Shown piece by piece: positions 1 through 64,000 of a DNA stretch of 64,000 nucleotides. The notes beneath the pieces were generated by a model that worked only from the letters and a program-made list of their open reading frames with translations, searched no databases and was not told the DNA's origin. The translations under genes were made by a program, and so were the position numbers. Within the stretch, counting starts at the first letter, position 1; each line of letters opens with the position of its first letter. This stretch comes from Acidobacteriota bacterium (GTDB taxonomy: Bacteria; Acidobacteriota; UBA890; WLXD01), in contig WLXD01000005.1 in assembly GCA_012103255.1 (NCBI GenBank), positions 62,001 through 126,000 on the forward strand, given 5' to 3'.

Positions 1-483
1 CCCGAAAGCGAGCTCGCCCGCCGCGGCACGCGCGCGCGCGCCCGGCACATTGTCGAGCAGCCACGCCAGCTTGGTCGCTGAGAAGTAGGGATCAAGCTCC
101 AGTCCCGTGCTCTCGCGGATCAGGTCGGCGTGGCCGTCGGCGCGTAGCTGATCGCACTTGGCTGAGGTGCGGCGGTCCTGCCATACGATCGCGTTGTGCA
201 GCGGGGTGCCGGTAGCGCGGTCCCAGAGCACGGTGGTTTCACGTTGGTTCGTGATACCGATTCCCGCGAGCTCACCGGCGGCAACCCCTGCGCTCTCCAA
301 CGCCTCGCACGCCACGGCGTATTGCGATTCCCAGATAGCTTCTGGGTCGTGTTCGACGAGCCCTGGGGCAGGGAAGACCTGTTCGAATTCTGCCTGCGCG
401 GCACCTCGCGCAACTCCGAGTTCATCAAAGACGATGGCGCGACTGCTGGTGGTGCCCTGGTCGAGTGCGAGCAGAAACGGCAC
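1..483 (-). CDS. glpK: Glycerol kinase, N-terminal part (gene cut by window edge)
   Basis: FGGY-family sugar kinase that phosphorylates glycerol to glycerol 3-phosphate in the cytoplasm. The first 161 codons are present; the 3' part lies beyond the left edge. The product opens with [20 protein letters not shown], which carries the ATP-binding DQGTTSSR motif diagnostic of glycerol kinase, followed by [14 protein letters not shown] and [10 protein letters not shown], also typical of GlpK. The start is a GTG preceded at good distance by AGGAGG. It lies 15 bases downstream of the ABC permease on the same strand, so it may be transcribed with the exporter genes, though no functional link is obvious. 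No glpF or glpD neighbour is visible; the aquaporin at 4525 is on the other strand. Confidence 0.93.
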
Positions 484-498
484 CGGGAGACCTCCTGT

Positions 499-2427
499 TC
501 AGCCGCGCCCGGCCAGCAGTTCGGCGGACGGGTCGAGTCGGTTCCACAGATTGCCACCGGCGACGGCAAGGGCGAACACAACCGCGAACACTGGGATCGC
601 CCCGGCGAGGCCGAGAATCGGGAACTCCCAGGCCGTGATCGGCACGCCCCAGATCAACATCTGGACGGCCACGATGCCGCCGACCGTCAGAACACCGGGC
701 AATAGCCCTGCAAACAGCATGATCGATAGAGCCATGAACACGAGCATGTGTTGGCCGAATTTCGAGGCTGCCTGCTTCTTGTCGGCCCCCAGTTGGACCC
801 ACCCCGGGAAGGAGAGCGCGGCGACGTTCTCCAGACATGCTGTGAGCGACGTGACGGCGAGTGCGATCGGCAAGTAGCCGATGACGACAAGTGGTGCGAG
901 CGCGAGCCTGTGGACGTTCAGGTAGGCCGCCACATCAGCCTTCATTTCGGCATTACCTGCCAGAAGGCCCAATTCGACCAGAGCGTCGACGCTAAGGAAG
1001 ACAACAATCCCGAACGTGACCTGCAGCAGCACGATGATCACCGGGCCCGCGATCTGGGCGAAGAAGAGACGCAGGCCGTCGATCGGAAGAGTTCGCATGA
1101 TCTCCAGGCGCAGCAGGTCATGACGGAAGTCATTCCGCATTGCCCTCGCGTTGAAGACCGGCGGGATCGCCATGATAGCCAGGCCCACAAACTGGAGCAC
1201 TGCGGCGATCCAACCGGGTAGCAGGCCAACGACGGTCAATCCAAGCGTCACCGCAAGCAAGGCGACCGGAACGGCGAACGCGATGGTCAGCGGCAGTCGC
1301 TGAACCATCATGAGGTTCTTCCACACGATGGCCATTTCGGGGCGACCCTCGGAAAGCAGCTTGAACGGTTCCCAGCGGCGCCGTGCGCGAGTGCGCTTCC
1401 AGAAGTTCGCGCTCTCGGTCGCGCTTCGACTTCGTTTCTTCGCTTCCGCGAGCGCCGTTTCCTCGAAACGCGCTTGTGAACGCACGACCCATTCGTTGTG
1501 CGCCACGAGGATGCCCAGCGGGTAAATCATCGTCGGGAGCCATCCGGGCCCGGCCTGATTCCCCAGACCCCAGAAGATCGGTTTGAGCAGGAGAACCAAG
1601 GGGGTGAGCAGCCAGCCAAGAGTGCTGTTCCAGGCGAGATCCACGAACGCTGCCGCGGTCTCCACGAACACTTCTCCCTCGCGCTCCTTGAGTTTGTCCA
1701 CAACCTCATCGAAGTCCGCGATCGCGACGAGTTCTTCAGGGAGATTCGCGCCGAAGTCGAAACCGATCTGGAGCCCCAGAACGGCGAGGATTACGAGGGC
1801 GGCAACCAAGCCGACCCACATTACGATCTGGTTGCGCCAGCGACGCTGGGCCGAAAGAGCGTCGAGTCGCGCGTACCAGAGCCCGCGCGCTTTGGCGTGG
1901 AGATCCCACAGCGTGAAGAAGGTCCAGAGCGCGACGACCGTGGCAACTGTTCCCACAATGGAGCTCGGCCGGAGGAAGAAGGCCGTGATGGACACTCCGA
2001 TCAGTACGCCTGGCTGGCTCTTGAGTACTCCATATTGAATCAGGGTCCGGCGTCGGATCGGTGCGGGCAACAGGAGGTGGAGTTCGGGTTCGGTGAACTC
2101 GAGACTGTTGCGTCCGAACGGAATCGCCCACCACAAGACGAGACCGATCGCGAGGAAAAGACCGATCACCATCTGGATCGCCTGCCCGATCGGACCGGCC
2201 ATTGCTTCGAGCATCTCGGGCGGAGGGCCGAAGTGGACTTCGACGTCGCCCCAATTGTCCCAGTTACCAATGTCGCCGAATGAGAAGACGCGGCTCATCC
2301 AGAACAGGATCCAGCCGGCGCCTACGAGGAAGCCGAAGAGGTAGCGTGGCTCCTTGAGGCGGCGGACCATCTGAATGATCCGGCCGCGTACCGACCGCAC
2401 GAGAACGAACAGCAGTGCGTTCGTCAC
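499..2427 (-). CDS. ABC-2-type exporter, membrane subunit
   Basis: Large integral membrane protein of 642 residues with roughly ten to twelve hydrophobic segments, for example near residues 29-48, 83-105, 205-225, 380-430 and through most of the C-terminal third. The GTG start overlaps the stop of the upstream ATPase gene by four bases, so the two are translationally coupled and very probably form one exporter. A charged loop before the second membrane cluster (RNDFRHDLLRLEIMRTLPI) resembles the putative ABC exporter families whose ATPase is encoded next door. The substrate cannot be told from sequence. Function as an ABC permease rests mainly on context and topology. Confidence 0.8.
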   Translation of the reverse strand: MTNALLFVLVRSVRGRIIQMVRRLKEPRYLFGFLVGAGWILFWMSRVFSFGDIGNWDNWGDVEVHFGPPPEMLEAMAGPIGQAIQMVIGLFLAIGLVLWWAIPFGRNSLEFTEPELHLLLPAPIRRRTLIQYGVLKSQPGVLIGVSITAFFLRPSSIVGTVATVVALWTFFTLWDLHAKARGLWYARLDALSAQRRWRNQIVMWVGLVAALVILAVLGLQIGFDFGANLPEELVAIADFDEVVDKLKEREGEVFVETAAAFVDLAWNSTLGWLLTPLVLLLKPIFWGLGNQAGPGWLPTMIYPLGILVAHNEWVVRSQARFEETALAEAKKRSRSATESANFWKRTRARRRWEPFKLLSEGRPEMAIVWKNLMMVQRLPLTIAFAVPVALLAVTLGLTVVGLLPGWIAAVLQFVGLAIMAIPPVFNARAMRNDFRHDLLRLEIMRTLPIDGLRLFFAQIAGPVIIVLLQVTFGIVVFLSVDALVELGLLAGNAEMKADVAAYLNVHRLALAPLVVIGYLPIALAVTSLTACLENVAALSFPGWVQLGADKKQAASKFGQHMLVFMALSIMLFAGLLPGVLTVGGIVAVQMLIWGVPITAWEFPILGLAGAIPVFAVVFALAVAGGNLWNRLDPSAELLAGRG

Positions 2428-3158
2428 GATTCCTCGTCCAATCCGGTGGCCTTCAGGAAGATCTCTTCGAGATTTGCGTCACCTTCGAGACCCGGCAGCG
2501 CGGCACGAATACTGTCGAGCGATCCTTCCACGGCTTTCTCGCCCTGCTGGATGATGATGATGCGGCCGCAGATCTCCTCGACGAGATGGAGCATGTGCGA
2601 TGAGACGAGAACCGATGTACCTGCTTCGGCTGTTGCCACTACGGTCTTTTTTACGCGTCGCATCGCGGCCGGGTCGAGCCCGGTCAACGGCTCATCGAGG
2701 ATGAGCACCTTCGGGTCGTGCAGCAGCGCGCACGACAGGATGAGCTTCTGCTTCATGCCGCGCGACAGTTCGCCAGGGAAGTCGTCCTTGCGATCCCAGA
2801 GCGCACTTTCGGTCAGCAACTGTTCGGCTCGCTCTGCCGCGTTCTCTACACCGTAGAGTCGCGCGAACAGCGCCATGTGGTCGCGGACGGTCAGGTAGTC
2901 GAAGAGGTGCGGTTCGTCCGGGACGAAAGCCAGATGCTGGCGAGCCGCGACCGCATCGTTGACGATGTCGTGGCCGCAGATTTCGATGGCTCCACCCGTG
3001 AGCGGGATGATTCCAGCCAGACATCGCAGCGTGGAGGTCTTGCCGGCTCCGTTTGGACCTACCAGTCCGACGATCTCGCCGGGTTCGACGGAAAGCGACA
3101 GGGAATTCACGGCGCGGTGGCCGTCATATTCCTTGATGAGTTCATGGATTCGAATCAA
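2424..3158 (-). CDS. ABC transporter ATP-binding protein
   Basis: Cytoplasmic nucleotide-binding subunit of 244 residues that should power the membrane protein encoded immediately downstream. All ABC motifs are present: Walker A GPNGAGKTS near residue 36, a Q-loop region, signature LSRGMKQK near 133, Walker B LILDEPLTGLDP near 155 and the switch histidine in SSHMLH near 190. The sequence type is that of single-domain exporter ATPases (CcmA/YadG class). The start is TTG, supported by a GAGGAG box nine bases upstream. It is divergent from the phosphatase gene at 3266, with 107 bases between them that must hold both promoters. Confidence 0.92.
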   Translation of the reverse strand: MIRIHELIKEYDGHRAVNSLSLSVEPGEIVGLVGPNGAGKTSTLRCLAGIIPLTGGAIEICGHDIVNDAVAARQHLAFVPDEPHLFDYLTVRDHMALFARLYGVENAAERAEQLLTESALWDRKDDFPGELSRGMKQKLILSCALLHDPKVLILDEPLTGLDPAAMRRVKKTVVATAEAGTSVLVSSHMLHLVEEICGRIIIIQQGEKAVEGSLDSIRAALPGLEGDANLEEIFLKATGLDEES

Positions 3159-3265
3159 CGGGCGCTTCTCCTCGGCCGGATGCTCTCAACTGCCCTGGCG
3201 CAGGGCGGTGATCGCGTCGCGTATCATCGGAGTATCTGCTTGTAAGTTCGGTTCAGGAGACGACG

Positions 3266-4528
3266 ATGGACGCGCGACGGCTTCTCGCCCTCTGCCTGCT
3301 GGTGGCGATCGTACCGGTTCCGCCCGTGTTGGGCAGCCCGGGAGTCGGCAATGGTCAGGAACCCGCTGGGGCGGCAGCGAGTGGACCGCGAGTGGTAGCC
3401 GTTGGCGACATTCATGGTGCATACGATGACTTCGCGAGACTCCTCCAGGTGACAGGACTCGTCGACGAGGATCTGCACTGGGTCGGCGGCGACACAATTT
3501 TCGTGCAAACCGGCGATTTCACGGATCGTGGCTCCGGGGTCCGGGCGGTCATGGATCTCCTGATGCGGCTCGAGCAGGAAGCACCGGCGAGCGGGGGACA
3601 GGTGCTTGTGGCGCTGGGCAACCACGAGGTGATGAACATCATCGGGGAAGTGCGCGACGTGACTCCGGAGATCATGGCGACCTTCGCGGACGAGGACGCC
3701 GAGGATACGCAGGATGACGCCTTCAAGGAGTACGAGAAGAGGGTGCTGAGTTCGGATCGCCGCTGGAGTCAGCTGAGCCGGTCCCAGAAAAGCGATGTGA
3801 AGGACGATTGGGTCGCGGATCACCCTCAGGGCTACGCCGAATACGTCCGCGCAATCGGGCCGGACGGCCTCTACGGGCAGTGGATGCGGCAGCTCCCGTT
3901 CGGAATCGTTGTTCAGGGTGTGCTCTTCCAGCATGCAGGCATCACGCCCGAGTTGACGGGCTGGACGATCGATACAATCAACGCCCGGGTTGCGCAGGAA
4001 GTGCGGGCGTTCGACGCCTATCGAAATCTCCTTTTCGAGGAAGATCGCACTACGTCATTCTCAAATCTCGAGGAGATCATTCGTGGCGCGGCGACCGAGA
4101 CGGACGGCCTTGATTGGCTCGAGGATCGCTCGGCGCATGTGAGCGACCCGCCGGCACTGCATCTTGATCTGGGCTCGGTCAGCAACAAGCGGGACCGATA
4201 CCAGCCTCTGTTCTACTTGAACGACTGGTTCTTGAACGCGGCCGAGGGGCCGCTGTGGTTCCGGGGCTATCAGCGGTGGACCGACGATGAAGGCGAGTCC
4301 CTGGTGCCGCCGTTGCTCGAGGCTCTCGATGTGCGGGCCATTGTCGTTGGGCACACTCCGCAGATCGAAGGTGCGCGCGCGCGATTCGATGGTCAGATTT
4401 TCATGATCGATACTGGCATGTTGACTGAGCGATATGGCGGCGAGGCGATGGCGCTCGAGATCGTCGGTGACCGGTTCACGGCGATCACGCTCGATGGCAC
4501 TCGCATTCCCATGGCGGGCGGATCGTGA
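3266..4528 (+). CDS. Secreted Shewanella-like PPP-family phosphatase
   Basis: Metallophosphoesterase of 420 residues with the dinuclear metal-site motifs of the PPP protein phosphatases: GDIHG (47-51), GDFTDRG (83-89), GNHE (118-121), HAG near 221 and GHTP near 353. The stretch between them (DEDLHWVGGDT, VMDLLMRLEQEA) matches the Shewanella-like phosphatase group closely. A hydrophobic N-terminus ending VLGSPG looks like a signal peptide, so the enzyme is expected in the periplasm or outside the cell. PPP enzymes usually have HGG where this has HAG. The substrate (phosphoprotein or small phosphoester) is unknown. An AGGAG box sits six bases before the ATG. The stop overlaps the aquaporin start. 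Confidence 0.88.
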   Translation: MDARRLLALCLLVAIVPVPPVLGSPGVGNGQEPAGAAASGPRVVAVGDIHGAYDDFARLLQVTGLVDEDLHWVGGDTIFVQTGDFTDRGSGVRAVMDLLMRLEQEAPASGGQVLVALGNHEVMNIIGEVRDVTPEIMATFADEDAEDTQDDAFKEYEKRVLSSDRRWSQLSRSQKSDVKDDWVADHPQGYAEYVRAIGPDGLYGQWMRQLPFGIVVQGVLFQHAGITPELTGWTIDTINARVAQEVRAFDAYRNLLFEEDRTTSFSNLEEIIRGAATETDGLDWLEDRSAHVSDPPALHLDLGSVSNKRDRYQPLFYLNDWFLNAAEGPLWFRGYQRWTDDEGESLVPPLLEALDVRAIVVGHTPQIEGARARFDGQIFMIDTGMLTERYGGEAMALEIVGDRFTAITLDGTRIPMAGGS

Positions 4529-5349
4529 GCCGGACTTCTCAGCGCGAGGCCCTGGCCGAGGCGGTGGGAACGTATTGTCTGGTGTTCGTTGGTGCGGGTG
4601 TGATCTGTGCCGACGCGTACGCTGCTGGGGGCGTGGGGCTTGTCGGTATCGCGCTCGCTCATGGGTTGGCTCTGGCGGCGATTGTCGCCGTCTTCGGTCC
4701 GGTCTCGGGCGCACACGTGAATCCCGCGGTCACGTTCGCAGCACTGCTGAGCGGGGACATGCATGCGGCGCGCGCAGGTATGTACGTGGCGTCTCAACTC
4801 CTGGGCGCCTGCGTCGCAGGACTGACGTTGCTGATCGTGTTCTCTCCGGATGTGTGGGCTCCCGTTGCACTGGGCGGTTCTCAACTCGGAATCGGTGTTG
4901 AGCCGGGCACGGGCATCCTGCTGGAGTCGATCCTTACCTTCTTCCTGGTGCTCACCGTGCTTCACATCAGGGCGGGGAGCACGGCGACGGCTCCAGCCGC
5001 AGGCGTGGCTGCGGGATTTGCCCTGGCAGCCGGGGTCCTATTCGCGGCGGCGATCACCGGGGGCGCGCTGAACCCTGCGAGGGCATTCGGTCCTGCCTTC
5101 GCGGCAGGCATCTGGGAATCGCACTACGTGTACTGGATCGGCCCGCTCGCGGGGGCGGCGGCGGCCGGTGCTGTGGCCCGATTCACCAGCGTCGCTCCGG
5201 TGGATCGCGTCGGTCAGGCGTTTGCCCGTGAGCTCGAGGAACGTGAAGACGCGATTGACGAGGCCGTCAGAAAGATGGACACGCGGGCCGGGCTACGCGT
5301 GGTGGAGAAGTCCGCTACCAGCACCGACGATGAGGACGATTCGCCCTAG
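4525..5349 (+). CDS. MIP-family aquaporin or glycerol facilitator
   Basis: Membrane channel of 274 residues with the two half-helix signatures of the major intrinsic protein family: HVNPAVTF near residue 70 and ALNPARAFGPA near 181, plus about six hydrophobic segments. It would conduct water or small neutral solutes across the inner membrane. The short gap after the second NPA motif (NPAR) and overall length fit aquaporins better than GlpF. A charged C-terminal tail of about 50 residues (ELEEREDAIDEAV and onwards) is cytoplasmic and unusual in length. The start is GTG in a GTGA overlap with the upstream phosphatase, so the two genes are co-translated. It is convergent with the next gene; both stop codons share one CTAG. 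Confidence 0.9.
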   Translation: MSRTSQREALAEAVGTYCLVFVGAGVICADAYAAGGVGLVGIALAHGLALAAIVAVFGPVSGAHVNPAVTFAALLSGDMHAARAGMYVASQLLGACVAGLTLLIVFSPDVWAPVALGGSQLGIGVEPGTGILLESILTFFLVLTVLHIRAGSTATAPAAGVAAGFALAAGVLFAAAITGGALNPARAFGPAFAAGIWESHYVYWIGPLAGAAAAGAVARFTSVAPVDRVGQAFARELEEREDAIDEAVRKMDTRAGLRVVEKSATSTDDEDDSP

Positions 5350-6173
5350 ATCGTGACTCCGAACCATCCCTTCATGGCAAAGGCCAACACGATGGTCAGG
5401 AGAAAGAACCAGACTAGCCAGTGCTGGCCGAAGCCGAGCACCGACAGTTCCCGATCGGGGTAGTGCAGCGCGATCTCAACGGCAGCGCTGTCCGCGGGTA
5501 GCGGCGGCTCAGCCGGGTAGAGGAGTTGGTTCAGAAAACTCGGCGCGAGACGGAAAGGCGATCGCCGAGTGACCGTGTCGTCGACGACGAGCGTCTTGGT
5601 GAGCCGCTCCGATCCGACGATGATGCCAAGCTCGTAGCTCCCAGAAGATTCGGGTACCAGTCTCCAGGCCGTTCCCGGAAGCGCCGCCATCCTGACCGCG
5701 GGCGCATCGAGTCGGACTCCGTCCGGCAGTTCGAGAGAAACGTCGGACGACGCCCCCTCCTGCAGCGTGACCTGCAACAACACCGGCTCGTTGGCCTCGA
5801 GCCCCTCGTAGCCATAGTGGAACTGCAACTGCGCGATGACCAGTACGAACGGCACCATCATGAAAACCATGGGCACCATGTTCAGCCCGAGGTAGCGCAG
5901 GTTGTCGCGCAGAATCGCGCCCTGGGCCTTCAGAATCGCCACGATATCGTCGTTGTAGAGCCGGATCTCGAACAGGCCTGCGGCGATCTTGCGTTTGACC
6001 GCCTCGATTGCGGGCTGATTCGAGGTCGCCTTGTAGCCGAGCAGCATGCCCACGGAACAGAGCGCGGAAATCACCACGAGTCCGATCATCGGAGGCAGAC
6101 TGCGGAAAGGCAGCAGCAAGATGTCGAACACGCCGCCGAGGACGCTGTTCAGAAGGCTCATGACGGTACTCAT
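5346..6173 (-). CDS. Membrane protein with Oxa1/EMC3-like topology
   Basis: Protein of 275 residues ending the sulfate-activation operon. It has one hydrophobic helix near residues 25-47, a charged, helical, lysine- and arginine-containing segment of about 50 residues (EAVKRKIAAGLFEIRLYNDD), a second membrane segment (MVPMVFMMVPFVLVIAQL), an extracytoplasmic beta-rich part of about 100 residues, and a C-terminal membrane helix (WLVWFFLLTIVLAFAMKGW). One membrane helix, a cytosolic helical hairpin and two further helices is the plan of YidC/Oxa1/EMC3 insertases. The family call is a resemblance in layout, not a firm match. It lies 29 bases after the small protein gene at 6203. Confidence 0.6.
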   Translation of the reverse strand: MSTVMSLLNSVLGGVFDILLLPFRSLPPMIGLVVISALCSVGMLLGYKATSNQPAIEAVKRKIAAGLFEIRLYNDDIVAILKAQGAILRDNLRYLGLNMVPMVFMMVPFVLVIAQLQFHYGYEGLEANEPVLLQVTLQEGASSDVSLELPDGVRLDAPAVRMAALPGTAWRLVPESSGSYELGIIVGSERLTKTLVVDDTVTRRSPFRLAPSFLNQLLYPAEPPLPADSAAVEIALHYPDRELSVLGFGQHWLVWFFLLTIVLAFAMKGWFGVTI

Positions 6174-6202
6174 GCGATCGTCGTAGTGGTACGGGGGAAC
6201 GC

Positions 6203-6397
6203 CTAGGAGATGTAACCGAGGCCCTGGAGCTTCTTCCGGATGTCATCCTCGGAGTCGGCCTCCTCGAGAACTGCCAGTTCCTTCTCCAATGCGTGCGTGA
6301 TGAATTCCTCGACTGAGGAATAGCCAGCGATGTCCGCGTACTTCTTGACGCGAGCGAGCAGGTCCGTGTCCAACTTGATCTTGCTACCACCGAACAT
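6203..6397 (-). CDS. Small ribbon-helix-helix-like protein with LGY tail
   Basis: 64-residue protein. The N-terminal part (SKIKLDTDLLARVKKYADIAGYSSVEEFITHALEKEL) looks like a ribbon-helix-helix fold: a short strand, a helix, a turn at GYSS and a second helix. The C-terminal part is acidic and then ends DDIRKKLQGLGYIS, nearly the same as the ends of CysC and of the small protein at 13641. GGAG lies seven bases before the ATG. The gene sits between the phosphodiesterase at 6424 and the membrane protein at 5346. It could bind DNA or act as a small partner protein; the sequence does not decide. Confidence 0.8.
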   Translation of the reverse strand: MFGGSKIKLDTDLLARVKKYADIAGYSSVEEFITHALEKELAVLEEADSEDDIRKKLQGLGYIS

Positions 6398-6423
6398 GTG
6401 CTGTCTCCGGTTGTTGCAGGTGA

Positions 6424-8424
6424 CTACTCAGGGTTGATGACCGTGATCGGCGTGGTGCCGTCCGGGAAATCGTCAATACCGAATTCGGCCAGAAGGGCCG
6501 CCGCGAGATTCTGCAACGATGTGGCCTCGCGCTGCAGCGGGCGACTTGCGAAGAGGACTCCCGGAACTGTCCGGTGATCCATGATGTGGTCACCGGACCA
6601 CTCCTCGGTGTTATCGGTGATGACTTCTTCGGCGATACCGCCGAGGGCGTTGTTGCCGGAGCCGCGAGTGCCGTTCGCGAAACCCACGATGATGTCGGGA
6701 CCGATCTCGAGGTTTCCGCGGTCGTGAAAGTCGCGCTCGCGGATGTAGATCTTGGTAACCGCTGGCTCGCCGGTCACAGGGTCGATTGTCGCGAGCAGGT
6801 CACGCTCAATCTGCTCGAGTAGGGCCATCCGGTCGCCCGGGGCCACCTGGCCCGAAGGCTCGCGGCCCCGCAGGTTCAGATACAGAGCACTGATCCCGAT
6901 GGAGTACGCCCGCGTCCGTCGCCAGTCGACCCCGTTGAAGAACTCCTTCACGGGCAGGCTCGTCTGACGTTGGAGCGTCATGTACCCGTTCTCGACTAAC
7001 CAGGTATTGAGGTTGAACGAGCGGCGCCAGCTGGCGAAACCGTGATCGGACATCACCACCAGCGTCGTGTTGTCGTCGATCGTGTCGAGCGTTTCCCCGA
7101 TCAGCGCGTCGAATTCCTCGTAAATGTTCGGGATCAACTCGCGATACTGATCGTGCAGTGCCGGGTCGTATTGCGGGTGCCCGGTGTCTCGTGTGACGCC
7201 CCACATGACATGTGAGGTCTGATCGCCGCTGCCGAAATAGGAGAACAGGAACCCGCCCTCGAAAGTGTCCCGCAAGTACCGGAACTGCGCGACGGTCTCC
7301 TCGCGGGCGATACGGGTCTGCTCGAGGAACTCGGCGAGATCGAGTACGCCGTTGTTGATCGCGTGGGTGTCCTCGGGCATCTCCTGCGTGTAGAAACGCC
7401 CGGTCACCTCGGCCAGCTCCAGGGCAAACTCCGCGGGCTCGGCGATGGGTAGCGCAGGCGCCATCGGGTCGACCTGAATCGGTGTTACGTAGACTTCGAA
7501 CTCGGGCCGGACTGATTTCAGGAAGAAGCGCACGGCACCGGTCATCGACGCGAGGTAGGGCAGCATTTCGAAGTCGAGCGTCTTCCAGTCGCTCCACTCG
7601 CCGGCCTGCATCACGAATTGCTGAGTGCCGACTTCGAATTTCGCGACGTCCTCGTCAGGGTCGACGTAGACGACGAAGTCGGTGCTGATGGCGTCATTCT
7701 CGGCTTCGGTTAGCGGGTTGTCGTCGAGGCCGATGATCGTGCCTTCGAACTTGCCGTCGATGACATCTGCGGGATAGATGAACCCGCCGCTTACGTCAGT
7801 CTTCATGAACTGGCGGCGGTCGGTCGAAAAGAAGAACGACTCGCCCGGGCTGCCGCGCAGGTCGGGCGTTCCCATTCCGGAGAGTTCCCGCTCGCCCGCG
7901 CCCACTGGCGGGTAGTTGGCCGGCATCCGAACGACGGTTGCCGGAATTCCGGCATCGGCGAGATGCTGCCAGAACGCGGTTCCGTGACGGCCGAGCTTCG
8001 GGTCGCCTCCCCAGAGCGGGAACACGTATCCGGCCATTTTGAACTCAGGCCCGGGAGGCTCGTTCAGGGCCGTGGCCTGGTAGGGGAACCCGAAGGGAAG
8101 CCCGGACGTGAGGTCGCGATGCAAAAAGTCGAAGATGCCGTGACCGCCGGAATCGAGTCCGGTGATGAAGTTCGACCAGGCGACCGGACTCTGCGGCGTG
8201 GCGGCGGTTTCCAGCGGCCCGAACTGACCCTCGCGCTCCATGCGCGCGAGATTCGGAAGGCGACCGGCATCGATCATCTCGCGCACGAGCGTGTAGTCGA
8301 GCCCGTCGATGCCCATGACGATCATGTTCTCGGTGGGCGTTTGGGCGCGCGCTCCAAGACTGAAAAGCGCACCCGCCGCGGCGACGGCAAGAAGGGCGAT
8401 TGCAGAAAGACGGAGTGCCTTCAT
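6424..8424 (-). CDS. Exported alkaline-phosphatase-superfamily phosphodiesterase
   Basis: 666-residue member of the type I phosphodiesterase/nucleotide pyrophosphatase branch of the alkaline phosphatase superfamily. An N-terminal signal peptide (hydrophobic stretch ending SLGARA, about residue 27) places it in the periplasm. Metal-site elements are visible: VMGIDGLD near 37, a candidate nucleophile serine in QSPVAW near 82, VVMSDHGF near 458 and SGDH with MDHRTVPGVLF near 606. The substrate is unknown; members split phosphodiesters, phosphomonoesters or sulfate esters. Its ATG overlaps the stop of the next AP-family gene upstream (ATGA), and GGGAG precedes it by eight bases. It resembles the 8421 product along its length, so the two are paralogues. 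Confidence 0.85.
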   Translation of the reverse strand: MKALRLSAIALLAVAAAGALFSLGARAQTPTENMIVMGIDGLDYTLVREMIDAGRLPNLARMEREGQFGPLETAATPQSPVAWSNFITGLDSGGHGIFDFLHRDLTSGLPFGFPYQATALNEPPGPEFKMAGYVFPLWGGDPKLGRHGTAFWQHLADAGIPATVVRMPANYPPVGAGERELSGMGTPDLRGSPGESFFFSTDRRQFMKTDVSGGFIYPADVIDGKFEGTIIGLDDNPLTEAENDAISTDFVVYVDPDEDVAKFEVGTQQFVMQAGEWSDWKTLDFEMLPYLASMTGAVRFFLKSVRPEFEVYVTPIQVDPMAPALPIAEPAEFALELAEVTGRFYTQEMPEDTHAINNGVLDLAEFLEQTRIAREETVAQFRYLRDTFEGGFLFSYFGSGDQTSHVMWGVTRDTGHPQYDPALHDQYRELIPNIYEEFDALIGETLDTIDDNTTLVVMSDHGFASWRRSFNLNTWLVENGYMTLQRQTSLPVKEFFNGVDWRRTRAYSIGISALYLNLRGREPSGQVAPGDRMALLEQIERDLLATIDPVTGEPAVTKIYIRERDFHDRGNLEIGPDIIVGFANGTRGSGNNALGGIAEEVITDNTEEWSGDHIMDHRTVPGVLFASRPLQREATSLQNLAAALLAEFGIDDFPDGTTPITVINPE

Positions 8425-10547
8425 GAGTTCGTCTCCCTGGGCGGGTCGTTCGAGTCTCGGAAGAGTGGTTGGCCATCCATGTGCTTGGGGGGCTCCACGC
8501 CGAACTGTTGCAGCGCCGTGGGTGCGATATCGATGAGCGCCGGGTCGTCGACATCGATTGCGCGGTTGCAGAAGAGGACGCCCGGAACGAGGCGCGGATC
8601 CACACAGTGGTCGCCGCTCCAGGCCTTGACGTTGTCCTCGTAGAGGGGCGCGTCGACCACACCGGTGGCGCAGTCCCAGGACGTGCGGTATCCGCGGTTG
8701 TAGCCGATCACGAACTCGGGGGCGTTCTCGAGGTAAGGCCCGGTGTAGAGCTTTGCGGTGTCGAACGCCTCGATGATCGCGACCTCGTCGTTGTCTTCGT
8801 CGCGCAGCCCCTTGAGCTTGCCCGCGATCTCTTCCTTCAGTGCAGGAACATCAGCGGGATCGACGATGCCCTGCGCCTCGCGGCCTGCGATGTTGAAGAA
8901 CATGCCCGAAAGGCCGAGGCAATACGCCTTGGTGCGGGACCAGTCGACATCGAGCAGCCATTCCTCGCTGCCTGTCTTGCCTTCCTTGAGATAGAGGTAG
9001 CCGTTGTCCATCAACCAGCGGTTGAGATTGACGCCGCGCCGGAAAGAGGCGAAGCCGTGGTCGGAGAGCACCATGAGCAGATCGTCCGGCCCGACTTTGT
9101 CGAGGAGTTCACCAACGATCTTGTCGTTGCGTACGTAGATCTCTTCGATCGCGTTGCGACAGTCGGACTCGCGCCCGTCGTCCGCCGGATGCCCCTTTTC
9201 GAGGTAGCGCCAGTACATGTGCTGGATGCGATCGGTCGCGTCGAACACGCAAACGAGCGATCCCTTGCGGAGTTTGTCGAGCGACGTGAAGAACATCTCC
9301 TTGCGCTCGTCATCGATGTCGAGGGCCAGTTCGCGAAAATGACGGTCCTCGATGACGTCTTCGTTCAGCGCCCACGTGTCCTCCGCGAGGCCGAGCGTCG
9401 AGTATTTGCCCTGCATCTTCGCGAGATACACCGAGTAGTAGTCAGGATGCGAGATGGGCATCGCCGGCTTGTCGGGATCGATGGCGATCGGCGTCATGTA
9501 GAGCGAGAAGTGGCCGTTCATCTCGGTCATCATCACGCGCGCGATTCCACGAACCTTGACCATCGGGGCAGCGTTGAAGGTGAGCTGCACCCAATCCGAT
9601 AGCTCGTTGAGCTGGAGGTCGACCTCTTCGTCGCCAAAGCGAACTGCGGCGGTGCTGTCTGTCCGGTCGAGATCGGCACTCACGGGTAGTTCGAGCGGGG
9701 GAGTGCCCTGTCGAAGAATGTTCTCAGGGCCGAGCAACGTCCCTTCCACGCGGTCGCCATCCATGTGGACTTTCACCCGCATGCCGCCTTCCTTGAAGGT
9801 GTCGTCATCAGGCCGCGTAGTGAATAGCAGGAACGTCCCCTGCGTCCCGAGCAGGTCCGGGACGCACATCGCAGACAACTGAGCGCCGTAGAACCGGTCG
9901 GGCGGGAACGTGATCGGGACACGGACGACCGTGCTCCAGATGTTGTGTTCGCCAAGGATCGTCCAGAACGGCTTCGACTTCCGCAGCAGCCGGATCTCCG
10001 GCTTTTCGCGAGGGATCTGGAACGGTCCGATGTTCAGGAACTTGTCGATCGAGCCAATCTTGGTGGACGAGAGCACCGGCAAGTACGTGCGGCGATCGCG
10101 ATCCAGGAAGTCGTAGATGTTGTGGCGCGCGGGCCGAGAGCCCGTGGAGAACGATGACCAGGCGACAGGGGAGAGCGCCGGGAACGTCGTCTTGAGCGGC
10201 TTGTAGCAGCCCATCTTGGCGAGCCGCTCGAAGTTGGGCAGTTTGCCCTCGGCCATGAACTTGTCGGTCAATTGCGGATCCTGACCGTCGAAGCCGCAAA
10301 CGATGAACCGTTTGATCTTCGGTTTCGCGCTGGTCCGGCGCGTCACCGCACGCCATAGAACCCGGAACGGCCAGATCAGGAGCGACGCGAACACGATGAG
10401 GATCGTGGAAAACAGCACGAGGAAGCTGCTGACGAACGCGAAGCCCGCGCCAGGACCGACGTAGGCATCGGCGGTTCCCGGGATCGCGATTGCGGCGGCC
10501 AGAATCAGCGCCGCGGCGTAGGTCCGCCAACGAGAAGCTTGAAGCAT
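8421..10547 (-). CDS. Membrane-anchored alkaline-phosphatase-superfamily enzyme
   Basis: 708-residue paralogue of the 6424 product. It starts with two hydrophobic segments (about 10-27 and 34-56) separated by AYVGPGAGF, followed by the basic stretch RVLWRAVTRR. The positive-inside rule then puts the catalytic domain in the cytoplasm, whether or not the first segment is cleaved. Catalytic elements: FIVCGFDGQD near 83, nucleophile candidate in LSPVAW, MVLSDHGFASFRR, and SGDHCVDPRLVPGVLF near the C-terminus. The substrate is unknown. Its start and the stop of the upstream gene overlap by one base (TGATG). The location in a PAPS-forming operon suggests a role with sulfated or nucleotide substrates, which is inference. 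Confidence 0.84.
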   Translation of the reverse strand: MLQASRWRTYAAALILAAAIAIPGTADAYVGPGAGFAFVSSFLVLFSTILIVFASLLIWPFRVLWRAVTRRTSAKPKIKRFIVCGFDGQDPQLTDKFMAEGKLPNFERLAKMGCYKPLKTTFPALSPVAWSSFSTGSRPARHNIYDFLDRDRRTYLPVLSSTKIGSIDKFLNIGPFQIPREKPEIRLLRKSKPFWTILGEHNIWSTVVRVPITFPPDRFYGAQLSAMCVPDLLGTQGTFLLFTTRPDDDTFKEGGMRVKVHMDGDRVEGTLLGPENILRQGTPPLELPVSADLDRTDSTAAVRFGDEEVDLQLNELSDWVQLTFNAAPMVKVRGIARVMMTEMNGHFSLYMTPIAIDPDKPAMPISHPDYYSVYLAKMQGKYSTLGLAEDTWALNEDVIEDRHFRELALDIDDERKEMFFTSLDKLRKGSLVCVFDATDRIQHMYWRYLEKGHPADDGRESDCRNAIEEIYVRNDKIVGELLDKVGPDDLLMVLSDHGFASFRRGVNLNRWLMDNGYLYLKEGKTGSEEWLLDVDWSRTKAYCLGLSGMFFNIAGREAQGIVDPADVPALKEEIAGKLKGLRDEDNDEVAIIEAFDTAKLYTGPYLENAPEFVIGYNRGYRTSWDCATGVVDAPLYEDNVKAWSGDHCVDPRLVPGVLFCNRAIDVDDPALIDIAPTALQQFGVEPPKHMDGQPLFRDSNDPPRETNS

Positions 10548-11833
10548 CAGTGTTCGAACTCCCGCTCCAGATGTGCGGCGATGTCGCCGATCCAGAGTTC
10601 CTCACCTTCGATCGGATACGGCGCCAGCAAGAAGGCGTCGTCCCACGTGTGCATGCCCACCAAATCGGTCCGAGAGAAGACCTCACTCGCGGTCGGCGAC
10701 GCCTTGAGGTCGAACCCCGGATGAGCGAGCGCGACCAGGTCCGGACCGTGCTCAGCGCAAGGTCCTTCGTACAGGTCGGCAGCGTCCAGGACGTCGCGGA
10801 TGACCGGTCGCCCATGATACCGCAGCGCGTGCAGTGCGTCGGCCAGTTCACGCTTCACCGCGGCGCGCTTTTCCGCAGACACCGAGCCGCGTGCGAAGCG
10901 TCCCTGCGAGTGCACGTAGAGCCGACTTGGATCGAGGGCGAAAGCCTGGGTTTCACGCTCGATATCCGCGAGTTCCGTGGCGCCGCTTCCGAGTCGCAAG
11001 TGGCCGGTCTCGCGCAGGAGCGCGTTGAGCTGCACTTCCTGCTCGATGGCGCAGAATCCATGATCCGAGAGCATCCAGAAATGGCTCTCCGGGTCGTCGC
11101 TCTCATCCGCGAAGCGCGACCACACCTGACCAACAAAGCGGTCCACCTGGCGGTGATAGTCGATAGCTTGCTCGTGGCGAGGGTGAGTCGGATCAACCAC
11201 CGCGTCCCACAGGTAGTGGTACAGGCGGTCGGTGCCGGTAATTACAACCTGGAGGTAGTCCCAGTCCTCTTCCTGCCACAGCCGACCGAGCGCTGCGGCC
11301 CGCGACTGCAACGTGTATTCGAGGTCCTGGAAGAGCCAGTCGTGATCGCCTCGTGCGCGGGCAGTGTCGACGTCGATTCGATAGTCCTGACGCCGCAACG
11401 TGCCAAGCCATTTCAGAGGCTTCACGGATCGCGACAGATCGATTGCGACGAACCCCGACACCAGAACGCCAGGAATGGTCCGTGCCGGATACGTCGAAGG
11501 CTGGTTCAGGACGATCGACTGCAGGCCGCGGCGGCCCAGTCGATCCCACAGCGTGGGCACCTCGACCCGCGAGAAGTCCGGAAATTCGAGGGCGTACGTT
11601 CCTGGGTTGAGGTCCGTGAATCCGAAGATCCCGTGGGTCCCCGGATTGGCGCCCGTCATGAAGCTCGTCCAGCTGACCGATGAGATCTCAGGCAAAGAAG
11701 CGCGCATCGAACGCAGGTGACCTGCTTCGATGCGCGCTGCAATGTTCGGCATGACGCCATCGGCCGCGAGGCGCTCGAGGAGTCCCACAGGAACTCCGTC
11801 GAGGCCAACTACGCAGACGCGACGCTTGGGCAA
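10547..11833 (-). CDS. Cytoplasmic alkaline-phosphatase-superfamily enzyme
   Basis: 428-residue, shorter and more divergent member of the same superfamily. It has no signal peptide or membrane segment. Motifs: VCVVGLDGVP at the N-terminus, ISSVSWTSFMTG with a candidate nucleophile serine near residue 48, HGIFGFTDLNPGT, WMLSDHGFCAIEQ near 250, and MHTWDDAFLLAP near the C-terminus where the last metal histidine is expected. The start is probably TTG, 11 bases after the cysC stop. Spacing and overlaps leave little doubt that it is transcribed with cysC and sat. The specific substrate cannot be assigned. Confidence 0.82.
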   Translation of the reverse strand: MPKRRVCVVGLDGVPVGLLERLAADGVMPNIAARIEAGHLRSMRASLPEISSVSWTSFMTGANPGTHGIFGFTDLNPGTYALEFPDFSRVEVPTLWDRLGRRGLQSIVLNQPSTYPARTIPGVLVSGFVAIDLSRSVKPLKWLGTLRRQDYRIDVDTARARGDHDWLFQDLEYTLQSRAAALGRLWQEEDWDYLQVVITGTDRLYHYLWDAVVDPTHPRHEQAIDYHRQVDRFVGQVWSRFADESDDPESHFWMLSDHGFCAIEQEVQLNALLRETGHLRLGSGATELADIERETQAFALDPSRLYVHSQGRFARGSVSAEKRAAVKRELADALHALRYHGRPVIRDVLDAADLYEGPCAEHGPDLVALAHPGFDLKASPTASEVFSRTDLVGMHTWDDAFLLAPYPIEGEELWIGDIAAHLEREFEH

Positions 11834-11844
11834 GCTCGCGTGCC

Positions 11845-12444
11845 CTAGAGGTACCCGAGCGCCTGCAACCGCTCGCGGATCACCACTTCCTCTTCGGGGG
11901 AGGTGTGATTGTCCTCGCCGGGCGGGATCAGACCCATGAGTTCCAGTGAGCGCACGATCTTGTCGAGGCTCTCTTCGAGGGACTCCTGCTCCGTGTTCAC
12001 CACGATCTCGGCGTTCTCAGGCGCTTCGTACGGGTCGGAGACCCCGGTGAAGTTCGCGATCTCGCCCGCCAGTGCCTTCTTGTAGAGGCCCTTGGGGTCG
12101 CGCTCGGTGAGTTTCTCGATCGAGCACTCCGTATACACCTCGACGAAGTTCGCGGTGCGGGCACGGATCTCGTCGCGGACCGACTTGTACGGCGAAATCG
12201 CTGCGGTAATCGCGACGACCTCGTTGCGGCTCAACAGGTTGGCGACGAATCCGATGCGACGGACGTTGGTGTCGCGGTCCTCCTTCGAGAAACCAAGACC
12301 CTTCGAGAGATTGGTGCGCACCTCGTCGCCGTCGAGGATCTCGACCATGACCCCGCGCTCCAGCAGAACGGGTTCGATGGCCTGCGCCAACGTGCTTTTT
12401 CCGGAGCCCGACAGGCCCGTGAACCAGAGGGTAAAGCCCTTCAT
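11845..12444 (-). CDS. cysC: Adenylyl-sulfate (APS) kinase
   Basis: Phosphorylates APS to PAPS, the activated sulfate donor, in the cytoplasm. About 199 residues. Visible motifs are the P-loop GLSGSGKST near residue 11, LDGDEVRTNL, the substrate segment GFSKEDRDTNVRRIG, and RDPKGLYKKALAGEI with FTGVSDPYEAP. The start at 12444 has GGAG six bases upstream; an earlier ATG at 12456 would add four residues. After the normal kinase end it carries an extra acidic linker and the tail VIRERLQALGYL, which is shared with two small proteins of the same operon and is not part of the kinase fold. It follows sat by 21 bases. Confidence 0.95.
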   Translation of the reverse strand: MKGFTLWFTGLSGSGKSTLAQAIEPVLLERGVMVEILDGDEVRTNLSKGLGFSKEDRDTNVRRIGFVANLLSRNEVVAITAAISPYKSVRDEIRARTANFVEVYTECSIEKLTERDPKGLYKKALAGEIANFTGVSDPYEAPENAEIVVNTEQESLEESLDKIVRSLELMGLIPPGEDNHTSPEEEVVIRERLQALGYL

Positions 12445-12465
12445 GACTGTCTCCATATGGCGCGG

Positions 12466-13641
12466 TCAGGAAGCGACCGACGCGCTCTCGTTCGAATAGT
12501 GGCGTTGCAGGATTTCCGAGATCTCGGGGCGCGTGAACTCGGGCGGCAAGGACTCGCCGCGGCTGAGCATTTCGCGGATCCGCGTGCCGGAAAGGAAGAC
12601 GTGCTGATCACTGTCGTGCGGGCATGTCTTCTGCGATGCCATGTTCTGGCAGCTGTGGCAGAAGAACGCGTGGTCGAAGAAGAGCGGCGTGATGCCGATC
12701 TCCAGTGCCTCGAATTCCTCGAAGATACGATGGGCGTCGTAGGTGCCGTAGTACCCACCGACGCCGGCGTGGTCGCGCCCAACAATGAAGTGAGTGCAGC
12801 CGTAGTTCTTGCGCACGATGGCGTGGAACACAGCTTCGCGCGGACCTGCGTAGCGCATCGCTGCCGGCAGAATCGACATGGCAACGCGACCGGCAGGGTA
12901 GTAGCCCTTGAGCAGCGCGTTGTAGCACTCCAGTCGAACATCAGCCGGAATGTCGTCGAACTTAGTCTCACCCATGATCGGGTGGATCAGCATGGCGTCG
13001 ACGAGTTCGAGCGCGCACTTCTGCAAGTACTCGTGCGCGCGATGGATCGGGTTCCGGGTCTGGAACGCCGCGATCGTGTCCCATCCCTTCTCCTTGAAGA
13101 GGAAACGAGTCTCGCGCGGGTCGAGGCGGAAATCCTCGAACTCTGCGTGGACCGGTCGCTGCAGCATGGTGATGCGGCCACCCAGGTAGGTGTCGCCAGT
13201 CTTCTGCAGGTAGGCCACGCCGGGATGCGCGGTGTCGGTGGTCTTCAGGACCGTAAGCGCCTCGCGCTCCTTGTCCACCTTGTAGATGTCGGACACTTCG
13301 AGCACGGCGTAGACGGTCCCATCGTCGCTCTGGAGCGCCACGTTGTGTCCCGACTGGATGCCTTCGGCGGCGATCAGCTCCGAACTCGCGGCCAACGTGA
13401 TCGGAATGGTCCAAGGTATGCCGTTGGCGAGACGACCGTGTTCGCAGACGTGCTCGTAGTCGCGCTGGTCCATGAATCCCTCAAGCGGGCTCATGGCACC
13501 GGTTGCGATCATCTCGATGTCTGAGAGTTCGCGTCGGTTGAGCGTGACGTGCTTGAGGGCGGGGAGCTCGGCGCGCCAACGCTCTTGCTCTGCTTCGGTT
13601 GCGATGCGGCTGATGAGGCGGCCGCCGTGAGCTTTGATCAT
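12466..13641 (-). CDS. sat: Sulfate adenylyltransferase (ATP sulfurylase)
   Basis: Makes APS from sulfate and ATP. 391 residues, the single-chain Sat type rather than CysND. Diagnostic motifs: QTRNPIHRAHEY near residue 194 (the HxxH active-site element), GRDHAGVGGYYGTYDAH near 274, and a C-terminal Cys/His cluster (FCHSCQNMASQKTCPH) like that of zinc-containing bacterial and archaeal ATP sulfurylases. The start overlaps the stop of the small gene upstream (TGATG). With CysC it forms PAPS. No APS reductase or dissimilatory genes are nearby, so the pathway here points to sulfate transfer or assimilation via PAPS. Confidence 0.96.
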   Translation of the reverse strand: MIKAHGGRLISRIATEAEQERWRAELPALKHVTLNRRELSDIEMIATGAMSPLEGFMDQRDYEHVCEHGRLANGIPWTIPITLAASSELIAAEGIQSGHNVALQSDDGTVYAVLEVSDIYKVDKEREALTVLKTTDTAHPGVAYLQKTGDTYLGGRITMLQRPVHAEFEDFRLDPRETRFLFKEKGWDTIAAFQTRNPIHRAHEYLQKCALELVDAMLIHPIMGETKFDDIPADVRLECYNALLKGYYPAGRVAMSILPAAMRYAGPREAVFHAIVRKNYGCTHFIVGRDHAGVGGYYGTYDAHRIFEEFEALEIGITPLFFDHAFFCHSCQNMASQKTCPHDSDQHVFLSGTRIREMLSRGESLPPEFTRPEISEILQRHYSNESASVAS

Positions 13642-13853
13642 CAGAGGTATCCCAGATTCTCGAGTTTCTTGCGGATCGCCACCAGCTCGTCGTCACTCAG
13701 TTCGCCGACCTTCTCGGGCTCGAGACTGCCGACAAGATCCCGGAGCACGAAGACGATGAAATCCGTCGGCGAGCTGAAGCCGGAATCTCCGATCACCTGT
13801 TGCAGGCGAACGTAGAGCGGGCGAGGAATCTTGATGCTGACGCGGTCGGACAT
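13641..13853 (-). CDS. Small ribbon-helix-helix-like protein, first gene of the sat operon
   Basis: 70-residue protein from the ATG at 13853, followed directly by sat with a one-base overlap. The N-terminus SDRVSIKIPRPLYVRLQQVI is a typical ribbon-helix-helix strand and first helix, then GFSSPTDFIVFVLRDLV makes the second helix. The acidic second part ends VAIRKKLENLGYL, the tail also found on CysC and the 6203 product. As first gene of the operon, next to tandem repeats in the promoter, it is a good candidate for an autoregulator of RHH type. It could instead be a structural partner of the enzymes. An upstream extension to 13904 is possible but has no better ribosome site. Confidence 0.8.
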   Translation of the reverse strand: MSDRVSIKIPRPLYVRLQQVIGDSGFSSPTDFIVFVLRDLVGSLEPEKVGELSDDELVAIRKKLENLGYL

Positions 13854-13873
13854 GACGTTCCAGAGGGAAGTGC

Positions 13874-13917
13874 AGGACTCGCTAGGGTCCAGATCAGGAC
13901 CCAATCAGGACCCAATC
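13874..13917. repeat. Tandem 11-bp repeats, candidate operator of the sat operon
   Basis: Two perfect adjacent copies of AGGACCCAATC at 13896-13906 and 13907-13917, preceded by a degenerate copy AGGGTCCAGATC at 13884-13895 and perhaps a fourth, AGGACTCGCT, at 13874-13883 (plus-strand reading). The period of one helical turn suits a ribbon-helix-helix repressor that stacks dimers on direct repeats. The array abuts the predicted -10 box and lies 20 to 60 bases before the first gene. Confidence 0.6.
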
Positions 13918-13942
13918 GTAACCCTATCGCCGATCTACGCAA
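13915..13942 (-). promoter_or_regulatory. Candidate sigma-70 promoter of the sat-cysC operon
   Basis: On the minus strand TTGCGT (13942-13937), a 16-base spacer and TACGAT (13920-13915). The -10 box runs into the tandem repeats, so a protein bound there would block transcription. The same -10 sequence and spacing are seen at the groE promoter in this window. Confidence 0.45.
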
Positions 13943-14024
13943 GCACTTCGCGCACTTTTCTCGACAGGATCTTCGGTCACCGCGCGACCGGGCGGCGGCA
14001 GCCGGCTGGTTCGACCCGCGGTGG

Positions 14025-14828
14025 CTAGTAGTAGCCGCGCAGTCGTTCCGCGAGCTCGGCGTGAATGGCGCCGTTGGATGCCAGCAGCCCGCGCACGTTG
14101 TGCAGGTGGGCCGGGTCGTACTTCACGGGGTTGCCATCGAAGTCGGTCAGGGCTCCGCCCGCCGCAGCCAGGATGGCCTCCGGAGCACAGGCGTCCCAGA
14201 GCTTGGTGCCGATGCTTGGGTGCAGGTACAGGTCGCATGACTGCGTCGCGATGCGGCCGATCTTGAGTCCCACGCTCCCCGAGCGGACCATCTCCGTGAT
14301 TCCGAGGTCCTCCATGATCTTCTGCACGACATCCGGTAGATGGGATCGGCTGCAGATCAAACGTAGGTCGGCGGGTGTAGCGCGGTCGCTCACCTTCATT
14401 GCCGACACCTTGCCGTCGATATCCGACTCGGCGCCGTCGCCGACGATGCCGCGATAGAGCGTCCGCGTTGCCGGCTGGTTCACCACGCCGAGTTGAGGGC
14501 GCCCCTCAACCGCAAGCCCGATCATCACCGCGAATTCATCCGTATGCTTGATGAACTCCTTGGTGCCATCCATCGGGTCGACCATCCACACGCGCCGCAC
14601 GCCTTCGGCGGCCGCAGCTTCGTTGGTCGACTCTTCGGCAATGATGGCGTCCTGGGGAAACTCCTCACGCAACCGGCGCACAATGTGATTGTTGGCGACG
14701 CGATCCGCCTCGGTGACCGGCTCGGTCTCGTTCTTGAGATCCACCTGGAAGTCGCCACGGTAGTAGCCCATGACGAGTTCCCCAGCTTCGCGGGCGATCG
14801 CTTCGGCGGTCTCTAGCTCGTGTTGCAT
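14025..14828 (-). CDS. cysQ: 3'(2'),5'-bisphosphate nucleotidase
   Basis: Inositol-monophosphatase-fold enzyme that removes the 3'-phosphate from PAP (and PAPS), the by-product of sulfate transfer. About 267 residues from the ATG at 14828; an upstream TTG at 14894 would add 22 residues of poor quality. Metal-binding motifs are present: AEES near residue 68, VDPMDGTKEF near 87 and WDACAPEAILAAAGG near 208. It lies 171 bases upstream of the sat operon on the same strand and so may be expressed with it or from its own promoter. Its presence next to sat and cysC completes a PAPS cycle. Confidence 0.92.
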   Translation of the reverse strand: MQHELETAEAIAREAGELVMGYYRGDFQVDLKNETEPVTEADRVANNHIVRRLREEFPQDAIIAEESTNEAAAAEGVRRVWMVDPMDGTKEFIKHTDEFAVMIGLAVEGRPQLGVVNQPATRTLYRGIVGDGAESDIDGKVSAMKVSDRATPADLRLICSRSHLPDVVQKIMEDLGITEMVRSGSVGLKIGRIATQSCDLYLHPSIGTKLWDACAPEAILAAAGGALTDFDGNPVKYDPAHLHNVRGLLASNGAIHAELAERLRGYY

Positions 14829-15037
14829 CTGCGTGTTGTCCGGAGGCAAGGAGGCATCGTGGCCCGGAACGGGCGGCGATCCGCAGCCGATCAAGAGGCT
14901 AGCAGCGCTCGATGGAGCCGGTATGTCATCGTTCCGTGTCCAGAAGGGCGCGTCGCGCTTGACCGCCGCGCGCCGGCGCAGCAGGATCTAGCCCCTGCAC
15001 CAAACGCGTCACGAATTCTGCTCCCGAGAGAACTCCC

Positions 15038-15460
15038 ATGTCCGTCAAGCGTCAGTTGATAGTCGGGTGGCAAAACCGCCCTGGTGAACTCGCCAACTTC
15101 TGTGAGGCTCTCGCTGATGGCGGAGTCAATATTCTCGCGATGGCGACGGCAGAGGCGGGGGAGTATGGCGCGGTTCGCGTCCTCGTAGACGACGTCAAGA
15201 CCGCCCGCGAGGTCTTTCGCGAACAGGGCGTGGCGCATACCAGCATCGAGGTGTTGGTGGTTGATCTGGGCAACGAGCCCGGTGCGCTCGCACGCATCGC
15301 CCGCACGCTGTCCGACCACAAGATCATCATCGAGTATTTCTACGCCTCGGCGCCGATCGCCGGGCAAGCCGTGATGGGGGTCTTCAAGGTCTCCGATCCC
15401 GTCAAGGCTGATGAGTTGCTTACATCTGGAGACCCAGCCGCTCCGACAGGAGAGAGTTGA
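15038..15460 (+). CDS. Tandem ACT-domain protein
   Basis: 140 residues made of two ACT domains: [20 protein letters not shown] with [19 protein letters not shown], then [19 protein letters not shown] with [11 protein letters not shown]. Such stand-alone proteins sense amino acids or similar ligands, and relatives bind branched-chain or aromatic amino acids. No catalytic domain is attached. The stop overlaps the purC start (TGATG), so it is translationally coupled to purine synthesis; the ligand and role are unknown. Confidence 0.85.
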
Positions 15461-16371
15461 TGGACGCGACCGCGCGTAGGCCCCTGCTGACGACCGAACT
15501 GCCCGGAGTTGAATTGCGGCACCGTGGCAAGGTGCGCGATGTCTACGACCTGGGAGATCAACTGCTGATCGTGGCCACGGACCGTGTGTCGGCGTTCGAC
15601 GTCGTGTTGCCGACCGGGATCGCCAACAAGGGCACGATGCTCACGCAGCTGTCGAGCTTCTGGTTCGAGCGGGTGGAGCACATCGTTGGCAACCATCTGA
15701 TCTCCACCGAGCCGACCGACTATCCCGATCCGCTTCCGCAATTCGCAGATCAGCTGCACGGTCGCAGTCAATACGTGCACAAGGCTGACCGATTCGATGT
15801 TGAATGCGTCGTTCGCGGCTATCTCATCGGTTCAGGCTGGAAGGATTATCAGGCCACCGGGGCCGTTTGCGGAATTCCACTGCCGGATGGACTCCAGCAG
15901 GCGGATCGCTTGCCGGAGTTAATCTTCACACCGGCGACCAAGGCTGACGAAGGCCACGACGAGAACATCAGTTTCGAAGTGATGACCGAGATCGTCGGGG
16001 CGGACTGGGCGGAACAGTTGCGCGACGTCTCGCTGCAGCTGTATTCGGAGGCCGCGGAGTTCGCGCTCGAGCGCGGAATCATCATCGCGGACACGAAGTT
16101 CGAGTTCGGACTCGTGGACGGAAAGCTGACCTTGATCGATGAGATCCTGACTCCGGATTCGTCGCGCTTCTGGCCCGCCGACCAATATGCGCCTGGGCAG
16201 AGCCCGCCGTCGTACGACAAGCAGTTCGTGCGCGACTACCTGCAGACCCTCGTCTGGGCCAAGAATCCGCCGGGCCCCGAGCTGCCCGCCGACATCATCG
16301 AGCGTACTTCTGCGAAGTACGCCGAGGCCTACCAGGTGCTGACCGGCCAGCCTCTGCCAGACTTCTCCTGA
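15460..16371 (+). CDS. purC: SAICAR synthetase
   Basis: Phosphoribosylaminoimidazole-succinocarboxamide synthase, step 7 of IMP synthesis, joining CAIR and aspartate with ATP. 303 residues, the longer form found in many bacteria and in yeast. Motifs: [12 protein letters not shown] near residue 23, [33 protein letters not shown]-like region ([16 protein letters not shown] near 110), IADTKFEFG and [15 protein letters not shown] near 225. The ATG at 15460 is in a TGATG overlap with the ACT gene and is preceded by AGGAGAG; a TTG one codon earlier is less likely. Confidence 0.96.
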
Positions 16372-16384
16372 GGCAAACAGCACG

Positions 16385-16645
16385 ATGGCCAAGCGCATCA
16401 CGAAGGCGTCGTCCGTGAAGATCACGGCCAAGCGAAAGGCTCCGCTCAAGAAGCGGCTCAACAAGATCGTCGGCGAGATGGTCGAGAAGGGCATTGAATT
16501 GCCCGAGGCGCACGATCAACTCGAGAAGCTCTTCCTTACGCATGTGATGGACGCTGCCAGTGGCAATCAGTGTCGCGCGGCGGATCGGCTCCGGGTTCAT
16601 CGCAACACCCTGCGACGCAAGCTCCAGGCTCACGACCTCATCTAG
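16385..16645 (+). CDS. Small basic protein with Fis-type helix-turn-helix
   Basis: 86 residues. The N-terminal 25 residues are very basic (KRITKASSVKITAKRKAPLKKR), and the C-terminus (ASGNQCRAADRLRVHRNTLRRKLQAHDL) is the Fis/NtrC-type HTH, with the second helix RVHRNTLRRKL reading DNA. It is too short to be an NtrC-family activator and lacks the Fis beta-hairpin arm sequence, so it is best called a Fis-like nucleoid-associated protein. It follows purC by 13 bases and ends just before the groE promoter. Confidence 0.83.
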   Translation: MAKRITKASSVKITAKRKAPLKKRLNKIVGEMVEKGIELPEAHDQLEKLFLTHVMDAASGNQCRAADRLRVHRNTLRRKLQAHDLI

Positions 16646-16667
16646 GCTGGGCCGAAACCGCTCGGAG

Positions 16668-16695
16668 TTGACGCGGCAGCGGCTTCTGCTACGAT
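16668..16695 (+). promoter_or_regulatory. Candidate sigma-70 promoter of groESL
   Basis: TTGACG at 16668-16673, a 16-base spacer and TACGAT at 16690-16695. The -10 box touches the CIRCE operator, the usual arrangement for HrcA repression. Confidence 0.6.
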
Positions 16696-16721
16696 TAGCA
16701 GTCAACTGGCACGAGTGCTAG
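16695..16721. promoter_or_regulatory. CIRCE operator (HrcA binding site)
   Basis: Inverted repeat TTAGCAGTC (16695-16703), 9-base spacer, GAGTGCTAG (16713-16721). The consensus is TTAGCACTC-N9-GAGTGCTAA; each arm differs at one base. It lies about 110 bases before groES, as expected for the heat-shock repressor HrcA. Confidence 0.92.
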
Positions 16722-16831
16722 CGGACTCCCACCTCAAGTGCCAAAGCACGGGGTCCCCAGCGCCGAGTCGAGGAGCAGATTCAGCTCCTTCCATGTCGGT
16801 TAGGTCAATACTTCACAGGGAGTTCAAACAC

Positions 16832-18777
<1,946 letters not shown>

Positions 18778-18796
18778 GCCGGTCCCGTACCAGGTC

Positions 18797-18831
18797 AAGG
18801 GCTCGAGGCGGCGCGCCTCGAGCCCTTTTCT
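18797..18831 (+). terminator. Rho-independent terminator of groESL
   Basis: Perfect 13-bp stem AAGGGCTCGAGGC / GCCTCGAGCCCTT with a 5-base loop, ending in TTTTC. Confidence 0.88.
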
Positions 18832-18978
18832 TGTTTGAGAGCACGGCCGGAGTTGGTAAGTGAATTCGTTGCCGCCCCAAACCCCGCTTGCTACGATGAC
18901 TGTTCGGGCTGGCGACCACCGCGCCGCCCTCCTCCTCGGCGCAGACCGCCATTCTTGTATCTGTCAGGAGTTCGAATC

Positions 18979-19521
18979 ATGAAGACCGTTTCAATGTTCA
19001 CGCTAGGCGCCGCGATGTTTGCGACGACGATGTTCGCGGCACCGTCGCAGGCAGGCTCGGCCTCGAACTTCGCCTTCGTCAACGGGGACCGTGTTCTCGA
19101 GACTTCCGCCATCGGCCAGGGCGCCCGCGACACGCTAGAGGCGTCCGCGACGCAATGGACTGAACGGCTCACGTCCCTGCAAACGGAGCTGGACACCATG
19201 TCGCGTCAGCGTCAGGAGCAGGCATTGACCCTGAACGAGGCGGCGCTTTCGCGGCTCAACCAGGACATCGAGGAGAAGCAGGTTCAGCTCGATCGCATGA
19301 ACGATGATGCGCGTCGCGATCTTCAGCGGCTCGAGCAGCAGGTCACCATTGACGTGAACTCACAGCTGGGGCCGTTGGTGGAGCGATTCGCCGCCGACAA
19401 TGGCTACGACATGATCTTCGATACCGCGCGACTGCAGGGCATCCTGTACTTTGCGCCGTCGAAGGATGTGACGGACGATTTCATCGCGGTCGTCAACGCG
19501 GCCGGCACAGCCGCGCAGTAG
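18979..19521 (+). CDS. skp: OmpH/Skp-family periplasmic chaperone
   Basis: About 180 residues. A signal peptide (KTVSMFTLGAAMFATTMFAAPSQA) is followed by a short strand (FAFVNGDRVLETS), a long alpha-helical, heptad-rich segment from about residue 50 to 125 with many Glu, Gln and Arg, and a C-terminal strand part (YDMIFDTARLQGILYF). This is the jellyfish plan of Skp, which holds unfolded outer-membrane proteins in the periplasm. The ATG at 18979 has CAGGAG upstream. It is separated from the usual bamA and lpxD neighbours; here it sits between groEL and the RNase P RNA. Confidence 0.85.
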   Translation: MKTVSMFTLGAAMFATTMFAAPSQAGSASNFAFVNGDRVLETSAIGQGARDTLEASATQWTERLTSLQTELDTMSRQRQEQALTLNEAALSRLNQDIEEKQVQLDRMNDDARRDLQRLEQQVTIDVNSQLGPLVERFAADNGYDMIFDTARLQGILYFAPSKDVTDDFIAVVNAAGTAAQ

Positions 19522-19541
19522 ACGGAAAGAGGAGGAGGATT

Positions 19542-19908
19542 CGCTCAGAGACAGTCGGAGCCGCTGCCGGGTTCGCCCGGCGGAGGAAAGTCGGAACTCC
19601 ATAGGGCAGCGTGCTGGGTAACCCCCAGCGGGGGCGACCCCCGGGAAAGTGCAACAGAGAGCAGACCGCCACCGGCTTCGGCCGGCGGTAAGGGTGAAAC
19701 GGTGGAGTAAGAGCCCACCAGTGCCCGGGGTGACTCGGGCAGCTAGGTAAACCCCACGCGGAGCAAGGCCAAATATGGAAGCGCTCGAGACCGGCCCGGT
19801 CGAGCTTTCGGGTAGGCCGCAGGAGGCGACGAGAGATCGTCGTCCCAGATTCATGGTTCCGCCCGACCCTAGGTCGGGAACAGAATTCCGCTTACACGTC
19901 TCTGAGCG
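19542..19908 (+). ncRNA. rnpB: RNase P RNA (bacterial type A)
   Basis: Catalytic RNA that trims tRNA 5' ends. Ends are set by the P1 helix, CGCTCAGAGAC at 19542-19552 pairing perfectly with GTCTCTGAGCG at 19898-19908. Conserved core elements are present in order: GAGGAAAGTCGGAACTCC near 19580, GGGTGAAACGGTGGAGTAAG near 19692, GAGCAAGGCCAAATA near 19760 and ACAGAATTCCGCTTA near 19880. Length is 367 bases. It begins 20 bases after skp. Confidence 0.97.
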
Positions 19909-19919
19909 TGCTACGGATC

Positions 19920-19960
19920 GGCGCGAACACCAGCACAGGTGTTCGCGCCGTTTCCTTTCT
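19920..19960 (+). terminator. Rho-independent terminator of rnpB
   Basis: Perfect 12-bp stem GGCGCGAACACC / GGTGTTCGCGCC with loop AGCACA, followed by the T-rich run GTTTCCTTTCT. Confidence 0.9.
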
Positions 19961-20111
19961 CGTGTACCGGTTCGTCACTCAGGTGGCCAGGAAGTCCAAG
20001 ATCTCGTCGCGGAATTTCGCCGCGTTGGTGCGCCCCGATGATGGCCTGCGCCGCGACGGCAGCGTACGGCAACTCCGGCGCGGCGCTGGCCCTCTAGCGG
20101 CGAGGACCGAC

Positions 20112-20153
20112 CCACAAGAAATGCGCCGCCTCCACAGAACGTGGAGACGGCGC
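20112..20153 (-). terminator. Candidate terminator of ssb
   Basis: On the minus strand a 13-bp stem (GCGCCGTCTCCAC with GTGGAGGCGGCGC, one G-T pair) and loop GTTCT, followed by ATTTCTTGTG. It lies 31 bases after the ssb stop. The 190 bases between this and the rnpB terminator hold no gene I can support. Confidence 0.7.
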
Positions 20154-20183
20154 GTCTCGAAATCGTGCCACTCGCCGGATGGG

Positions 20184-20636
20184 CTAGAACGGGATGTCGT
20201 CGTCTGCGGGGGCGTTGTTAGGTGCTGGAGCCGCACCGCCGCCGCCGCCACCACCACCGAAGTCGTCGTAGCCGCCGCCACCACCGCCACCGCCGCCGCC
20301 AGCCGCATCGCCGCGGCCGCCCAGGAGTTTCATCTCCTCGACAACGATTTCAGTGGTGTAGCGCGTGTTGCCGTCCTTGTCGTCCCATTGCCGGGTCTGC
20401 AGCCGTCCTTCTAGGTACAACTGCTTACCCTTCGGCGCGTACTGGTTGATGATCTCGGCAAGCCGAGCCCACGCCACGCAGCGATGCCACTCGGTCTCCT
20501 CGCGCTGGTTGCCGTCGCGGTCCTTGTAGCGCCGGCTCGTCGCCAGCGAGAAGTTCGCCACGGCCGTGCCGCTTGCGGTGTATCGGAGTTCCGGATCGCG
20601 TCCCACGTTGCCGATCAGGATCACTTTGTTAATCAT
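20184..20636 (-). CDS. ssb: Single-stranded DNA-binding protein
   Basis: 150 residues. The OB-fold covers the first 105 residues and opens [21 protein letters not shown], with [11 protein letters not shown] and [13 protein letters not shown] typical of SSB. A linker of repeated glycine runs follows, and the chain ends DDDIPF, the acidic tip that recruits RecO, RecG, PriA and other partners. It protects single-stranded DNA in replication and repair. The gene is alone on the minus strand between two intergenic regions, not beside rpsF/rpsR. Confidence 0.97.
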
Positions 20637-20779
20637 CTCGCCCCCTTCTGTATGGTTAGGCCCCTGACGGGCAGCTGGTCTCGCACGGGGACTCTTGACG
20701 GTCGCCGAGCGGCAAATTCAGGACGTGGAGTTTCTGCCGCGCGCGGCCTGCGCGCAAGCATCTGCCGCAAGGAGTCCGC

Positions 20780-21604
20780 CTACTGCTGGCAGGAGTCCGG
20801 CGGCTCGCCGCCGAGATCCGTGATCTGGCCGCAAGCGAGGAAGGCCGCGTCACGGTCCGGATACGCCTGGATCAGGCGGCGGAAGCTCTCGATCGCATCG
20901 TCGGTGCGACCGAGTTCCACGAGAATTCGTGCATCCATGAAGACCGCGTCGGCGGCGACTTCGCTGTCCGGGAAGTCAGCGACGACTCGTTGGAATGCGT
21001 CGCGGGCATCTTGGGTGCGTCCAAGCTGACGCTGGCACATGCCGGCCCAGTAGAGACTGTTGTCAGCGCTCGCGGATGTCGGGTAACGCCGGAGGTACTC
21101 CTCGAAGCCCTGTACGCAGAGTTCGTAGCGCTCATCCAGATAGTCGCCGTAGGCGCTGTTGTACAGCTCGGTGGCCGCGTCGTCGACTGGCTGTGCCCGC
21201 GTTCCGGGGTCCACTGATCGCTGGCCGCGCGCGGGGGGCATCGCAGCCCCTACGCCAGGACCGGCCGCCGGGGTGCTCGCGGCGGCTTCCGCTATGCGTT
21301 CGATGCGGATCTCGAAATCGGCGATTTGCTGCTCGAGCGCCGTAACTTCGCGCCGCATGGCGCGCAGGTCCTCGCCGCGGTCGGCGTTCTGGGTCCGCAG
21401 CGGGTCGAGCGCGCTGTCGATGTCGGCCTGTACGCGGCGCAGTTGCGATTGCGTTTCGCCGAGAGCGCTCTGCAGGTCCGCGAGTTGCTGTTCGATAGCA
21501 GCTTGACGGTTCTCGACCGCGACCACGCGTTGCTCGAATGACGAACAACCCATGAGGGGGAGGGCCGCCAGCATGGCAACGGTGCAAGCAACCTGTCGCT
21601 TCAT
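20780..21604 (-). CDS. cpoB: CpoB/YbgF-like TPR lipoprotein of the Tol system
   Basis: About 274 residues from the ATG at 21604, which has a GGGGG box close upstream. The N-terminus ends in a lipobox LMGC (Cys20). A coiled-coil segment rich in Gln, Glu and Arg follows (about 25-100), then a proline/alanine linker, then three TPR units in the C-terminal half (YNSAYGDYLDERYELCVQGF onwards). This is the layout of CpoB, which links cell-wall synthesis with Tol-mediated outer membrane constriction. Usual CpoB has a cleaved signal rather than a lipid anchor. It is last in the tol operon; 143 bases then separate it from ssb. Confidence 0.85.
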   Translation of the reverse strand: MKRQVACTVAMLAALPLMGCSSFEQRVVAVENRQAAIEQQLADLQSALGETQSQLRRVQADIDSALDPLRTQNADRGEDLRAMRREVTALEQQIADFEIRIERIAEAAASTPAAGPGVGAAMPPARGQRSVDPGTRAQPVDDAATELYNSAYGDYLDERYELCVQGFEEYLRRYPTSASADNSLYWAGMCQRQLGRTQDARDAFQRVVADFPDSEVAADAVFMDARILVELGRTDDAIESFRRLIQAYPDRDAAFLACGQITDLGGEPPDSCQQ

Positions 21605-21665
21605 AATCCCCCTCTCGCAGCGAGGCATCCCGGAACCACCCGTTCCGGGACGCGCCGCCGAGTCA

Positions 21666-22253
21666 CTAGTTCGTCCCACGCTCCGAGCTCACGGCAACGA
21701 ATTCGCCGCGGCGGTTCTGCGACCAGAACTGCTCGCCGTCGCCCATCACGACCGGGTTCTCCTCGCCGTAGGACACGATCTCGATGCGCCCTGTACCGAT
21801 ACCGAGGGAAACGAGATAGTCGCGAGCCGCCTCGGCGCGTCGACTGCCGAGTGCCTGGTTGTACTCGCGGGTGCCGCGCTCGTCACAGTGACCTTCGATC
21901 AGGATGCGGACGTTGGGATGCTCGCGCAGCCAGTCGGCGTTGGCCTGGAGGGTTGCACGCTGATCACCGCGGATCTCAGACTTGTCGTGGTCGAAGAAGA
22001 TCGTGCGGAGGAGTTGCCGATTGTTGATCTCGTCCGCCGACAGGAAGGACGTGTCCTCTCCGGAGTCAGCTTCTTCCCATTCACCTGCAGTTAGAGGCTC
22101 AACGGGCTGGCGCGCCTCAGGTGCGGGCGTGGGGGCTGGAGTTACTTGCTGTGGCGCCGGCGTGGGCGGCTCGTCCTTCGAGCACGCCGGTACGAGGGCG
22201 ATCACGGCCACGAGGGCCAGCAGTGAAATTCGCTTGGCGGGACTGCGCATCAT
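21666..22253 (-). CDS. pal: Peptidoglycan-associated lipoprotein
   Basis: 195-residue outer-membrane lipoprotein with lipobox LVPAC (Cys about 25), a proline/threonine-rich linker and a C-terminal OmpA-like domain. The binding motif for diaminopimelate is visible in ILIEGHCDERGTREYNQALG with SRRAEAARDYLVSLG. Pal ties the outer membrane to the cell wall and is the target of TolB. The ATG at 22253 is eight bases after AAGGA; a GTG two codons earlier is less well placed. It follows tolB by 27 bases. Confidence 0.94.
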   Translation of the reverse strand: MMRSPAKRISLLALVAVIALVPACSKDEPPTPAPQQVTPAPTPAPEARQPVEPLTAGEWEEADSGEDTSFLSADEINNRQLLRTIFFDHDKSEIRGDQRATLQANADWLREHPNVRILIEGHCDERGTREYNQALGSRRAEAARDYLVSLGIGTGRIEIVSYGEENPVVMGDGEQFWSQNRRGEFVAVSSERGTN

Positions 22254-22280
22254 GCTCACTTTCCTTCCGAACCCGAGATG

Positions 22281-23627
22281 TTAGGGGCGACTTCCCCATG
22301 CGGGGGTGATGTTGTTGCCGACGTTTGTCAGCATGCGCTGGTGGGATCCATCGAATCCCATCATCCAGATCTGCACGCTGCTGCCTTGAGCCCACTCAAA
22401 CACCAGTTGGCGGCCGTCAGGCGACCACGAGGGCGCTTCCTTGCGGCCGCGTCCACGGGTCAACTGGTGAACTCGATCAGTCTGCGTATCGTACACAAAA
22501 ATATCGAAGTTATTGCCGCCGGTCGAGGCGGTGAAGGCGATCAGATCTCCTCGAACAGGCTGCCATGTCGGATCATCCTTGTTACCGGCCGGTGCTGACA
22601 AGCGGCGAGTATTCAGGCCAGTCGCGTCCATCACATACAACTGCTGTGATCCGGTGCGGTCCGAGACGAAGGCGATCTGGTCGGCGTTTGGCGACCATGC
22701 CGGCGAGACGTCGGCCGCAGCACTGTGCGTTATTTGCCGCCGCCGAGTCCCGGTGTCGTTGATCAGCCAGATCTCCGAATTCCCCGTGCAGCTCGACGAC
22801 ATCGCGATCTGAGTGCCGTCCGGCGAGAAGGCCGGGCCGTTGTTCGTTCCGGTGCCGTCGCAGCCCATGACGACGGACGGCTGTCCGCCGGACTTCAGGA
22901 TCATGTGGATCTCGGCGCGCGGGAACCCGTTGCGCAGCACGTACGTCTGATAGGCGATGCGGTCGCCCTGCGGCGAGAAGGTGGGGGACAACGCGATGGA
23001 ACGGTTGAAGGTGATGCGACGCTGCCGCTCGCCATCCGAACTCATCACCCAGATTTCTTTCTGAGGTGTGCCGGCCGGGGCCGCGCGGTCGGAGACGAAG
23101 GCCACTTGCGTGGCTGCCACACCGCGCACGCCGGTGTAGTGCAGCACGGCTTCATCGTTGTAGAAGTGCGCCACCTGCCGAATGATGTAGCGGGAGGAGT
23201 TCTCTGTGAGCCCTTCGAGTACGTTCCGGTATCGCTTCCCGTCGACTTGACGCCCGGTTTCCACATCGAGGAGCCGGAACTCGACCACGAACTCGTTGCC
23301 CTCCATACGCGTTTCACCCTGCACCAGCGCACGCGCCCCCGTGCTTCTCCAGGAATCCCATGGGATCGGTTCGCCGGGCGCGGATGAGGGGTAGACGCGT
23401 GGATCGACGATGTCGAAAACCATCGAGTAGGTCAGGTCCTGACTCAGGACCTCATGGATCATCCGCGCGTGCTCAGCGGTGCCAGCGCCTGCACGGAACG
23501 TCGGAACGGCGATCTTGATCGCCGCTCCGGCGCGCTCTCGGATCTCCATCAGGACATCCTGATCCTGGGCGGGGGCGCTGGCCGCTGTGAGCAGAACGGC
23601 GGCTGCCGCGGCGACGACACGATTCAC
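22281..23627 (-). CDS. tolB: TolB, periplasmic beta-propeller of the Tol-Pal system
   Basis: About 448 residues from GTG 23627, with signal peptide NRVVAAAAAVLLTAASAPAQ. The N-terminal domain (IKIAVPTFRAGAG) is followed by a beta-propeller with repeated units such as FSPQGDRIAYQ, FSPDGTQIAMSSS, WSPNADQIAFVSDR and WSPDGRQLVFEW. TolB binds Pal and TolA in the periplasm. The open frame extends further upstream into tolA, but that would overlap tolA by over 120 bases and spoil the signal peptide, so the GTG is preferred. It begins seven bases after the tolA stop. Confidence 0.92.
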   Translation of the reverse strand: MNRVVAAAAAVLLTAASAPAQDQDVLMEIRERAGAAIKIAVPTFRAGAGTAEHARMIHEVLSQDLTYSMVFDIVDPRVYPSSAPGEPIPWDSWRSTGARALVQGETRMEGNEFVVEFRLLDVETGRQVDGKRYRNVLEGLTENSSRYIIRQVAHFYNDEAVLHYTGVRGVAATQVAFVSDRAAPAGTPQKEIWVMSSDGERQRRITFNRSIALSPTFSPQGDRIAYQTYVLRNGFPRAEIHMILKSGGQPSVVMGCDGTGTNNGPAFSPDGTQIAMSSSCTGNSEIWLINDTGTRRRQITHSAAADVSPAWSPNADQIAFVSDRTGSQQLYVMDATGLNTRRLSAPAGNKDDPTWQPVRGDLIAFTASTGGNNFDIFVYDTQTDRVHQLTRGRGRKEAPSWSPDGRQLVFEWAQGSSVQIWMMGFDGSHQRMLTNVGNNITPAWGSRP

Positions 23628-23634
23628 TGAGAGG

Positions 23635-24534
23635 CTATTCCTGAACGAAGGCAAGTCCGACTCCGAGAGATTGGCCCTGGTATGCACGGGGGAGTGGCGG
23701 GAAAGGCGCAGCCTGGGCAATTGCCTGGAGAGCGGCGCGGTCGAAGAGTGACTCACCCGATGCGTCGACGATGCGCGGCTGGACTACCAACCGGCCGTCT
23801 CGTCCGATGCGGAAGAAGACCTCGGCGCGCTGCTGCGGCGAGTAGGGCCCTCGAGGCGGGGGCGACCAGCGGGTGGCGATGAGATCTCGGATCCGGCCGA
23901 GATAGTCGGCGAACGGGAAGTCCTCAACGGTGAAGCCCTGGGTGTCATCTTCCGCCTGGGTGAGATCGATGCCGGTGCGCTGCCCGCTCTGCTGCTGGGG
24001 AGTCGCGCCGCGCCGCGAAGCACGCTGCGGTGCTTTGCGTCGTGCCTCTTCTTCTTCCGCCTGACGTTGTCGATCGAGTTCAGCCTGGCGCTCACGTTCG
24101 ATCTGGGCCTGGCGTTGACGCTCGGCCTCGGCTTGACGTTCGCGTTCGATTTCAGCCTGACGTTCGCGTTCAGCCGCCGCCTCTTCCTCGCGCCTCACCT
24201 CATCCGGGTCGCGCGGTGCGACGTCGGGCTCAGGCTCAGCGGCGGGTGGGGGAGGCGTGGGTTGAGGTTCGGCTTCCGGCTCGTCCTCCTCCTGAACGTC
24301 CTCAACCGCCTCTTCCTCGGGTTGCGCGGCTGGAGTCGGATCGGCGGGAGCGGGCGGCATGACGCTGACCGGAACGTAGGTCAAGGGCGGCGGCGCCTGT
24401 GGCCAGATCATTGGCCCTACGACGAGGGCGATCACGACCCCGACGTGCGCGGTGAGCGACGTGATCACGGACCCACGGAAGTGCTGATCGTCGTCCGTGT
24501 GTTCGGTGATCACGCGGTCAACGGAATACGGCAT
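23635..24534 (-). CDS. tolA: TolA-like protein
   Basis: 299 residues. One N-terminal membrane helix (about 25-45, TAHVGVVIALVVGPMIW), a Pro/Glu-rich segment, then a long helical stretch of repeats of the type ERERQAE that spans the periplasm, and a C-terminal TolA/TonB-type domain (FPFADYLGRIRDLIATRWSP and VVQPRIVDASGESLFDRAAL). It couples proton flow through TolQR to TolB-Pal. The ATG lies three bases after the tolR stop. The membrane helix occurs a little further from the N-terminus than in E. coli. Confidence 0.9.
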   Translation of the reverse strand: MPYSVDRVITEHTDDDQHFRGSVITSLTAHVGVVIALVVGPMIWPQAPPPLTYVPVSVMPPAPADPTPAAQPEEEAVEDVQEEDEPEAEPQPTPPPPAAEPEPDVAPRDPDEVRREEEAAAERERQAEIERERQAEAERQRQAQIERERQAELDRQRQAEEEEARRKAPQRASRRGATPQQQSGQRTGIDLTQAEDDTQGFTVEDFPFADYLGRIRDLIATRWSPPPRGPYSPQQRAEVFFRIGRDGRLVVQPRIVDASGESLFDRAALQAIAQAAPFPPLPRAYQGQSLGVGLAFVQE

Positions 24535-24537
24535 GCG

Positions 24538-24942
24538 TCAGCGGCCAGGGATAGGTTCGGTGGGAAGTCCGATGTTGGCCCCGAGGGAGTGAGCGACTGC
24601 GGTCGCCCTCATAACCATCCCATACGGGGCGTTCTCGTCGCCATAAACGAGTACAAGTCGCCCTTCGGTGACCAGCGGCGAGATCCGCCGTTCTAGCTCC
24701 TCGAGAGCCACAGCTTCGCCGTTGAGCTGGACTTGGCCCTCCTCGGTGACCGTGATGACGATCTGATCCTGCGGCAGCGAATCCATTCGGATCGTGCGTG
24801 GGAGCTGCACGTTCGCGCCCTGAACCATCATGGGCGCCGTGATCATGAAGGCCACCAACAGAACGAGCGCGACGTCCACGAGCGGTGTGACGTTGATGTC
24901 CGACAGCGTGCGGTTGTCATCATCGAACCAGCCGCCGGTCAC
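24538..24942 (-). CDS. tolR: TolR/ExbD-family proton channel subunit
   Basis: About 134 residues. The single membrane helix contains the proton-carrying aspartate in INVTPLVDVALVLLVAFMIT (about residues 13-32). A periplasmic domain follows (LPRTIRMDSLPQDQIVITV). The GTG at 24942 overlaps the tolQ stop as GTGA and has GGGAG six bases before it, so it is preferred over an ATG seven codons earlier. It forms the ion-driven motor with TolQ. Confidence 0.93.
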   Translation of the reverse strand: MTGGWFDDDNRTLSDINVTPLVDVALVLLVAFMITAPMMVQGANVQLPRTIRMDSLPQDQIVITVTEEGQVQLNGEAVALEELERRISPLVTEGRLVLVYGDENAPYGMVMRATAVAHSLGANIGLPTEPIPGR

Positions 24943-25616
24943 GAGTTGCTCCCGCCGCGCCACGTCTTCTGCACGACGTTCATGAACTCCATGCCGAAAT
25001 CTTCCATATCCGTGGCGAGTCCACGGATACGACCGTTCAGGTGGTTGTAGGCGATTACGGCCGGGATCGCGGCAAACAGCCCGCCGGCCGTCGTCAGCAA
25101 CGCTTCGCTGATGCCCGGGGCGACGACAGCCAGGTCTGCGGAGCGGAGGGCGCCGATCTCCTGGAAAGCGTTCATGATTCCCCAGACCGTGCCGAACAGG
25201 CCGATGAACGGCGTCGCCGTGCTCGTGGTCGCAAGAAAGAGCATGCCGCGTTCGAGCCGGCGGCGTTCGGCGTTAGCTGCACGGCGAAGCGTGCGCTCCA
25301 GCGGTTCCATGAGGACCTGGCGACTGGACTGGTCGTTGCCTTCGAACTGCGCCGAGATCTCGCCGTATCCGGCCATGAAGATGCGGCCGAGCGGCGTGGT
25401 CTCTCGACTCTCAGCCGCCTTGCGGAGTTCGGAGAACTTGCTGCTGGTATGGAAGGCCTCAGTGAACTCCTCGCCCTCGCGCACCGCCTTGCGGAACAGC
25501 AGAAGGCGGTCAACGATCACCGACCAGGAGAACACCGAGAATAGAGCGAGGACCACAAGCGCGACTTGTGCAAGCGGACCCAGATCACCAATTAGTCCGA
25601 AAACGCCGTCGGACAT
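24939..25616 (-). CDS. tolQ: TolQ/ExbB-family proton channel subunit
   Basis: About 225 residues from the ATG at 25616, which is preceded by GCAGGTGGG. Three membrane segments are visible: about 10-32 (VALVVLALFSVFSWSVIV), about 125-150 (LATTSTATPFIGLFGTVWGI, the family's conserved region) and about 165-190 (EALLTTAGGLFAAIPAVIAY). First gene of the tol operon; the 218 bases to recN on the other strand hold the divergent promoters, which I could not place with confidence. Confidence 0.94.
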   Translation of the reverse strand: MSDGVFGLIGDLGPLAQVALVVLALFSVFSWSVIVDRLLLFRKAVREGEEFTEAFHTSSKFSELRKAAESRETTPLGRIFMAGYGEISAQFEGNDQSSRQVLMEPLERTLRRAANAERRRLERGMLFLATTSTATPFIGLFGTVWGIMNAFQEIGALRSADLAVVAPGISEALLTTAGGLFAAIPAVIAYNHLNGRIRGLATDMEDFGMEFMNVVQKTWRGGSNS

Positions 25617-25834
25617 GAAACCCACCTGCAAGACCAGCAAGGGATCCCTCACTCGCTCGTTGTCGGGCTCACGCCCGGTGTACTGCGATAGGGAGCAGCC
25701 GCCGCCGAACCACCCACTGTCCGGTAGCAGATGATGTCAACGTAACACGACGGCTTGTGGATGTCATCGTTGCACACCAGCGATCACGTGCCCGGCAGTT
25801 CCCGCGGGACGGCCGTCTGAGTCAGAATGGACAG

Positions 25835-27520
25835 ATGCTGACGTACCTGAGGATCCGCAATCTTGCGCTCGTAGAGGACGCCGTACTGGAGCCCGACGAT
25901 GGGCTGGTGGCGTTCACGGGCGAGACCGGAGCCGGCAAGTCGATCATTCTCGGCGGGCTGGAGCTCATCATTGGTCGCCGTGCGTCGCTGGATCAGGTGC
26001 GCGCCGGCGCGACGGAAGCCGTGGTCGAAGCCATCTTTCGCATCGACGATCGCCCCGAGCTCGCTGAGCTCCTCGAACGAGAGGGCGTAGCCGCGAATGG
26101 CTCGGAGCTTCTCGTGAGGAGGCGAATCCGGGCGTCGGGTAGCCGTGCCTATCTGAACGACGATCTCGTTACCGTGGCGATGCTCGAAAGAGTTGGCGGC
26201 TATCTCATCGATATCGTGGGTCAACACGAGAGCCAGCGACTGTTACGGCCGCAAGCCCAACTTGAGTTGCTGGACGCATCGGGAGGGCTCGCCGGTGAGC
26301 GCCGCGAAGTGGCCGAGGCCTGGGATGAAGCCGTGAGACGGCACGGTGACTTCATCCGGCTCCGCGACGACGATCGGGATCGAGCCCAGCGTGCGGACTA
26401 CTTGCGTTTCCAGGTGGCCGAGATCCGCGACGCGGATCTCGATGCGGACGAGGAAGTGCAACTCACCGGCGAACGGCAGCGCCTGCGGCATGCCGATCAG
26501 CTCTCATCCTCCTCCGCCGACGCGCTGAGCACTCTTTACGAGGCGGAGAACTCTGCTGCCGCTCAGGTGGCGCGTGCGGAGCGCGCTGTCGAGAACATTC
26601 TCGAGCTCGATCCGGACGCGGCCTTGCCGTCCGGTTTGCAAGAAGCCCGATTCCACATCGAGGAACTCGGCCGTTCGTTGCAGGCCTACCGCGATACGGT
26701 TCGATCCGATCCCGCGCGGCTCGAGTCGGTCGAGCAGCGCCTGGCTCAGGTCGATCAGCTGCGACGTAAGTACGGCGATACCATCGAGCAGATTCTCGAA
26801 CGCGCGACGACGGCCGAACAGGAGCTGGCGTCGATCGACAACCGCGACTCGCAACTTGCCGAACTGGCTTCGATCGCGCGTGATGCCGCTCGGCGATACG
26901 ACGACGTTGCCAGCGAGCTGAGCGCTGCCCGGAGCGTCGCTGCGGAGGCTCTCGAGCGTCAGATCACCAGCGAGCTGCAGGAGCTGGGGATGGAGGGCGC
27001 GAGGTTCGGAGTGCGTCTCCAGGCCGGTCAGCGCGAGGTCACGGAGGGGCTCCCACCCGGGTCGAGCCGGTCAGGATACGAGAGTGTAGAGTTCGAACTC
27101 GCGGCCAACCCGGGCGAACCCGCAGGGTCGTTGTCGCGTGTCGCGTCGGGCGGTGAAACCTCCCGGGTTCTGCTGGCGCTCAAACTGGCGGGTCTCTCGG
27201 GTAGTCAGCCTTTGACTCTGGTCTTCGATGAAGTAGACGCCGGCGTCGGCGGTGGGCGTGTCGCCGAATGCCTGGCTGATCGCCTGGGCCGGCTTGGAGG
27301 CTCGCATCAGGTACTGGTCGTCACCCATTTGCCACAGATTGCGGGAAGAGCGGACACGCAGGTGAAGGTGAGCAAGATGGCCGATCAGGACCGAACTACT
27401 GTCGATGCGCGGGCTCTGGACGATGCCGGCCGCGTCGACGAGTTGGCGCGCATGCTGGGCGGTGTCGATGCCACATCAGGACTCCGCGAGCACGCGCGCG
27501 AGTTGTTGCGACGCGACTAA
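25835..27520 (+). CDS. recN: DNA repair protein RecN
   Basis: 561-residue SMC-like ATPase for double-strand break repair. It opens LTYLRIRNLALVEDAVLEPD with Walker A GETGAGKSII near residue 31. The middle is a long coiled-coil arm, and the C-terminal half has the signature SRVASGGETSRVLLALKL near 435, then Walker B LTLVFDEVDAGVGG and the VVTHLPQIA motif. The ATG at 25835 gives the normal family length (E. coli 553). Regulation by LexA is common in this family, but I see no clear SOS box. Confidence 0.96.
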   Translation: MLTYLRIRNLALVEDAVLEPDDGLVAFTGETGAGKSIILGGLELIIGRRASLDQVRAGATEAVVEAIFRIDDRPELAELLEREGVAANGSELLVRRRIRASGSRAYLNDDLVTVAMLERVGGYLIDIVGQHESQRLLRPQAQLELLDASGGLAGERREVAEAWDEAVRRHGDFIRLRDDDRDRAQRADYLRFQVAEIRDADLDADEEVQLTGERQRLRHADQLSSSSADALSTLYEAENSAAAQVARAERAVENILELDPDAALPSGLQEARFHIEELGRSLQAYRDTVRSDPARLESVEQRLAQVDQLRRKYGDTIEQILERATTAEQELASIDNRDSQLAELASIARDAARRYDDVASELSAARSVAAEALERQITSELQELGMEGARFGVRLQAGQREVTEGLPPGSSRSGYESVEFELAANPGEPAGSLSRVASGGETSRVLLALKLAGLSGSQPLTLVFDEVDAGVGGGRVAECLADRLGRLGGSHQVLVVTHLPQIAGRADTQVKVSKMADQDRTTVDARALDDAGRVDELARMLGGVDATSGLREHARELLRRD

Positions 27521-27533
27521 GAGGCTCATGCAA

Positions 27534-28415
27534 ATGCGGACGAAGCAGCGGATCGGCGTGCTCGGCGGTAGCGGCCTCTACTCCATGGCTGGCCTTGACG
27601 CTCACGACGAGATCGCTCTGGAGACCCCATACGGAGCGCCGTCGGATCGCTATGCGCTGGGCGAGGTTGACGGAACTCCGGTTGCCTTTCTGGCACGGCA
27701 TGGCCGGGGGCATCGCTTCCCTCCGAGTGAAGTGCCCTATCGTGCGAACCTCTACGGGTTTCGGCTCCTCGGAGTGTCCAATCTCCTCTCCGTGAGCGCG
27801 GTCGGCAGCCTCAAGGACGACATAGAGCCTTGTGATCTGGTGGTGCCTGATCAGTTCATCGATCGGACCACACGGCGTGTCGCGACCTTCTCCGAGCCGG
27901 GAGCGGTGATCCATGCGGCGATGGCCGACCCGGTGTGTTCCCGTCTCAGCGCACTCCTCGCAGAGTCTGCGCGGGCCCAGGGCGCGACGGTACACGCTGG
28001 CGGCACCTATCTCTGCATCGAAGGGCCGCAGTTCTCGACGCGGGCCGAGAGCGAGCTCTACCGGAATTGGGGGGCGGACGTCATCGGGATGACGAACGCG
28101 ACCGAAGCCAAGCTCGCGCGCGAGGCGGGAATCGCCTATGCGACGTTGGCCATGGCCTGTGACTATGACTGTTGGCACCCCACCCACGAATCAGTGACCG
28201 CAGAAATGGCGATCGCCAACCTGATGGCATCCGTTGATGTCGCCCAAAGCGTGCTGCGGCACGCCATCGCGTCCTTGCCGGCGGACACGCCGGCCTCGTG
28301 CGGAGACGCATCGCGCGCTCTGATTTCACCCCCTGACGCGGTGCCGCCCGAAGCGCGCCGCAGACTAGCCGCCTTGATCCCGTCCTTGGCGGAGGCTTCG
28401 AAGGAGTCAGAATGA
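27534..28415 (+). CDS. mtnP: S-methyl-5'-thioadenosine phosphorylase
   Basis: About 293 residues. It cleaves methylthioadenosine (or a related purine nucleoside) with phosphate in methionine salvage. Visible: GVLGGSGLYSM (phosphate-binding GGSGLY), FLARHGRGHRFPPSEVPYRAN, and CIEGPQFSTRAESELYRNWGADVIGMTNATEAKLAREAG, all characteristic of MTAP/PNP class II enzymes. FSTRAES and MTNATE fit MTAP. The ATG at 27534 is nine bases after GAGG; ATG 27528 is the alternative. Its stop overlaps the PfkB gene (ATGA). Confidence 0.92.
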   Translation: MRTKQRIGVLGGSGLYSMAGLDAHDEIALETPYGAPSDRYALGEVDGTPVAFLARHGRGHRFPPSEVPYRANLYGFRLLGVSNLLSVSAVGSLKDDIEPCDLVVPDQFIDRTTRRVATFSEPGAVIHAAMADPVCSRLSALLAESARAQGATVHAGGTYLCIEGPQFSTRAESELYRNWGADVIGMTNATEAKLAREAGIAYATLAMACDYDCWHPTHESVTAEMAIANLMASVDVAQSVLRHAIASLPADTPASCGDASRALISPPDAVPPEARRRLAALIPSLAEASKESE

Positions 28416-29320
28416 GCATCGTTGTAGTCGGCTCGATCGCATATGACACCGTGATCACGCCGTATGGCCGGCGCGAACAGACTCTCGGTGGCGCGGCCAC
28501 CTTCTTCTCCGTCGCGGCGTCCTACTTCTGCCCGGTGCAGGTGGTCGGCGTCGTTGGTGAGGACTTTTCCGACGAGGATGTCGAGGTGTTCAGTGCCCGC
28601 GGCATCGACACTCAGGGCATCGCACGGCGTCCGGGCAAGAGCTTCCGATGGGGCGGTGAGTACTCCTGGAACCTGAATGAACGCGAGACGCTGTTTACAG
28701 AACTCAACGTCTTCGAAGAGTTCGATCCGGAGCTTCCTCCGGCCTATCGCACCACCCCGCACGTGTTTCTGGCGAACATCGCGCCGGGGTTGCAGCTGTC
28801 GGTGCTCGAGCAGGTCGAGTCACCGCGCCTCGTCGCGCTCGACACGATGAACTACTGGATTGAGGGCGACCGCGACGCACTTGCGGAAGTGCTCAAGCGG
28901 GTCGACATTCTCGTGATCAACGACGAGGAGGCGCGTCAGCTCGCCGACGAGTACAACCTGGTAAAGGCGGCGGAAGCCGTACTCTCGATGGGGCCCACCG
29001 CGGTCGTGATCAAACGTGGCGAGCACGGCGCTACGGCGTTCCTCGGCGATGAGATCTTCAACGTGCCCGGGTTTCCTCTCCGCGATCTCGCAGATCCGAC
29101 CGGAGCCGGTGACACCTTCGCTGGTGGCTTCATGGGGCACCTGGCGCGGCACGGCGATCACGGACCCGAGGGGCTGCGGCGCGCGATTGTCGCCGGCAGC
29201 GTGATGGCCTCGTTCTGCGTGGAGGCCTTCAGCCTGGACGGCATCACCAACCTCGATGAGGATCAGATCGCCGCCCGCTATCGTGCGTTCCAGGCGTTGA
29301 CACGGTTCGGGGACCTCTAA
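28412..29320 (+). CDS. PfkB-family carbohydrate or nucleoside kinase
   Basis: 302 residues. PfkB motifs: VGSIAYDTV at the start, TLGGAATFFSVAAS near residue 28, and the anion-hole signature DPTGAGDTFAGGFMGHLA near 231, whose GAGD aspartate is the catalytic base. The substrate is not clear; the direct coupling to the methylthioadenosine phosphorylase (four-base overlap) suggests a nucleoside or a ribose derivative such as methylthioribose, but that is inference. The protein is soluble. coaX follows 14 bases later. Confidence 0.88.
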   Translation: MSIVVVGSIAYDTVITPYGRREQTLGGAATFFSVAASYFCPVQVVGVVGEDFSDEDVEVFSARGIDTQGIARRPGKSFRWGGEYSWNLNERETLFTELNVFEEFDPELPPAYRTTPHVFLANIAPGLQLSVLEQVESPRLVALDTMNYWIEGDRDALAEVLKRVDILVINDEEARQLADEYNLVKAAEAVLSMGPTAVVIKRGEHGATAFLGDEIFNVPGFPLRDLADPTGAGDTFAGGFMGHLARHGDHGPEGLRRAIVAGSVMASFCVEAFSLDGITNLDEDQIAARYRAFQALTRFGDL

Positions 29321-29334
29321 ACGGTAACGCGCTC

Positions 29335-30108
29335 ATGTTGCTAGCCATCGATATCGGAAACACTCAGACTCAGTTGGGCGTCTTTGACACTGCCGGCGAA
29401 CTGGTCGGTGAGTGGCGCCTCTCCACTCACCGTGACCGCACCGGCGATGAGCTCGGGATCAGCGTTCGTAACTTGCTGGCTCTGCAGAGCATCGAGCCTG
29501 CGGCGATCGGGGGCATCATTGCGGCGTCAGTCGTGCCGCCACTGACGGCGGCTCTTGAGCGAATGGGCGACCGCTACTTCGGCCACGCTCCGGTAATGGT
29601 CGATGCAGGCCTCGTGGATGATCTGCCCATCCTCTATGAGCCACCTGAAGCAGTTGGTGCCGATCGGATCGTAAACGCCGTCGCGGCACGCGAGAAACAT
29701 GGCTCGCCGGTGGTTGTCGTGGACTTCGGTACCGCGACGACATTCGATGTCGTTGATACTGAGGGTGCTTACCTGGGTGGCGTGATCGCCACGGGGGTCG
29801 GCGTGTCGGCGGATGCACTGTTCCACCGCGCGGCGCGCCTGCCACGAGTTCACGTGGCTCAGCCCGAGGCGGTTATTGGTCGCAATACGACGGCGAGCGT
29901 TCAGGCGGGCTTGTTTTTCGGATACGCAGAGATGGTCGACGGTCTTTTGGCGCGCATCGTTGATGAACTGGCTGCAGAGCCGCGCGTCGTGGCCACGGGC
30001 GGCTGGTCGGCAACCATCGGCGAGGCATGCACTCGCGTCGACGAGATCGATCCACTCCTGACACTTCAGGGGTTGCGTCTGATCCACCAGCGCTACGGTC
30101 GTGCCTAG
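29335..30108 (+). CDS. coaX: Type III pantothenate kinase
   Basis: First step of coenzyme A synthesis, ATP-dependent phosphorylation of pantothenate. 257 residues of the ASKHA fold: LLAIDIGNTQTQLGVF at the start (P-loop-like DIGNT), EPPEAVGADRIVNAVAA near 102 with the GADR pantothenate-site motif, VVVDFGTATTFDVV near 125 with the catalytic aspartate, and GGVIATGVGVSADALF near 149. Normal length for CoaX. It is the third gene of the run from mtnP. Confidence 0.96.
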   Translation: MLLAIDIGNTQTQLGVFDTAGELVGEWRLSTHRDRTGDELGISVRNLLALQSIEPAAIGGIIAASVVPPLTAALERMGDRYFGHAPVMVDAGLVDDLPILYEPPEAVGADRIVNAVAAREKHGSPVVVVDFGTATTFDVVDTEGAYLGGVIATGVGVSADALFHRAARLPRVHVAQPEAVIGRNTTASVQAGLFFGYAEMVDGLLARIVDELAAEPRVVATGGWSATIGEACTRVDEIDPLLTLQGLRLIHQRYGRA

Positions 30109-30159
30109 ATTCACGCTCTATCACTGCTTCGTCCGGTGACGCGGCCCTATAATCGAACG

Positions 30160-31710
30160 ATGTCCGACAACAGCACCCTGAATCAGGCACTCCAGCAGGC
30201 GGCGCGCGATCTGCGCAAGCGCGACGAACAAACCACCGTGCGCTACGAGCACGTTGACGCGATCCAGACGGCTGGGGGAGATCTACCGTCGACGATGGGC
30301 GAGCTGCTGCGCACAGCGCCCGCCGACCATGTCGCCTCGTTCGTCCACCTGGCGCGCTTGCTCAAGGTAGAGGGCATCGGGGGCGCGATTGCGGAGGCGG
30401 CGATGCAGCGGCCTTCGCCGCTCGAGGCCAAGTCCGCCGCGGTTCGCGCGCTTGGCGCCTCCGGTACGGCCGTTCCCGAGGCGGTTACGGGTTTGCTCGA
30501 ACAGGCTGAAGCCTTCGTTGCGGCCCCCGATTCCGATGGGCTCGACCGGGTGCTCGAGATGCCAGACGCCTGGCGCCAGCCTGTGCTCGATGCGTGGGTT
30601 ACGGACTCACTTGCTTCGACACCCGACCTGGCTGACGAAGCTGTTGGCCGCGGCGCAATCGAGTGCGTAGATGTCGTGGCACGCCTCGGCTCGGCGGGCG
30701 ATGCCAGCGCCGTACCGCTACTGCAGCGGCACGCCGATGGCGACGATCGTGATCTGGCCAAGGCGGCCAAGCGTGCTCTCCACCAACTCCGCGTTCGCGG
30801 CGTTGATGTTGTGGAGTCCACCGCCCCGACCGGCGGATTCAGCATGGACATCGCGCCTGACGTCGAGGGCGACTCGCTGGCCTACGTCACGGGCGTGGAT
30901 GGGCTCGGTGGTCGGATCCTGTGGCTCCTGTGTCCGAGCGAGAGGGGTGGCTATCGGCTCCTCGAGGCGGTCCTCGATGATGTTCATGGCATTCGCAAGG
31001 CAGAGGTTCTGAACACCACGCGAGGCGAATTCCGGCAACACATGAGCAGGCTGGGCGACAACGATTCTGTCCTGGTGGCAAAGGTCGCTCCGGCATCTGC
31101 GGCGTTTCTGCTGCGAGCAGGGGAGCGCTTCAATGTGGAGTCGTCTACGGAATTGCCCGCCGACTATTCTTCTTTTCAGACCGGCCCGGCTGAGAGTCTC
31201 TTCAAGACCGACAGCGACTGGGACGAGAAGGTCCCCGCGGCACCGGAAGAGGAAGACGCTCGTCGGGAGCTGCTGAGAGACGCCGTTGAGCTGCTGGGTA
31301 CGCCGCCGTTCGCGAACTGGGCAATCCTTGGCGAGGCTTCCGAGCGCGCGGCGCGCGCGGTCCGAGCCGCTGAGACAAGCGACCTGCTCGTTGATGATGA
31401 TCAGCGGAAGCAGCAAGTGGATACGGCGGTGGCGAGCGTTGGCGAGAGCTTCGACGCTACCGAGCGTGGGCGGTTCCGGTCGCGTCTGCACGAGATGGCT
31501 AGGGTGCTCGCGACCACCGGTGACACACGCGGTGCGCTCTGGGCGCGGGTCGCCGGGGACGGGTTCGAAACGGTGGAAGACCTGTACGCGGATCATCCCT
31601 TCGCACGGGCCATCATCCAGCGCGGCGTCATGACGGCCTATCAGCAGGTGCGCGACAGCGAGCCGCCTGCAACCGAAGGTGCCTCAGCTCCAGGAGTGGT
31701 GCAGCCATGA
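30160..31710 (+). CDS. HEAT-like helical repeat protein of unknown function
   Basis: 516 residues, no signal peptide or membrane helix. The first 220 residues are alanine- and leucine-rich paired helices (LLKVEGIGGAIAEAAM, KSAAVRALGASG, AVPLLQRHADGDDRDLAKAA) in the style of HEAT or Armadillo repeats. A mixed middle part follows (LAYVTGVDGLGGRILWLLCP, KAEVLNTTRGEFRQHM), then an acidic helical C-terminal part. I do not recognise a family. A TATAAT hexamer at 30148-30153 sits just before the start. The stop overlaps the next gene's ATG, so the pair probably acts together. Confidence 0.75.
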   Translation: MSDNSTLNQALQQAARDLRKRDEQTTVRYEHVDAIQTAGGDLPSTMGELLRTAPADHVASFVHLARLLKVEGIGGAIAEAAMQRPSPLEAKSAAVRALGASGTAVPEAVTGLLEQAEAFVAAPDSDGLDRVLEMPDAWRQPVLDAWVTDSLASTPDLADEAVGRGAIECVDVVARLGSAGDASAVPLLQRHADGDDRDLAKAAKRALHQLRVRGVDVVESTAPTGGFSMDIAPDVEGDSLAYVTGVDGLGGRILWLLCPSERGGYRLLEAVLDDVHGIRKAEVLNTTRGEFRQHMSRLGDNDSVLVAKVAPASAAFLLRAGERFNVESSTELPADYSSFQTGPAESLFKTDSDWDEKVPAAPEEEDARRELLRDAVELLGTPPFANWAILGEASERAARAVRAAETSDLLVDDDQRKQQVDTAVASVGESFDATERGRFRSRLHEMARVLATTGDTRGALWARVAGDGFETVEDLYADHPFARAIIQRGVMTAYQQVRDSEPPATEGASAPGVVQP

Positions 31711-32438
31711 AGAACCTCGTCATCTTTGCGGCCGTCATCGCGCTGGCCGCATGCAACGACGGCCGGACGGATCTGGATCGCGCCAAAGAAGCAGCCGACT
31801 ACACCGACCGGGCTCGCGCGATCGGTTTCTACCAGCTGCATCTCGAAGACAACCCGGACGACTTTGATGCGCGTCTCGAGTACACGCTGCTACTTGGTGA
31901 GAACTGGGCGTTCGAGGGCGGAGACGCCGGCCCGATTCTCGAGAGTCTCGAGGTTCTGTTCGTGGAGCAGCCTGAAAATCTTCGGGTCAAGGAGCTCTAC
32001 GCGATGATGCTCGTGCGACAGGCACAAGCCGCGCAGGAAGCCCGACGCTATGGCGAAACGGAAGAGCTGCTGCTCCAGGCCTCGGACGTCCACCCTGACG
32101 TTGGCACGGCCAGCTATCACCTAGGCGTTCTCTACGGCGAGCTGGACCGCGGCGACGAGGCCTTCGCCGCTCTGATCTCGGCCGCGCTGAAGCGTCCACA
32201 GATTCCGGACCTTTACCTGCAACTCGGTCGCGAATACCTCGCCCGCGAAATGATCGACAGGGCGGTGAACACGCTGTTGCTCGTGGACGAACTGCGAGGC
32301 ACGTCAACGTACCTCATTCCGCAGGCGAATTGCGCGCTGGCCGAGGCCTATCTCAAGCGTGGCGATGAGTCAGCCGCTCGTGCGCGTCGGGACTCCGCCC
32401 ATCCGGAGTGCTCGGTTCCTGGGCTCGACGCCGAGTAG
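31707..32438 (+). CDS. TPR-containing lipoprotein
   Basis: 243 residues. The N-terminus KNLVIFAAVIALAAC is a signal with lipobox LAAC (Cys16), so the protein is anchored to a membrane, probably the outer one. The rest is helical TPR-like repeats, e.g. DDFDARLEYTLLLGENWAF, VGTASYHLGVLYGELDRGDEAF and IPDLYLQLGREYLAREM. TPR proteins hold partner proteins together; the partner is unknown. Its ATG is in a four-base overlap with the HEAT-like gene. It converges with the ferredoxin gene. Confidence 0.8.
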   Translation: MKNLVIFAAVIALAACNDGRTDLDRAKEAADYTDRARAIGFYQLHLEDNPDDFDARLEYTLLLGENWAFEGGDAGPILESLEVLFVEQPENLRVKELYAMMLVRQAQAAQEARRYGETEELLLQASDVHPDVGTASYHLGVLYGELDRGDEAFAALISAALKRPQIPDLYLQLGREYLAREMIDRAVNTLLLVDELRGTSTYLIPQANCALAEAYLKRGDESAARARRDSAHPECSVPGLDAE

Positions 32439-32442
32439 TCCG

Positions 32443-32724
32443 CTAGGCGAATACGAGTTCGCCGGTCTCCTCGAACGGTGCTCGCTGCACCATGTCGATC
32501 GCGTCCCAGGGGCAATAGCGCGCGCACAGCAGGCAGCCGATGCACGTCTGCTTGTCGATGAGGACGTACTTGTCGATCGGGTTCGACTCCGGCAGTTTCA
32601 GGTCGATGCAGTCGACCGGACAGAAGATGATGCACGCTTCGCAGCCGGTGCAATCATCGCGCCGAACAATCGCTATAACCTTGGAGGCCTTCTTGGGCTT
32701 CTTCTTCCTGGCGGGAGTTGCCAT
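32443..32724 (-). CDS. Two-cluster [4Fe-4S] ferredoxin
   Basis: 93 residues with two cluster motifs: CTGCEACIIFCPVDC near 25-39 and CIGCLLCARYCP near 61-72. This is the 2[4Fe-4S] bacterial ferredoxin pattern and the protein carries low-potential electrons in the cytoplasm. The N-terminal 20 residues are very basic (ATPARKKKPKKASK), which is unusual and might contact a partner or nucleic acid. No oxidoreductase subunit is adjacent. Confidence 0.9.
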   Translation of the reverse strand: MATPARKKKPKKASKVIAIVRRDDCTGCEACIIFCPVDCIDLKLPESNPIDKYVLIDKQTCIGCLLCARYCPWDAIDMVQRAPFEETGELVFA

Positions 32725-32846
32725 GGGTGCTCGTAGTCCTAGAGTAGGCGTCGTTCAGGGACGGTCGGGTAACCGGTCACAGGCTTTGGGCAAAGGAGCA
32801 TACAAGCGGTTCGGCAATGACTCAACAGCAAGCTGCGGTTGCGTCA

Positions 32847-32875
32847 TAGACCGGTAAACAGAGGCCACCTATAAT
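32847..32875 (+). promoter_or_regulatory. Candidate sigma-70 promoter before tonB
   Basis: TAGACC (32847-32852), 17-base spacer, perfect TATAAT (32870-32875), 66 bases before the tonB start. The rest of the 217-base gap between the ferredoxin and tonB shows nothing else I can call. Confidence 0.5.
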
Positions 32876-32941
32876 CACGAATGGGTGGGTGGACGGTTGG
32901 CGCTCCCTCGGAGGGCCAACACAGCAAGAGTGATCTAGGTC

Positions 32942-33727
32942 ATGGATCTCGGCGGCGGCAGGTATCCGAAGCTTCGGATGCGCAGCGAAAAAACCAAGCG
33001 CTGGGCGAAGATGCGCGCGAACAGCGACGCCGAGTCTTCAGCGCCAGCGGGCCGCGGCGCGAAAATCGTTACCGCGTACTTCAGCGAGGGCAACGAGCGC
33101 GAGACCACGCTGAAGAAGGCGGGTGTTGCCGCTCTCGTGTTCCACTTCCTGGCGTTCCTGCTGATCATCCCGGCCAGTGAACTCGAGGTGGTGCCGTTGG
33201 ATCGGACGGCGGCCACCGTGGTGAAGCGCTTCACGCCTCCTGCACCGCCGGCCAAGGCGAAGAAGCAGAAGCAGAAGAGGAAGTCGACGCCGATCCCGAT
33301 TCCTGATCCGACGCCCGATGATCCCGAGCCCGTCGAACCGGAAGACACCGCGTATGCCGATTTCGGCGACGTGGACGAGGACTTCGCGTTCGGCATGCCG
33401 AGCGGCGTTCCCGGCGTCGGGCTGCGTGGCTCGGCCGTGAGAGCCGGCGACGGCGGCGTGATGTCGCCGGAGATCATCAGGCAGGTCGACCCCGAGTACA
33501 CGCCCGAGGCGACGCGACGCGGTATCCAGGGGGAAGTCTGGATCGAGGCGGTCGTCGACGTCGATGGCAAGGTCGCTGAGCCTCGCCTATTGCGCGGCCT
33601 GCCCGACGAGGAACTCAATCGTCGAGCCATGGATGCCATCCAGTCCTGGGTGTTTCGCCCCGGGATGAAGGACGGCGAGCCGATTCCGGTGATCGCCGTC
33701 TTCACGGTGACCTACCGGCTCCACTGA
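32942..33727 (+). CDS. tonB: TonB-family energy transducer
   Basis: 261 residues. A long basic cytoplasmic N-terminus (about 57 residues) precedes one membrane helix (AALVFHFLAFLLII near 60-75), then a Pro/Lys-rich periplasmic stretch, and a C-terminal TonB domain (VDPEYTPEATRRGIQGEVWIEAVVDVDG and MDAIQSWVFRPG). It transfers proton-motive energy to outer-membrane receptors. No exbB or exbD lies beside it, so it may use the TolQR pair at 24538 or a motor elsewhere. It is not the tol operon TolA. Confidence 0.88.
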   Translation: MDLGGGRYPKLRMRSEKTKRWAKMRANSDAESSAPAGRGAKIVTAYFSEGNERETTLKKAGVAALVFHFLAFLLIIPASELEVVPLDRTAATVVKRFTPPAPPAKAKKQKQKRKSTPIPIPDPTPDDPEPVEPEDTAYADFGDVDEDFAFGMPSGVPGVGLRGSAVRAGDGGVMSPEIIRQVDPEYTPEATRRGIQGEVWIEAVVDVDGKVAEPRLLRGLPDEELNRRAMDAIQSWVFRPGMKDGEPIPVIAVFTVTYRLH

Positions 33728-33734
33728 TCCGGCG

Positions 33735-34433
33735 TTGATCCGCAATCTCGCCGTCGGGCTGGCAACGGCAGTTCTGATCGCGTCGCTGGGCCCTCCTGGG
33801 CTGATAGCGGCCTGGATCACGGGCTCGCCAAGACCGCTCTACGTCCTGTCGACTCTCGGTATCCGCAACATCTTCCGGGTTGCCGGAGTCCGGCTCGTGG
33901 TTCGTGGCCACGAGACACTCGATCCCGAGCAGACGTACGTCTTCGTGGCCAATCATGTGAGCAACCTTGATCCGCCGGCAGCCTACCTGGCCACGGATCG
34001 CGAGATCCGCACTCTCGCCAAGGCAGAGGTGTTCAACATCCCGATCTTTGGCCGCGTGTTGAAGATGGCGGGTTTCCCCGCCGTGCATCGGGGCGATCGC
34101 AACCGCGCCGTGGAAACGTTGACGGAGGCGGCAGCGGTACTCGCGGCAGGCCACGACTTCATGGCCTTCCCGGAGGGCACGCGGAGTCGTACGGGTGAAC
34201 TGGGAAAGTTCAAGAAGGGACCGTTCATCATGGCCATTCAGGCGCAGGTGCCCGTTGCGCCCATGGTCCTGCGCGGCACCCGCGAAGTTTGGCCACGGGG
34301 TTCGATGCGGGTGAGTGCCGGCACGGTCGAGATCGACTTTCTAGAGCCACTCTCAACGCACGGCATGACAATGGATGATCGCGATGAACTGCGCGGAACC
34401 GTGCGCGACCGGATGGCCGAAGCTCTCGCATAA
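33735..34433 (+). CDS. plsC: PlsC-type lysophospholipid acyltransferase
   Basis: 232 residues. Acyltransferase motifs in order: NHVSNLD near 73 (catalytic NHx4D), LAKAEVFNIPIFGRVLKMAGFPAVHRG near 100, FPEGTRSRTGELGKFKKG near 147 and a valine-proline motif (PVAPMVLRG) near 175. It adds the second acyl chain in phosphatidic acid formation at the inner membrane. One hydrophobic N-terminal segment may anchor it. The start is TTG seven bases after tonB, without a strong ribosome site. Confidence 0.9.
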   Translation: MIRNLAVGLATAVLIASLGPPGLIAAWITGSPRPLYVLSTLGIRNIFRVAGVRLVVRGHETLDPEQTYVFVANHVSNLDPPAAYLATDREIRTLAKAEVFNIPIFGRVLKMAGFPAVHRGDRNRAVETLTEAAAVLAAGHDFMAFPEGTRSRTGELGKFKKGPFIMAIQAQVPVAPMVLRGTREVWPRGSMRVSAGTVEIDFLEPLSTHGMTMDDRDELRGTVRDRMAEALA

Positions 34434-34513
34434 TCGTCGCAGGATTGCGTGCTGCGTGGTGGCCCTTTAACCTCCGATCCCGCCTGCTCGTCATTCATCT
34501 TCCAGAGGCTGCG

Positions 34514-35131
34514 ATGTCGACCACACGCCGATCCCGGCCGCCGGAGCCCGTTGCGATGGCGAGCGCGATGCAGCGCTTTCTGGAAGCGGCCGACCTTGCT
34601 CACGAGGCCGCCGATGACGCCGCCGAGCGCTGTGCGCAGGCCTGGGCGGGTGAACTGCTCGATGGCTACTCCACCGATCCAGCCGAAGCCCTGAAGGCTA
34701 CGTTCGATCAATCTCAGGGAAGCCTCGTTTCTTTGAGTTCGATCCCCTTCGTATCAACGTGTAGCCACCACCTGCTGCCTTTCTTCGGCCAGGCTCACGT
34801 GGCGTACCAGCCCTCCGATCGTCTCGTTGGCCTCGGGAGCCTGGAGACGCTCGTTCGCTGTTTGTCCCGGCGCCTGCAGCTGCAGGAGAAGCTCGGCGAG
34901 GAGATCGCTCAGGCTCTTGCGGCGGAACTCTCTGCAGAAGGCGCCGCATGTATTCTCGAAGCAGAACATCTCTGTGTGTTCGCGCGCGGCGGCCGTCAGC
35001 GCGGCCCGGTAACTCGCACGACCGCGTTTGCCGGGACCCTGGCCGATGATCCAGTATTCCGCCAGCAGTGCTTGATGCTGCTCGGCAATTCGTCACCAAA
35101 CGGTAGCAACCAGGAGCAAGATAATGAGTGA
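34514..35131 (+). CDS. folE: GTP cyclohydrolase I-like protein
   Basis: About 205 residues from the ATG at 34514, which has AGAGG six bases upstream. GTP cyclohydrolase I makes dihydroneopterin triphosphate for folate. Family landmarks: WAGELLDGYSTDPAEALKATF near 45, SSIPFVSTCSHHLLPFFGQAHVAY-type core near 72-90, SRRLQLQEKLGEEIA near 115, and EHLCVFARGGRQRGPVTRT near 148. The zinc-type ligands Cys, His and the second Cys are kept, but the usual CEHH is CSHH. The product could be a true FolE with a substitution or a specialised paralogue. Confidence 0.85.
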   Translation: MSTTRRSRPPEPVAMASAMQRFLEAADLAHEAADDAAERCAQAWAGELLDGYSTDPAEALKATFDQSQGSLVSLSSIPFVSTCSHHLLPFFGQAHVAYQPSDRLVGLGSLETLVRCLSRRLQLQEKLGEEIAQALAAELSAEGAACILEAEHLCVFARGGRQRGPVTRTTAFAGTLADDPVFRQQCLMLLGNSSPNGSNQEQDNE

Positions 35132-35294
35132 CCCGCACGGCGTCGGCGTGAACGGCGAGCCGGACGATTTCGCCGCTCGCTACGACCGTTTCGCGATCGG
35201 CGGCGGCGAGACCATGTGGGTCGTCAAAGTGGCGATCGTCCTGGCGGCGATACTCGGCGGTGCGGCTGTGATCTGGTCCTTGCTCCCGCTGTAG
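35124..35294 (+). CDS. Small single-pass membrane protein (56 residues)
   Basis: Short reading frame from ATG 35124 to TAG 35294, with AGGAG seven bases upstream and an eight-base overlap with the end of folE. The product is a polar N-terminal half (SDPHGVGVNGEPDDFAARYD) followed by a clear membrane helix (WVVKVAIVLAAILGGAAVIW) and a short end SLLPL. The good ribosome site, codon use and fit between folE and the protease gene support it as real. Its function is unknown. Confidence 0.7.
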   Translation: MSDPHGVGVNGEPDDFAARYDRFAIGGGETMWVVKVAIVLAAILGGAAVIWSLLPL

Positions 35295-35305
35295 ACCCGA
35301 CGACC

Positions 35306-37789
35306 ATGACTCACCCCCGCAAGTTGACCGCGGATGCTCTGCGCAACAAGTGCGAGCCGTCCGATCTGGGTTTTGAGACCACAGCTGAACTCGAACCACT
35401 CAACGAGGTGATCGGGCAAGACCGCGCCGTTCGCGCAATCGAGTTCGGCGTCGATATCTCGAGTTCGGGATTCAACCTGTTTCTCGCAGGCGCTCCGGGG
35501 ACCGGTCGTAAGACGATCCTGCGACGAATCCTCGCGCGGACATCGGAGGGACGTCCGAACCCTCCGGACGTCGCCTACGTGCACAACTTCGCCGACCCGG
35601 ATTCGCCGCGCGTCCTCGTGATGCCCGCGGGTAAGGGTGCGCGATTGCGCGACGACCTTGCCGAGCTGGTCGAGGACCTGCAGGAGCTGATCCCGAAGGC
35701 GTTTGATGGCAAGGCCTACGAAGAGCAGCAGCGGTCGACTGGAGAGCAGTTTCAGGAGAAGAAGCAGGCTCTCCTGGATCAGCTAGAGAAGGAGGCGGGG
35801 GAGCGCGGCTTCCACATCAAGAGCACACCGATGGGCTTCCGCACGATTCCGGTGCGCGAGGACAACCCGCTCACGCAGGAGGAGTACCAGGAAATGCCGG
35901 AGGACGAGCGCACCGAGCTCGACTCCCGTATGGAGGAACTTCAAACCCACATTCGCGAGGTGATGTCCGAGGTCAAGGACGTGGACCACGCGCTGAAGGA
36001 AGAACTCAAGGACCTGAATCGTCAGGTTGCGATGAACGTCCTCGGCACGCTGATGCTCGACATCGGCCGCCGCTACCGTGACCTGGACGGGGTGGCTGAA
36101 CACCTGCGTCAGTTCGAGCAGGACGTGCTCGAGAACATCGATCAGTTCAAACCGCAGGATGAGCCGCAGCTGCCGATTCCTGGGCTGAAGATGCAGAAGC
36201 AGGAACCCGACCTGAACCGCTACCAGGTGAATCTGGTGGTCGACAACGGTGCCAATCACGGCGCGCCGGTCGTCATCGAGAATAATCCGACGTACGCGAA
36301 CCTGGTTGGCCAGGTTGAGCGTCGGGCGCAGTTTGGCGCGCTACTTACTGACTTCACGATGATCAGGGCGGGGTCGCTGGCGAAGGCCAATGGCGGCTAT
36401 CTGGTGTTGGACATCGAAGACGTCCTCCGCAGTCCCTTCTCGTATGAGGCGCTCAAACGATCGCTCGTGAACCGTGAAGTCCGGATCGAGGACAACGCCG
36501 AGAAATACGGCCTGATGTCGGCCGCGACCGTACGGCCGGAACCGATTCCGTTGAACGTGAAGGTGTGCCTGATCGGCAACCCGCGCTACTACCACCAGTT
36601 GTTTGCCTACGACGAGGTATTTCGCGAGATCTTCAAAGTGAAGGCTGACTTCGACTATCAGGTCGATCGCGACGAGTCGGCACTCAGCCAGTTTGGGCCC
36701 TTTGTGGCTCGGCTCGTGGAACGCGAAGACATGCCGCCGTTCAGCGCCGCCGGCGTGGCCGCAGTGATGGACGAGAGTTCGCGCTTCGTCGAGGACCAGC
36801 AGAAGCTGTCGCTGCGTTTCGGCGAGATCAACGATCTGATTCGTGAGGCGGCGTACTGGGCCAAGCAGGCCGAGTCTGAACTCGTCGAGGCCGAGCACGT
36901 CGAGCAGGCGATTCGAGAAGCCGAGTACCGCGCCTCGCTGGCCAAGGAACGTGTGCAGGAGCTGATCCAGCGCGAAGTGCTCATGGTCGACACCGAGGGC
37001 GACAAGGTGGGCCAGATCAAGGGGCTCGCCGTGCACATGCTGGGCGACTACCTGTTTGGTCGGCCCTCACGGATCACGTGCGCGGTCTTCCTGGGGCGTG
37101 AGGGCGTGGTGAATATCGAGCGCCGCGTTCGCATGTCGCACTCCACGCACGACAAGGGCGTGCTGATCCTGCAGGGCTTCCTCGGTAGCCGCTTCGCCCA
37201 GAAGCAGCCGCTCACGCTCACGGCATCGCTCACTTTCGAGCAGTCGTATGCCGAGATTGCGGGCGATTCGGCATCGAGTACCGAGCTGTACGTGCTGCTG
37301 TCCGCGCTCGCCGAGGTGCCCATCAAGCAGGGCCTTGCGGTGACCGGCTCGGTGAATCAGCGTGGCGAGGTGCAGGCAATCGGAGGCGTCAATCACAAGA
37401 TCGAAGGTTACTTCGAGATCTGCCAGCAGCGCGGGCTCACCGGTGAGCAGGGCGTCATGATTCCGACGGCCAACGTGCAGAACCTGATGCTGCGCCCGCA
37501 GGTTGTGGATGCGGTCGAGCGCGGGGACTTCCACATCTGGGCCATCGAGCACGTCGATGAGGGCATCGAGATTCTCACCGGGATCCCCGCGGGCGAGCCC
37601 GACGAGGATGGCGAGTGGCCGGAGGGAACGATCAACGCCATGGTGCGTGATCGACTGGCGCGGCTCGGCAAGCAGTTGATGACGTGGAGCAAGAGCACGC
37701 AGCAGCCGCAGCCGGAGATGGTGCAGCCGCACGAGATTGGGGATGAGCCGCCGTCGCCACCGAAACCTCCGGAGAAACCTCCGGAGTAG
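35306..37789 (+). CDS. LonB-like ATP-dependent protease (YcbZ type)
   Basis: 827 residues. N-terminal AAA+ part with Walker A GAPGTGRKT near residue 54, a long helical insertion (about 120-280) rich in Glu/Gln/Lys, and MIRAGSLAKANGGYLVLDIED with Walker B around 365. The C-terminal Lon protease domain has the catalytic serine in GDSASSTELYVLLSAL near 657 and the catalytic lysine in AIGGVNHKIEGYF near 695. This is the stand-alone YcbZ/LonH-like class, not classical Lon; there is no N-terminal Lon substrate domain. The ATG at 35306 is 12 bases after the small membrane protein. Confidence 0.92.
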   Translation: MTHPRKLTADALRNKCEPSDLGFETTAELEPLNEVIGQDRAVRAIEFGVDISSSGFNLFLAGAPGTGRKTILRRILARTSEGRPNPPDVAYVHNFADPDSPRVLVMPAGKGARLRDDLAELVEDLQELIPKAFDGKAYEEQQRSTGEQFQEKKQALLDQLEKEAGERGFHIKSTPMGFRTIPVREDNPLTQEEYQEMPEDERTELDSRMEELQTHIREVMSEVKDVDHALKEELKDLNRQVAMNVLGTLMLDIGRRYRDLDGVAEHLRQFEQDVLENIDQFKPQDEPQLPIPGLKMQKQEPDLNRYQVNLVVDNGANHGAPVVIENNPTYANLVGQVERRAQFGALLTDFTMIRAGSLAKANGGYLVLDIEDVLRSPFSYEALKRSLVNREVRIEDNAEKYGLMSAATVRPEPIPLNVKVCLIGNPRYYHQLFAYDEVFREIFKVKADFDYQVDRDESALSQFGPFVARLVEREDMPPFSAAGVAAVMDESSRFVEDQQKLSLRFGEINDLIREAAYWAKQAESELVEAEHVEQAIREAEYRASLAKERVQELIQREVLMVDTEGDKVGQIKGLAVHMLGDYLFGRPSRITCAVFLGREGVVNIERRVRMSHSTHDKGVLILQGFLGSRFAQKQPLTLTASLTFEQSYAEIAGDSASSTELYVLLSALAEVPIKQGLAVTGSVNQRGEVQAIGGVNHKIEGYFEICQQRGLTGEQGVMIPTANVQNLMLRPQVVDAVERGDFHIWAIEHVDEGIEILTGIPAGEPDEDGEWPEGTINAMVRDRLARLGKQLMTWSKSTQQPQPEMVQPHEIGDEPPSPPKPPEKPPE

Positions 37790-37790
37790 G

Positions 37791-38123
37791 TCAGGCTTCC
37801 TCCGCTTGTTCTTGAGTCTCGTCTTCCCAGTCGAGCGCCATGCCCGCCAGGTTGCGATCCGGCGTGGTCGCGGGCGCCGCGGTGGCGGCCTCGAGGTGCA
37901 GCTTTAGGCGACCGAGTTCGCGGTAGGGCAGTGCGTCCTCCGGCGGTGGCGTCGGGTTGCGGCCCAGAGTCACGTCGAGCGCCCGGAGTGCCTCGTGCAT
38001 GGCCCCGTCGAGTTGCTTCAGCGCGGCGTGTAGCCGCAGCAGTGCCGGGTCCGAAGGCGCGGTCTGCACCGCGCCTCGCTCGGGCCCTTTGCCTACGGAC
38101 GGTGGTTCGAGTGTGTTCGTCAT
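37791..38123 (-). CDS. Hypothetical protein, acidic C-terminus
   Basis: 110 residues from the ATG at 38123, preceded by GGAG at six bases. The centre is helical (LLRLHAALKQLDGAMHEALRALDVTLG), and the end is acidic (EDETQEQAEEA). No membrane segment, signal peptide or known motif. It is convergent with the protease gene, one base apart. I do not recognise it. Confidence 0.55.
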   Translation of the reverse strand: MTNTLEPPSVGKGPERGAVQTAPSDPALLRLHAALKQLDGAMHEALRALDVTLGRNPTPPPEDALPYRELGRLKLHLEAATAAPATTPDRNLAGMALDWEDETQEQAEEA

Positions 38124-38203
38124 GACGTGCTCCAAGCTCCACACATGTTAGGAATGTCGAGCCAGGCCACAAAGCCCAAACACACGATGACGAGTAACAA
38201 GAC

Positions 38204-39019
38204 ATGACCGAGTCCCAGAGTTCCAGGTCCCAGAGCTCCATTCGGGCCACTGTCTGTCAGCTACCTCCCGGTGGCCCCGACTTCGAGGCAGCGTGGCGCG
38301 GGCTCTGCAGTCACGTCGCCGACCAGGGAAGCGATCTCGTGCTCCTGCCGGAGATGCCTTTTCATGAGTGGCTGGCCAGGACCGCGGACGTGGACGCCGA
38401 GCGGTGGGGTGATGCCGTGGAGGCTCACGATCGTTGGCTCGCACGCCTCGGGGAACTCGGGGCGAGTGTGGTCGTGGGGTCGCGTCCGGTTGGCGATCGT
38501 GAGCGGCGCAACCGAGCGTTCGTGTGGACGCTCGCAGGGCCTCGGGATCTACACGACAAGGTTTACTTGCCGAACGAAGATGGCTTCTGGGAAGCGACGT
38601 GGTACGACCGCGGCGAGCCTGCCTACGAGGTCACGACCGTGTCGATCGGAGGCAGGGAGCTTCAGTTCGGCGTGCTCCTTTGCACCGAACTGTGGTTTCT
38701 CGAGCACGCCCGCGCTTACGGCCGTGGGGGAGCGCAGCTTCTCTTGGTTCCGCGCGCTACTCCTCGGTCGACTCTGCAGAAGTGGATCGTCGGAGGTAAG
38801 GCCGCGGCCGTGGTTTCAGGCGCCTACACGCTATCTGCCTCGTGCGCGGAACCAGGCAGTGGCGAACTCGATCTTGGAGGCGGATCGCTGGCCGTCAATC
38901 CCGATGGCGAACTGCTCGGCGCGACGTCTGAGAGCGAGCCCTGGATCACGATAGAGATCGATCTCGAGGCCGCGAATCGTGCCAAGGAAACGTACCCGCG
39001 TTACGTACCTGAAGCGTGA
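38204..39019 (+). CDS. Nitrilase-superfamily amidohydrolase
   Basis: 271 residues of the carbon-nitrogen hydrolase fold. The catalytic triad is visible: Glu in LLPEMPFHEW near residue 50, Lys in LHDKVYLPNEDGFW near 118, and Cys in GVLLCTELWFLEHAR near 160. It hydrolyses a carbon-nitrogen bond in an amide or nitrile; the substrate is not evident, as no ligand-specific partner is adjacent. It ends 48 bases before the tRNA-Lys gene, whose promoter lies between. Confidence 0.9.
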   Translation: MTESQSSRSQSSIRATVCQLPPGGPDFEAAWRGLCSHVADQGSDLVLLPEMPFHEWLARTADVDAERWGDAVEAHDRWLARLGELGASVVVGSRPVGDRERRNRAFVWTLAGPRDLHDKVYLPNEDGFWEATWYDRGEPAYEVTTVSIGGRELQFGVLLCTELWFLEHARAYGRGGAQLLLVPRATPRSTLQKWIVGGKAAAVVSGAYTLSASCAEPGSGELDLGGGSLAVNPDGELLGATSESEPWITIEIDLEAANRAKETYPRYVPEA

Positions 39020-39032
39020 CGTTTGAAACGCG

Positions 39033-39061
39033 TTGCCGGCGAGCACGGCGCACGATATTCT
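39033..39061 (+). promoter_or_regulatory. Promoter of the tRNA-Lys/tRNA-Glu pair
   Basis: TTGCCG (39033-39038), 17-base spacer, TATTCT (39056-39061), ending six bases before the mature tRNA-Lys 5' end. Confidence 0.6.
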
Positions 39062-39067
39062 TCGTCC

Positions 39068-39140
39068 GGGCCGTTAGCTCAGTTGGCAGAGCACCGGCCT
39101 TTTAAGCCGGGTGTCCAGGGTTCGATCCCCTGACGGCCCA
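39068..39140 (+). tRNA. tRNA-Lys (UUU)
   Basis: 73 bases without encoded CCA. Acceptor GGGCCGT pairs with ACGGCCC, D-arm TAGCTCAGTTGGCAGAGCA, anticodon stem CCGGC/GCCGG with loop CTTTTAA giving anticodon UUU, and T-arm CCAGGGTTCGATCCCCTG. Every arm folds canonically. Confidence 0.97.
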
Positions 39141-39192
39141 TGTCCGCACTCGGCGTTTTAAGAAGACAGCTCTGCCGCTCGGAATTTCCGGG

Positions 39193-39267
<75 letters not shown>

Positions 39268-39278
39268 CTCGCACAGGA

Positions 39279-39307
39279 GCCGGACCGTCTCGCACGGTCC
39301 GGCTTTT
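39279..39307 (+). terminator. Rho-independent terminator after tRNA-Glu
   Basis: Perfect 10-bp stem GCCGGACCGT / ACGGTCCGGC with loop CTCGC, followed by TTTT. The 199 bases from here to gcvP show no riboswitch fold I can support. Confidence 0.92.
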
Positions 39308-39506
39308 GTCGTTGTTGGGCGAGCGTTGAGGGGACTCGGCGGCTTGGCGACTGGTGCTCGCGAATCTAAACTGGCGGCAGGCAGTCACCGTCGCTTCGAT
39401 TTTCAGCGCGATCGCCGCCTAGATTTTTCGCTCCGAGCGCTACGTGCGATGGGGCGCCCGGCCCGACTTGTCGGCCGGCTCCAATGAGTTGTCAGGGAGT
39501 CTACGG

Positions 39507-42404
39507 ATGTCCGTTACCGATAAGCCGATCCGCGACCTCGAGATGGGGGACGACTTCGTTTCCCGCCACATCGGTCCGCGTGAGTCGGACTGCGAAACGA
39601 TGCTCGAGCAGGTGGGTGCCTCCTCGCTCACCGATCTGGTCGATCAGACGTTGCCAGGCAGCATCCGTTCTGCTGAGACCTTCATGGGGCGCGAGGCGCT
39701 GAGCGAGCGCGAGGCGCTCTCAGTACTGCGTTCGATGGCGTCGAAGAACGAGTTGAAGAAGTCGCTCATCGGGATGGGCTACTACGACACCGTGACGCCG
39801 CCCGTGATCCTTCGCAACGTGCTGGAGAACCCGGGTTGGTACACCGCGTACACGCCTTATCAGGCCGAGGTGAGCCAGGGCAGGATGGAGGCGTTGCTCA
39901 ACTATCAGCAGATGGTGATGGACCTCACCGGCATGGATCTCGCCAACGCGTCCCTGCTCGATGAGGCAACGGCCGCGGCTGAGGCGTTGACGCTTTCTCG
40001 ACGGGTCTCGAAGGCATCGGGCCAGGCGTACTTCGTAGATGCTGACTGCCACCCGCAGACCTTGGCGGTGGTGCAGACCCGGGCTGAGCCTCTCGGAATC
40101 GAAGTCATCGTCGGCGATCCCGCCACGGACCTCGATGCGGAGAAAGTGTTCGGAGTCCTCGTGCAGTATCCGGGCTCGAGCGGCGAGGTTCGTGACCCAC
40201 GAGCCGTGATCGAGAAGGTGCACGCGGTTGGCGGAATTGTGACCGTTGCAAGTGACTTGCTGGCTCTATGTCTGCTCGCGTCGCCCGGATCGATGGGAGC
40301 GGATGTGGTTCTCGGTAGCGCACAGCGTTTCGGCGTGCCGATGGGCTACGGCGGGCCGCACGCGGCGTTCTTTGCGACTCGCGACGCCTACAAGCGCCAG
40401 ACACCCGGTCGGATCATCGGCGTTTCAGTGGATGCTGATGGCAACTCGGCGCTGCGCATGGCGTTGCAGACCCGCGAGCAGCACATCCGGCGTGAGAAGG
40501 CCACGTCGAATATCTGCACGGCACAGGTGTTGTTGGCGGTGATCGCTGGCTGCTACGCCGTCTACCACGGCCCTGATCGGCTGCGGACGATCGCGGCTCG
40601 CGTCCACCGGATCGCGCGCGTCTGCGCCGCCGGCCTCCGCGCGGCCGGTTTCGAGGTTGTGACCGAGAGCTTCTTCGACACGTTGACCGTGCGCGTACCC
40701 GGCGAGGCTGATGCGGTGGTCGAGCGTGCCCTGGTGGCCGGATTCAACTTGCGTCAGGTGGATGAGGACCACGTCGGTTTGAGTTTCGATGAGACGAGCA
40801 CCGCTGCCGACGTCGCTGCGGTGCTTGCGGCGTTGGCTTCCGAGGCACCGCTCGCGTCGATCGACGACCTTGATGCCTCGGTCGGCTCCGTGCTGTCGTC
40901 TGGCGTGCAGCGCGAAGACGACTTCATGACCCATCCGGTATTTCACGCGCACCACTCCGAAACGGAGATGCTGCGCTATCTGCGTCAGCTGGCCGCCAAG
41001 GACATCGCGCTCGACCGTTCGATGATTCCGCTCGGCTCATGCACGATGAAACTCAACGCCACGACGGAGATGATTCCGGTGACCTGGCCGGAGTTCGGTG
41101 GGATGCACCCCTTCGTTCCCGTGTCGCAGGCAGCCGGCTACCGCGAGCTGACCTCGGACCTCGAGGCGATGCTGTGTGAGATCACCGGCTTCGACGCGGT
41201 CTCGCTGCAGCCGAATGCGGGTTCGCAGGGCGAGTACGCCGGGTTGCTTTGCATCCGGCGGTATCACCAGTCGCGTGGCGACGAGGGGCGCGACGTGTGC
41301 CTGATTCCTGTGTCAGCGCACGGCACGAACCCGGCAAGCGCGACGATGGCCGGGATGCGCGTTGTGCTCGTCGCCTGCGATGACGAGGGTAATGTCGATC
41401 TTGATGACCTGCGGGCAAGAGCGTCCGAGCATGCCGAGAGCCTGGGCGCTTTGATGATCACGTACCCGTCGACTCACGGCGTTTTCGAGGAGGCGTTCGT
41501 TGAGATCTGCGAGGTCGTGCACGAGCATGGCGGCCAGGTCTACATGGACGGAGCCAATCTGAACGCGATGGTCGGACTCTGCGAGCCGGGCAAGATCGGC
41601 GCCGACGTCGCGCACCTGAACCTTCACAAGACGTTCTGCATTCCGCACGGCGGCGGTGGCCCCGGTGTGGGGCCGATCGGCGTCGGGTCGCACCTGGCAC
41701 CGTTCCTGCCCGACCATCCGGTCGTCGCCGGCGTGAACCCGGTGGCGGCGGAAGACGGCACGATCGGTGCCGTGGCCGCGGCCCCATGGGGCTCGGCGAG
41801 CATCCTGCCGATCTCCTGGGCGTACATCGCGATGATGGGCTCACCCGGGCTCGAGCACGCCACCGGTGTGGCGATTCTGAGCGCTAACTACATCGCCAAG
41901 CGTTTGTCGCCGCACTATCCGGTGCTCTATACGGGTGCCAACGATCGTGTGGCGCACGAGTGCATCATCGATCTCCGCCCGATCAAGGACGAGTGTGGGA
42001 TCTCCGTCGACGATGTTGCCAAGCGTCTGGCCGACTACGGTTTCCACGCTCCGACCATGTCGTTCCCGGTCGCGGGCACACTCATGATCGAACCGACCGA
42101 GAGCGAGCCGAAGGCTGAACTCGACCGATTCTGCGACGCCATGATCTCGATTCGCGCGGAGATCGCCGAAGTCGAGTCAGGCGCTGCGGATCCGAAAATC
42201 AACGTGCTCACCATGTCGCCGCATTCGCATCGGCTGGCTGCAACTGAGGAATGGGAGCGCCCGTACTCGCGGCAGCGCGCGCTGTTCCCGGCAGGTACCG
42301 CAGACAAGTACTGGCCACCGGTTGGCCGCGTGGACAACGTCTACGGCGACCGCAACCTTACGTGCTCCTGTCCGCCGATCGAGGCCTACGCCGAAGCCGA
42401 GTGA
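39507..42404 (+). CDS. gcvP: Glycine dehydrogenase (decarboxylating), P protein
   Basis: Single-chain P protein of 965 residues. It decarboxylates glycine with PLP and loads the aminomethyl group on lipoyl-GcvH. N-terminal landmarks: [12 protein letters not shown] near 13 and [15 protein letters not shown] near 120. The PLP lysine lies in [17 protein letters not shown] near residue 708, and SQGEYAGL with [12 protein letters not shown] occurs earlier in the second half. The ATG at 39507 has AGGGAG eight bases upstream. The genes for GcvT and GcvH are not in this window. Confidence 0.96.
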
Positions 42405-42423
42405 CGCAGGGCCGGTAGGGGCT

Positions 42424-42975
42424 CTAGAGGACCACGCACTCCATGTCGGTCGGTAGATCGAGCGCGGCCGCCAGATTGCCCAGGTAAGTCTGCATCGAAC
42501 TCGTGTAGCCGAAGACATAGCGGCCAAGTACGCGGAAGAGAGGGCTGTACACCGAGCCGCGCTCGGTGACTTCAATGCGGACGTAACCCTCGGCGTGGTC
42601 GAGGTCGAACTCCCAGGCCCCGTCGTAGGGCATTCCCTGAGTCAGGATTGTTGAGGCGGCCCGTTGCGGTGCCTCGATCAGGTCGAGTCCGTACTCAACC
42701 GCGCCCTGGTCTCCGACCTCGACAAAGCGGACATCGTGGCCGCGTGGATCCTCGGCGATGCGTATCTCCCGGACGTCGACGCGCCAATCCGGATAGGCGG
42801 CGGGATTCGCGACGAGCTCCCACGCGTCGCCGCGCTCCGATTCACCACCCGCCAGGAGAGCGACGCACGTGGCGACGTGATCCTGAGGCATGGCTAGGCC
42901 GATAAGCCACAGCGCCGCGCCGATCCCGACCAGGCCGAGTAGCGCCGCGCCGCCGATTTTCCATATCTTCGTCAT
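42424..42975 (-). CDS. SRPBCC-like protein with N-terminal membrane anchor
   Basis: 183 residues. A membrane helix at about 8-28 (GGAALLGLVGIGAALWLIGLA) is followed by a domain whose WELVANPAAYPDWRVDVREI and RIEVTERGSVYSPLFRVLGRYVFG pattern resembles the START/polyketide-cyclase-like (SRPBCC) fold, which binds hydrophobic ligands. The ligand is unknown. It is convergent with gcvP and divergent from the HTH gene at 43097. Confidence 0.7.
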   Translation of the reverse strand: MTKIWKIGGAALLGLVGIGAALWLIGLAMPQDHVATCVALLAGGESERGDAWELVANPAAYPDWRVDVREIRIAEDPRGHDVRFVEVGDQGAVEYGLDLIEAPQRAASTILTQGMPYDGAWEFDLDHAEGYVRIEVTERGSVYSPLFRVLGRYVFGYTSSMQTYLGNLAAALDLPTDMECVVL

Positions 42976-43096
42976 GACTGGTCTCCACGCGGGCCGTTAG
43001 CCCCTGATGGGGGCAACTGTAGGGCAATCAGCCGGTTGCGACGGACGCGGGTTGTACAACGGCCGCGAATCAGCCATGCTCCGCGCCGGAGTCCCC

Positions 43097-43360
43097 ATGT
43101 CGAGTTCCCCCGTGCCAGGCATGACCGGATCAGAGGTTCGCGCTTTGCGCGGCGGCCGGACAGGTGCGGTCTTCGGTCAGGACGTCCGCGAGGAGCTCGC
43201 TGGCCTGCTTGCCGTTCCCGTCGAGGCCATACCGAGCGTGAGCTACACGCAGGTTTCGCGCTGGGAGAAGCGCGGGCTCGACCCCGACACGGGCAAGATC
43301 ACAACGCTGGTCTACCTCGCTGCGTTGCGCCGCATGGATGCGGCACCGCCGCGCGCCTAG
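43097..43360 (+). CDS. Small XRE-like helix-turn-helix protein
   Basis: 87 residues. MTGSEVRALRGG at about residue 9 and SYTQVSRWEKRGLDPDTG near 50 are the first helix and recognition helix of a Cro/C1-type fold. Between them the usual QxELAxxLGVS helix is spread over a longer, divergent stretch (REELAGLLAVPVEAIPSV). The ATG at 43097 follows CGGAG by six bases. It is probably a DNA-binding regulator; the target is unknown. The stop overlaps the end of purA on the other strand. Confidence 0.7.
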   Translation: MSSSPVPGMTGSEVRALRGGRTGAVFGQDVREELAGLLAVPVEAIPSVSYTQVSRWEKRGLDPDTGKITTLVYLAALRRMDAAPPRA

Positions 43361-44661
43361 GGAACCAGATCGTCGAGCGGCCCGCCCGGTAGCTGCACGA
43401 TGGCCTCGCGCTCCGCACCGTTGGACGCCATGCCCACGGAGCAACCGGACACTTCCTCGATGCGGCGCAGGTATGCCTTGGCTTCCTCCGGGAACTCGTC
43501 GATGGTCCGAGCGCCGATCACCGATCCCTTCCATCCTGGACAATCCTCGTAGATCGGCACGATCTCCTTCGCGCTCGTCAAGTTGGCAGGCATTTCCTCG
43601 TGGCGGACGCCGTCCACCTCGTAGGCAACGCAGATCCGCAACGGATCGATGCCATCGAGAACGTCGAGCTTCGTGACCACGAAGACGTCACAGCCATTGA
43701 CCCGCACGGCGTACCGCGCAGCGACTGCGTCGAACCATCCGCATCGTCGCGGGCGTCCCGTAGTGGCGCCATATTCCTGCCCGACATCGCGCAGCTTCTG
43801 ACCGATCTCGTCGTCCAGTTGCGTGGGCATGGGGCCTGAGCCCACTCGCGTCGTATAGGCCTTCGTGACACCAAGGACACCGTCTACCCGGTTCGGGCCA
43901 ACGCCGAGTCCTGAACTCACGCCGCCCGAGGTGGCGTTGGAGGACGTGACGAACGGGTAGGTTCCGTGATCGACGTCGAGATGCGTGCCCTGCGCGCCCT
44001 CGAACAGAACGTTGCGTCCGGCACGGATCGCCGTGTCGAGTCGCAACGAGGTGTCAGCCAGGTAGGGCTTCAGTCGCTCGCCCCAGTGGGCGTACTGCTC
44101 GACGATCTCGTCGGCCACGAAGGGCTCGCGATCGTAGAGGTGCCGCATGAGGTCGTTGACCACGTCGAGATTCGAGGCGATCTTCGCGGCCAAGACGTCG
44201 CGGTCGATGCAGTCGATCGCTCGGATGCCGGAGCGCCCCATCTTGTCCTGGTAGGCCGGGCCGATGCCACGGCTGGTCGTGCCGATGGCGTCTTTCCCGC
44301 GGCGCTTCTCGCTACCCAGTTCGATGCCGTGGTGGTAGGGAAGGATCAGATGCGCGCGATCGGACACCCAGAGCCGCCCCAGAGTTTCGACACCCTGTTC
44401 CTGGAGACGATCGATCTCCTTGAAAAGCGCCTCGGGGTCTACGACGACCCCGTTCCCGATCACGCATTCCTTGCCGGGGCGCAGAATGCCGGACGGCACC
44501 AGGTGCAACACCTGTTTGACGCCGTCGTGGATCACCGTATGGCCGGCGTTGTTGCCGCCCTGGTAGCGCGCGATCACGTCGAAACGTTCGGCTAGCCAGT
44601 CGACGATCTTGCCTTTGCCTTCGTCGCCCCATTGGGTACCGACAAGCGCAACATTGGGCAT
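43357..44661 (-). CDS. purA: Adenylosuccinate synthetase
   Basis: 434-residue GTP-dependent enzyme joining IMP and aspartate on the way to AMP. Signatures: GTQWGDEGKGKIVDWLAERFDVIARYQGGNNAGHT at the N-terminus (GDEGKGK P-loop), GTTSRGIGPAYQDKMGRSG near 130, LFEGAQGTHLDVDHGTYPFVTSSN near 220 and [14 protein letters not shown] near 295. The first methionine of the conserved block (44661) gives normal length; the longer upstream frame is not supported. Confidence 0.97.
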   Translation of the reverse strand: MPNVALVGTQWGDEGKGKIVDWLAERFDVIARYQGGNNAGHTVIHDGVKQVLHLVPSGILRPGKECVIGNGVVVDPEALFKEIDRLQEQGVETLGRLWVSDRAHLILPYHHGIELGSEKRRGKDAIGTTSRGIGPAYQDKMGRSGIRAIDCIDRDVLAAKIASNLDVVNDLMRHLYDREPFVADEIVEQYAHWGERLKPYLADTSLRLDTAIRAGRNVLFEGAQGTHLDVDHGTYPFVTSSNATSGGVSSGLGVGPNRVDGVLGVTKAYTTRVGSGPMPTQLDDEIGQKLRDVGQEYGATTGRPRRCGWFDAVAARYAVRVNGCDVFVVTKLDVLDGIDPLRICVAYEVDGVRHEEMPANLTSAKEIVPIYEDCPGWKGSVIGARTIDEFPEEAKAYLRRIEEVSGCSVGMASNGAEREAIVQLPGGPLDDLVP

Positions 44662-44788
44662 CGAAGCGAGACTCCGGTGGCGCACACGAAACGCACGAAC
44701 GGCGTCGGTGCGGGAGAGAAAAGACGGGCAGATCGTAGCAACCGGCTGCAGGGCCGACAAGCGACTGATGTGCTAACTTGCCGCCCCG

Positions 44789-44995
44789 ATGGACTTTGAC
44801 GTCAGGTTGTTGGCAGTGGTGCTCGGGCTCGTCCTGATTATCGAAGGGCTGCCGTATCTTCTTGTTTCCAGAACGTATCCGTTCCGTACTCGAGCAACTC
44901 GAAGAGCTCGGTCCCGGTCGCTTGCGGATCATGGTTTTGCATTGATGGCTGGTGGCGTGATGCTGCTGATCATCGGCCGCTGGGTGCTGCAGTAG
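44789..44995 (+). CDS. DUF2065-family membrane protein with two compensating frameshifts
   Basis: 68 residues. The start (VVLGLVLIIEGLPYLL) and end (LMAGGVMLLIIGRWVL) are the two membrane helices of DUF2065 (YjeT-like) proteins. Between them the frame reads an arginine-rich stretch unlike the family. In the +1 frame the same bases give LFPERIRSVLEQLEELGPGR followed by LRIMVL, the expected family loop. So an extra base near 44859-44864 and a missing base near 44934-44941 appear to have shifted about 25 codons while the frame stays open. Either sequencing errors or a real double mutation. Confidence 0.75.
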   Translation: MDFDVRLLAVVLGLVLIIEGLPYLLVSRTYPFRTRATRRARSRSLADHGFALMAGGVMLLIIGRWVLQ

Positions 44996-45018
44996 CTCAG
45001 CGCATAGGGTCGACGCAC

Positions 45019-46521
45019 GTGTTCGAAATCGACGGATCCTCACTTACGCTCGAACAGGTCCAGGCCGCCGCGGCCACTCCCGGGGCCAATGTCCGCCTTG
45101 CGGATACGGCCCGCGAGCGAATGCTTGCCGGTCGCGCCCGCGTTGACGAGATCGTCGAGTCGGGCGAGACCGTCTACGGCGTGAACACGGGCTTCGGTCA
45201 CTTCGCGGAGATCAGCATCCCCGCCGATTCGGTCCGACAGTTGCAGCTTAATCTGGTGCGCTCACACGCTGTCGGCACGGGAGAACTGCTGAGCCCCGAG
45301 GTCGTGCGAGCTCTTCTCGTGCTGCGCGCCAACGTGATGGCGCATGGCTGTTCCGGCGTTCGGCCTGCGGTCGCTGATCAGATGCTGGGTCTGCTGCGCG
45401 CAGACGCCCTGCCCGTGGTTCCTCGGCAGGGCTCGGTTGGCGCTAGCGGCGATCTCGCCCCTCTCGCACATCTTGCGCTGGTTCTCATCGGCGAGGGTGA
45501 GGCATTCGTGGGCGGCGAACGCACGAGCGGTGCTGCGGCGCTTGAAGCCGCCGGCCTCACGCCGTTGGACCTACAGCCGAAGGAAGGCCTCGCGCTCGTC
45601 AACGGCACCCAGGTGATGACGGCTCTGGGAACTCTCGCGAGCGCCCAGCTTGATCGCCTGTGCAGCGTCGCCAACGTGACCGGCGCGATGAGCCTCGAGG
45701 CGCTCCTGGGCAAGACTGCGCCCTTCGACCCGGCAATTGCCGAGCTCCGAGGTTTCGAGGGGCAACGGCGCTGCGCGGATGAGATCAGGGCGTTGCTGAG
45801 TGGCAGTCAGCTGGCCGACTCGGAGGCCACGCGAGTTCAGGACGGGTATTCGTTGCGTTGCATGCCACAGGTTCATGGCGCCGCGTACGACGTGTGTGCG
45901 ATGGCCAGAACGACATTTGCGACGGAACTCAACGCCGTGACCGACAACCCGGTGGTGTTGCCAGACGGTCGTGTTCTCTCGTGCGGCAACTTCCACGGCC
46001 AGCCGATCGCCTATGCGCTCGACTTTCTCGCAATGGCGGCCACCGACCTGGCCTCGATCGCCGAGCGTCGGATCAACCGACTCTTGAATCCTCGACTTTC
46101 GGGTCTGCCGGCATTTCTGGTGGAAGATGGCGGACTGCGGTCGGGCTATCTCATGGTGCAGACATCCGCCGCCGCGATCGTGGCGGAGAATCGGACGCTG
46201 GCCGTTCCGGCGAGCACCGACAGTGTGCCGACGTCCGCAGACCAAGAGGACCATGTGTCGATGGGCACCTGGGGCGGCTGGAAGGCTGGCCTTGCAGTGG
46301 AGAATTGCCGGCGTGTCCTCGCGATGGAGTTGCTTTGCGCCGCCGAAGCAATGGAGTTCCGCGATCGCCCACGACAGGCAAGTGCCCTCGGCGGGGCACA
46401 CACGTGGGTGCGGGAGAGGGTGGCGCGGCTCGACACCGATCGACCGCTTACGGCGGACATCGGGCGTATCGCCGCCGCTCTTTCTGACGATGGCCTCCTC
46501 ACGGCAGCCGGGATTCGATGA
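45019..46521 (+). CDS. hutH: Histidine ammonia-lyase
   Basis: 500 residues. It converts L-histidine to urocanate with the MIO cofactor formed from Ala-Ser-Gly in GSVGASGDLAPLAHLAL near residue 140. Other landmarks are VYGVNTGFGHFAEI near 52, NLVRSHAVGTGELL near 80 (the SH pair is typical of histidine-specific members) and DNPVVLPDGRVLSCGNFHGQP near 310. The start is GTG. There is no hutU or hutI beside it, so an aromatic amino-acid lyase role is a lesser possibility. The stop overlaps the lipoprotein gene downstream. Confidence 0.92.
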   Translation: MFEIDGSSLTLEQVQAAAATPGANVRLADTARERMLAGRARVDEIVESGETVYGVNTGFGHFAEISIPADSVRQLQLNLVRSHAVGTGELLSPEVVRALLVLRANVMAHGCSGVRPAVADQMLGLLRADALPVVPRQGSVGASGDLAPLAHLALVLIGEGEAFVGGERTSGAAALEAAGLTPLDLQPKEGLALVNGTQVMTALGTLASAQLDRLCSVANVTGAMSLEALLGKTAPFDPAIAELRGFEGQRRCADEIRALLSGSQLADSEATRVQDGYSLRCMPQVHGAAYDVCAMARTTFATELNAVTDNPVVLPDGRVLSCGNFHGQPIAYALDFLAMAATDLASIAERRINRLLNPRLSGLPAFLVEDGGLRSGYLMVQTSAAAIVAENRTLAVPASTDSVPTSADQEDHVSMGTWGGWKAGLAVENCRRVLAMELLCAAEAMEFRDRPRQASALGGAHTWVRERVARLDTDRPLTADIGRIAAALSDDGLLTAAGIR

Positions 46522-47255
46522 GGCGCGTGAACGCGGCTGCGCTGCTTCTCGCGGCGTCTGCGTCGATCGCGGCGTGTGCTGGCGAGCCGGAGGGCGAGCA
46601 ACGGATCAAAGAGATCATCGACGACCTGGTCGCGCGGGAATACACCCGGGCTACTTCGCGATATCGGATGTTCGAGGCCGAGATTCTTGCCCCCGCCGCG
46701 TCGCCGTCGTGGCGCCGTGCAACCGATCATTCAGATGAGACGGTTCGGGAGTGGGCCGTTGACGCTCTGTGGCGAATCGGACTGGAGTCCGACATCGACG
46801 TGGTTCGAGCCCGACTCGATGACCCGGTCCGCGGTGTTCGCATGATGGCAGTGGACGGGTTGATTCAGATGGCACCCGAGGAGGCTGCCGCTGAGTTCAA
46901 GCTGCGCCTGAGCGGCGACGCGCCTGAGCAAGTGACGCTGGCTGCGTCCGGCCTGGCCGACATGCAAGATCGCACGGCGCTCCCTCTCCTCATCGAGCGC
47001 TTTCAGGACCCTTCGCTGCCAGAGAGCACGCGCGCCGCGCTCACGCAGCCTATGGCGGTCCTGGGTACCGCCGTGGTTGTGGCACCACTGGTGGATGCCG
47101 CGCTCAACAGCGGACTTGGAACCGAGTTGCGGCGCCTGGCGGCCGAGGCGGCGTTCGCTGCGGAAGCCGAGGGAGTTGGCGATATGCTCATGCGGCTTCT
47201 GGATGCGGACGACGAATACGTCCGCGCGCTCGCGGATTCAATGATCGAGCGATGA
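46518..47255 (+). CDS. HEAT-repeat lipoprotein
   Basis: 245 residues, ATG in a four-base overlap with hutH. The N-terminus (NAAALLLAASASIAAC) carries a lipobox IAAC (Cys20). The rest consists of HEAT-like helix pairs, for example TVREWAVDALWRIGLESD, GVRMMAVDGLIQMAPEEAA, QVTLAASGLADMQDRTALPL and ELRRLAAEAAFAAEAEGVG. It is likely a scaffold on the periplasmic side of a membrane. The coupling with hutH is unexplained. Confidence 0.82.
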   Translation: MRRVNAAALLLAASASIAACAGEPEGEQRIKEIIDDLVAREYTRATSRYRMFEAEILAPAASPSWRRATDHSDETVREWAVDALWRIGLESDIDVVRARLDDPVRGVRMMAVDGLIQMAPEEAAAEFKLRLSGDAPEQVTLAASGLADMQDRTALPLLIERFQDPSLPESTRAALTQPMAVLGTAVVVAPLVDAALNSGLGTELRRLAAEAAFAAEAEGVGDMLMRLLDADDEYVRALADSMIER

Positions 47256-47268
47256 AACGCCGAGCGCG

Positions 47269-48213
47269 CTAGGCGGTGCGTCCCAGACGCGCGTCAACTG
47301 CCGCCAATGCAGTTGCGGTCGCGGCCCGATGGTTGTCGACGGTGAGCCACACCCAGCTACCGCCGGCGGGGTCCTCGCGGAGACCGGCAGCATGGATACC
47401 ATCCAGGCCGGCCACGCGTGCCGGTGAATCGACGGGTTCATTGTCGTTGGTGTGGCCGTCGAGGGTCGCGACCTCGGCAAGCGCGGCACGCACTGCCTCG
47501 GGCGAGTGAGTCGGCAGATACAGACTGGCGGCGACTCCGTGAAACGTCGATCCGCGCGTGGCGTGAATCGCCGGTGCGGTCACACCCAGCCGCTCGAGTT
47601 CGGCGCTGATGCGCCTGCCCGCGCCGTGCGGGCGGGTGGCGTCGGGCCAGACATCGAACGCGAGTCGGCGGCCGAACACGTCGTCGGGAGACTCACCGAA
47701 GTTGAGCAGCGCCGCTGCCTGCTCGGAGAGTTCGTTTGTGCCGGCATCGGAGAAGTCAGACGCCGGCAATGCGAGACTGCAGGCGGCGCCAGCGAGGTCG
47801 AGGGCACTCCCGATCCCGGCGAGAAGCAGTGTGCCGGCCTGGGGGACGACGAGAAGGCCTGACAGTGTTGGCGATCCGTCGGGGGCGACCAGATCGACGC
47901 CCGGCTCAAGTGCCAGGCTGCCGGTGCAGTCGATCGCCGTGCCAGCCGCAGCGGCCGCTGGTGCGAAGCGCTCCGTCGTCTGATGGTCGCCACAGAAACA
48001 CACAACCTCGAATCGCGTGAGGGTTTCGTCGGCGGCCTCGAGCACGACGCGTGCCTCTTCGCCGTATTCGGTCAACAGGCCAACGTGCTCGTCAAGGTCC
48101 AGCAGTTCCACCGCGTCGCCGGGATAGCCGGCCGCGGCAAGTCGGTCCTTCAGGTCGCTTCCGAGAACGTGGGACGGCCCGACGATGGCGACACGATTCG
48201 CGCGCGCGCTCAA
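47269..48213 (-). CDS. USG-1-like (degenerate) aspartate-semialdehyde dehydrogenase homologue
   Basis: 314 residues with the fold pattern of Asd: NAD(P)-binding start RVAIVGPSHVLGSDLKDRL, then FEVVCFCGDHQTTERFAPAA, and FHGVAASLYLPT near 235, matching the VFHGHSxAVYV region. The catalytic cysteine motif of true Asd (GNCST) is missing; around the expected place the sequence reads VPQAGTLLLAGIGSALDL. It is therefore probably not an aspartate-semialdehyde dehydrogenase but a non-catalytic paralogue like USG-1. It overlaps pssA by four bases. Confidence 0.75.
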   Translation of the reverse strand: MSARANRVAIVGPSHVLGSDLKDRLAAAGYPGDAVELLDLDEHVGLLTEYGEEARVVLEAADETLTRFEVVCFCGDHQTTERFAPAAAAAGTAIDCTGSLALEPGVDLVAPDGSPTLSGLLVVPQAGTLLLAGIGSALDLAGAACSLALPASDFSDAGTNELSEQAAALLNFGESPDDVFGRRLAFDVWPDATRPHGAGRRISAELERLGVTAPAIHATRGSTFHGVAASLYLPTHSPEAVRAALAEVATLDGHTNDNEPVDSPARVAGLDGIHAAGLREDPAGGSWVWLTVDNHRAATATALAAVDARLGRTA

Positions 48214-48971
48214 GACTGCTCCTCGTGGGAGGAGTCGCGCAGGCGCATGGCTGGGGCGGTTAGTCGCACCACACCTCGCTCAACCGGTCCCGCGACTACG
48301 TAGCCCACGGCGATCAGGAGAAGCACGCGCTCGGGGTCGAGGGCGATCAGTGTGATCACCGTGGCGAGTAGGAGGATCACCGAATAGGGCTGCCGGCGTC
48401 GCAGATCGAAGTCCTTGAAGGACCGATAGCGGATTTTGGACACCATGAACAACGAAACGACGATGACGACGCCGAGCAGGAGTCGGGTCAGAACGACGCT
48501 CTCGAGGCGGGTCGGCCAGAAGAAGACCACAGAGGCGAAGAGACACGCAGCGGCGGGCGTGGGGAGTCCGATGAAGAATCGGCGGTCGGTGTCGCCCACG
48601 TGGACGCTGAACCGGGCGAGGCGCAGCGCGGCGCAGACGAGGAAGAAGAAGCTAGCGAGCCACCCGACGCGCCCAAGATCCCAGAGTCCCCAGGACAGCA
48701 GGAGAACCGCTGGTGCTGCACCCCATGAGAGAAGGTCCGCGAGTGAATCGTAGATCTTGCCGAACTCGCTCTCGGTGTTGGTCATTCTGGCGATGCGACC
48801 GTCGAGGCCGTCGAGGACGAACGCGATTCCTAGAGCGATTGCCGCTTCGCGAAAGTCGCCGTGAAGAGCCGACACGATGCTGAAGAAACCCGCGAACAGA
48901 TTGCCGGTTGTGAGTAGCGAAGGGAGTACGTAGATCCCTCGCTTCAGTTGACGACGTGGCGTTGGTGTCAT
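48210..48971 (-). CDS. pssA: CDP-diacylglycerol-serine O-phosphatidyltransferase
   Basis: 253 residues, multi-pass membrane enzyme that makes phosphatidylserine. The CDP-alcohol phosphatidyltransferase signature is complete: DGLDGRIARMTNTESEFGKI followed by YDSLAD near residue 55-80, and the preamble LPSLLTTGNLFAGFFSI is typical of PssA. The ATG at 48971 overlaps the psd stop (ATGA). Together with psd it makes phosphatidylethanolamine. Confidence 0.93.
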   Translation of the reverse strand: MTPTPRRQLKRGIYVLPSLLTTGNLFAGFFSIVSALHGDFREAAIALGIAFVLDGLDGRIARMTNTESEFGKIYDSLADLLSWGAAPAVLLLSWGLWDLGRVGWLASFFFLVCAALRLARFSVHVGDTDRRFFIGLPTPAAACLFASVVFFWPTRLESVVLTRLLLGVVIVVSLFMVSKIRYRSFKDFDLRRRQPYSVILLLATVITLIALDPERVLLLIAVGYVVAGPVERGVVRLTAPAMRLRDSSHEEQS

Positions 48972-49582
48972 GCGCGTTCGGGTTTCCGGCGTCCGAGTGG
49001 CGTCAGTCCTGCTCGGACCTGCTCGCCCTTCTTGACTGTGGCTTGCAACGATTTCGGGAGGATCACGCGTGATCGCGATCCGAATCGGATGATCGCGATG
49101 CGCTGGCCCCGTCGCAGCGTGGCGGGTGCGGCCACCCATGGCAACACGCGCCGGGCGACAAGGCCCGCGAAGAGAGTAACCTCCAGGAGCCCTTCCGTGG
49201 TGAGGATCTCCATCTCCACACGCGCGTTCTTGTCGGCCTTGGGGCTGAACGCCGCCGCGAATCCACCGCCGCATGCCTGGCTTCGAACCAGTTCTCCAGC
49301 AGCCGGGGAGCGTGCCACGTGGACATTGAACACCGACAGGAAGATCGTGATTCGGGCGCGACCATCGTCCGTTTCGTCAACAGCGAGCACGCGGCCGTCG
49401 GCCGGTGACAGGACAGCATCGATCGCTGCGTTGCTGATGCGCTCGGGATCGCGAAAGAAGGCCGCCACCGCGACCGTGATCAGACCGAGTACGTAGCCGC
49501 CGCTGCTGCCAACGGCAGCGAGTATCGCTGTCCCGATCGCCAGGGGAAGTACGAACGGGATGGAGTCGGAACGGATGGACAT
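48968..49582 (-). CDS. psd: Phosphatidylserine decarboxylase proenzyme (short type)
   Basis: 204 residues, the short archaeal/bacterial type. Two N-terminal membrane segments (about 9-45) and the core FLSVFNVHVARSPAAGEL near 105. The self-cleavage site that forms the pyruvoyl group is the Gly-Ser in IIRFGSRSRVILP near residue 170. It decarboxylates phosphatidylserine to phosphatidylethanolamine at the inner membrane. Upstream, a hairpin with 11-bp arms at 49596-49628 separates it from the DUF465 gene, but it lacks a T run. Confidence 0.92.
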   Translation of the reverse strand: MSIRSDSIPFVLPLAIGTAILAAVGSSGGYVLGLITVAVAAFFRDPERISNAAIDAVLSPADGRVLAVDETDDGRARITIFLSVFNVHVARSPAAGELVRSQACGGGFAAAFSPKADKNARVEMEILTTEGLLEVTLFAGLVARRVLPWVAAPATLRRGQRIAIIRFGSRSRVILPKSLQATVKKGEQVRAGLTPLGRRKPERA

Positions 49583-49657
49583 GCGTTAACACACGACGGG
49601 CCCCGTGGCGGGAAGCGACGGAGCCCGTGCGTCAGAGGATCTGTTCGGAAGGTGGCC

Positions 49658-49888
49658 CTAGGCCTCTGCGGCCTCGTCGGGTCGTTCCAACCTCTCCAGG
49701 CGGTCCTTTACCTGCAGCTTCTGTTTCTTCACGACTGATTCTTCGAACCAGTCCTGCTGGGTAAACGGCCTTCGGTTGGCGATCTGCTCGAGTTGCGATT
49801 CGTATTCCCGATGTCTGTCGGTTAATCGCCTGTATTCATCGGTGTTGTGCGACAGGCGATTCTGAATTTCGGTCTCGAGCAGCTCCAT
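49658..49888 (-). CDS. DUF465 (YdcH-like) small coiled-coil protein
   Basis: 76 residues from the ATG at 49888, immediately after an AGGAGGGG box. The chain is a helical hairpin: ELLETEIQNRLSHNTDEYRRLT with DRHREYESQLEQIANR, then VVKKQKLQVKDRLERLE. The E/K-rich VKKxKLxxKDR element is typical of DUF465. Function of the family is not established. Confidence 0.8.
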   Translation of the reverse strand: MELLETEIQNRLSHNTDEYRRLTDRHREYESQLEQIANRRPFTQQDWFEESVVKKQKLQVKDRLERLERPDEAAEA

Positions 49889-49947
49889 GCCCCCTCCTGG
49901 CTGGCGGTTCACAGGACCCCCTTACTTTATCAGCGCTGTCGATGGCC

Positions 49948-50622
49948 TCAACCGCGTCGTCGTCGTAGCGGCGAAACAGCAGCCACCGCATCTGGTGGGC
50001 GCAGATAGTTGGGTTTGGGCGCCGGTCTCGACTCTGGGGCCAGCCGAGCTGCGATTCGGGCGATGGAGACGGCCAGCGGAGGCGTCTCTGGCTGCGTCAC
50101 GGCAGGGGGCGCGTCGATCTCCGCACCCACGATCACACTGGGAGGCTCCGCCGCGAGGCGTTGCTCCAGTTCGGCCGTGCCGATCGCTGCCGCCGGCCAG
50201 AGTTCGCGGGGGCCGCTCCCTGTTGGCGGCACGATGGCTCGTAGCGCGTAGTGCTGGCCGCGCCGGGCGTCGATAACCGCAACCGCGTCGAGGTCCCGGT
50301 CGCTGCCAGAAGCCACTCGGGCACTTTCTAGAAGCGCGTCGAGGTTGCCGATGCCGCAAACCTGGATCCGTCCGCCGGCGCCGAGTCCAAGAGCCGCCGC
50401 GAGCGCTACGCGAATGCCTGTGAACGTTCCGGGTCCGGTTCCCGCAGCGATGCAGTCGAGGTCTCGGATCCGAACCCCGGCTTCCTGCAGGACCTCTGCC
50501 GCAGCCGCCAGAATCCAGGCATCGGTCTTGGGGCCGAACGGGCCATCGCGGTGAGCGAGCACCGTGTCTCCGCGCACCAGGGCTACGGTCGCCGGCGGCG
50601 TTGCCGCGTCCATTCCAAGCAC
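49948..50622 (-). CDS. tsaB: tRNA threonylcarbamoyladenosine protein TsaB
   Basis: About 224 residues, a non-catalytic partner of TsaD in making t6A37 in tRNA. LGMDAATPPATVALVRGD at the start is the ASKHA phosphate-1 region, and IAAGTGPGTFTGIRVALAAALG near residue 60 is the strongest TsaB hallmark. The start is uncertain: GTG 50622 precedes the conserved block but has no clear ribosome site. Divergent from mutS with about 110 bases between. Confidence 0.85.
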   Translation of the reverse strand: MLGMDAATPPATVALVRGDTVLAHRDGPFGPKTDAWILAAAAEVLQEAGVRIRDLDCIAAGTGPGTFTGIRVALAAALGLGAGGRIQVCGIGNLDALLESARVASGSDRDLDAVAVIDARRGQHYALRAIVPPTGSGPRELWPAAAIGTAELEQRLAAEPPSVIVGAEIDAPPAVTQPETPPLAVSIARIAARLAPESRPAPKPNYLRPPDAVAAVSPLRRRRG

Positions 50623-50733
50623 CAGCGATGGCGCGGATTCGGAGGTTTCCCGATGCTCCGATTCGGGGCTCGGCAGCGTGTTAATGTCGTCCTTCCTCGG
50701 CGCCGTTCCTGGCCACCTTGTTACCGAATTTCG

Positions 50734-53385
50734 ATGGCCGAAGCGACATTGTCTCCCATGATGCGGCAGTTTCACCGCATCAAGGCGTCTCATCCCGACG
50801 CGATTCTCTTTTTTCGTCTCGGCGACTTCTACGAGATGTTCTTCGAGGACGCCGAGATCGCGAGTGGGATTCTCGACATTACCCTGACTGCGCGCAACAA
50901 GGGGAGTGCCAACGAGGCCCCCATGTGCGGTGTTCCGCATCACAGTGCGGATGGATACCTGGCGCGGTTGCTCGAGGCGGGCAAGAAAGTCGCCATCGCA
51001 GAGCAGGTCGAGGAGGCGAGCGCCGCGAAGGGGACCGTACGGCGGGAAGTCGTGCGCGTGCTGTCGCCGGGCACTCTCGTCGAGGACGACCTGCTCGAGA
51101 GTCGGGCCAACAACTACATCGTCGCCGCGTACGAACTGGACAAGGCGACTGGCGTCGCCGCACTTGATGTTTCGACGGGCGACTTCGTCGTTGCACAGTT
51201 CACGGGTAGCGATCGGCGATCAAGGGCCCGCGAGGAGATCGCGCGGTGGGCGCCTCGCGAGATTTGCTACCCGGAGAGCCAGACCCCGGAGGAGTGGATT
51301 ACGCCCACTGATCCGGCCTCGCCCACAGTTGATGGAATCAAGACCTGGAGTTCCTCTCCAGACTGGAGCTTCGGCGCCCAACGGGCCCAGGTCTACCTGC
51401 GTGAGCACTTCGGCGTTGCGAGCCTGGAAGGGTTCGACCTTGCCGGGCAGGTCGCCGCCGTCGGTGCGGCCGGAGCGCTGCTGCGGTACGTCGCCGAGAC
51501 GAGCCACCAGCAACGGCTAACTCATGTGCAGACGCTTCGCCGCTATCGGCCTGCCGATGTAATGCACCTGGATGCCTCGACGCGGCGCTCCCTCGAATTG
51601 ACGGAATCCTGGCAGGACGGCAACCGCAGCGAGTCTCTCCTTGGCACGATCGATCGTTCGGTGACCTCTATGGGCGGGCGCCGCATGCGCGAGTGGCTTC
51701 TGCGGCCGTTGCGCGACGCTGAGTTGATTGCGCTGCGTCTCGACGTTGTGGGGCATCTTGTCGACGACCCGCGGCTGCGCGACGGCGTCCGCCAGGCACT
51801 CAAAGGGGTACACGATCTCGAGCGCCTTGCTACGCGTTTGACGATGGGCTCCGCCGGTCCTCGCGATATCGCCGCGTTGCGTGCATCGCTCGAGGCGCTG
51901 CCCGAGCTCCGCGCCGTGCTGGGCGCCTTGAACGAGTTCGAGCTGGGGCAGCAGTTGCACGAAGCGTTGGATCCGTGCGAGGACGTCGCGGCCCTGATCG
52001 CGGCCCGTTTGGTTGATGAGCCGCCGGTGAACCTCGGGAGCGGGAACGTGATCCGCGACGGCTTCGACAGCGAGTTGGACAGGCTCCGGGCAGCGCAGTC
52101 TGACGGCAAAGGCTTTATCGCCGGACTCGAGGCACAGGAGCGCGAGCGCACCGGCATCAACTCGATGAAGGTCCGCTACAACAAGGTTTTCGGATACTTC
52201 CTCGAGGTATCGAAGTCGAACTTGGACAAGGTGCCTGACGAGTACATTCGCAAACAGACCTTGACCAATGCTGAGCGCTACATCACGCCGGAGCTCAAGG
52301 AGTTCGAGGAAGATGTACTTGGCGCTGGCGAGAAGATCGACGCGTTGGAGCAGAGCCTGTTCGGCGAGCTACGTGAACTCGCGGCCGCCGAGGCTGATCG
52401 AGTACGCGGTACCGCCGCCGCACTGGCCAGCATTGATGCGTTGGCAGCGCTCGCAGAGACCGCATCACGTAACGGTTGGGCGCGTCCGCAGGTGGACGAG
52501 AGCGCGGTCATCGAGATCCGCGGCGGCCGACACCCCGTGGTGGAAGCGCTCCAGCCGGACCTGCCATTCGTTCCGAATGACGCCTACCTCGACGATCGCG
52601 AGCACCGGATCAAACTGGTCACAGGGCCCAACATGGGCGGCAAGTCGACGTACCTACGCCAGATTGCTTTGATCGCTGTGCTCGGCCAGATGGGCAGTTT
52701 CGTGCCGGCCGACCATGTGCGTCTGGGCGTGGTCGATCGCGTATTCACGCGTGTCGGAGCCAGTGACAATCTGGCGCGAGGCGCCTCGACGTTCCTGGTC
52801 GAGATGCAGGAGACCGCCAACATCCTCAACAACGCCACGGAGCGTAGCCTGGTGCTTCTGGATGAGGTGGGGCGTGGCACGAGCACCTACGATGGCCTGT
52901 CGATCGCCTGGGCGGTGATCGAGTACCTGCAGAGCGCCGTGGGCGGCTCTCCGCGCACGCTGTTCGCTACGCACTACCACGAGCTCACTCAACTCGAAGA
53001 TCAGCTCAAGGGGATCTCCAACCTCAGTGTGGCCGTCCATGAGTCGGGGGAGGGTGTTGTCTTCCTGCATCGTGTCGAGCCCGGCTCCGCTGACCGGTCC
53101 TACGGAATTCACGTGGGCAGGCTGGCCGGACTGCCGCCGGAGGTGATCGCTCGAGCGGAGGACGTGCTCGCCGATCTCGAATCCGGCGCCGCCGCTCTTC
53201 GTGCTGCAGGGCCGGGCGACGAGACTGGATCCGAAGAACCACAATTCGCGCTGTTTACGCCTGAGCCACATCCGGTCGCTGAGCGCCTCCAGCGCCTCGA
53301 CCCCGACAGCCTCACGCCGATCGAAGCACTGAACCTGGTTGCTCGGTGGAAGCGTGATTTTGCCGATACGGACGAAGGCGACTGA
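50734..53385 (+). CDS. mutS: DNA mismatch repair protein MutS
   Basis: 883 residues. The mismatch-binding Phe-x-Glu is in FFRLGDFYEMFFED near residue 26. ATPase motifs are near the end: Walker A VTGPNMGGKSTYLRQIALIA near 628, Walker B LVLLDEVGRGTSTYDGLSI near 710 and the TFATHYHEL-type (LFATHYHEL) loop. It recognises mismatches in a dimer and hands over to MutL. The ATG at 50734 is chosen on family fit; the open frame upstream overlaps tsaB on the other strand. The stop is one base before the anmK ATG. Confidence 0.96.
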   Translation: MAEATLSPMMRQFHRIKASHPDAILFFRLGDFYEMFFEDAEIASGILDITLTARNKGSANEAPMCGVPHHSADGYLARLLEAGKKVAIAEQVEEASAAKGTVRREVVRVLSPGTLVEDDLLESRANNYIVAAYELDKATGVAALDVSTGDFVVAQFTGSDRRSRAREEIARWAPREICYPESQTPEEWITPTDPASPTVDGIKTWSSSPDWSFGAQRAQVYLREHFGVASLEGFDLAGQVAAVGAAGALLRYVAETSHQQRLTHVQTLRRYRPADVMHLDASTRRSLELTESWQDGNRSESLLGTIDRSVTSMGGRRMREWLLRPLRDAELIALRLDVVGHLVDDPRLRDGVRQALKGVHDLERLATRLTMGSAGPRDIAALRASLEALPELRAVLGALNEFELGQQLHEALDPCEDVAALIAARLVDEPPVNLGSGNVIRDGFDSELDRLRAAQSDGKGFIAGLEAQERERTGINSMKVRYNKVFGYFLEVSKSNLDKVPDEYIRKQTLTNAERYITPELKEFEEDVLGAGEKIDALEQSLFGELRELAAAEADRVRGTAAALASIDALAALAETASRNGWARPQVDESAVIEIRGGRHPVVEALQPDLPFVPNDAYLDDREHRIKLVTGPNMGGKSTYLRQIALIAVLGQMGSFVPADHVRLGVVDRVFTRVGASDNLARGASTFLVEMQETANILNNATERSLVLLDEVGRGTSTYDGLSIAWAVIEYLQSAVGGSPRTLFATHYHELTQLEDQLKGISNLSVAVHESGEGVVFLHRVEPGSADRSYGIHVGRLAGLPPEVIARAEDVLADLESGAAALRAAGPGDETGSEEPQFALFTPEPHPVAERLQRLDPDSLTPIEALNLVARWKRDFADTDEGD

Positions 53386-53386
53386 T

Positions 53387-54526
53387 ATGACGCTCGCGCT
53401 GGGTCTCATTTCAGGCACGTCGATGGACGGGGTTGATGCGGCCCTGGTGAGGATCTCCGGCGAGGGGCTTCCAGAAGTCGTGGAATACGCCACGTTCCCG
53501 TATCCCGAGGGTGTACGTGTCGTTCTGCGTCGCGTACAGCGCGAGGGGCGCCTGGAGGCGCTCGCGCGACTCAACGTTGTTCTTGGCAACGTATTCGCGG
53601 AAGCGGCGAACGAGATTCTGCGTCGTAGCGAAACGGTTCCGCAGAAAGTCAGCTGCATCGGGTCTCACGGCCAGACGTTGCTGCATCTCCCGGAGCCCAG
53701 TGCCGAGTACGGCGTTCCCGTGCGAGCGACCCTACAGATCGCGGAGAGCGCTGTAATCGCTGCACGCACCGGAGTCGTTACCGTCTCCGATTTCCGTGCC
53801 GCGGATATGGTTCTGGGCGGCCAGGGAGCGCCACTCGTTCCGTGGTTGGACTGGAAGCTATATGGCGGCGGGGATCGCGACCGCATTTTGCTCAATCTAG
53901 GCGGCGTGGCGAACCTGACCTGGCTGGCGCCGAACTGCGGGTTCGATGACGTGATCGCCTTCGACACCGGACCCGCAAACGTACTGATCGACACGGTGGC
54001 TCGGGCTCGGAACTTGCCGGATGGGCGCGATACCGACGGCGCCCTGGCGGCCTCCGGACAGGTCCAGATTGCAGTTCTCGAGGCTCTATTGGCGGATCCC
54101 TACTACGACGCGCCCTGGCCGAAATCCGCCGACGCGGCTCAGTTCGAGTGGCTTCTGCAGAGGCATGAAGACATCGCAACAGAGGATCTTCTGGCCACGG
54201 TCACCGAGCTCACGGCGGCCACCGTGGCCGATGCAGTTGTCGCGTTGGGTGTGCCCGCCGGCGCTGAGATCCTGGTAGCCGGCGGGGGCGTGCACAACGC
54301 CAACCTGATGGAGCGTCTCGGCCTGCGGATGGACGAATACCCCTTCGCTCCGCTCCCAACCGAAGGGCCGGTCCATCCCGATGCCAAGGAGGCAGTTGCC
54401 TTCGCGATGATGGCCGTAGAGACGCTCGCGCGGCGGCCATCGAATGTGCCGGGAGCCACCGGCGCAACGGGCCCGGCTGTGCTTGGGAAAATCGCCTATC
54501 CGCCTGCTCCAGCAGGCTCTCTGTAG
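53387..54526 (+). CDS. anmK: Anhydro-N-acetylmuramic acid kinase
   Basis: 379 residues of the ASKHA fold. It phosphorylates and opens 1,6-anhydroMurNAc during cell-wall recycling. Landmarks: GLISGTSMDGVDAALVRI at the start, SHGQTLLHLPE near 105, FDTGPANVLID near 192 and LVAGGGVHNANLMERLG near 305. The ATG at 53387 lies one base after the mutS stop and follows GAAGG. It may work with the lytic transglycosylase and amidase encoded downstream in the window. Confidence 0.95.
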   Translation: MTLALGLISGTSMDGVDAALVRISGEGLPEVVEYATFPYPEGVRVVLRRVQREGRLEALARLNVVLGNVFAEAANEILRRSETVPQKVSCIGSHGQTLLHLPEPSAEYGVPVRATLQIAESAVIAARTGVVTVSDFRAADMVLGGQGAPLVPWLDWKLYGGGDRDRILLNLGGVANLTWLAPNCGFDDVIAFDTGPANVLIDTVARARNLPDGRDTDGALAASGQVQIAVLEALLADPYYDAPWPKSADAAQFEWLLQRHEDIATEDLLATVTELTAATVADAVVALGVPAGAEILVAGGGVHNANLMERLGLRMDEYPFAPLPTEGPVHPDAKEAVAFAMMAVETLARRPSNVPGATGATGPAVLGKIAYPPAPAGSL

Positions 54527-54590
54527 GCCGAAGAGCCCCGTCGGGACCGTGATATAGTTGGTTTTTCCGCGGCCCATAGGTGGAGGAAGT

Positions 54591-55571
54591 ATGCCCGCTC
54601 TCGAACCTACGAAGTCACTCTGGCACAACGGTGAAATTGTCGCCTGGGATGACGCCAAGATCCACGTCGGGACGCACGTCCTGCACTACGGATCTTCCGT
54701 TTTCGAGGGTATTCGCTGCTACAAGACCGAGCGCGGTTCGGCCGTGTTCCGCCTCGACGAGCACGCTCGTCGACTCGTGGATTCGGCAAAGATCTATCGA
54801 ATGGACACGGGCTACGACGCCGACGCCATCGCGAACGCGTGTCTCGAGACCGTCCGCGCCAACGAGATGGAGCATTGCTACATCCGGCCGATTGCCTTTC
54901 GAGGGTTCCACTCGCTCGGCGTGAACCCGACCCCCTGCCCGGTGGAGACCTGGGTCATGGTGTGGAAGTGGGGCGCCTACCTCGGTGAGGAAGCACTCGA
55001 GGAGGGAGTGGACGTCAAGGTGTCTACGTGGAGTCGCTCGGCGCCAAACACGATGCCGTTCATGGCCAAGGCGGGCTCGAACTACATGAGCTCCGCGTTG
55101 ATCAAGATGGAAGCGATCGAAGAGGGCTATGCGGAAGGCATCGCGCTCAACCCAGAGGGCCATGTTTCCGAGGGCTCCGGCGAGAACGTGTTCGTCGTTC
55201 GGGGTGACGTAATTTTCACCCCGCCACTGGCCGACTCGATCCTGCCCGGAATCACGCGCGACAGCGTGATTACGATGGCGCGCGACCTGGGTTTCGAGGT
55301 TCGACAGGAGTCGCTGCCGCGCGAGTCGCTCTACATCGCCGACGAGGTTTTCTTCACGGGAACCGCCGCCGAGATCACTCCAGTTCGGTCGGTCGATCGC
55401 ATCACCGTAGGCGCCGGACGGCGCGGTCCGATCACGGAGCAACTGCAGCAGCACTTCTTCGACATCGTCAAGGGACGGATCGACGATCCGTACGGCTGGC
55501 TCACGCCGGTTTACGGAGAAACGCTGTCAGAGGCGGAAGCGGCCTTCGCCGGAGAACCCGCCGGCGCCTAG
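54591..55571 (+). CDS. ilvE: Branched-chain amino acid aminotransferase
   Basis: 326 residues, fold-type IV PLP enzyme transaminating branched-chain 2-oxo acids. Motifs: [34 protein letters not shown] near 10-45, the PLP lysine in [15 protein letters not shown] near residue 160, and [10 protein letters not shown] near 195. GGAGG is six bases before the ATG at 54591. It is alone between anmK and pilT. Confidence 0.95.
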
Positions 55572-55592
55572 CATCACTTCGATGGTCAGAAG

Positions 55593-55608
55593 TGGCGTCT
55601 GCTGTGCA
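55593..55608 (+). promoter_or_regulatory. Possible sigma-54 promoter before pilT
   Basis: TGGCGTCTGCTGTGCA has GG and GC ten bases apart, as in -24/-12 elements (consensus TGGCAC-N5-TTGCA), 54 bases before pilT. Single short match, so weak. Confidence 0.25.
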
Positions 55609-55661
55609 TTGCAGTGAAATAGGGTTTTGAAGTAGGCCTGAGTGCCGTCTATCGTGACGGC

Positions 55662-56789
55662 ATGCAGCTAGACCCCATACTCGCTGAAGCAGTACGCCTC
55701 CAGGCTACAGACGTCCACTTGCGCGTCGGCAGTCCCGCGATCCTCCGCGTGGACGGCGATATCCGTGCGTTTGACGAGACTGCCCTGACCGCGGCAGACA
55801 CCCGTCAGGCCGTGGAATGGGTTCTGCGCAACCACCGGGTTGAACTCCAAGCCGGTCGCGAACTCGATATCGGGTACGCCGTAGAAGGACTGGGTCGATT
55901 CCGCGCGAACATCTTCACCGAGGGAGGACAGATCGGCCTCGTGCTGCGCGTCATGCCGCCCTCGCCCAAGGACATTGCTTCGCTGCACTTGCCGAACGTT
56001 CTCAGCGAAGTAGCCTGCGAAGAACGTGGTCTGGTGCTCGTCACGGGCGTGACAGGTAGCGGTAAGTCGACCACGCTCGCAGCGATGATCGATCATGTGA
56101 ATCAGCATCTCCGCAAGCACATCGTCACGGTCGAGGACCCGATCGAATACGTGCACGAGGAGAAGCAGTGCTTGATCACTCAACGCCAGATTGGCGTCGA
56201 TACGAGCGACTTTGCGATGGCCTTGCGCGCCGCACTGCGCCAGGATCCGGACGTGATTCTTATCGGTGAGATGCGAGATCGCGAGACCATCGATTCGGCG
56301 CTGTTGGCTGCCGAGACTGGTCACATGGTGTTCTCGACGCTGCACACCGTCGACGCGTACGAAACGATCAGCCGTATTCTCGCGACCTATCCGCCGCACC
56401 AGCAACAGCAGGTCCGTACTCAGATGGCAGACGTGCTGCGTGCTGTGGTTTCGCAGCGACTCTTGCCTCACGCCTCCGGTTCCGGCCTCGTGCCGGCTGT
56501 TGAGATTCTGATCAACACCAAGTTTGTCTCCGAGTGCATACGTGACGAGAAGCGCACCCACCGTCTGACCGACGTGATGGCGGATGGCGCGGCTCAGTAC
56601 GGCATGCAGACGTTTGATCAGTCGCTACTGGCCCTGGTCGAGAACCAGTTCATCACCGAAGAGGTCGCGATCGCCGCGGCCACCAGCCCGAACGACCTCA
56701 AGCTACAACTTCGCGGTATCGTGAACTCGATGCAAGCAAGGAAAGTAGCTACAGGTACGGTCGGGCTTGGACCCGCCGGCTCGATGTGA
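55662..56789 (+). CDS. pilT: Type IV pilus retraction ATPase PilT
   Basis: 375 residues of the secretion ATPase family. Walker A GVTGSGKSTTLAAMID near 128, the Asp box TVEDPIEYVH near 157, Walker B DVILIGEMRDRETI near 197 and the His box TGHMVFSTLHTVDA near 221. It drives pilus retraction and twitching on the cytoplasmic side. The C-terminal AIRNLIRE motif of some PilT is not obvious (CIRDEKRTHRLTDVM instead), so it may be a PilU-like form. No other pil gene is near. Confidence 0.93.
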   Translation: MQLDPILAEAVRLQATDVHLRVGSPAILRVDGDIRAFDETALTAADTRQAVEWVLRNHRVELQAGRELDIGYAVEGLGRFRANIFTEGGQIGLVLRVMPPSPKDIASLHLPNVLSEVACEERGLVLVTGVTGSGKSTTLAAMIDHVNQHLRKHIVTVEDPIEYVHEEKQCLITQRQIGVDTSDFAMALRAALRQDPDVILIGEMRDRETIDSALLAAETGHMVFSTLHTVDAYETISRILATYPPHQQQQVRTQMADVLRAVVSQRLLPHASGSGLVPAVEILINTKFVSECIRDEKRTHRLTDVMADGAAQYGMQTFDQSLLALVENQFITEEVAIAAATSPNDLKLQLRGIVNSMQARKVATGTVGLGPAGSM

Positions 56790-57274
56790 CGGGCGGAGCG
56801 CCTCGAGGGGCGCTCGCCGACGCACTGGCACTGCTGGGACGTCGTGACTTCACCGAGAGCAAGTTGCGTGAGCGACTTCTCAAGCGTGGCCACGATGAGC
56901 AAGACGCCGATGCGGCTGTCGTCCGGTGCCGCGAGTACGGCTACGTTGACGATCGGGCATGGGGCGCCGCGCGCGCAACGGAGCTCTTCCGCCGCAAACC
57001 GGTAGGCCGTAAGGGCCTGCTGCATGACTTGCAGCGCCAGGGGATCCCCCGGACAATGGCCGAACAGGTCGCCGACGACGCCTACGCCGAGCATGGCGGG
57101 GAGCGCGCGGTTCTGGCGGATGCCCTGCAGCGTTGGGTGGATCGAAGCGGCCCGCCGGCCGACTGGCGATCAATCCGCCGTTGTTCGGGTCATCTCCAAC
57201 GGCGTGGCTTCGCCGCGGGTGACGTCCAGGCGGCTCTCTCACCCTGGCTTGATGATGTGAGCACCCGAGGCTGA
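56786..57274 (+). CDS. recX: RecX-type regulator of RecA
   Basis: 162 residues. The start TGGAPRGALADALALLGRRDFTESKLRERLLKRG matches RecX helical repeats, and later YGYVDDRAWGAARATELFRR and QGIPRTMAEQVADDA are typical. RecX inhibits RecA filament formation. Start is GTG in a GTGA overlap with pilT, an unusual neighbour for recX, which is more often beside recA. alaS follows two bases later. Confidence 0.88.
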   Translation: MTGGAPRGALADALALLGRRDFTESKLRERLLKRGHDEQDADAAVVRCREYGYVDDRAWGAARATELFRRKPVGRKGLLHDLQRQGIPRTMAEQVADDAYAEHGGERAVLADALQRWVDRSGPPADWRSIRRCSGHLQRRGFAAGDVQAALSPWLDDVSTRG

Positions 57275-57276
57275 AC

Positions 57277-59922
57277 GTGACTTTCACCAGCGACGAGATT
57301 CGCCAGCAATTCATCGACTTCTTCGTCGAACGCGGTCACACCGAGGTGGCGTCGGGAAGCCTGATTCCTGCCGACGACCCGACACTCCTGTTCACCAACG
57401 CCGGGATGAACCAGTTCAAGTCGGTTTTCCTCGGCGAAGTCGAACGGAGCTATCCACGTGCAGTGACTTCGCAGAAGTGCATGCGTGTGTCGGGCAAGCA
57501 CAACGATCTCGAGAACGTGGGCCCGTCCCTCTACCACCACACGTTCTTCGAGATGTTGGGGAACTTCTCGTTCGGTGACTACTTCAAGGAAGAGGCCATC
57601 AGGCTTGCCTGGGAGTTGTTCACCGAGGTGTTCAAGCTGGACAAGGAACGCCTGTGGGCGACCGTCTACACCGACGATGACGAAGCTGCGGAGTTGTGGG
57701 TGCGGGAGACGGACGTTCCCGCTTCACGTGTGGTTCGCCTCGGGCGGAAAGACAACTACTGGTCGATGGGTGACACGGGGCCCTGCGGGCCGTGCTCGGA
57801 GCTCCACTACGACTACGACCTGGACTCCCTTGGAGCCACGGATGAGCCGGACTTTGACTCCGACCGATTTGTCGAACTGTGGAACCTGGTGTTCATGCAG
57901 TTCAACGCAGGCGCTGACGGCGAGGTAGCACCGCTACCGAGCCCGAACATCGACACCGGCGCCGGACTCGAGCGTCTCGTGGCTGTCCTCAACGGCACGC
58001 GTTCCAACTACGAGACCGACCTGTTCCAGCCGCTGATTCGGTCCGTGGCGTCGCCGCGGGGCGTCGTATACGGCAGCGACGACGAGACCGATGTGGCGTT
58101 GAGAGCTATCGCCGACCACAGCCGCGCACTTTCGTTCCTGCTCAGCGACGGTGTGATGCCAGCCAACGAGGGGCGCGGCTACGTGCTCCGCCGTCTACTG
58201 CGCCGCGCCATGCGCTTTGGGATGAAACTCGGCTACGACACGCCGTTCCTGCACTCGGCCACCGGTGTGGTCATTGACCAGATGGGCTCGACCTATCCCG
58301 AACTCAAGGAACACGCCGAAGTCATTGGCCGCGTCGTGAAAGGGGAGGAAGACCGATTCCTTTCGACGCTTGCGTCCGGATCGGGGAAGTTCAACGACCT
58401 CATCGCCGACCTCCGTAGCCGAGATGAGTCGGTGATTCCGGGCGATCAGGCGTTTCGTCTCTACGATACGCACGGTCTGCCGATCGAGATGACGCGCGAG
58501 TTTGCGACTGCCGAGAACATGACGGTCGACGAAGCCGGTTTCTCTGAAGCTCTGGAGGCTCAGCGATCGCGCGGCCGATCGGCTTGGAAGGGGAGTGGCG
58601 ACGATGCGTTCCGTGAACTCGTCCGCAAGCTCGGCGCGGAGCACGGGCCGACGGAGTTCCTGGCCTATTCGCACTCTGCACTCGAAGGAGCAGAGGTGCT
58701 GGCGCTCGTTCGCGACGGTGAACTCGTGGACTCGCTAGAAGACACAGATGACGGGTTCGTCGTGCTCGACCGCACGCCGTTCTATGCCGAGTCTGGCGGT
58801 CAGGTTGGGGACACTGGCGAGATCACAGGCCCGAGCGGCTCCGCTCAGGTGGGCGACACCCAGCGGCCGGCTGCCGGTGTCATCGTCCATAGTGTGACCG
58901 TGGCCCGTGGCCGTGTAGCGGTCGGTGATCGGGTTAGCGCGACGATCGACGCGAAGCGCCGCGAAGACATCAAGCGGAATCACACTGCGACGCACCTGCT
59001 TCACGCCGCGCTACGCAATCAGCTGGGCGAGCACGTGCGCCAGGCGGGATCGCTGGTGGAGCCCGACCGACTCCGGTTCGACTTCACGCACTTCGAGCCT
59101 GTCGAGGTGGAGCAGATCGAGTCGCTCGAGACCGCTGTGAACCTCGACGTGCGTGCTGACGGACCGGTCGAGACGGAGGAGATGGCGTACGACACGGCGA
59201 TCGACCGCGGCGCACTGGCGTTCTTCGGCGAGAAGTACGGAGATGACGTGCGCGTCGTGAACGTTCCGGGCGTGTCTATGGAGCTCTGCGGCGGCATCCA
59301 CGTGGCGCGAACGGGTGAGATCGGCATGATGGCTATTCAACGTGAAGAGAGCGTCGCCGCCGGAACTCGTCGTATCGAGGCCGTCACAGGAGAACGTGCG
59401 GTCGCGGCACTGCAGCACTATCGGCAGCTAGTTCGTGGCGCTGCAACGCGGGCGCGGACCCAGGAGGACACGCTCGAGGAAAGCATCGGCAAGCTGGTTG
59501 ATCGGGCCGCTAGCGCCGAGAGAGAGGTCGAGGATCTGCGACTGAAGCTCGCCTCGCAGGGCGGCGGAGCGGGCGACTCCGACGAAGTAGAGGTCGCCGG
59601 GATCCGCGTCGTGAGACAACTGGTGCAGGACCTCGACGGCGGCGGCATGCGCCAGCTCGTCGACGAGGTCAAGAACCGGATCGGCTCTGGAATCGTGGTG
59701 CTCGGTTCGCAGCGTGGCGGCAAGGCCGCGCTGGCCGTTGGGGTAACCGACGACCTCACCGACCGCATCGGGGCCGGTGACATCGTCAATCGCGTGGCGC
59801 CCGTCATGGGTGGCGGTGGTGGCGGTCACAAAGGTATGGCGCAGGCTGGTGGTCCAGACGCAGCAAAAGTCACTGCTGCTCTCGAACAGTCTCCAGAACT
59901 GATCGGCGATCTGCTAGAGTAG
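57277..59922 (+). CDS. alaS: Alanyl-tRNA synthetase
   Basis: 881 residues. It charges tRNA-Ala and has editing and C-terminal domains. N-terminal class II core: FFVERGHTEVASGSLIPADDPTLLFTNAGMNQFK and CMRVSGKHNDLENVG. The editing site HxxxH is in NHTATHLLHAALR near 568, with the Cys/His partner in CGGIHVARTGEIG near 668. The C-terminal part ends GGGGGHKGMAQAGGPD. Start GTG with CGAGG seven bases upstream. A hairpin with 8-bp arms follows at 59925-59951, without a T run. Confidence 0.97.
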   Translation: MTFTSDEIRQQFIDFFVERGHTEVASGSLIPADDPTLLFTNAGMNQFKSVFLGEVERSYPRAVTSQKCMRVSGKHNDLENVGPSLYHHTFFEMLGNFSFGDYFKEEAIRLAWELFTEVFKLDKERLWATVYTDDDEAAELWVRETDVPASRVVRLGRKDNYWSMGDTGPCGPCSELHYDYDLDSLGATDEPDFDSDRFVELWNLVFMQFNAGADGEVAPLPSPNIDTGAGLERLVAVLNGTRSNYETDLFQPLIRSVASPRGVVYGSDDETDVALRAIADHSRALSFLLSDGVMPANEGRGYVLRRLLRRAMRFGMKLGYDTPFLHSATGVVIDQMGSTYPELKEHAEVIGRVVKGEEDRFLSTLASGSGKFNDLIADLRSRDESVIPGDQAFRLYDTHGLPIEMTREFATAENMTVDEAGFSEALEAQRSRGRSAWKGSGDDAFRELVRKLGAEHGPTEFLAYSHSALEGAEVLALVRDGELVDSLEDTDDGFVVLDRTPFYAESGGQVGDTGEITGPSGSAQVGDTQRPAAGVIVHSVTVARGRVAVGDRVSATIDAKRREDIKRNHTATHLLHAALRNQLGEHVRQAGSLVEPDRLRFDFTHFEPVEVEQIESLETAVNLDVRADGPVETEEMAYDTAIDRGALAFFGEKYGDDVRVVNVPGVSMELCGGIHVARTGEIGMMAIQREESVAAGTRRIEAVTGERAVAALQHYRQLVRGAATRARTQEDTLEESIGKLVDRAASAEREVEDLRLKLASQGGGAGDSDEVEVAGIRVVRQLVQDLDGGGMRQLVDEVKNRIGSGIVVLGSQRGGKAALAVGVTDDLTDRIGAGDIVNRVAPVMGGGGGGHKGMAQAGGPDAAKVTAALEQSPELIGDLLE

Positions 59923-60013
59923 ATCGCAGAACGGCTTGAAGTGGTTCTGCGGTCGTACAGGCCCTGAACTGCGGGGGCGCTGTTTCTGACGAGGGGGGCC
60001 GAGGTGTCACGTC

Positions 60014-60622
60014 GTGTGCCTTGCACAGTGGAGCTTTTCATCTAGCGGGCGCCAGCCTGCCTGGTTACTCCTTGCAACGTTCCTCTGTCTGCTGCCGGCA
60101 GGACTTGCCGAGGCACAGATCTGGGTCGTTACCGAGGCGGATGGTTCGCAGCGCTTCACGACCGAACCCGAGCCCGGAGCCGAGGTGTACATGCGGACGC
60201 GCCACGGCGCCCGCCGCCGTCCGAACGTCACGGTTCCCTATGGCGACTCCATCCTGAACGCCGCGAGCGACACCGGGGTGGAGCCGGCTCTGATCACCGC
60301 GGTGATCCAGGCCGAGTCGAACTTCGACCCGCAGGCGCTCTCGTCCAAGGGCGCCCAGGGTCTCATGCAACTCATGCCGGAGACCGCCGAGGAGCTGGGC
60401 GTCCGCGATGTCTGGAACCCGGAGCAGAACATCCGCGGTGGAACAACTCACCTTGCACGACTTCTCGGGAAGTACGACGACGTCACCCTTGCGCTCGCGG
60501 CATACAACGCCGGCGAGGGGACCGTAGATCGTCACGGGGGCATTCCCCCGTTCCGTGAAACGCAACAGTACGTCGATCGCGTGTTGACGTACTACCGGTC
60601 GTACCAAGGCACCAACAACTAG
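60014..60622 (+). CDS. Lytic transglycosylase (SLT domain)
   Basis: 202 residues. A signal peptide (WLLLATFLCLLPAGLAEA) is followed by a short N-terminal stretch with a DUF4124-like look (WVVTEADGSQRFTTEP). The SLT fold contains the catalytic Glu in ITAVIQAESNFDPQALSSKG near 100, GLMQLMPETAEELGV and LALAAYNAGEGTVDRHGG. It cuts peptidoglycan in the periplasm to 1,6-anhydro products, which AnmK recycles. Start is GTG 60014 without a clear ribosome site. Confidence 0.9.
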   Translation: MCLAQWSFSSSGRQPAWLLLATFLCLLPAGLAEAQIWVVTEADGSQRFTTEPEPGAEVYMRTRHGARRRPNVTVPYGDSILNAASDTGVEPALITAVIQAESNFDPQALSSKGAQGLMQLMPETAEELGVRDVWNPEQNIRGGTTHLARLLGKYDDVTLALAAYNAGEGTVDRHGGIPPFRETQQYVDRVLTYYRSYQGTNN

Positions 60623-60697
60623 CCTGAATATCTGAGGCCGATCCAAACTGTTCAGAAGTGACTAGAGGTGACTAGTAATCATCTGATCTTGCGTCTG

Positions 60698-60727
60698 TTG
60701 CAGTCATTGCACTTTTCGTCTTATACT
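60698..60727 (+). promoter_or_regulatory. Candidate sigma-70 promoter of the amidase gene
   Basis: TTGCAG (60698-60703), 18-base spacer, TATACT (60722-60727), 73 bases before the amidase ATG. Just upstream GTGACTAG occurs twice, ten bases apart, near 60657-60674. Confidence 0.55.
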
Positions 60728-60799
60728 CTGGCGCTGAGTCTCTTCCGGGGCGGAAGCAGTCTAGAGTTGATTTGAGGGCGGCAGGGCGGAATCCTTGCC

Positions 60800-62560
60800 A
60801 TGAAGCGTCAACGAACCCTGTTCGTGATGGCCATCATCGGCGTGTTGCTCTACACGCCGAATGCCGGCGCGCGGTCCGAGACCGCCGAGACGATCTTCGA
60901 ACGCGCAGAAACGCTCTATCGACAGTTGCGTCAGGTCGACCCCGATTGCGCCGACGCGGACGCGTGGACGAGTCTGGTCGGAGCCTTCGGCCGCATCCCG
61001 GCCGAGTACCCGACCAATCACCTTGCTGGCGATGCCCTATGGCGAGTAGGGGACATCCACACGCGAATGGCCGCGGCAGGCAACGGCACATCGGCCCGCG
61101 CGGCGGTGGTGGCCTATAGCGCGCTCACCAACCGCTATCCCGGGAGCACTTACGCGCCAGAGGCCTACCTGCGACTCGGTGACCTGTCTGAGGGCCGCGT
61201 TGCCGAGGCGTACTACGTGCAGTTGCGCGAGGCGCACCCGACGTCGCCGCAGGCCGAGGTAGCAGGCCGCCGGCTCGAAGGCATTCACGAAGCGCGCGGC
61301 CTGGCCGCGTCTGATACCGGTCGACTCGAACCCTCGACCTCGGACGCCGACGCCGTCGGCTCCGACGAGTCGCCGCAGCCGCTCGGAAGCGAGTTGGAGG
61401 CGTTGCCCACCCCCGCCTCCGACACGCTCTCCGAGCGGCGCACTTTTGATGAGGATCCCGCACCCGTGGTGCCCGAGATGGGGCAGCTATTTGGAGTGCG
61501 GCATTTCTCAGATTCCACGCACACTCGGATCGTCTTCGACCTGGATCGTGCTCTTCAGCACCGCATGGGCGAGGTGTCCTCGCCACCGCGGGTCTTTATC
61601 GACCTGATCGGTGCCGAGCTTCCGGCAGATCTACCGCGTCAGTTGGAGATCGCCGGAACTGGAGTGCAGCAGATCCGGATGGCGGTGAATCGCCCCGGTG
61701 TTGTACGGGCTGTTCTCGACCTCGAATCCGCCGCCGGATACAGCATCTTCACGCTCTCCAACCCGCACCGACTGGTTCTCGACGTGCCGAGCCCGGAAAT
61801 CTCCGAACAGTTGTCGACCGCCCGTCGGCCGCCAGCTCCGGAAGGGGGCGGTGAGGCGCGTCAGCTTGGATTCGGTATCCGCCGCATCGTCATCGACCCG
61901 GGACATGGCGGGACGGCGCCAGGCGCGATCGGCAAGGGCGGCCACACGGAGAAGGAACTGGCGCTCGATATCTCCAAGCGATTGGCGGACAACCTGCGCG
62001 GCGGTGGCTACGAGGTGCTCATGACTCGTCAAGGCGACGAGTCGGTTGCGCTGGAGGAGCGTTCTAGTTTCGCCACACGTCAGAACGCCGATATGTTCGT
62101 GTCGATTCACATCAACTCGAGCAGCAACCGGAATCTCTCCGGGTTCGAGACTTACTACCTCGATCTCGCGACGGACCCTACGGCGGCGGAAACCGCCTTC
62201 CGTGAAAACGACATGGTTGAGGGCGGTATCGGTAACCTCGAAGAGGTGCTCGACGATATCGTCAAGAACGCGAACAAGCGTGAATCGAGAGACCTCGCGC
62301 AAGCAATCCAAGACAGTCTGGTCGTTCAAACCAGCAAGTCGTACTCGGACGTTCGCGATCTTGGAGTGAAGCACGCTCCGTTTGTGGTGTTGCTCGGTGC
62401 GCGCATGCCGGCCGTGCTGGTCGAGTGCTCATTCCTGAGCCACCGGGACGAAGAGGCCAGACTGCGTGATCCGGAGTACCGGCAGCAGGTCGCGGACGCC
62501 ATCTACATCGGCATCGCGAACTACGGCGCGCGTCGACGGATGATGACCGCCGACTACTGA
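60800..62560 (+). CDS. N-acetylmuramoyl-L-alanine amidase (AMIN and Amidase_3 domains)
   Basis: 586 residues with signal peptide (FVMAIIGVLLYTPNAGA). Residues about 30-155 form TPR-like helices (TAETIFERAETLYRQL), an acidic linker follows, an AMIN domain near 230-330 (LFGVRHFSDSTHTRIVFDL) should bind peptidoglycan or the division site, and the zinc amidase domain fills the C-terminal 220 residues: IVIDPGHGGTAPGAIGKGG with the zinc His, FVSIHINSSSN, and VVLLGARMPAVLVECSFLS with the catalytic Glu. It separates daughter cells and trims the wall. The N-terminal TPR part is an addition to the usual AmiC layout. Confidence 0.92.
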   Translation: MKRQRTLFVMAIIGVLLYTPNAGARSETAETIFERAETLYRQLRQVDPDCADADAWTSLVGAFGRIPAEYPTNHLAGDALWRVGDIHTRMAAAGNGTSARAAVVAYSALTNRYPGSTYAPEAYLRLGDLSEGRVAEAYYVQLREAHPTSPQAEVAGRRLEGIHEARGLAASDTGRLEPSTSDADAVGSDESPQPLGSELEALPTPASDTLSERRTFDEDPAPVVPEMGQLFGVRHFSDSTHTRIVFDLDRALQHRMGEVSSPPRVFIDLIGAELPADLPRQLEIAGTGVQQIRMAVNRPGVVRAVLDLESAAGYSIFTLSNPHRLVLDVPSPEISEQLSTARRPPAPEGGGEARQLGFGIRRIVIDPGHGGTAPGAIGKGGHTEKELALDISKRLADNLRGGGYEVLMTRQGDESVALEERSSFATRQNADMFVSIHINSSSNRNLSGFETYYLDLATDPTAAETAFRENDMVEGGIGNLEEVLDDIVKNANKRESRDLAQAIQDSLVVQTSKSYSDVRDLGVKHAPFVVLLGARMPAVLVECSFLSHRDEEARLRDPEYRQQVADAIYIGIANYGARRRMMTADY

Positions 62561-62922
62561 GGAGCTCCGCTCGGGACGAACGTTGCGCTGAAGCCGGCGG
62601 CTTCACCGATGGTGACCTCGACGAGCCGATGATCCAAGAAGGCGGAGTCGAATTCCGCCGCAAGGTGACGCGCGACGTGTTCCGCGGTTGGACTGACGTC
62701 TCCGTATGGCGGCACATCGTTCAGACTGCGCCCGCGATGACGTCCAACCCATGTCTCCAGCCATTGCCGGACGTCCGCGGCCGCGCGCATGGTGTCGCGT
62801 GCTTCGAAGCGCACACAGGCACGCCAGTGATGCACGTGAACAGGCTCCTGCGTACCGGCATCATCGATACGGATGCGGTGTGCGGCAGGGAAACTGTCGT
62901 AGACTGCGATCAGTTCCGGCAT
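62554..62922 (-). CDS. 6-pyruvoyl-tetrahydropterin synthase/QueD-like protein
   Basis: 122 residues, PTPS fold. The zinc site is visible as FPAAHRI (His15) and HVHHW (two His near 29-31), and PTAEHVARHLAAEF near 78 matches the family's PTSENL region. The catalytic cysteine usually just before the HxH is absent; a Glu occupies that region (GTQEPVHVH). QueD, PTPS and PTPS-III (which uses Glu) are all possible. AGGA lies five bases before the ATG. Its end overlaps the amidase end by seven bases, in convergent orientation. Confidence 0.75.
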   Translation of the reverse strand: MPELIAVYDSFPAAHRIRIDDAGTQEPVHVHHWRACVRFEARDTMRAAADVRQWLETWVGRHRGRSLNDVPPYGDVSPTAEHVARHLAAEFDSAFLDHRLVEVTIGEAAGFSATFVPSGAPQ

Positions 62923-63008
62923 GCGTTCCTCGGGGCAGGGGACATTCGGAATATTAATCGAACGGCCGGACGACTAGAATCGCGAATATCCGGACCGGGA
63001 TCGCCACT

Positions 63009-63593
63009 ATGACAGACACCAAGTCGACAAGCGCAGCATCAGGGATTCCCGTGGGAGTCCTGTGGAATCTGCCCAATGCGCTGAGCCTGTTGCGCATCGT
63101 CCTGGTGCCGTTCCTCGTCGTTTTTCTGCTTACGCGCTACGCATGGGCCGGACTGGCCGTGTTCTGGGCCGCGTCGTTTACCGACTGGCTGGACGGCTAT
63201 CTGGCCAGGACCCGGAATCAGGTTACGCGCATCGGGAAACTGCTGGATCCGGTGGCCGACAAGCTCCTCGTCTCAGCCGCGTTCATCTCGCTGGTTGAGC
63301 TGGACTTGGCGCCGGCATGGATGGTTGTGGTGATCATCGGCCGCGAGATCGCCGTCACGGGCTTGCGCGCAGTTGCGGCGGACGCTCACATGATCATCCC
63401 GGCTGGGGCTATCGGGAAGTACAAGCTCTGCGCGCAGGTTGTCGCAGTCAGCATTCTGATCCTCCAGCTTCGCTTTGAGTGGCTGGCGCAGTACGCGACG
63501 ATCGCGCTCTGGATTGTGGTGACCCTGGCGGCGCTGTCTGCCGTGCAGTACTTCTGGGCCTTCTGGAGCCGCGTCGGCGAATCGACGCACTGA
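63009..63593 (+). CDS. pgsA: CDP-diacylglycerol-glycerol-3-phosphate 3-phosphatidyltransferase
   Basis: 194-residue membrane enzyme of phosphatidylglycerol synthesis. NLPNALSLLRIVLVPFLVVFL starts the first helix, and the CDP-alcohol phosphatidyltransferase signature is in DWLDGYLARTRNQVTRIGKL followed by LDPVADK near 60-85. VVIIGREIAVTGLRAVAAD near 115 is typical of PgsA rather than PssA. It provides phosphatidylglycerol beside the phosphatidylethanolamine made by psd/pssA in this window. Confidence 0.93.
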   Translation: MTDTKSTSAASGIPVGVLWNLPNALSLLRIVLVPFLVVFLLTRYAWAGLAVFWAASFTDWLDGYLARTRNQVTRIGKLLDPVADKLLVSAAFISLVELDLAPAWMVVVIIGREIAVTGLRAVAADAHMIIPAGAIGKYKLCAQVVAVSILILQLRFEWLAQYATIALWIVVTLAALSAVQYFWAFWSRVGESTH

Positions 63594-63607
63594 CTGGCGC
63601 CCGAGAG

Positions 63608-64000
63608 CTAGTCGCTGGCGAGAGGTTGCCCATCGCCTGCCGGGGCCGCGAGCGCGGCGAGGAGTCGCTGCCTCACCTCGACGATGAGCTCGTCCGCGTT
63701 GTCTTCCTGGAGCGGTACCTGACCGCCCGCCATCGTGCCGTGTCCACCGGCCGTGCCGAGCCCTTCTATCGCGCGCCGTACCGCATGCCCGGCGTGAGCG
63801 AACGGATCCGTGGTGCGCACAGAAACGGCGAGCGTATTGCCCTGTCGTCCGAGGCACACGGACCAGGTCACTTCGCGAAGCCGCAATAGAAAATCAGCGA
63901 TCTCGGCAACCTGATCAGAGCTCGCCACCGGCCCGAGGTCGGTCATCACGATGTTGCCGTGGACACGAGCTTCGCGGATCGCCGTGAGGTACGTGTCGAA
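63608..64000 (-). CDS. DHH-family phosphoesterase, C-terminal part (cut by window edge)
   Basis: 131 codons to the right edge; the start lies outside. The visible part begins FDTYLTAIREARVHGNIVMT and contains the DHHA1 signature GTAGGHGTMAGGQVPL near the end (GGH nucleic acid-binding loop). DHH/DHHA1 proteins degrade oligoribonucleotides, cyclic dinucleotides or pAp. PAP is the by-product of sulfate transfer, so a NrnA-like role alongside CysQ is possible but unproven. It converges with pgsA. Confidence 0.8.
   Translation of the reverse strand, partial: FDTYLTAIREARVHGNIVMTDLGPVASSDQVAEIADFLLRLREVTWSVCLGRQGNTLAVSVRTTDPFAHAGHAVRRAIEGLGTAGGHGTMAGGQVPLQEDNADELIVEVRQRLLAALAAPAGDGQPLASD

Follow-up and report, generated by a model that had tools for sequence, protein, structure and literature searches.

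An array of 11-bp subsites overlaps the promoter of an operon for the synthesis of PAPS, the universal sulfate donor, in the window (the whole stretch of 64 000 nucleotides analysed here, from an Acidobacteriota contig); the first gene of this operon encodes RHH1, a small protein resembling ribbon-helix-helix (RHH) regulators. Array and RHH1 gene recur in distant groups, and the array is therefore very probably RHH1's own switch: judging from sequence comparison, we consider with good confidence that it is the operator through which RHH1 autoregulates the RHH1-sat-apsK-phosphodiesterase operon, most likely as a repressor. In the open-licence literature we found no described RHH regulator of sat/apsK, and an RHH1-array switch for a PAPS-synthesis operon has not been described there previously. 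Such a readable operator, in one phase over several phyla, offers a directly testable control circuit, and the array could be used as a site-based marker for locating the PAPS operon.

Promoter and subsites in the window

The promoter and the subsites are as follows.

13937..13942, minus strand: -35 element TTGCGT (TTGC core); CTTGC is invariant in four related genomes, at a constant distance to TACGAT
13915..13920, minus strand: -10 element TACGAT, within the array; TACG is invariant in four genomes, TACGAT in three same-genus genomes
13918..13928, minus strand: putative operator subsite 1, GATAGGGTTAC, degenerate; centre 13921, at -3 from the middle of the -10 element
13907..13917, minus strand: putative operator subsite 2, GATTGGGTCCT; centre 13910, at +8
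13896..13906, minus strand: putative operator subsite 3, GATTGGGTCCT; centre 13899, at +19
13881..13891, plus strand: putative operator subsite 4, inverted, reading GCTAGGGTCCA on the plus strand; centre 13888, at +30

The minus-strand leader reads CTTGCGT-N16-TACGAT, with TAGGGTTACGAT TGGGTCCTGAT TGGGTCCTGAT CTGGACCCTAG running through the -10 element and beyond. The promoter string TTGCGT-N16-TACGAT named in a preliminary description of this DNA is thus present on the minus strand (TTGCGT at 13942..13937, TACGAT at 13920..13915); a strict consensus promoter scan missed it because TTGCGT is a weak -35 element. Also present are the two perfect 11-bp copies and the degenerate third copy of that description, seen in the sequence itself and by TRF, with a perfect ATCAGGACCCA occurring twice at 13893-13917 (period 11, 2.3 copies, 100%, score 50). 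The one-turn spacing of 11 bp stands, but the earlier count (two perfect repeats and one or two degenerate ones, all direct) has to be revised: with their GGWCC cores placed on the pseudo-dyad there are four subsites with centres spaced exactly 11 bp apart (the subsite centre is one parameter, fitted to the data), and the fourth is an inverted copy, with GGGTCC on the plus strand. A fourth direct repeat that had been proposed, ATCGCCGATCT at about 13926-13936, was discarded (it has no motif match, and one of its 10 columns is invariant in four genomes). The array had also been placed between the promoter and the first gene, which is right for its downstream part but not for the whole: it overlaps the -10 box and spans the likely start site.

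The array is conserved as a footprint in close relatives. Among three same-genus genomes 39 of 44 array bases are constant, versus 14 out of 80 upstream; 12 of 26 columns are invariant in the 5' UTR and two of 10 in the spacer region (13927-13936). When the same-family genome L007 is added, 27 of the 44 array columns remain invariant versus seven out of 80 upstream. Subsite 4 is conserved in L005 and L006, where subsite 1 reads GATTGGGTTAC.

As an alternative, the leader could act at the RNA level, its GGGTCC..GGACCC inverted repeat forming a 5' hairpin of an attenuator or riboswitch-like element. Folding the leader yields a hairpin (z = -1.54) that is kept in L005 and L006, but 15 out of 200 shuffles fold as well or better, and L007 has lost the hairpin yet retains phased subsites; elsewhere both orientations occur at the 11-bp phase, which is explained by DNA binding and not by an RNA stem. 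With no Rfam match and a weak fold z-score we rejected an RNA element, which is extremely improbable as an explanation of the repeats.

Recurrence and specificity of the array

The RHH1 gene and its operon are found in Acidobacteriota, Planctomycetota and MAGs titled Gemmatimonadetes, Eisenbacteria and Calditrichota (phyla are those of the record titles, which for MAGs may differ from current taxonomy), and RHH1 leaders from all of these carry GATTGGAGTGT units, in most leaders as 11-bp-phased arrays with units in either orientation. Alignment of the leader in relatives had been suggested as a check in the preliminary description, with lack of conservation upstream of orthologous operons counting against the proposal; the repeats are kept upstream of RHH-sat operons in several phyla, at the 11-bp phase. 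The term 'direct repeats' is too narrow for them, as a constant phase with mixed orientation is the rule across loci, with two to seven subsites per array.

An unbiased self-comparison of 50 leaders gave a lag-11 repeat signal in 16 of them (0.36 expected, and at most three in 200 dinucleotide shuffles), with no lag except 11 above five loci, and the word ATTGGAGT is found in 25 of the 50 (0.1 expected from control segments); because loci within phyla share kinship these counts are not independent, and several phyla agree. For a learned 11-mer matrix applied to 82 leaders, centre-to-centre distances are 11 (131 cases), 22 (69), 33 (33) and 44 (16), with a minor set at n*11+1 and little else, and both orientations share one phase. 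Among 52 non-redundant loci, there are 3.0 GATTGGAGTG-type sites per 220-nt leader versus 0.09 in controls, and 35 loci have an exact 11-bp site pair versus none of 959 control segments. The footprint, the cross-phylum lag-11 signal and the 11-bp pairs compared with controls exclude a chance origin of the repeats.

The position of the array relative to the promoter is shared as well. Promoter matches of at least 9/12 occur in 29 of the 82 leaders (2.2 expected), and in leaders with a promoter and nearby sites (e.g. L018, L026, L032 and L057) the site centres often fall near -3, +8, +19, +30 and +41, counted from the -10 midpoint. The -3/+8/+19/+30 register in the window equals that of TTGACA/TATAAT-like promoters in other phyla; in our reading, no other single finding ties the window more strongly to the distant loci. 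Sites spanning about -3 to +30 relative to the -10 midpoint, found in the window, in Eisenbacteria- and Gemmatimonadetes-labelled loci and in some Acidobacteriota- and Planctomycetota-labelled loci, indicate repression. They argue against a predominantly activating or dual role of RHH1, which is quite unlikely overall and has most in its favour where the array precedes the -10 element: in many Planctomycetota (e.g. L012, L014, L028) the array, by eye, ends just upstream of a TACACT/TACAAT-like putative -10, so that activation is possible there, and activator or dual action has been reported for Helicobacter pylori NikR and for AmrZ (PMC3325190).

The matrix scan found no recognisable array in some Acidobacteriota relatives (L052, L056, L134, L136-L141 and L143). 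Seven of these leaders (L137-L141, L143 and L052) have a good sigma-70-like promoter with 7-8 nt between the end of its -10 element and the start codon, so their mRNA is probably leaderless. A distant RHH branch (L145-L151; MEKEF..SIPTSLYKKIEEKIKG, tail EEEEKIKERLKALGYID) also adjoins sat; it has no obvious GGAGTG array by eye and lies outside the motif set. In L009, L011, L031, L034 and other Planctomycetota, a gene on the opposite strand lies upstream of RHH1 and its product ends in LGYL or LGYV, so a divergent gene may be a further target of the array; this upstream product is secreted lipoprotein-like in L031 and L079, with tetratricopeptide repeats in L031.

Perfect arrays are private to RHH1-type loci. 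The perfect pattern TTGGAGTN4TTGGAGT occurs seven times in 39 RHH1-bearing genomes, each time at an RHH1 locus; in a further 39 genomes, in which RHH1 was not detected (from the phylum of Planctomycetes bacterium Poly30), it has no perfect match, and all 45 matches carry a mismatch. One of the RHH1-bearing genomes has a second array (one mismatch per pair), located at a second, paralogous RHH1-sat locus (L079). Of the pattern matches in relatives 30 loci were fetched; 12 of these have no RHH1 nearby, all 12 with a mismatch, and such matches are equally frequent in control genomes; the window's own genome has no second array at up to three mismatches. On these two grounds a global regulon was ruled out.

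The same data bear on whether the array is bound by some other regulator, with RHH1 a mere bystander in the operon. RHH1 is the binder that we infer; other candidates would be RHH2, a second RHH-like protein whose gene (6203..6397) shares strand and cluster with RHH1, and a global sulfur regulator. But perfect arrays sit solely at RHH1 loci in the two sets of 39 genomes, the second RHH1 paralog has an array of its own and, unlike what a global regulator would give, the window's own genome holds no further array at up to three mismatches. Another binder is accordingly improbable, and RHH1 is the preferred one.

The RHH1 protein and its operon

The genes of the operon, and RHH2 beyond it, are listed here in order of transcription.

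13641..13853, minus strand: RHH1, a 70-aa RHH-like protein with C-terminal tail ELSDDELVAIRKKLENLGYL; proposed autorepressor
12466..13641, minus strand: sat, sulfate adenylyltransferase (PF01747, 2.6e-96; NCBIfam sopT, 3.1e-130)
11845..12456, minus strand: apsK, APS kinase with an extra C-terminal tail resembling that of RHH1 (PF01583, 2.5e-60)
10547..11833, 8421..10547 and 6424..8424, minus strand: three AlkP-type phosphodiesterase genes (PF01663; synteny in relatives)
6203..6397, minus strand: RHH2, another RHH-like protein, divergent from RHH1 (about 35-38% identity) and sharing its LGY tail

No library that we scanned names the RHH1 family. The window RHH1 alone has no Pfam match, and an NCBIfam scan gave a NikR model below the cut-off (E 0.08) and none above it. 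The RHH_1 profile matches 12 out of 38 RHH1 relatives at E<=0.1 (best 9.5e-4; below the cut-off where shown), and a profile of the RHH1 alignment matches two NikRs weakly but in register (E 0.04 and 0.1). The AF2 monomer model (pLDDT 83) has an extended segment at residues 1-10 followed by helices at 11-21 and 29-42; an extra helix predicted at 54-66, ending in LGYL, lies outside the DNA-binding part. In the predicted ribbon R/K4, T/S6 and an invariant K8 (37 RHH1 sequences) form an alternating basic/polar/basic pattern. Members of the RHH superfamily have a beta-alpha-alpha topology within about 45 residues and bind DNA as dimers through the ribbon. Membership of RHH1 in this superfamily is supported by weak profile matches and the predicted topology, and the preliminary reading of the first gene as RHH-like agrees with this weak but consistent evidence. 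The top two Foldseek matches of the model, ParD and DinJ, are non-significant (E about 2), and a structural identification on that basis was dropped.

The sat start overlaps the RHH1 stop codon by 1 nt. In most fetched loci, from many genomes, the genes downstream of RHH1 are sat and/or apsK and AlkP-type phosphodiesterases; in the Acidobacteriota L053, L055 and L056 a phosphodiesterase gene follows RHH1 in place of sat. The window's own genome has no match to the PAPS reductase family, which was detected in 14 out of 14 control genomes; at an assembly completeness of 95%, however, the gene could have been missed. With no PAPS reductase match and with Sulfotransfer_3 matches present, the PAPS made by this operon probably serves sulfation. 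A cysQ gene (PAP phosphatase-like) lies just upstream at 14025-14894 on the same strand, and likewise in L005, L006 and L007, making PAPS synthesis and PAP removal neighbours. RHH2, with an LGYIS tail, is encoded between a phosphodiesterase gene and a gene for an EMC3/TMCO1-like membrane protein, a trio also seen in L059.

The extra C-terminal tail of the window ApsK (SPEEEVVIRERLQALGYL) is closely like the RHH1 tail, and such tails are also found in L025, L026, L027, L029 and L032. An RHH1-like tail ends the ApsK of the same operon in eight loci from several lineages. When the fetched loci were searched for the tail in ORFs longer than 130 aa, the matches were almost only ApsK, and RHH1 itself. 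In the window ApsK the tail falls beyond the APS-kinase domain match; a PDB profile search aligned the RHH1 tail with the C-terminus of a solved APS kinase (E 0.13, non-significant). Because the tail EExxIRxKLxNLGYL matches the ApsK tail in several lineages, RHH1 might sense the pathway by protein contact, in the fashion of an antitoxin: ApsK (or Sat), whether free or busy, would either bind to RHH1 or vie with it for a common partner, and this would adjust how tightly RHH1 holds the 11-bp array, the enzyme being the signal. We offer a contact between the two tails as a hypothesis only, and consider sensing of this kind unlikely.

Proposed mechanism and known systems

In the mechanism that we favour, autoregulation by RHH1, one RHH1 dimer would occupy each pseudo-symmetric subsite (core GGAGTG, or GGGTCC in the window lineage), with its two-stranded ribbon (R/K4, T/S6, K8) lying in the major groove. 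Dimers placed every 11 bp would be aligned along one face of the DNA and may bind cooperatively. As the array reaches from the -10 box to about +25, RNA polymerase would be shut out once all subsites are filled, and the cell's PAPS-making capacity for sulfation would be kept in check; PAPS, PAP or sulfate may be the effector. The array itself, its phase, its conservation, its promoter register and its association with RHH1 loci are shown here and support the autoregulation put forward in the preliminary description; binding by RHH1, cooperativity and repression are inferred from them.

Among RHH repressors that act on tandem operators, MetJ and Arc are the classical cases: MetJ, with S-adenosylmethionine as corepressor, binds tandem 8-bp met boxes, and the Arc operator has two half-sites. 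RHH1 resembles both in being a small RHH-like protein with an alternating basic/polar/basic ribbon and a putative multi-subsite operator over the promoter. However, its array unit is 11 bp rather than the 8 bp of the met box, its arrays have two to seven subsites of mixed orientation rather than two half-sites, and it differs from both proteins in its extra C-terminal helix ending in LGYL, its PAPS-synthesis operon and the lack of an NCBIfam match above the cut-off. The nearest known arrangement is that of the omega repressor (ParB of pSM19035), whose dimers are arrayed on 7-bp heptads, direct and inverted, over promoters including its own (PMC4803016, PMC9499535). The shared features are non-palindromic repeats in direct and inverted orientation, a constant phase and promoter overlap. 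However, omega uses 7-bp WATCACW units (the RHH1 leaders show a lag-7 signal in four out of 50 versus 16 at lag 11) and serves plasmid partition and copy control, whereas RHH1 belongs to chromosomal PAPS synthesis.

Type II antitoxins such as ParD and DinJ also combine an RHH-like N-terminus with a C-terminal helical tail (in RHH1, as predicted) and are encoded by the first gene of an autoregulated operon. RHH1, however, has no adjacent toxin gene, its neighbours being sat, apsK or phosphodiesterases, and a toxin–antitoxin reading was rejected.

AmrZ, an RHH regulator, binds two GG-containing half-sites with an A/T-rich linker in negative autoregulation (PMC3325190). GG-containing half-sites are shared with RHH1, for which negative autoregulation is proposed; AmrZ differs in having two half-sites, a larger protein and a different regulon. 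The operator in the window lineage is GATTGGGTCCT versus GATTGGAGTGT elsewhere (GGGTCC versus GGAGTG core), and in the same lineage Ser6 replaces Thr6 in RVTVKIPRP, the predicted DNA-contacting strand. The coincidence of the GGAGTG to GGGTCC change with Thr6 to Ser6 is suggestive only, because it is a single evolutionary event; it may provide a natural specificity change for studying DNA choice by RHH proteins. AmrZ contacts DNA via K18, V20 and R22 (PMC3325190); their positional counterparts in RHH1 would be R4, T/S6 and K8.

Follow-up and report, generated by a model that had tools for sequence, protein, structure and literature searches.

DUF2065 is a small gene that is common in bacteria, and its products are small inner-membrane proteins with two helices. 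YjeT of E. coli is a member of this family (PF09838). The helices belong to what is known of the family and, for the locus described here, are presumed. This locus lies in the window, that is, the whole stretch of 64,000 nucleotides that was analysed from an Acidobacteriota bacterium (contig WLXD01000005.1, positions 62,001 to 126,000). Its open reading frame (ORF) resembles the family in scoring above the curated Pfam cut-off and in adjoining purA, as 11 of the 24 loci of relatives do. It differs in that its loop is found in another frame, and the ORF product is without the conserved proline and arginine.

The other systems that come close are residual indels in long-read and metagenome assemblies. 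Frameshift errors in called genes are stated to result from indels in nanopore assemblies (PMC9262707), and a worked case from a long-read metagenome describes a single gene that an indel had split (PMC8575027). As in these cases, the present assembly breaks conserved, selected genes elsewhere, but the sites in the window lie off long homopolymers, and the pair of shifts cancels and leaves the ORF untruncated. Titles and abstract beginnings among the matches listed for compensatory or double frameshifts contained no close parallel. The features of the locus are as follows.

43357..44760, minus strand: purA (adenylosuccinate synthetase), divergent neighbour in a single open frame (PF00709, 585.9 bits)
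44789..44995, plus strand: DUF2065 (PF09838) ORF of 68 amino acids, two hydrophobic stretches and a joining loop (31.6 bits, cut-off 24.3)
44789..44857, plus strand: first hydrophobic part, in the ORF frame (profile match and codon statistics)
44857..44866, plus strand: interval of the first change of frame in the family reading, from ORF to +1 (two-frame profile match)
44861..44933, plus strand: loop of the family, undamaged in +1 and arginine-rich in the ORF frame (42.9 versus -17.8 bits)
44931..44941, plus strand: interval of the second change, which brings the family reading back into the ORF frame (two-frame profile match)
44940..44992, plus strand: second hydrophobic part, in the ORF frame (profile match; codon statistics favour the ORF frame)
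45019..46521, plus strand: aromatic amino acid lyase (HAL-like), downstream neighbour in a single open frame (PF00221, 606.7 bits)

The original prediction placed a DUF2065 gene at 44789-44995, and both the coordinates and the family assignment were correct. PF09838 matched the genome twice at this place: in the ORF frame over profile positions 1-55 (30.6 bits) and in the +1 frame over positions 16-43 (22.5 bits, which is under the cut-off of 24.3, with an E value of 6e-4 for the genome). A profile made from 24 relatives gave 37.9 bits for the ORF frame and 23.4 bits for the +1 frame (E 2.1e-9, Z=1). These relatives are all the other DUF2065 loci found when 396 genomes from the phylum were searched; 25 of these genomes, including the present one, contained the gene. 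Over the 25 loop columns, the +1 reading scored 42.9 bits, higher than 19 of the 24 relatives, and the ORF-frame reading scored -17.8 bits, lower than all of them; the leave-one-out scores of the relatives ranged from 1.0 to 50.4 bits, and the +1 loop had been aligned jointly with the relatives before it was scored. The proline of the loop (24/24 relatives) and its arginine (22/24) are present only in the +1 frame and thus not in the frame of the two ends; the ORF frame has serine and alanine at these positions. The leucine preceding the conserved arginine (21/24) is kept in both frames. The profile matches and loop scores support two opposite one-base shifts with no stop introduced, as had been predicted, and likewise the replacement of about 25 residues by an arginine-rich stretch.

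The arginine-rich loop could be a genuine old variant of the family, with the +1 match due to chance. The ORF has no interruption and, unmodified, scores above the Pfam cut-off, and the charge of its loop is only just outside the family range, with 7 lysines and arginines, one more than the maximum of the relatives (3-6). Arginine itself occupies 7 of the 25 columns, compared with 1-4 in the relatives. An old variant is nevertheless very unlikely, given the E value of the +1 match and an ORF-frame loop that scores below every relative. The arginine-rich loop was found in none of the 24 relatives, a comparison that might have overturned the prediction but left it standing.

Codon statistics were in favour of the ORF frame for the two ends of the gene and of the +1 frame for the loop. 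The loop signal of 10.7 nats is not special, because internal sections above 9 nats are frequent, with 38 in 567 ORFs of the present genome and 26 in 299 ORFs of the congeners. Composition alone is weak evidence, and the case for two frames is one of homology. A scan for cancelled shifts within ORFs by codon statistics was uninformative, as these rates are alike in the present genome and the congeners. Four of the six largest sections in the present genome were inspected by eye, and three of them were shadow ORFs, the real gene lying in the other frame.

Programmed recoding would likewise leave each frame family-like in its own part: the ribosome would move into the +1 frame ahead of the loop and return once past it, and the family protein would be made. 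Ribosomal frameshifting is treated in PMC5009743. At this locus, recoding would require the ribosome to shift efficiently twice, in opposite directions, within 75 bases. Inspection by eye showed neither a stop codon where the first shift would occur nor, at the second, a clear slippery heptamer, and such a build was found in 0 of the 24 relatives. Recoding is therefore hardly credible here.

The +1 loop is without decay and as good as that of other members. Its identity to the nearest orthologue (locus L004) was 11/25, similar to that of the flanks (20/40). Once shifted, the +1 loop would have been free to decay; its intact state indicates shifts that either arose very recently or are not real. 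No orthologue closer than those of G006 and G008 was found in the order, and G001 to G005 and G007 gave no DUF2065 match. A DNA search of the order returned only chance-like matches to the DUF2065 gene, and a plasmid search matched only purA.

In the 3-kb surroundings (approximately) of the relatives' DUF2065 genes, purA was present in 11 of 24 loci, the lyase in 12 of 24, and either of them in 18 of 24; the present locus has both. The shared neighbourhood supports orthology. The order purA, DUF2065, aromatic amino acid lyase spans 43357-46521 of the window and is found in part or whole in 18 of the 24 loci of the phylum. A scan of 44600-45100 for promoters and terminators found none.

The comparison within the order covered nine genomes, one of which (G002) is 77% complete and has no purA match. 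DUF2065 lies beside purA only in the present genome, G006 and G008. At the purA-lyase junction of G001 (L107), G003 (L108), G004 (L112), G005 (L113) and G007 (L111), DUF2065 was absent, and a search of all frames detected nothing left of it. Members of the order thus seem able to do without the gene, and its being missing here in close relatives makes real decay plausible. Selection on DUF2065 may accordingly be weak, which would favour two real indels that arose very recently in the organism, one breaking a dispensable gene and the second restoring the frame. Both indels also fall between the hydrophobic parts, which stay spared. Such a real pair has a limited chance of being the explanation. 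Its outcome, equally tentative, would be a protein that keeps its two hydrophobic ends but has acquired an arginine-rich loop, or a gene on the way to loss. The undecayed +1 loop counts against a real pair, and so do similar breaks in genes whose pieces are under purifying selection, which point to a common technical cause.

The present assembly has 9 contigs and 4.81 Mb. Frame breaks were searched for with a coding-frame decoder in 720 kb of this genome and in 410 kb from two congeners; the decoder recognised 52 of 60 simulated single indels, a figure obtained before the junction filter was added. In the present genome there were 71 direct same-strand frame switches, 13 of them not junction-like. 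In the congeners there were 28, of which 1 was not junction-like, and by eye this one consisted of two neighbouring genes. Twenty fragments of the present genome were scanned against Pfam to classify the flagged switches. Four of the 13 were proven breaks, two in an ATP-dependent DNA ligase gene, one in a DUF885 gene and one in the gene of a Cys/Met PLP enzyme. Four others are probable breaks, in MacB/FtsX genes (contig C1 201085 and 467050), a sulfatase gene (525647) and a DUF3047 gene (453822), "probable" meaning that one side only was on a Pfam model or that the sides were on different domains. A further four were neighbouring genes, judged by eye only (C7 202611; C1 258794, 362052 and 520826), and the switch at C7 19589 had no Pfam match. 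Near the first of these positions (L144:2580-2650, contig C7 202580-202650), a gene with a metallo-beta-lactamase fold follows a gene like a carboxylate-amine ligase, both named by eye, with no obvious start codon near the junction.

The ligase gene (L145:6555-7982, contig C7 226555-227982) lies outside the window and has four frame segments and three switches, which fall within approximately 860 bases. In the same region, an SLT/LysM protein is encoded at L145:9702-10900 (contig C7 229702-230900), and the final LysM domain of this protein probably runs on in a different frame. This is a fifth probable break, missed by the junction filter; in the new frame, the match to the domain begins only at profile position 13, and the missing start was seen by eye only. 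The three ligase switches and the probable LysM break approximately 3 kb away indicate that frame breaks cluster. On contig C1, the DUF885 gene (L154:14687-16323) and an ORF joining an alpha/beta hydrolase and the PLP enzyme (L168:14425-16424) have one frame switch each.

In all three split genes, both pieces fell on one Pfam model: profile positions 16-271 and 321-532 for DUF885, 2-102 and 111-380 for the PLP enzyme, and 2-140 and 152-204 for the ligase. Each of these genes is one long open frame in both congeners. The longest open frames there were 567 and 586 amino acids for the ligase (248 in the present genome), 670 and 627 for DUF885 (345) and 757 and 605 for the PLP enzyme (331). The dN/dS of the pieces against the congeners was 0.05-0.32 (15 of 16 comparisons computable), and between the congeners it was 0.05-0.18 for the same genes; overall, 1 of 24 values was not computable. 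One ligase piece had raised values of 0.32 and 0.26, compared with 0.11 between the congeners, which is what relaxed selection would give. Constrained genes with up to three frame breaks indicate errors of the consensus.

The contrast between the present genome and the congeners in the number of broken genes is modest. For the proven broken genes alone, 3 in 720 kb versus 0 in 410 kb, a simple binomial gave approximately 0.26, which is not significant alone. With the 8 proven or probable broken genes versus 0 in the congeners, it gave approximately 0.03.

Nanopore errors usually sit at long homopolymers. The longest homopolymer run was 4 when the surroundings of the two DUF2065 sites were examined out to 30 bases, and 5 when those of ten other break points were examined out to 45 bases, so the break sites are away from long homopolymers and the errors are not of the classical nanopore kind. 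Runs of six G or C were rarer in the sample of the present genome (10.0 per 100 kb) than in those of the congeners (21.3 and 15.8), and this hints weakly that bases were lost.

Both genes that flank DUF2065, purA and the lyase, are free of breaks. No clustering of errors is therefore evident in the immediate surroundings, which counts against an assembly artefact. If errors were independent and occurred at the observed density, the chance of a pair within 75 bases would be approximately 0.07 genome-wide, by a rough estimate. Such a pair being unlikely, the artefact requires that errors cluster.

An assembly error is nonetheless favoured, because other genes are split between frames although their pieces are under purifying selection and the congeners have them whole. 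The most economical reading is an ordinary DUF2065 gene with two indels in the consensus, and we consider it probable that these are an assembly artefact. The organism would then have an ordinary DUF2065 gene between purA and the aromatic amino acid lyase gene, and the sequence of the window would carry two consensus indels of opposite sign, approximately 75 bases apart. Both would most likely be errors of a contiguous, incompletely corrected assembly that was presumably made from long reads. As the two indels cancel, no stop would arise, and a gene caller would obtain one clean ORF with a false arginine-rich loop. An alteration of the DUF2065 gene in the organism itself is the less likely reading.

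Pairs of cancelling indels leave an open, full-length ORF and are therefore invisible to checks of gene length or truncation. They can bring false loops into protein databases. The frame shift in DUF2065 is most likely an assembly error rather than new biology. It is doubtful, though possible, that it is a fresh, real compensated frameshift, in which a small membrane protein tolerates the exchange of a whole conserved loop for an arginine-rich stretch while the old reading has not yet decayed. If real, the locus would illustrate how, in nature, one pair of frameshifts can replace a loop entirely.
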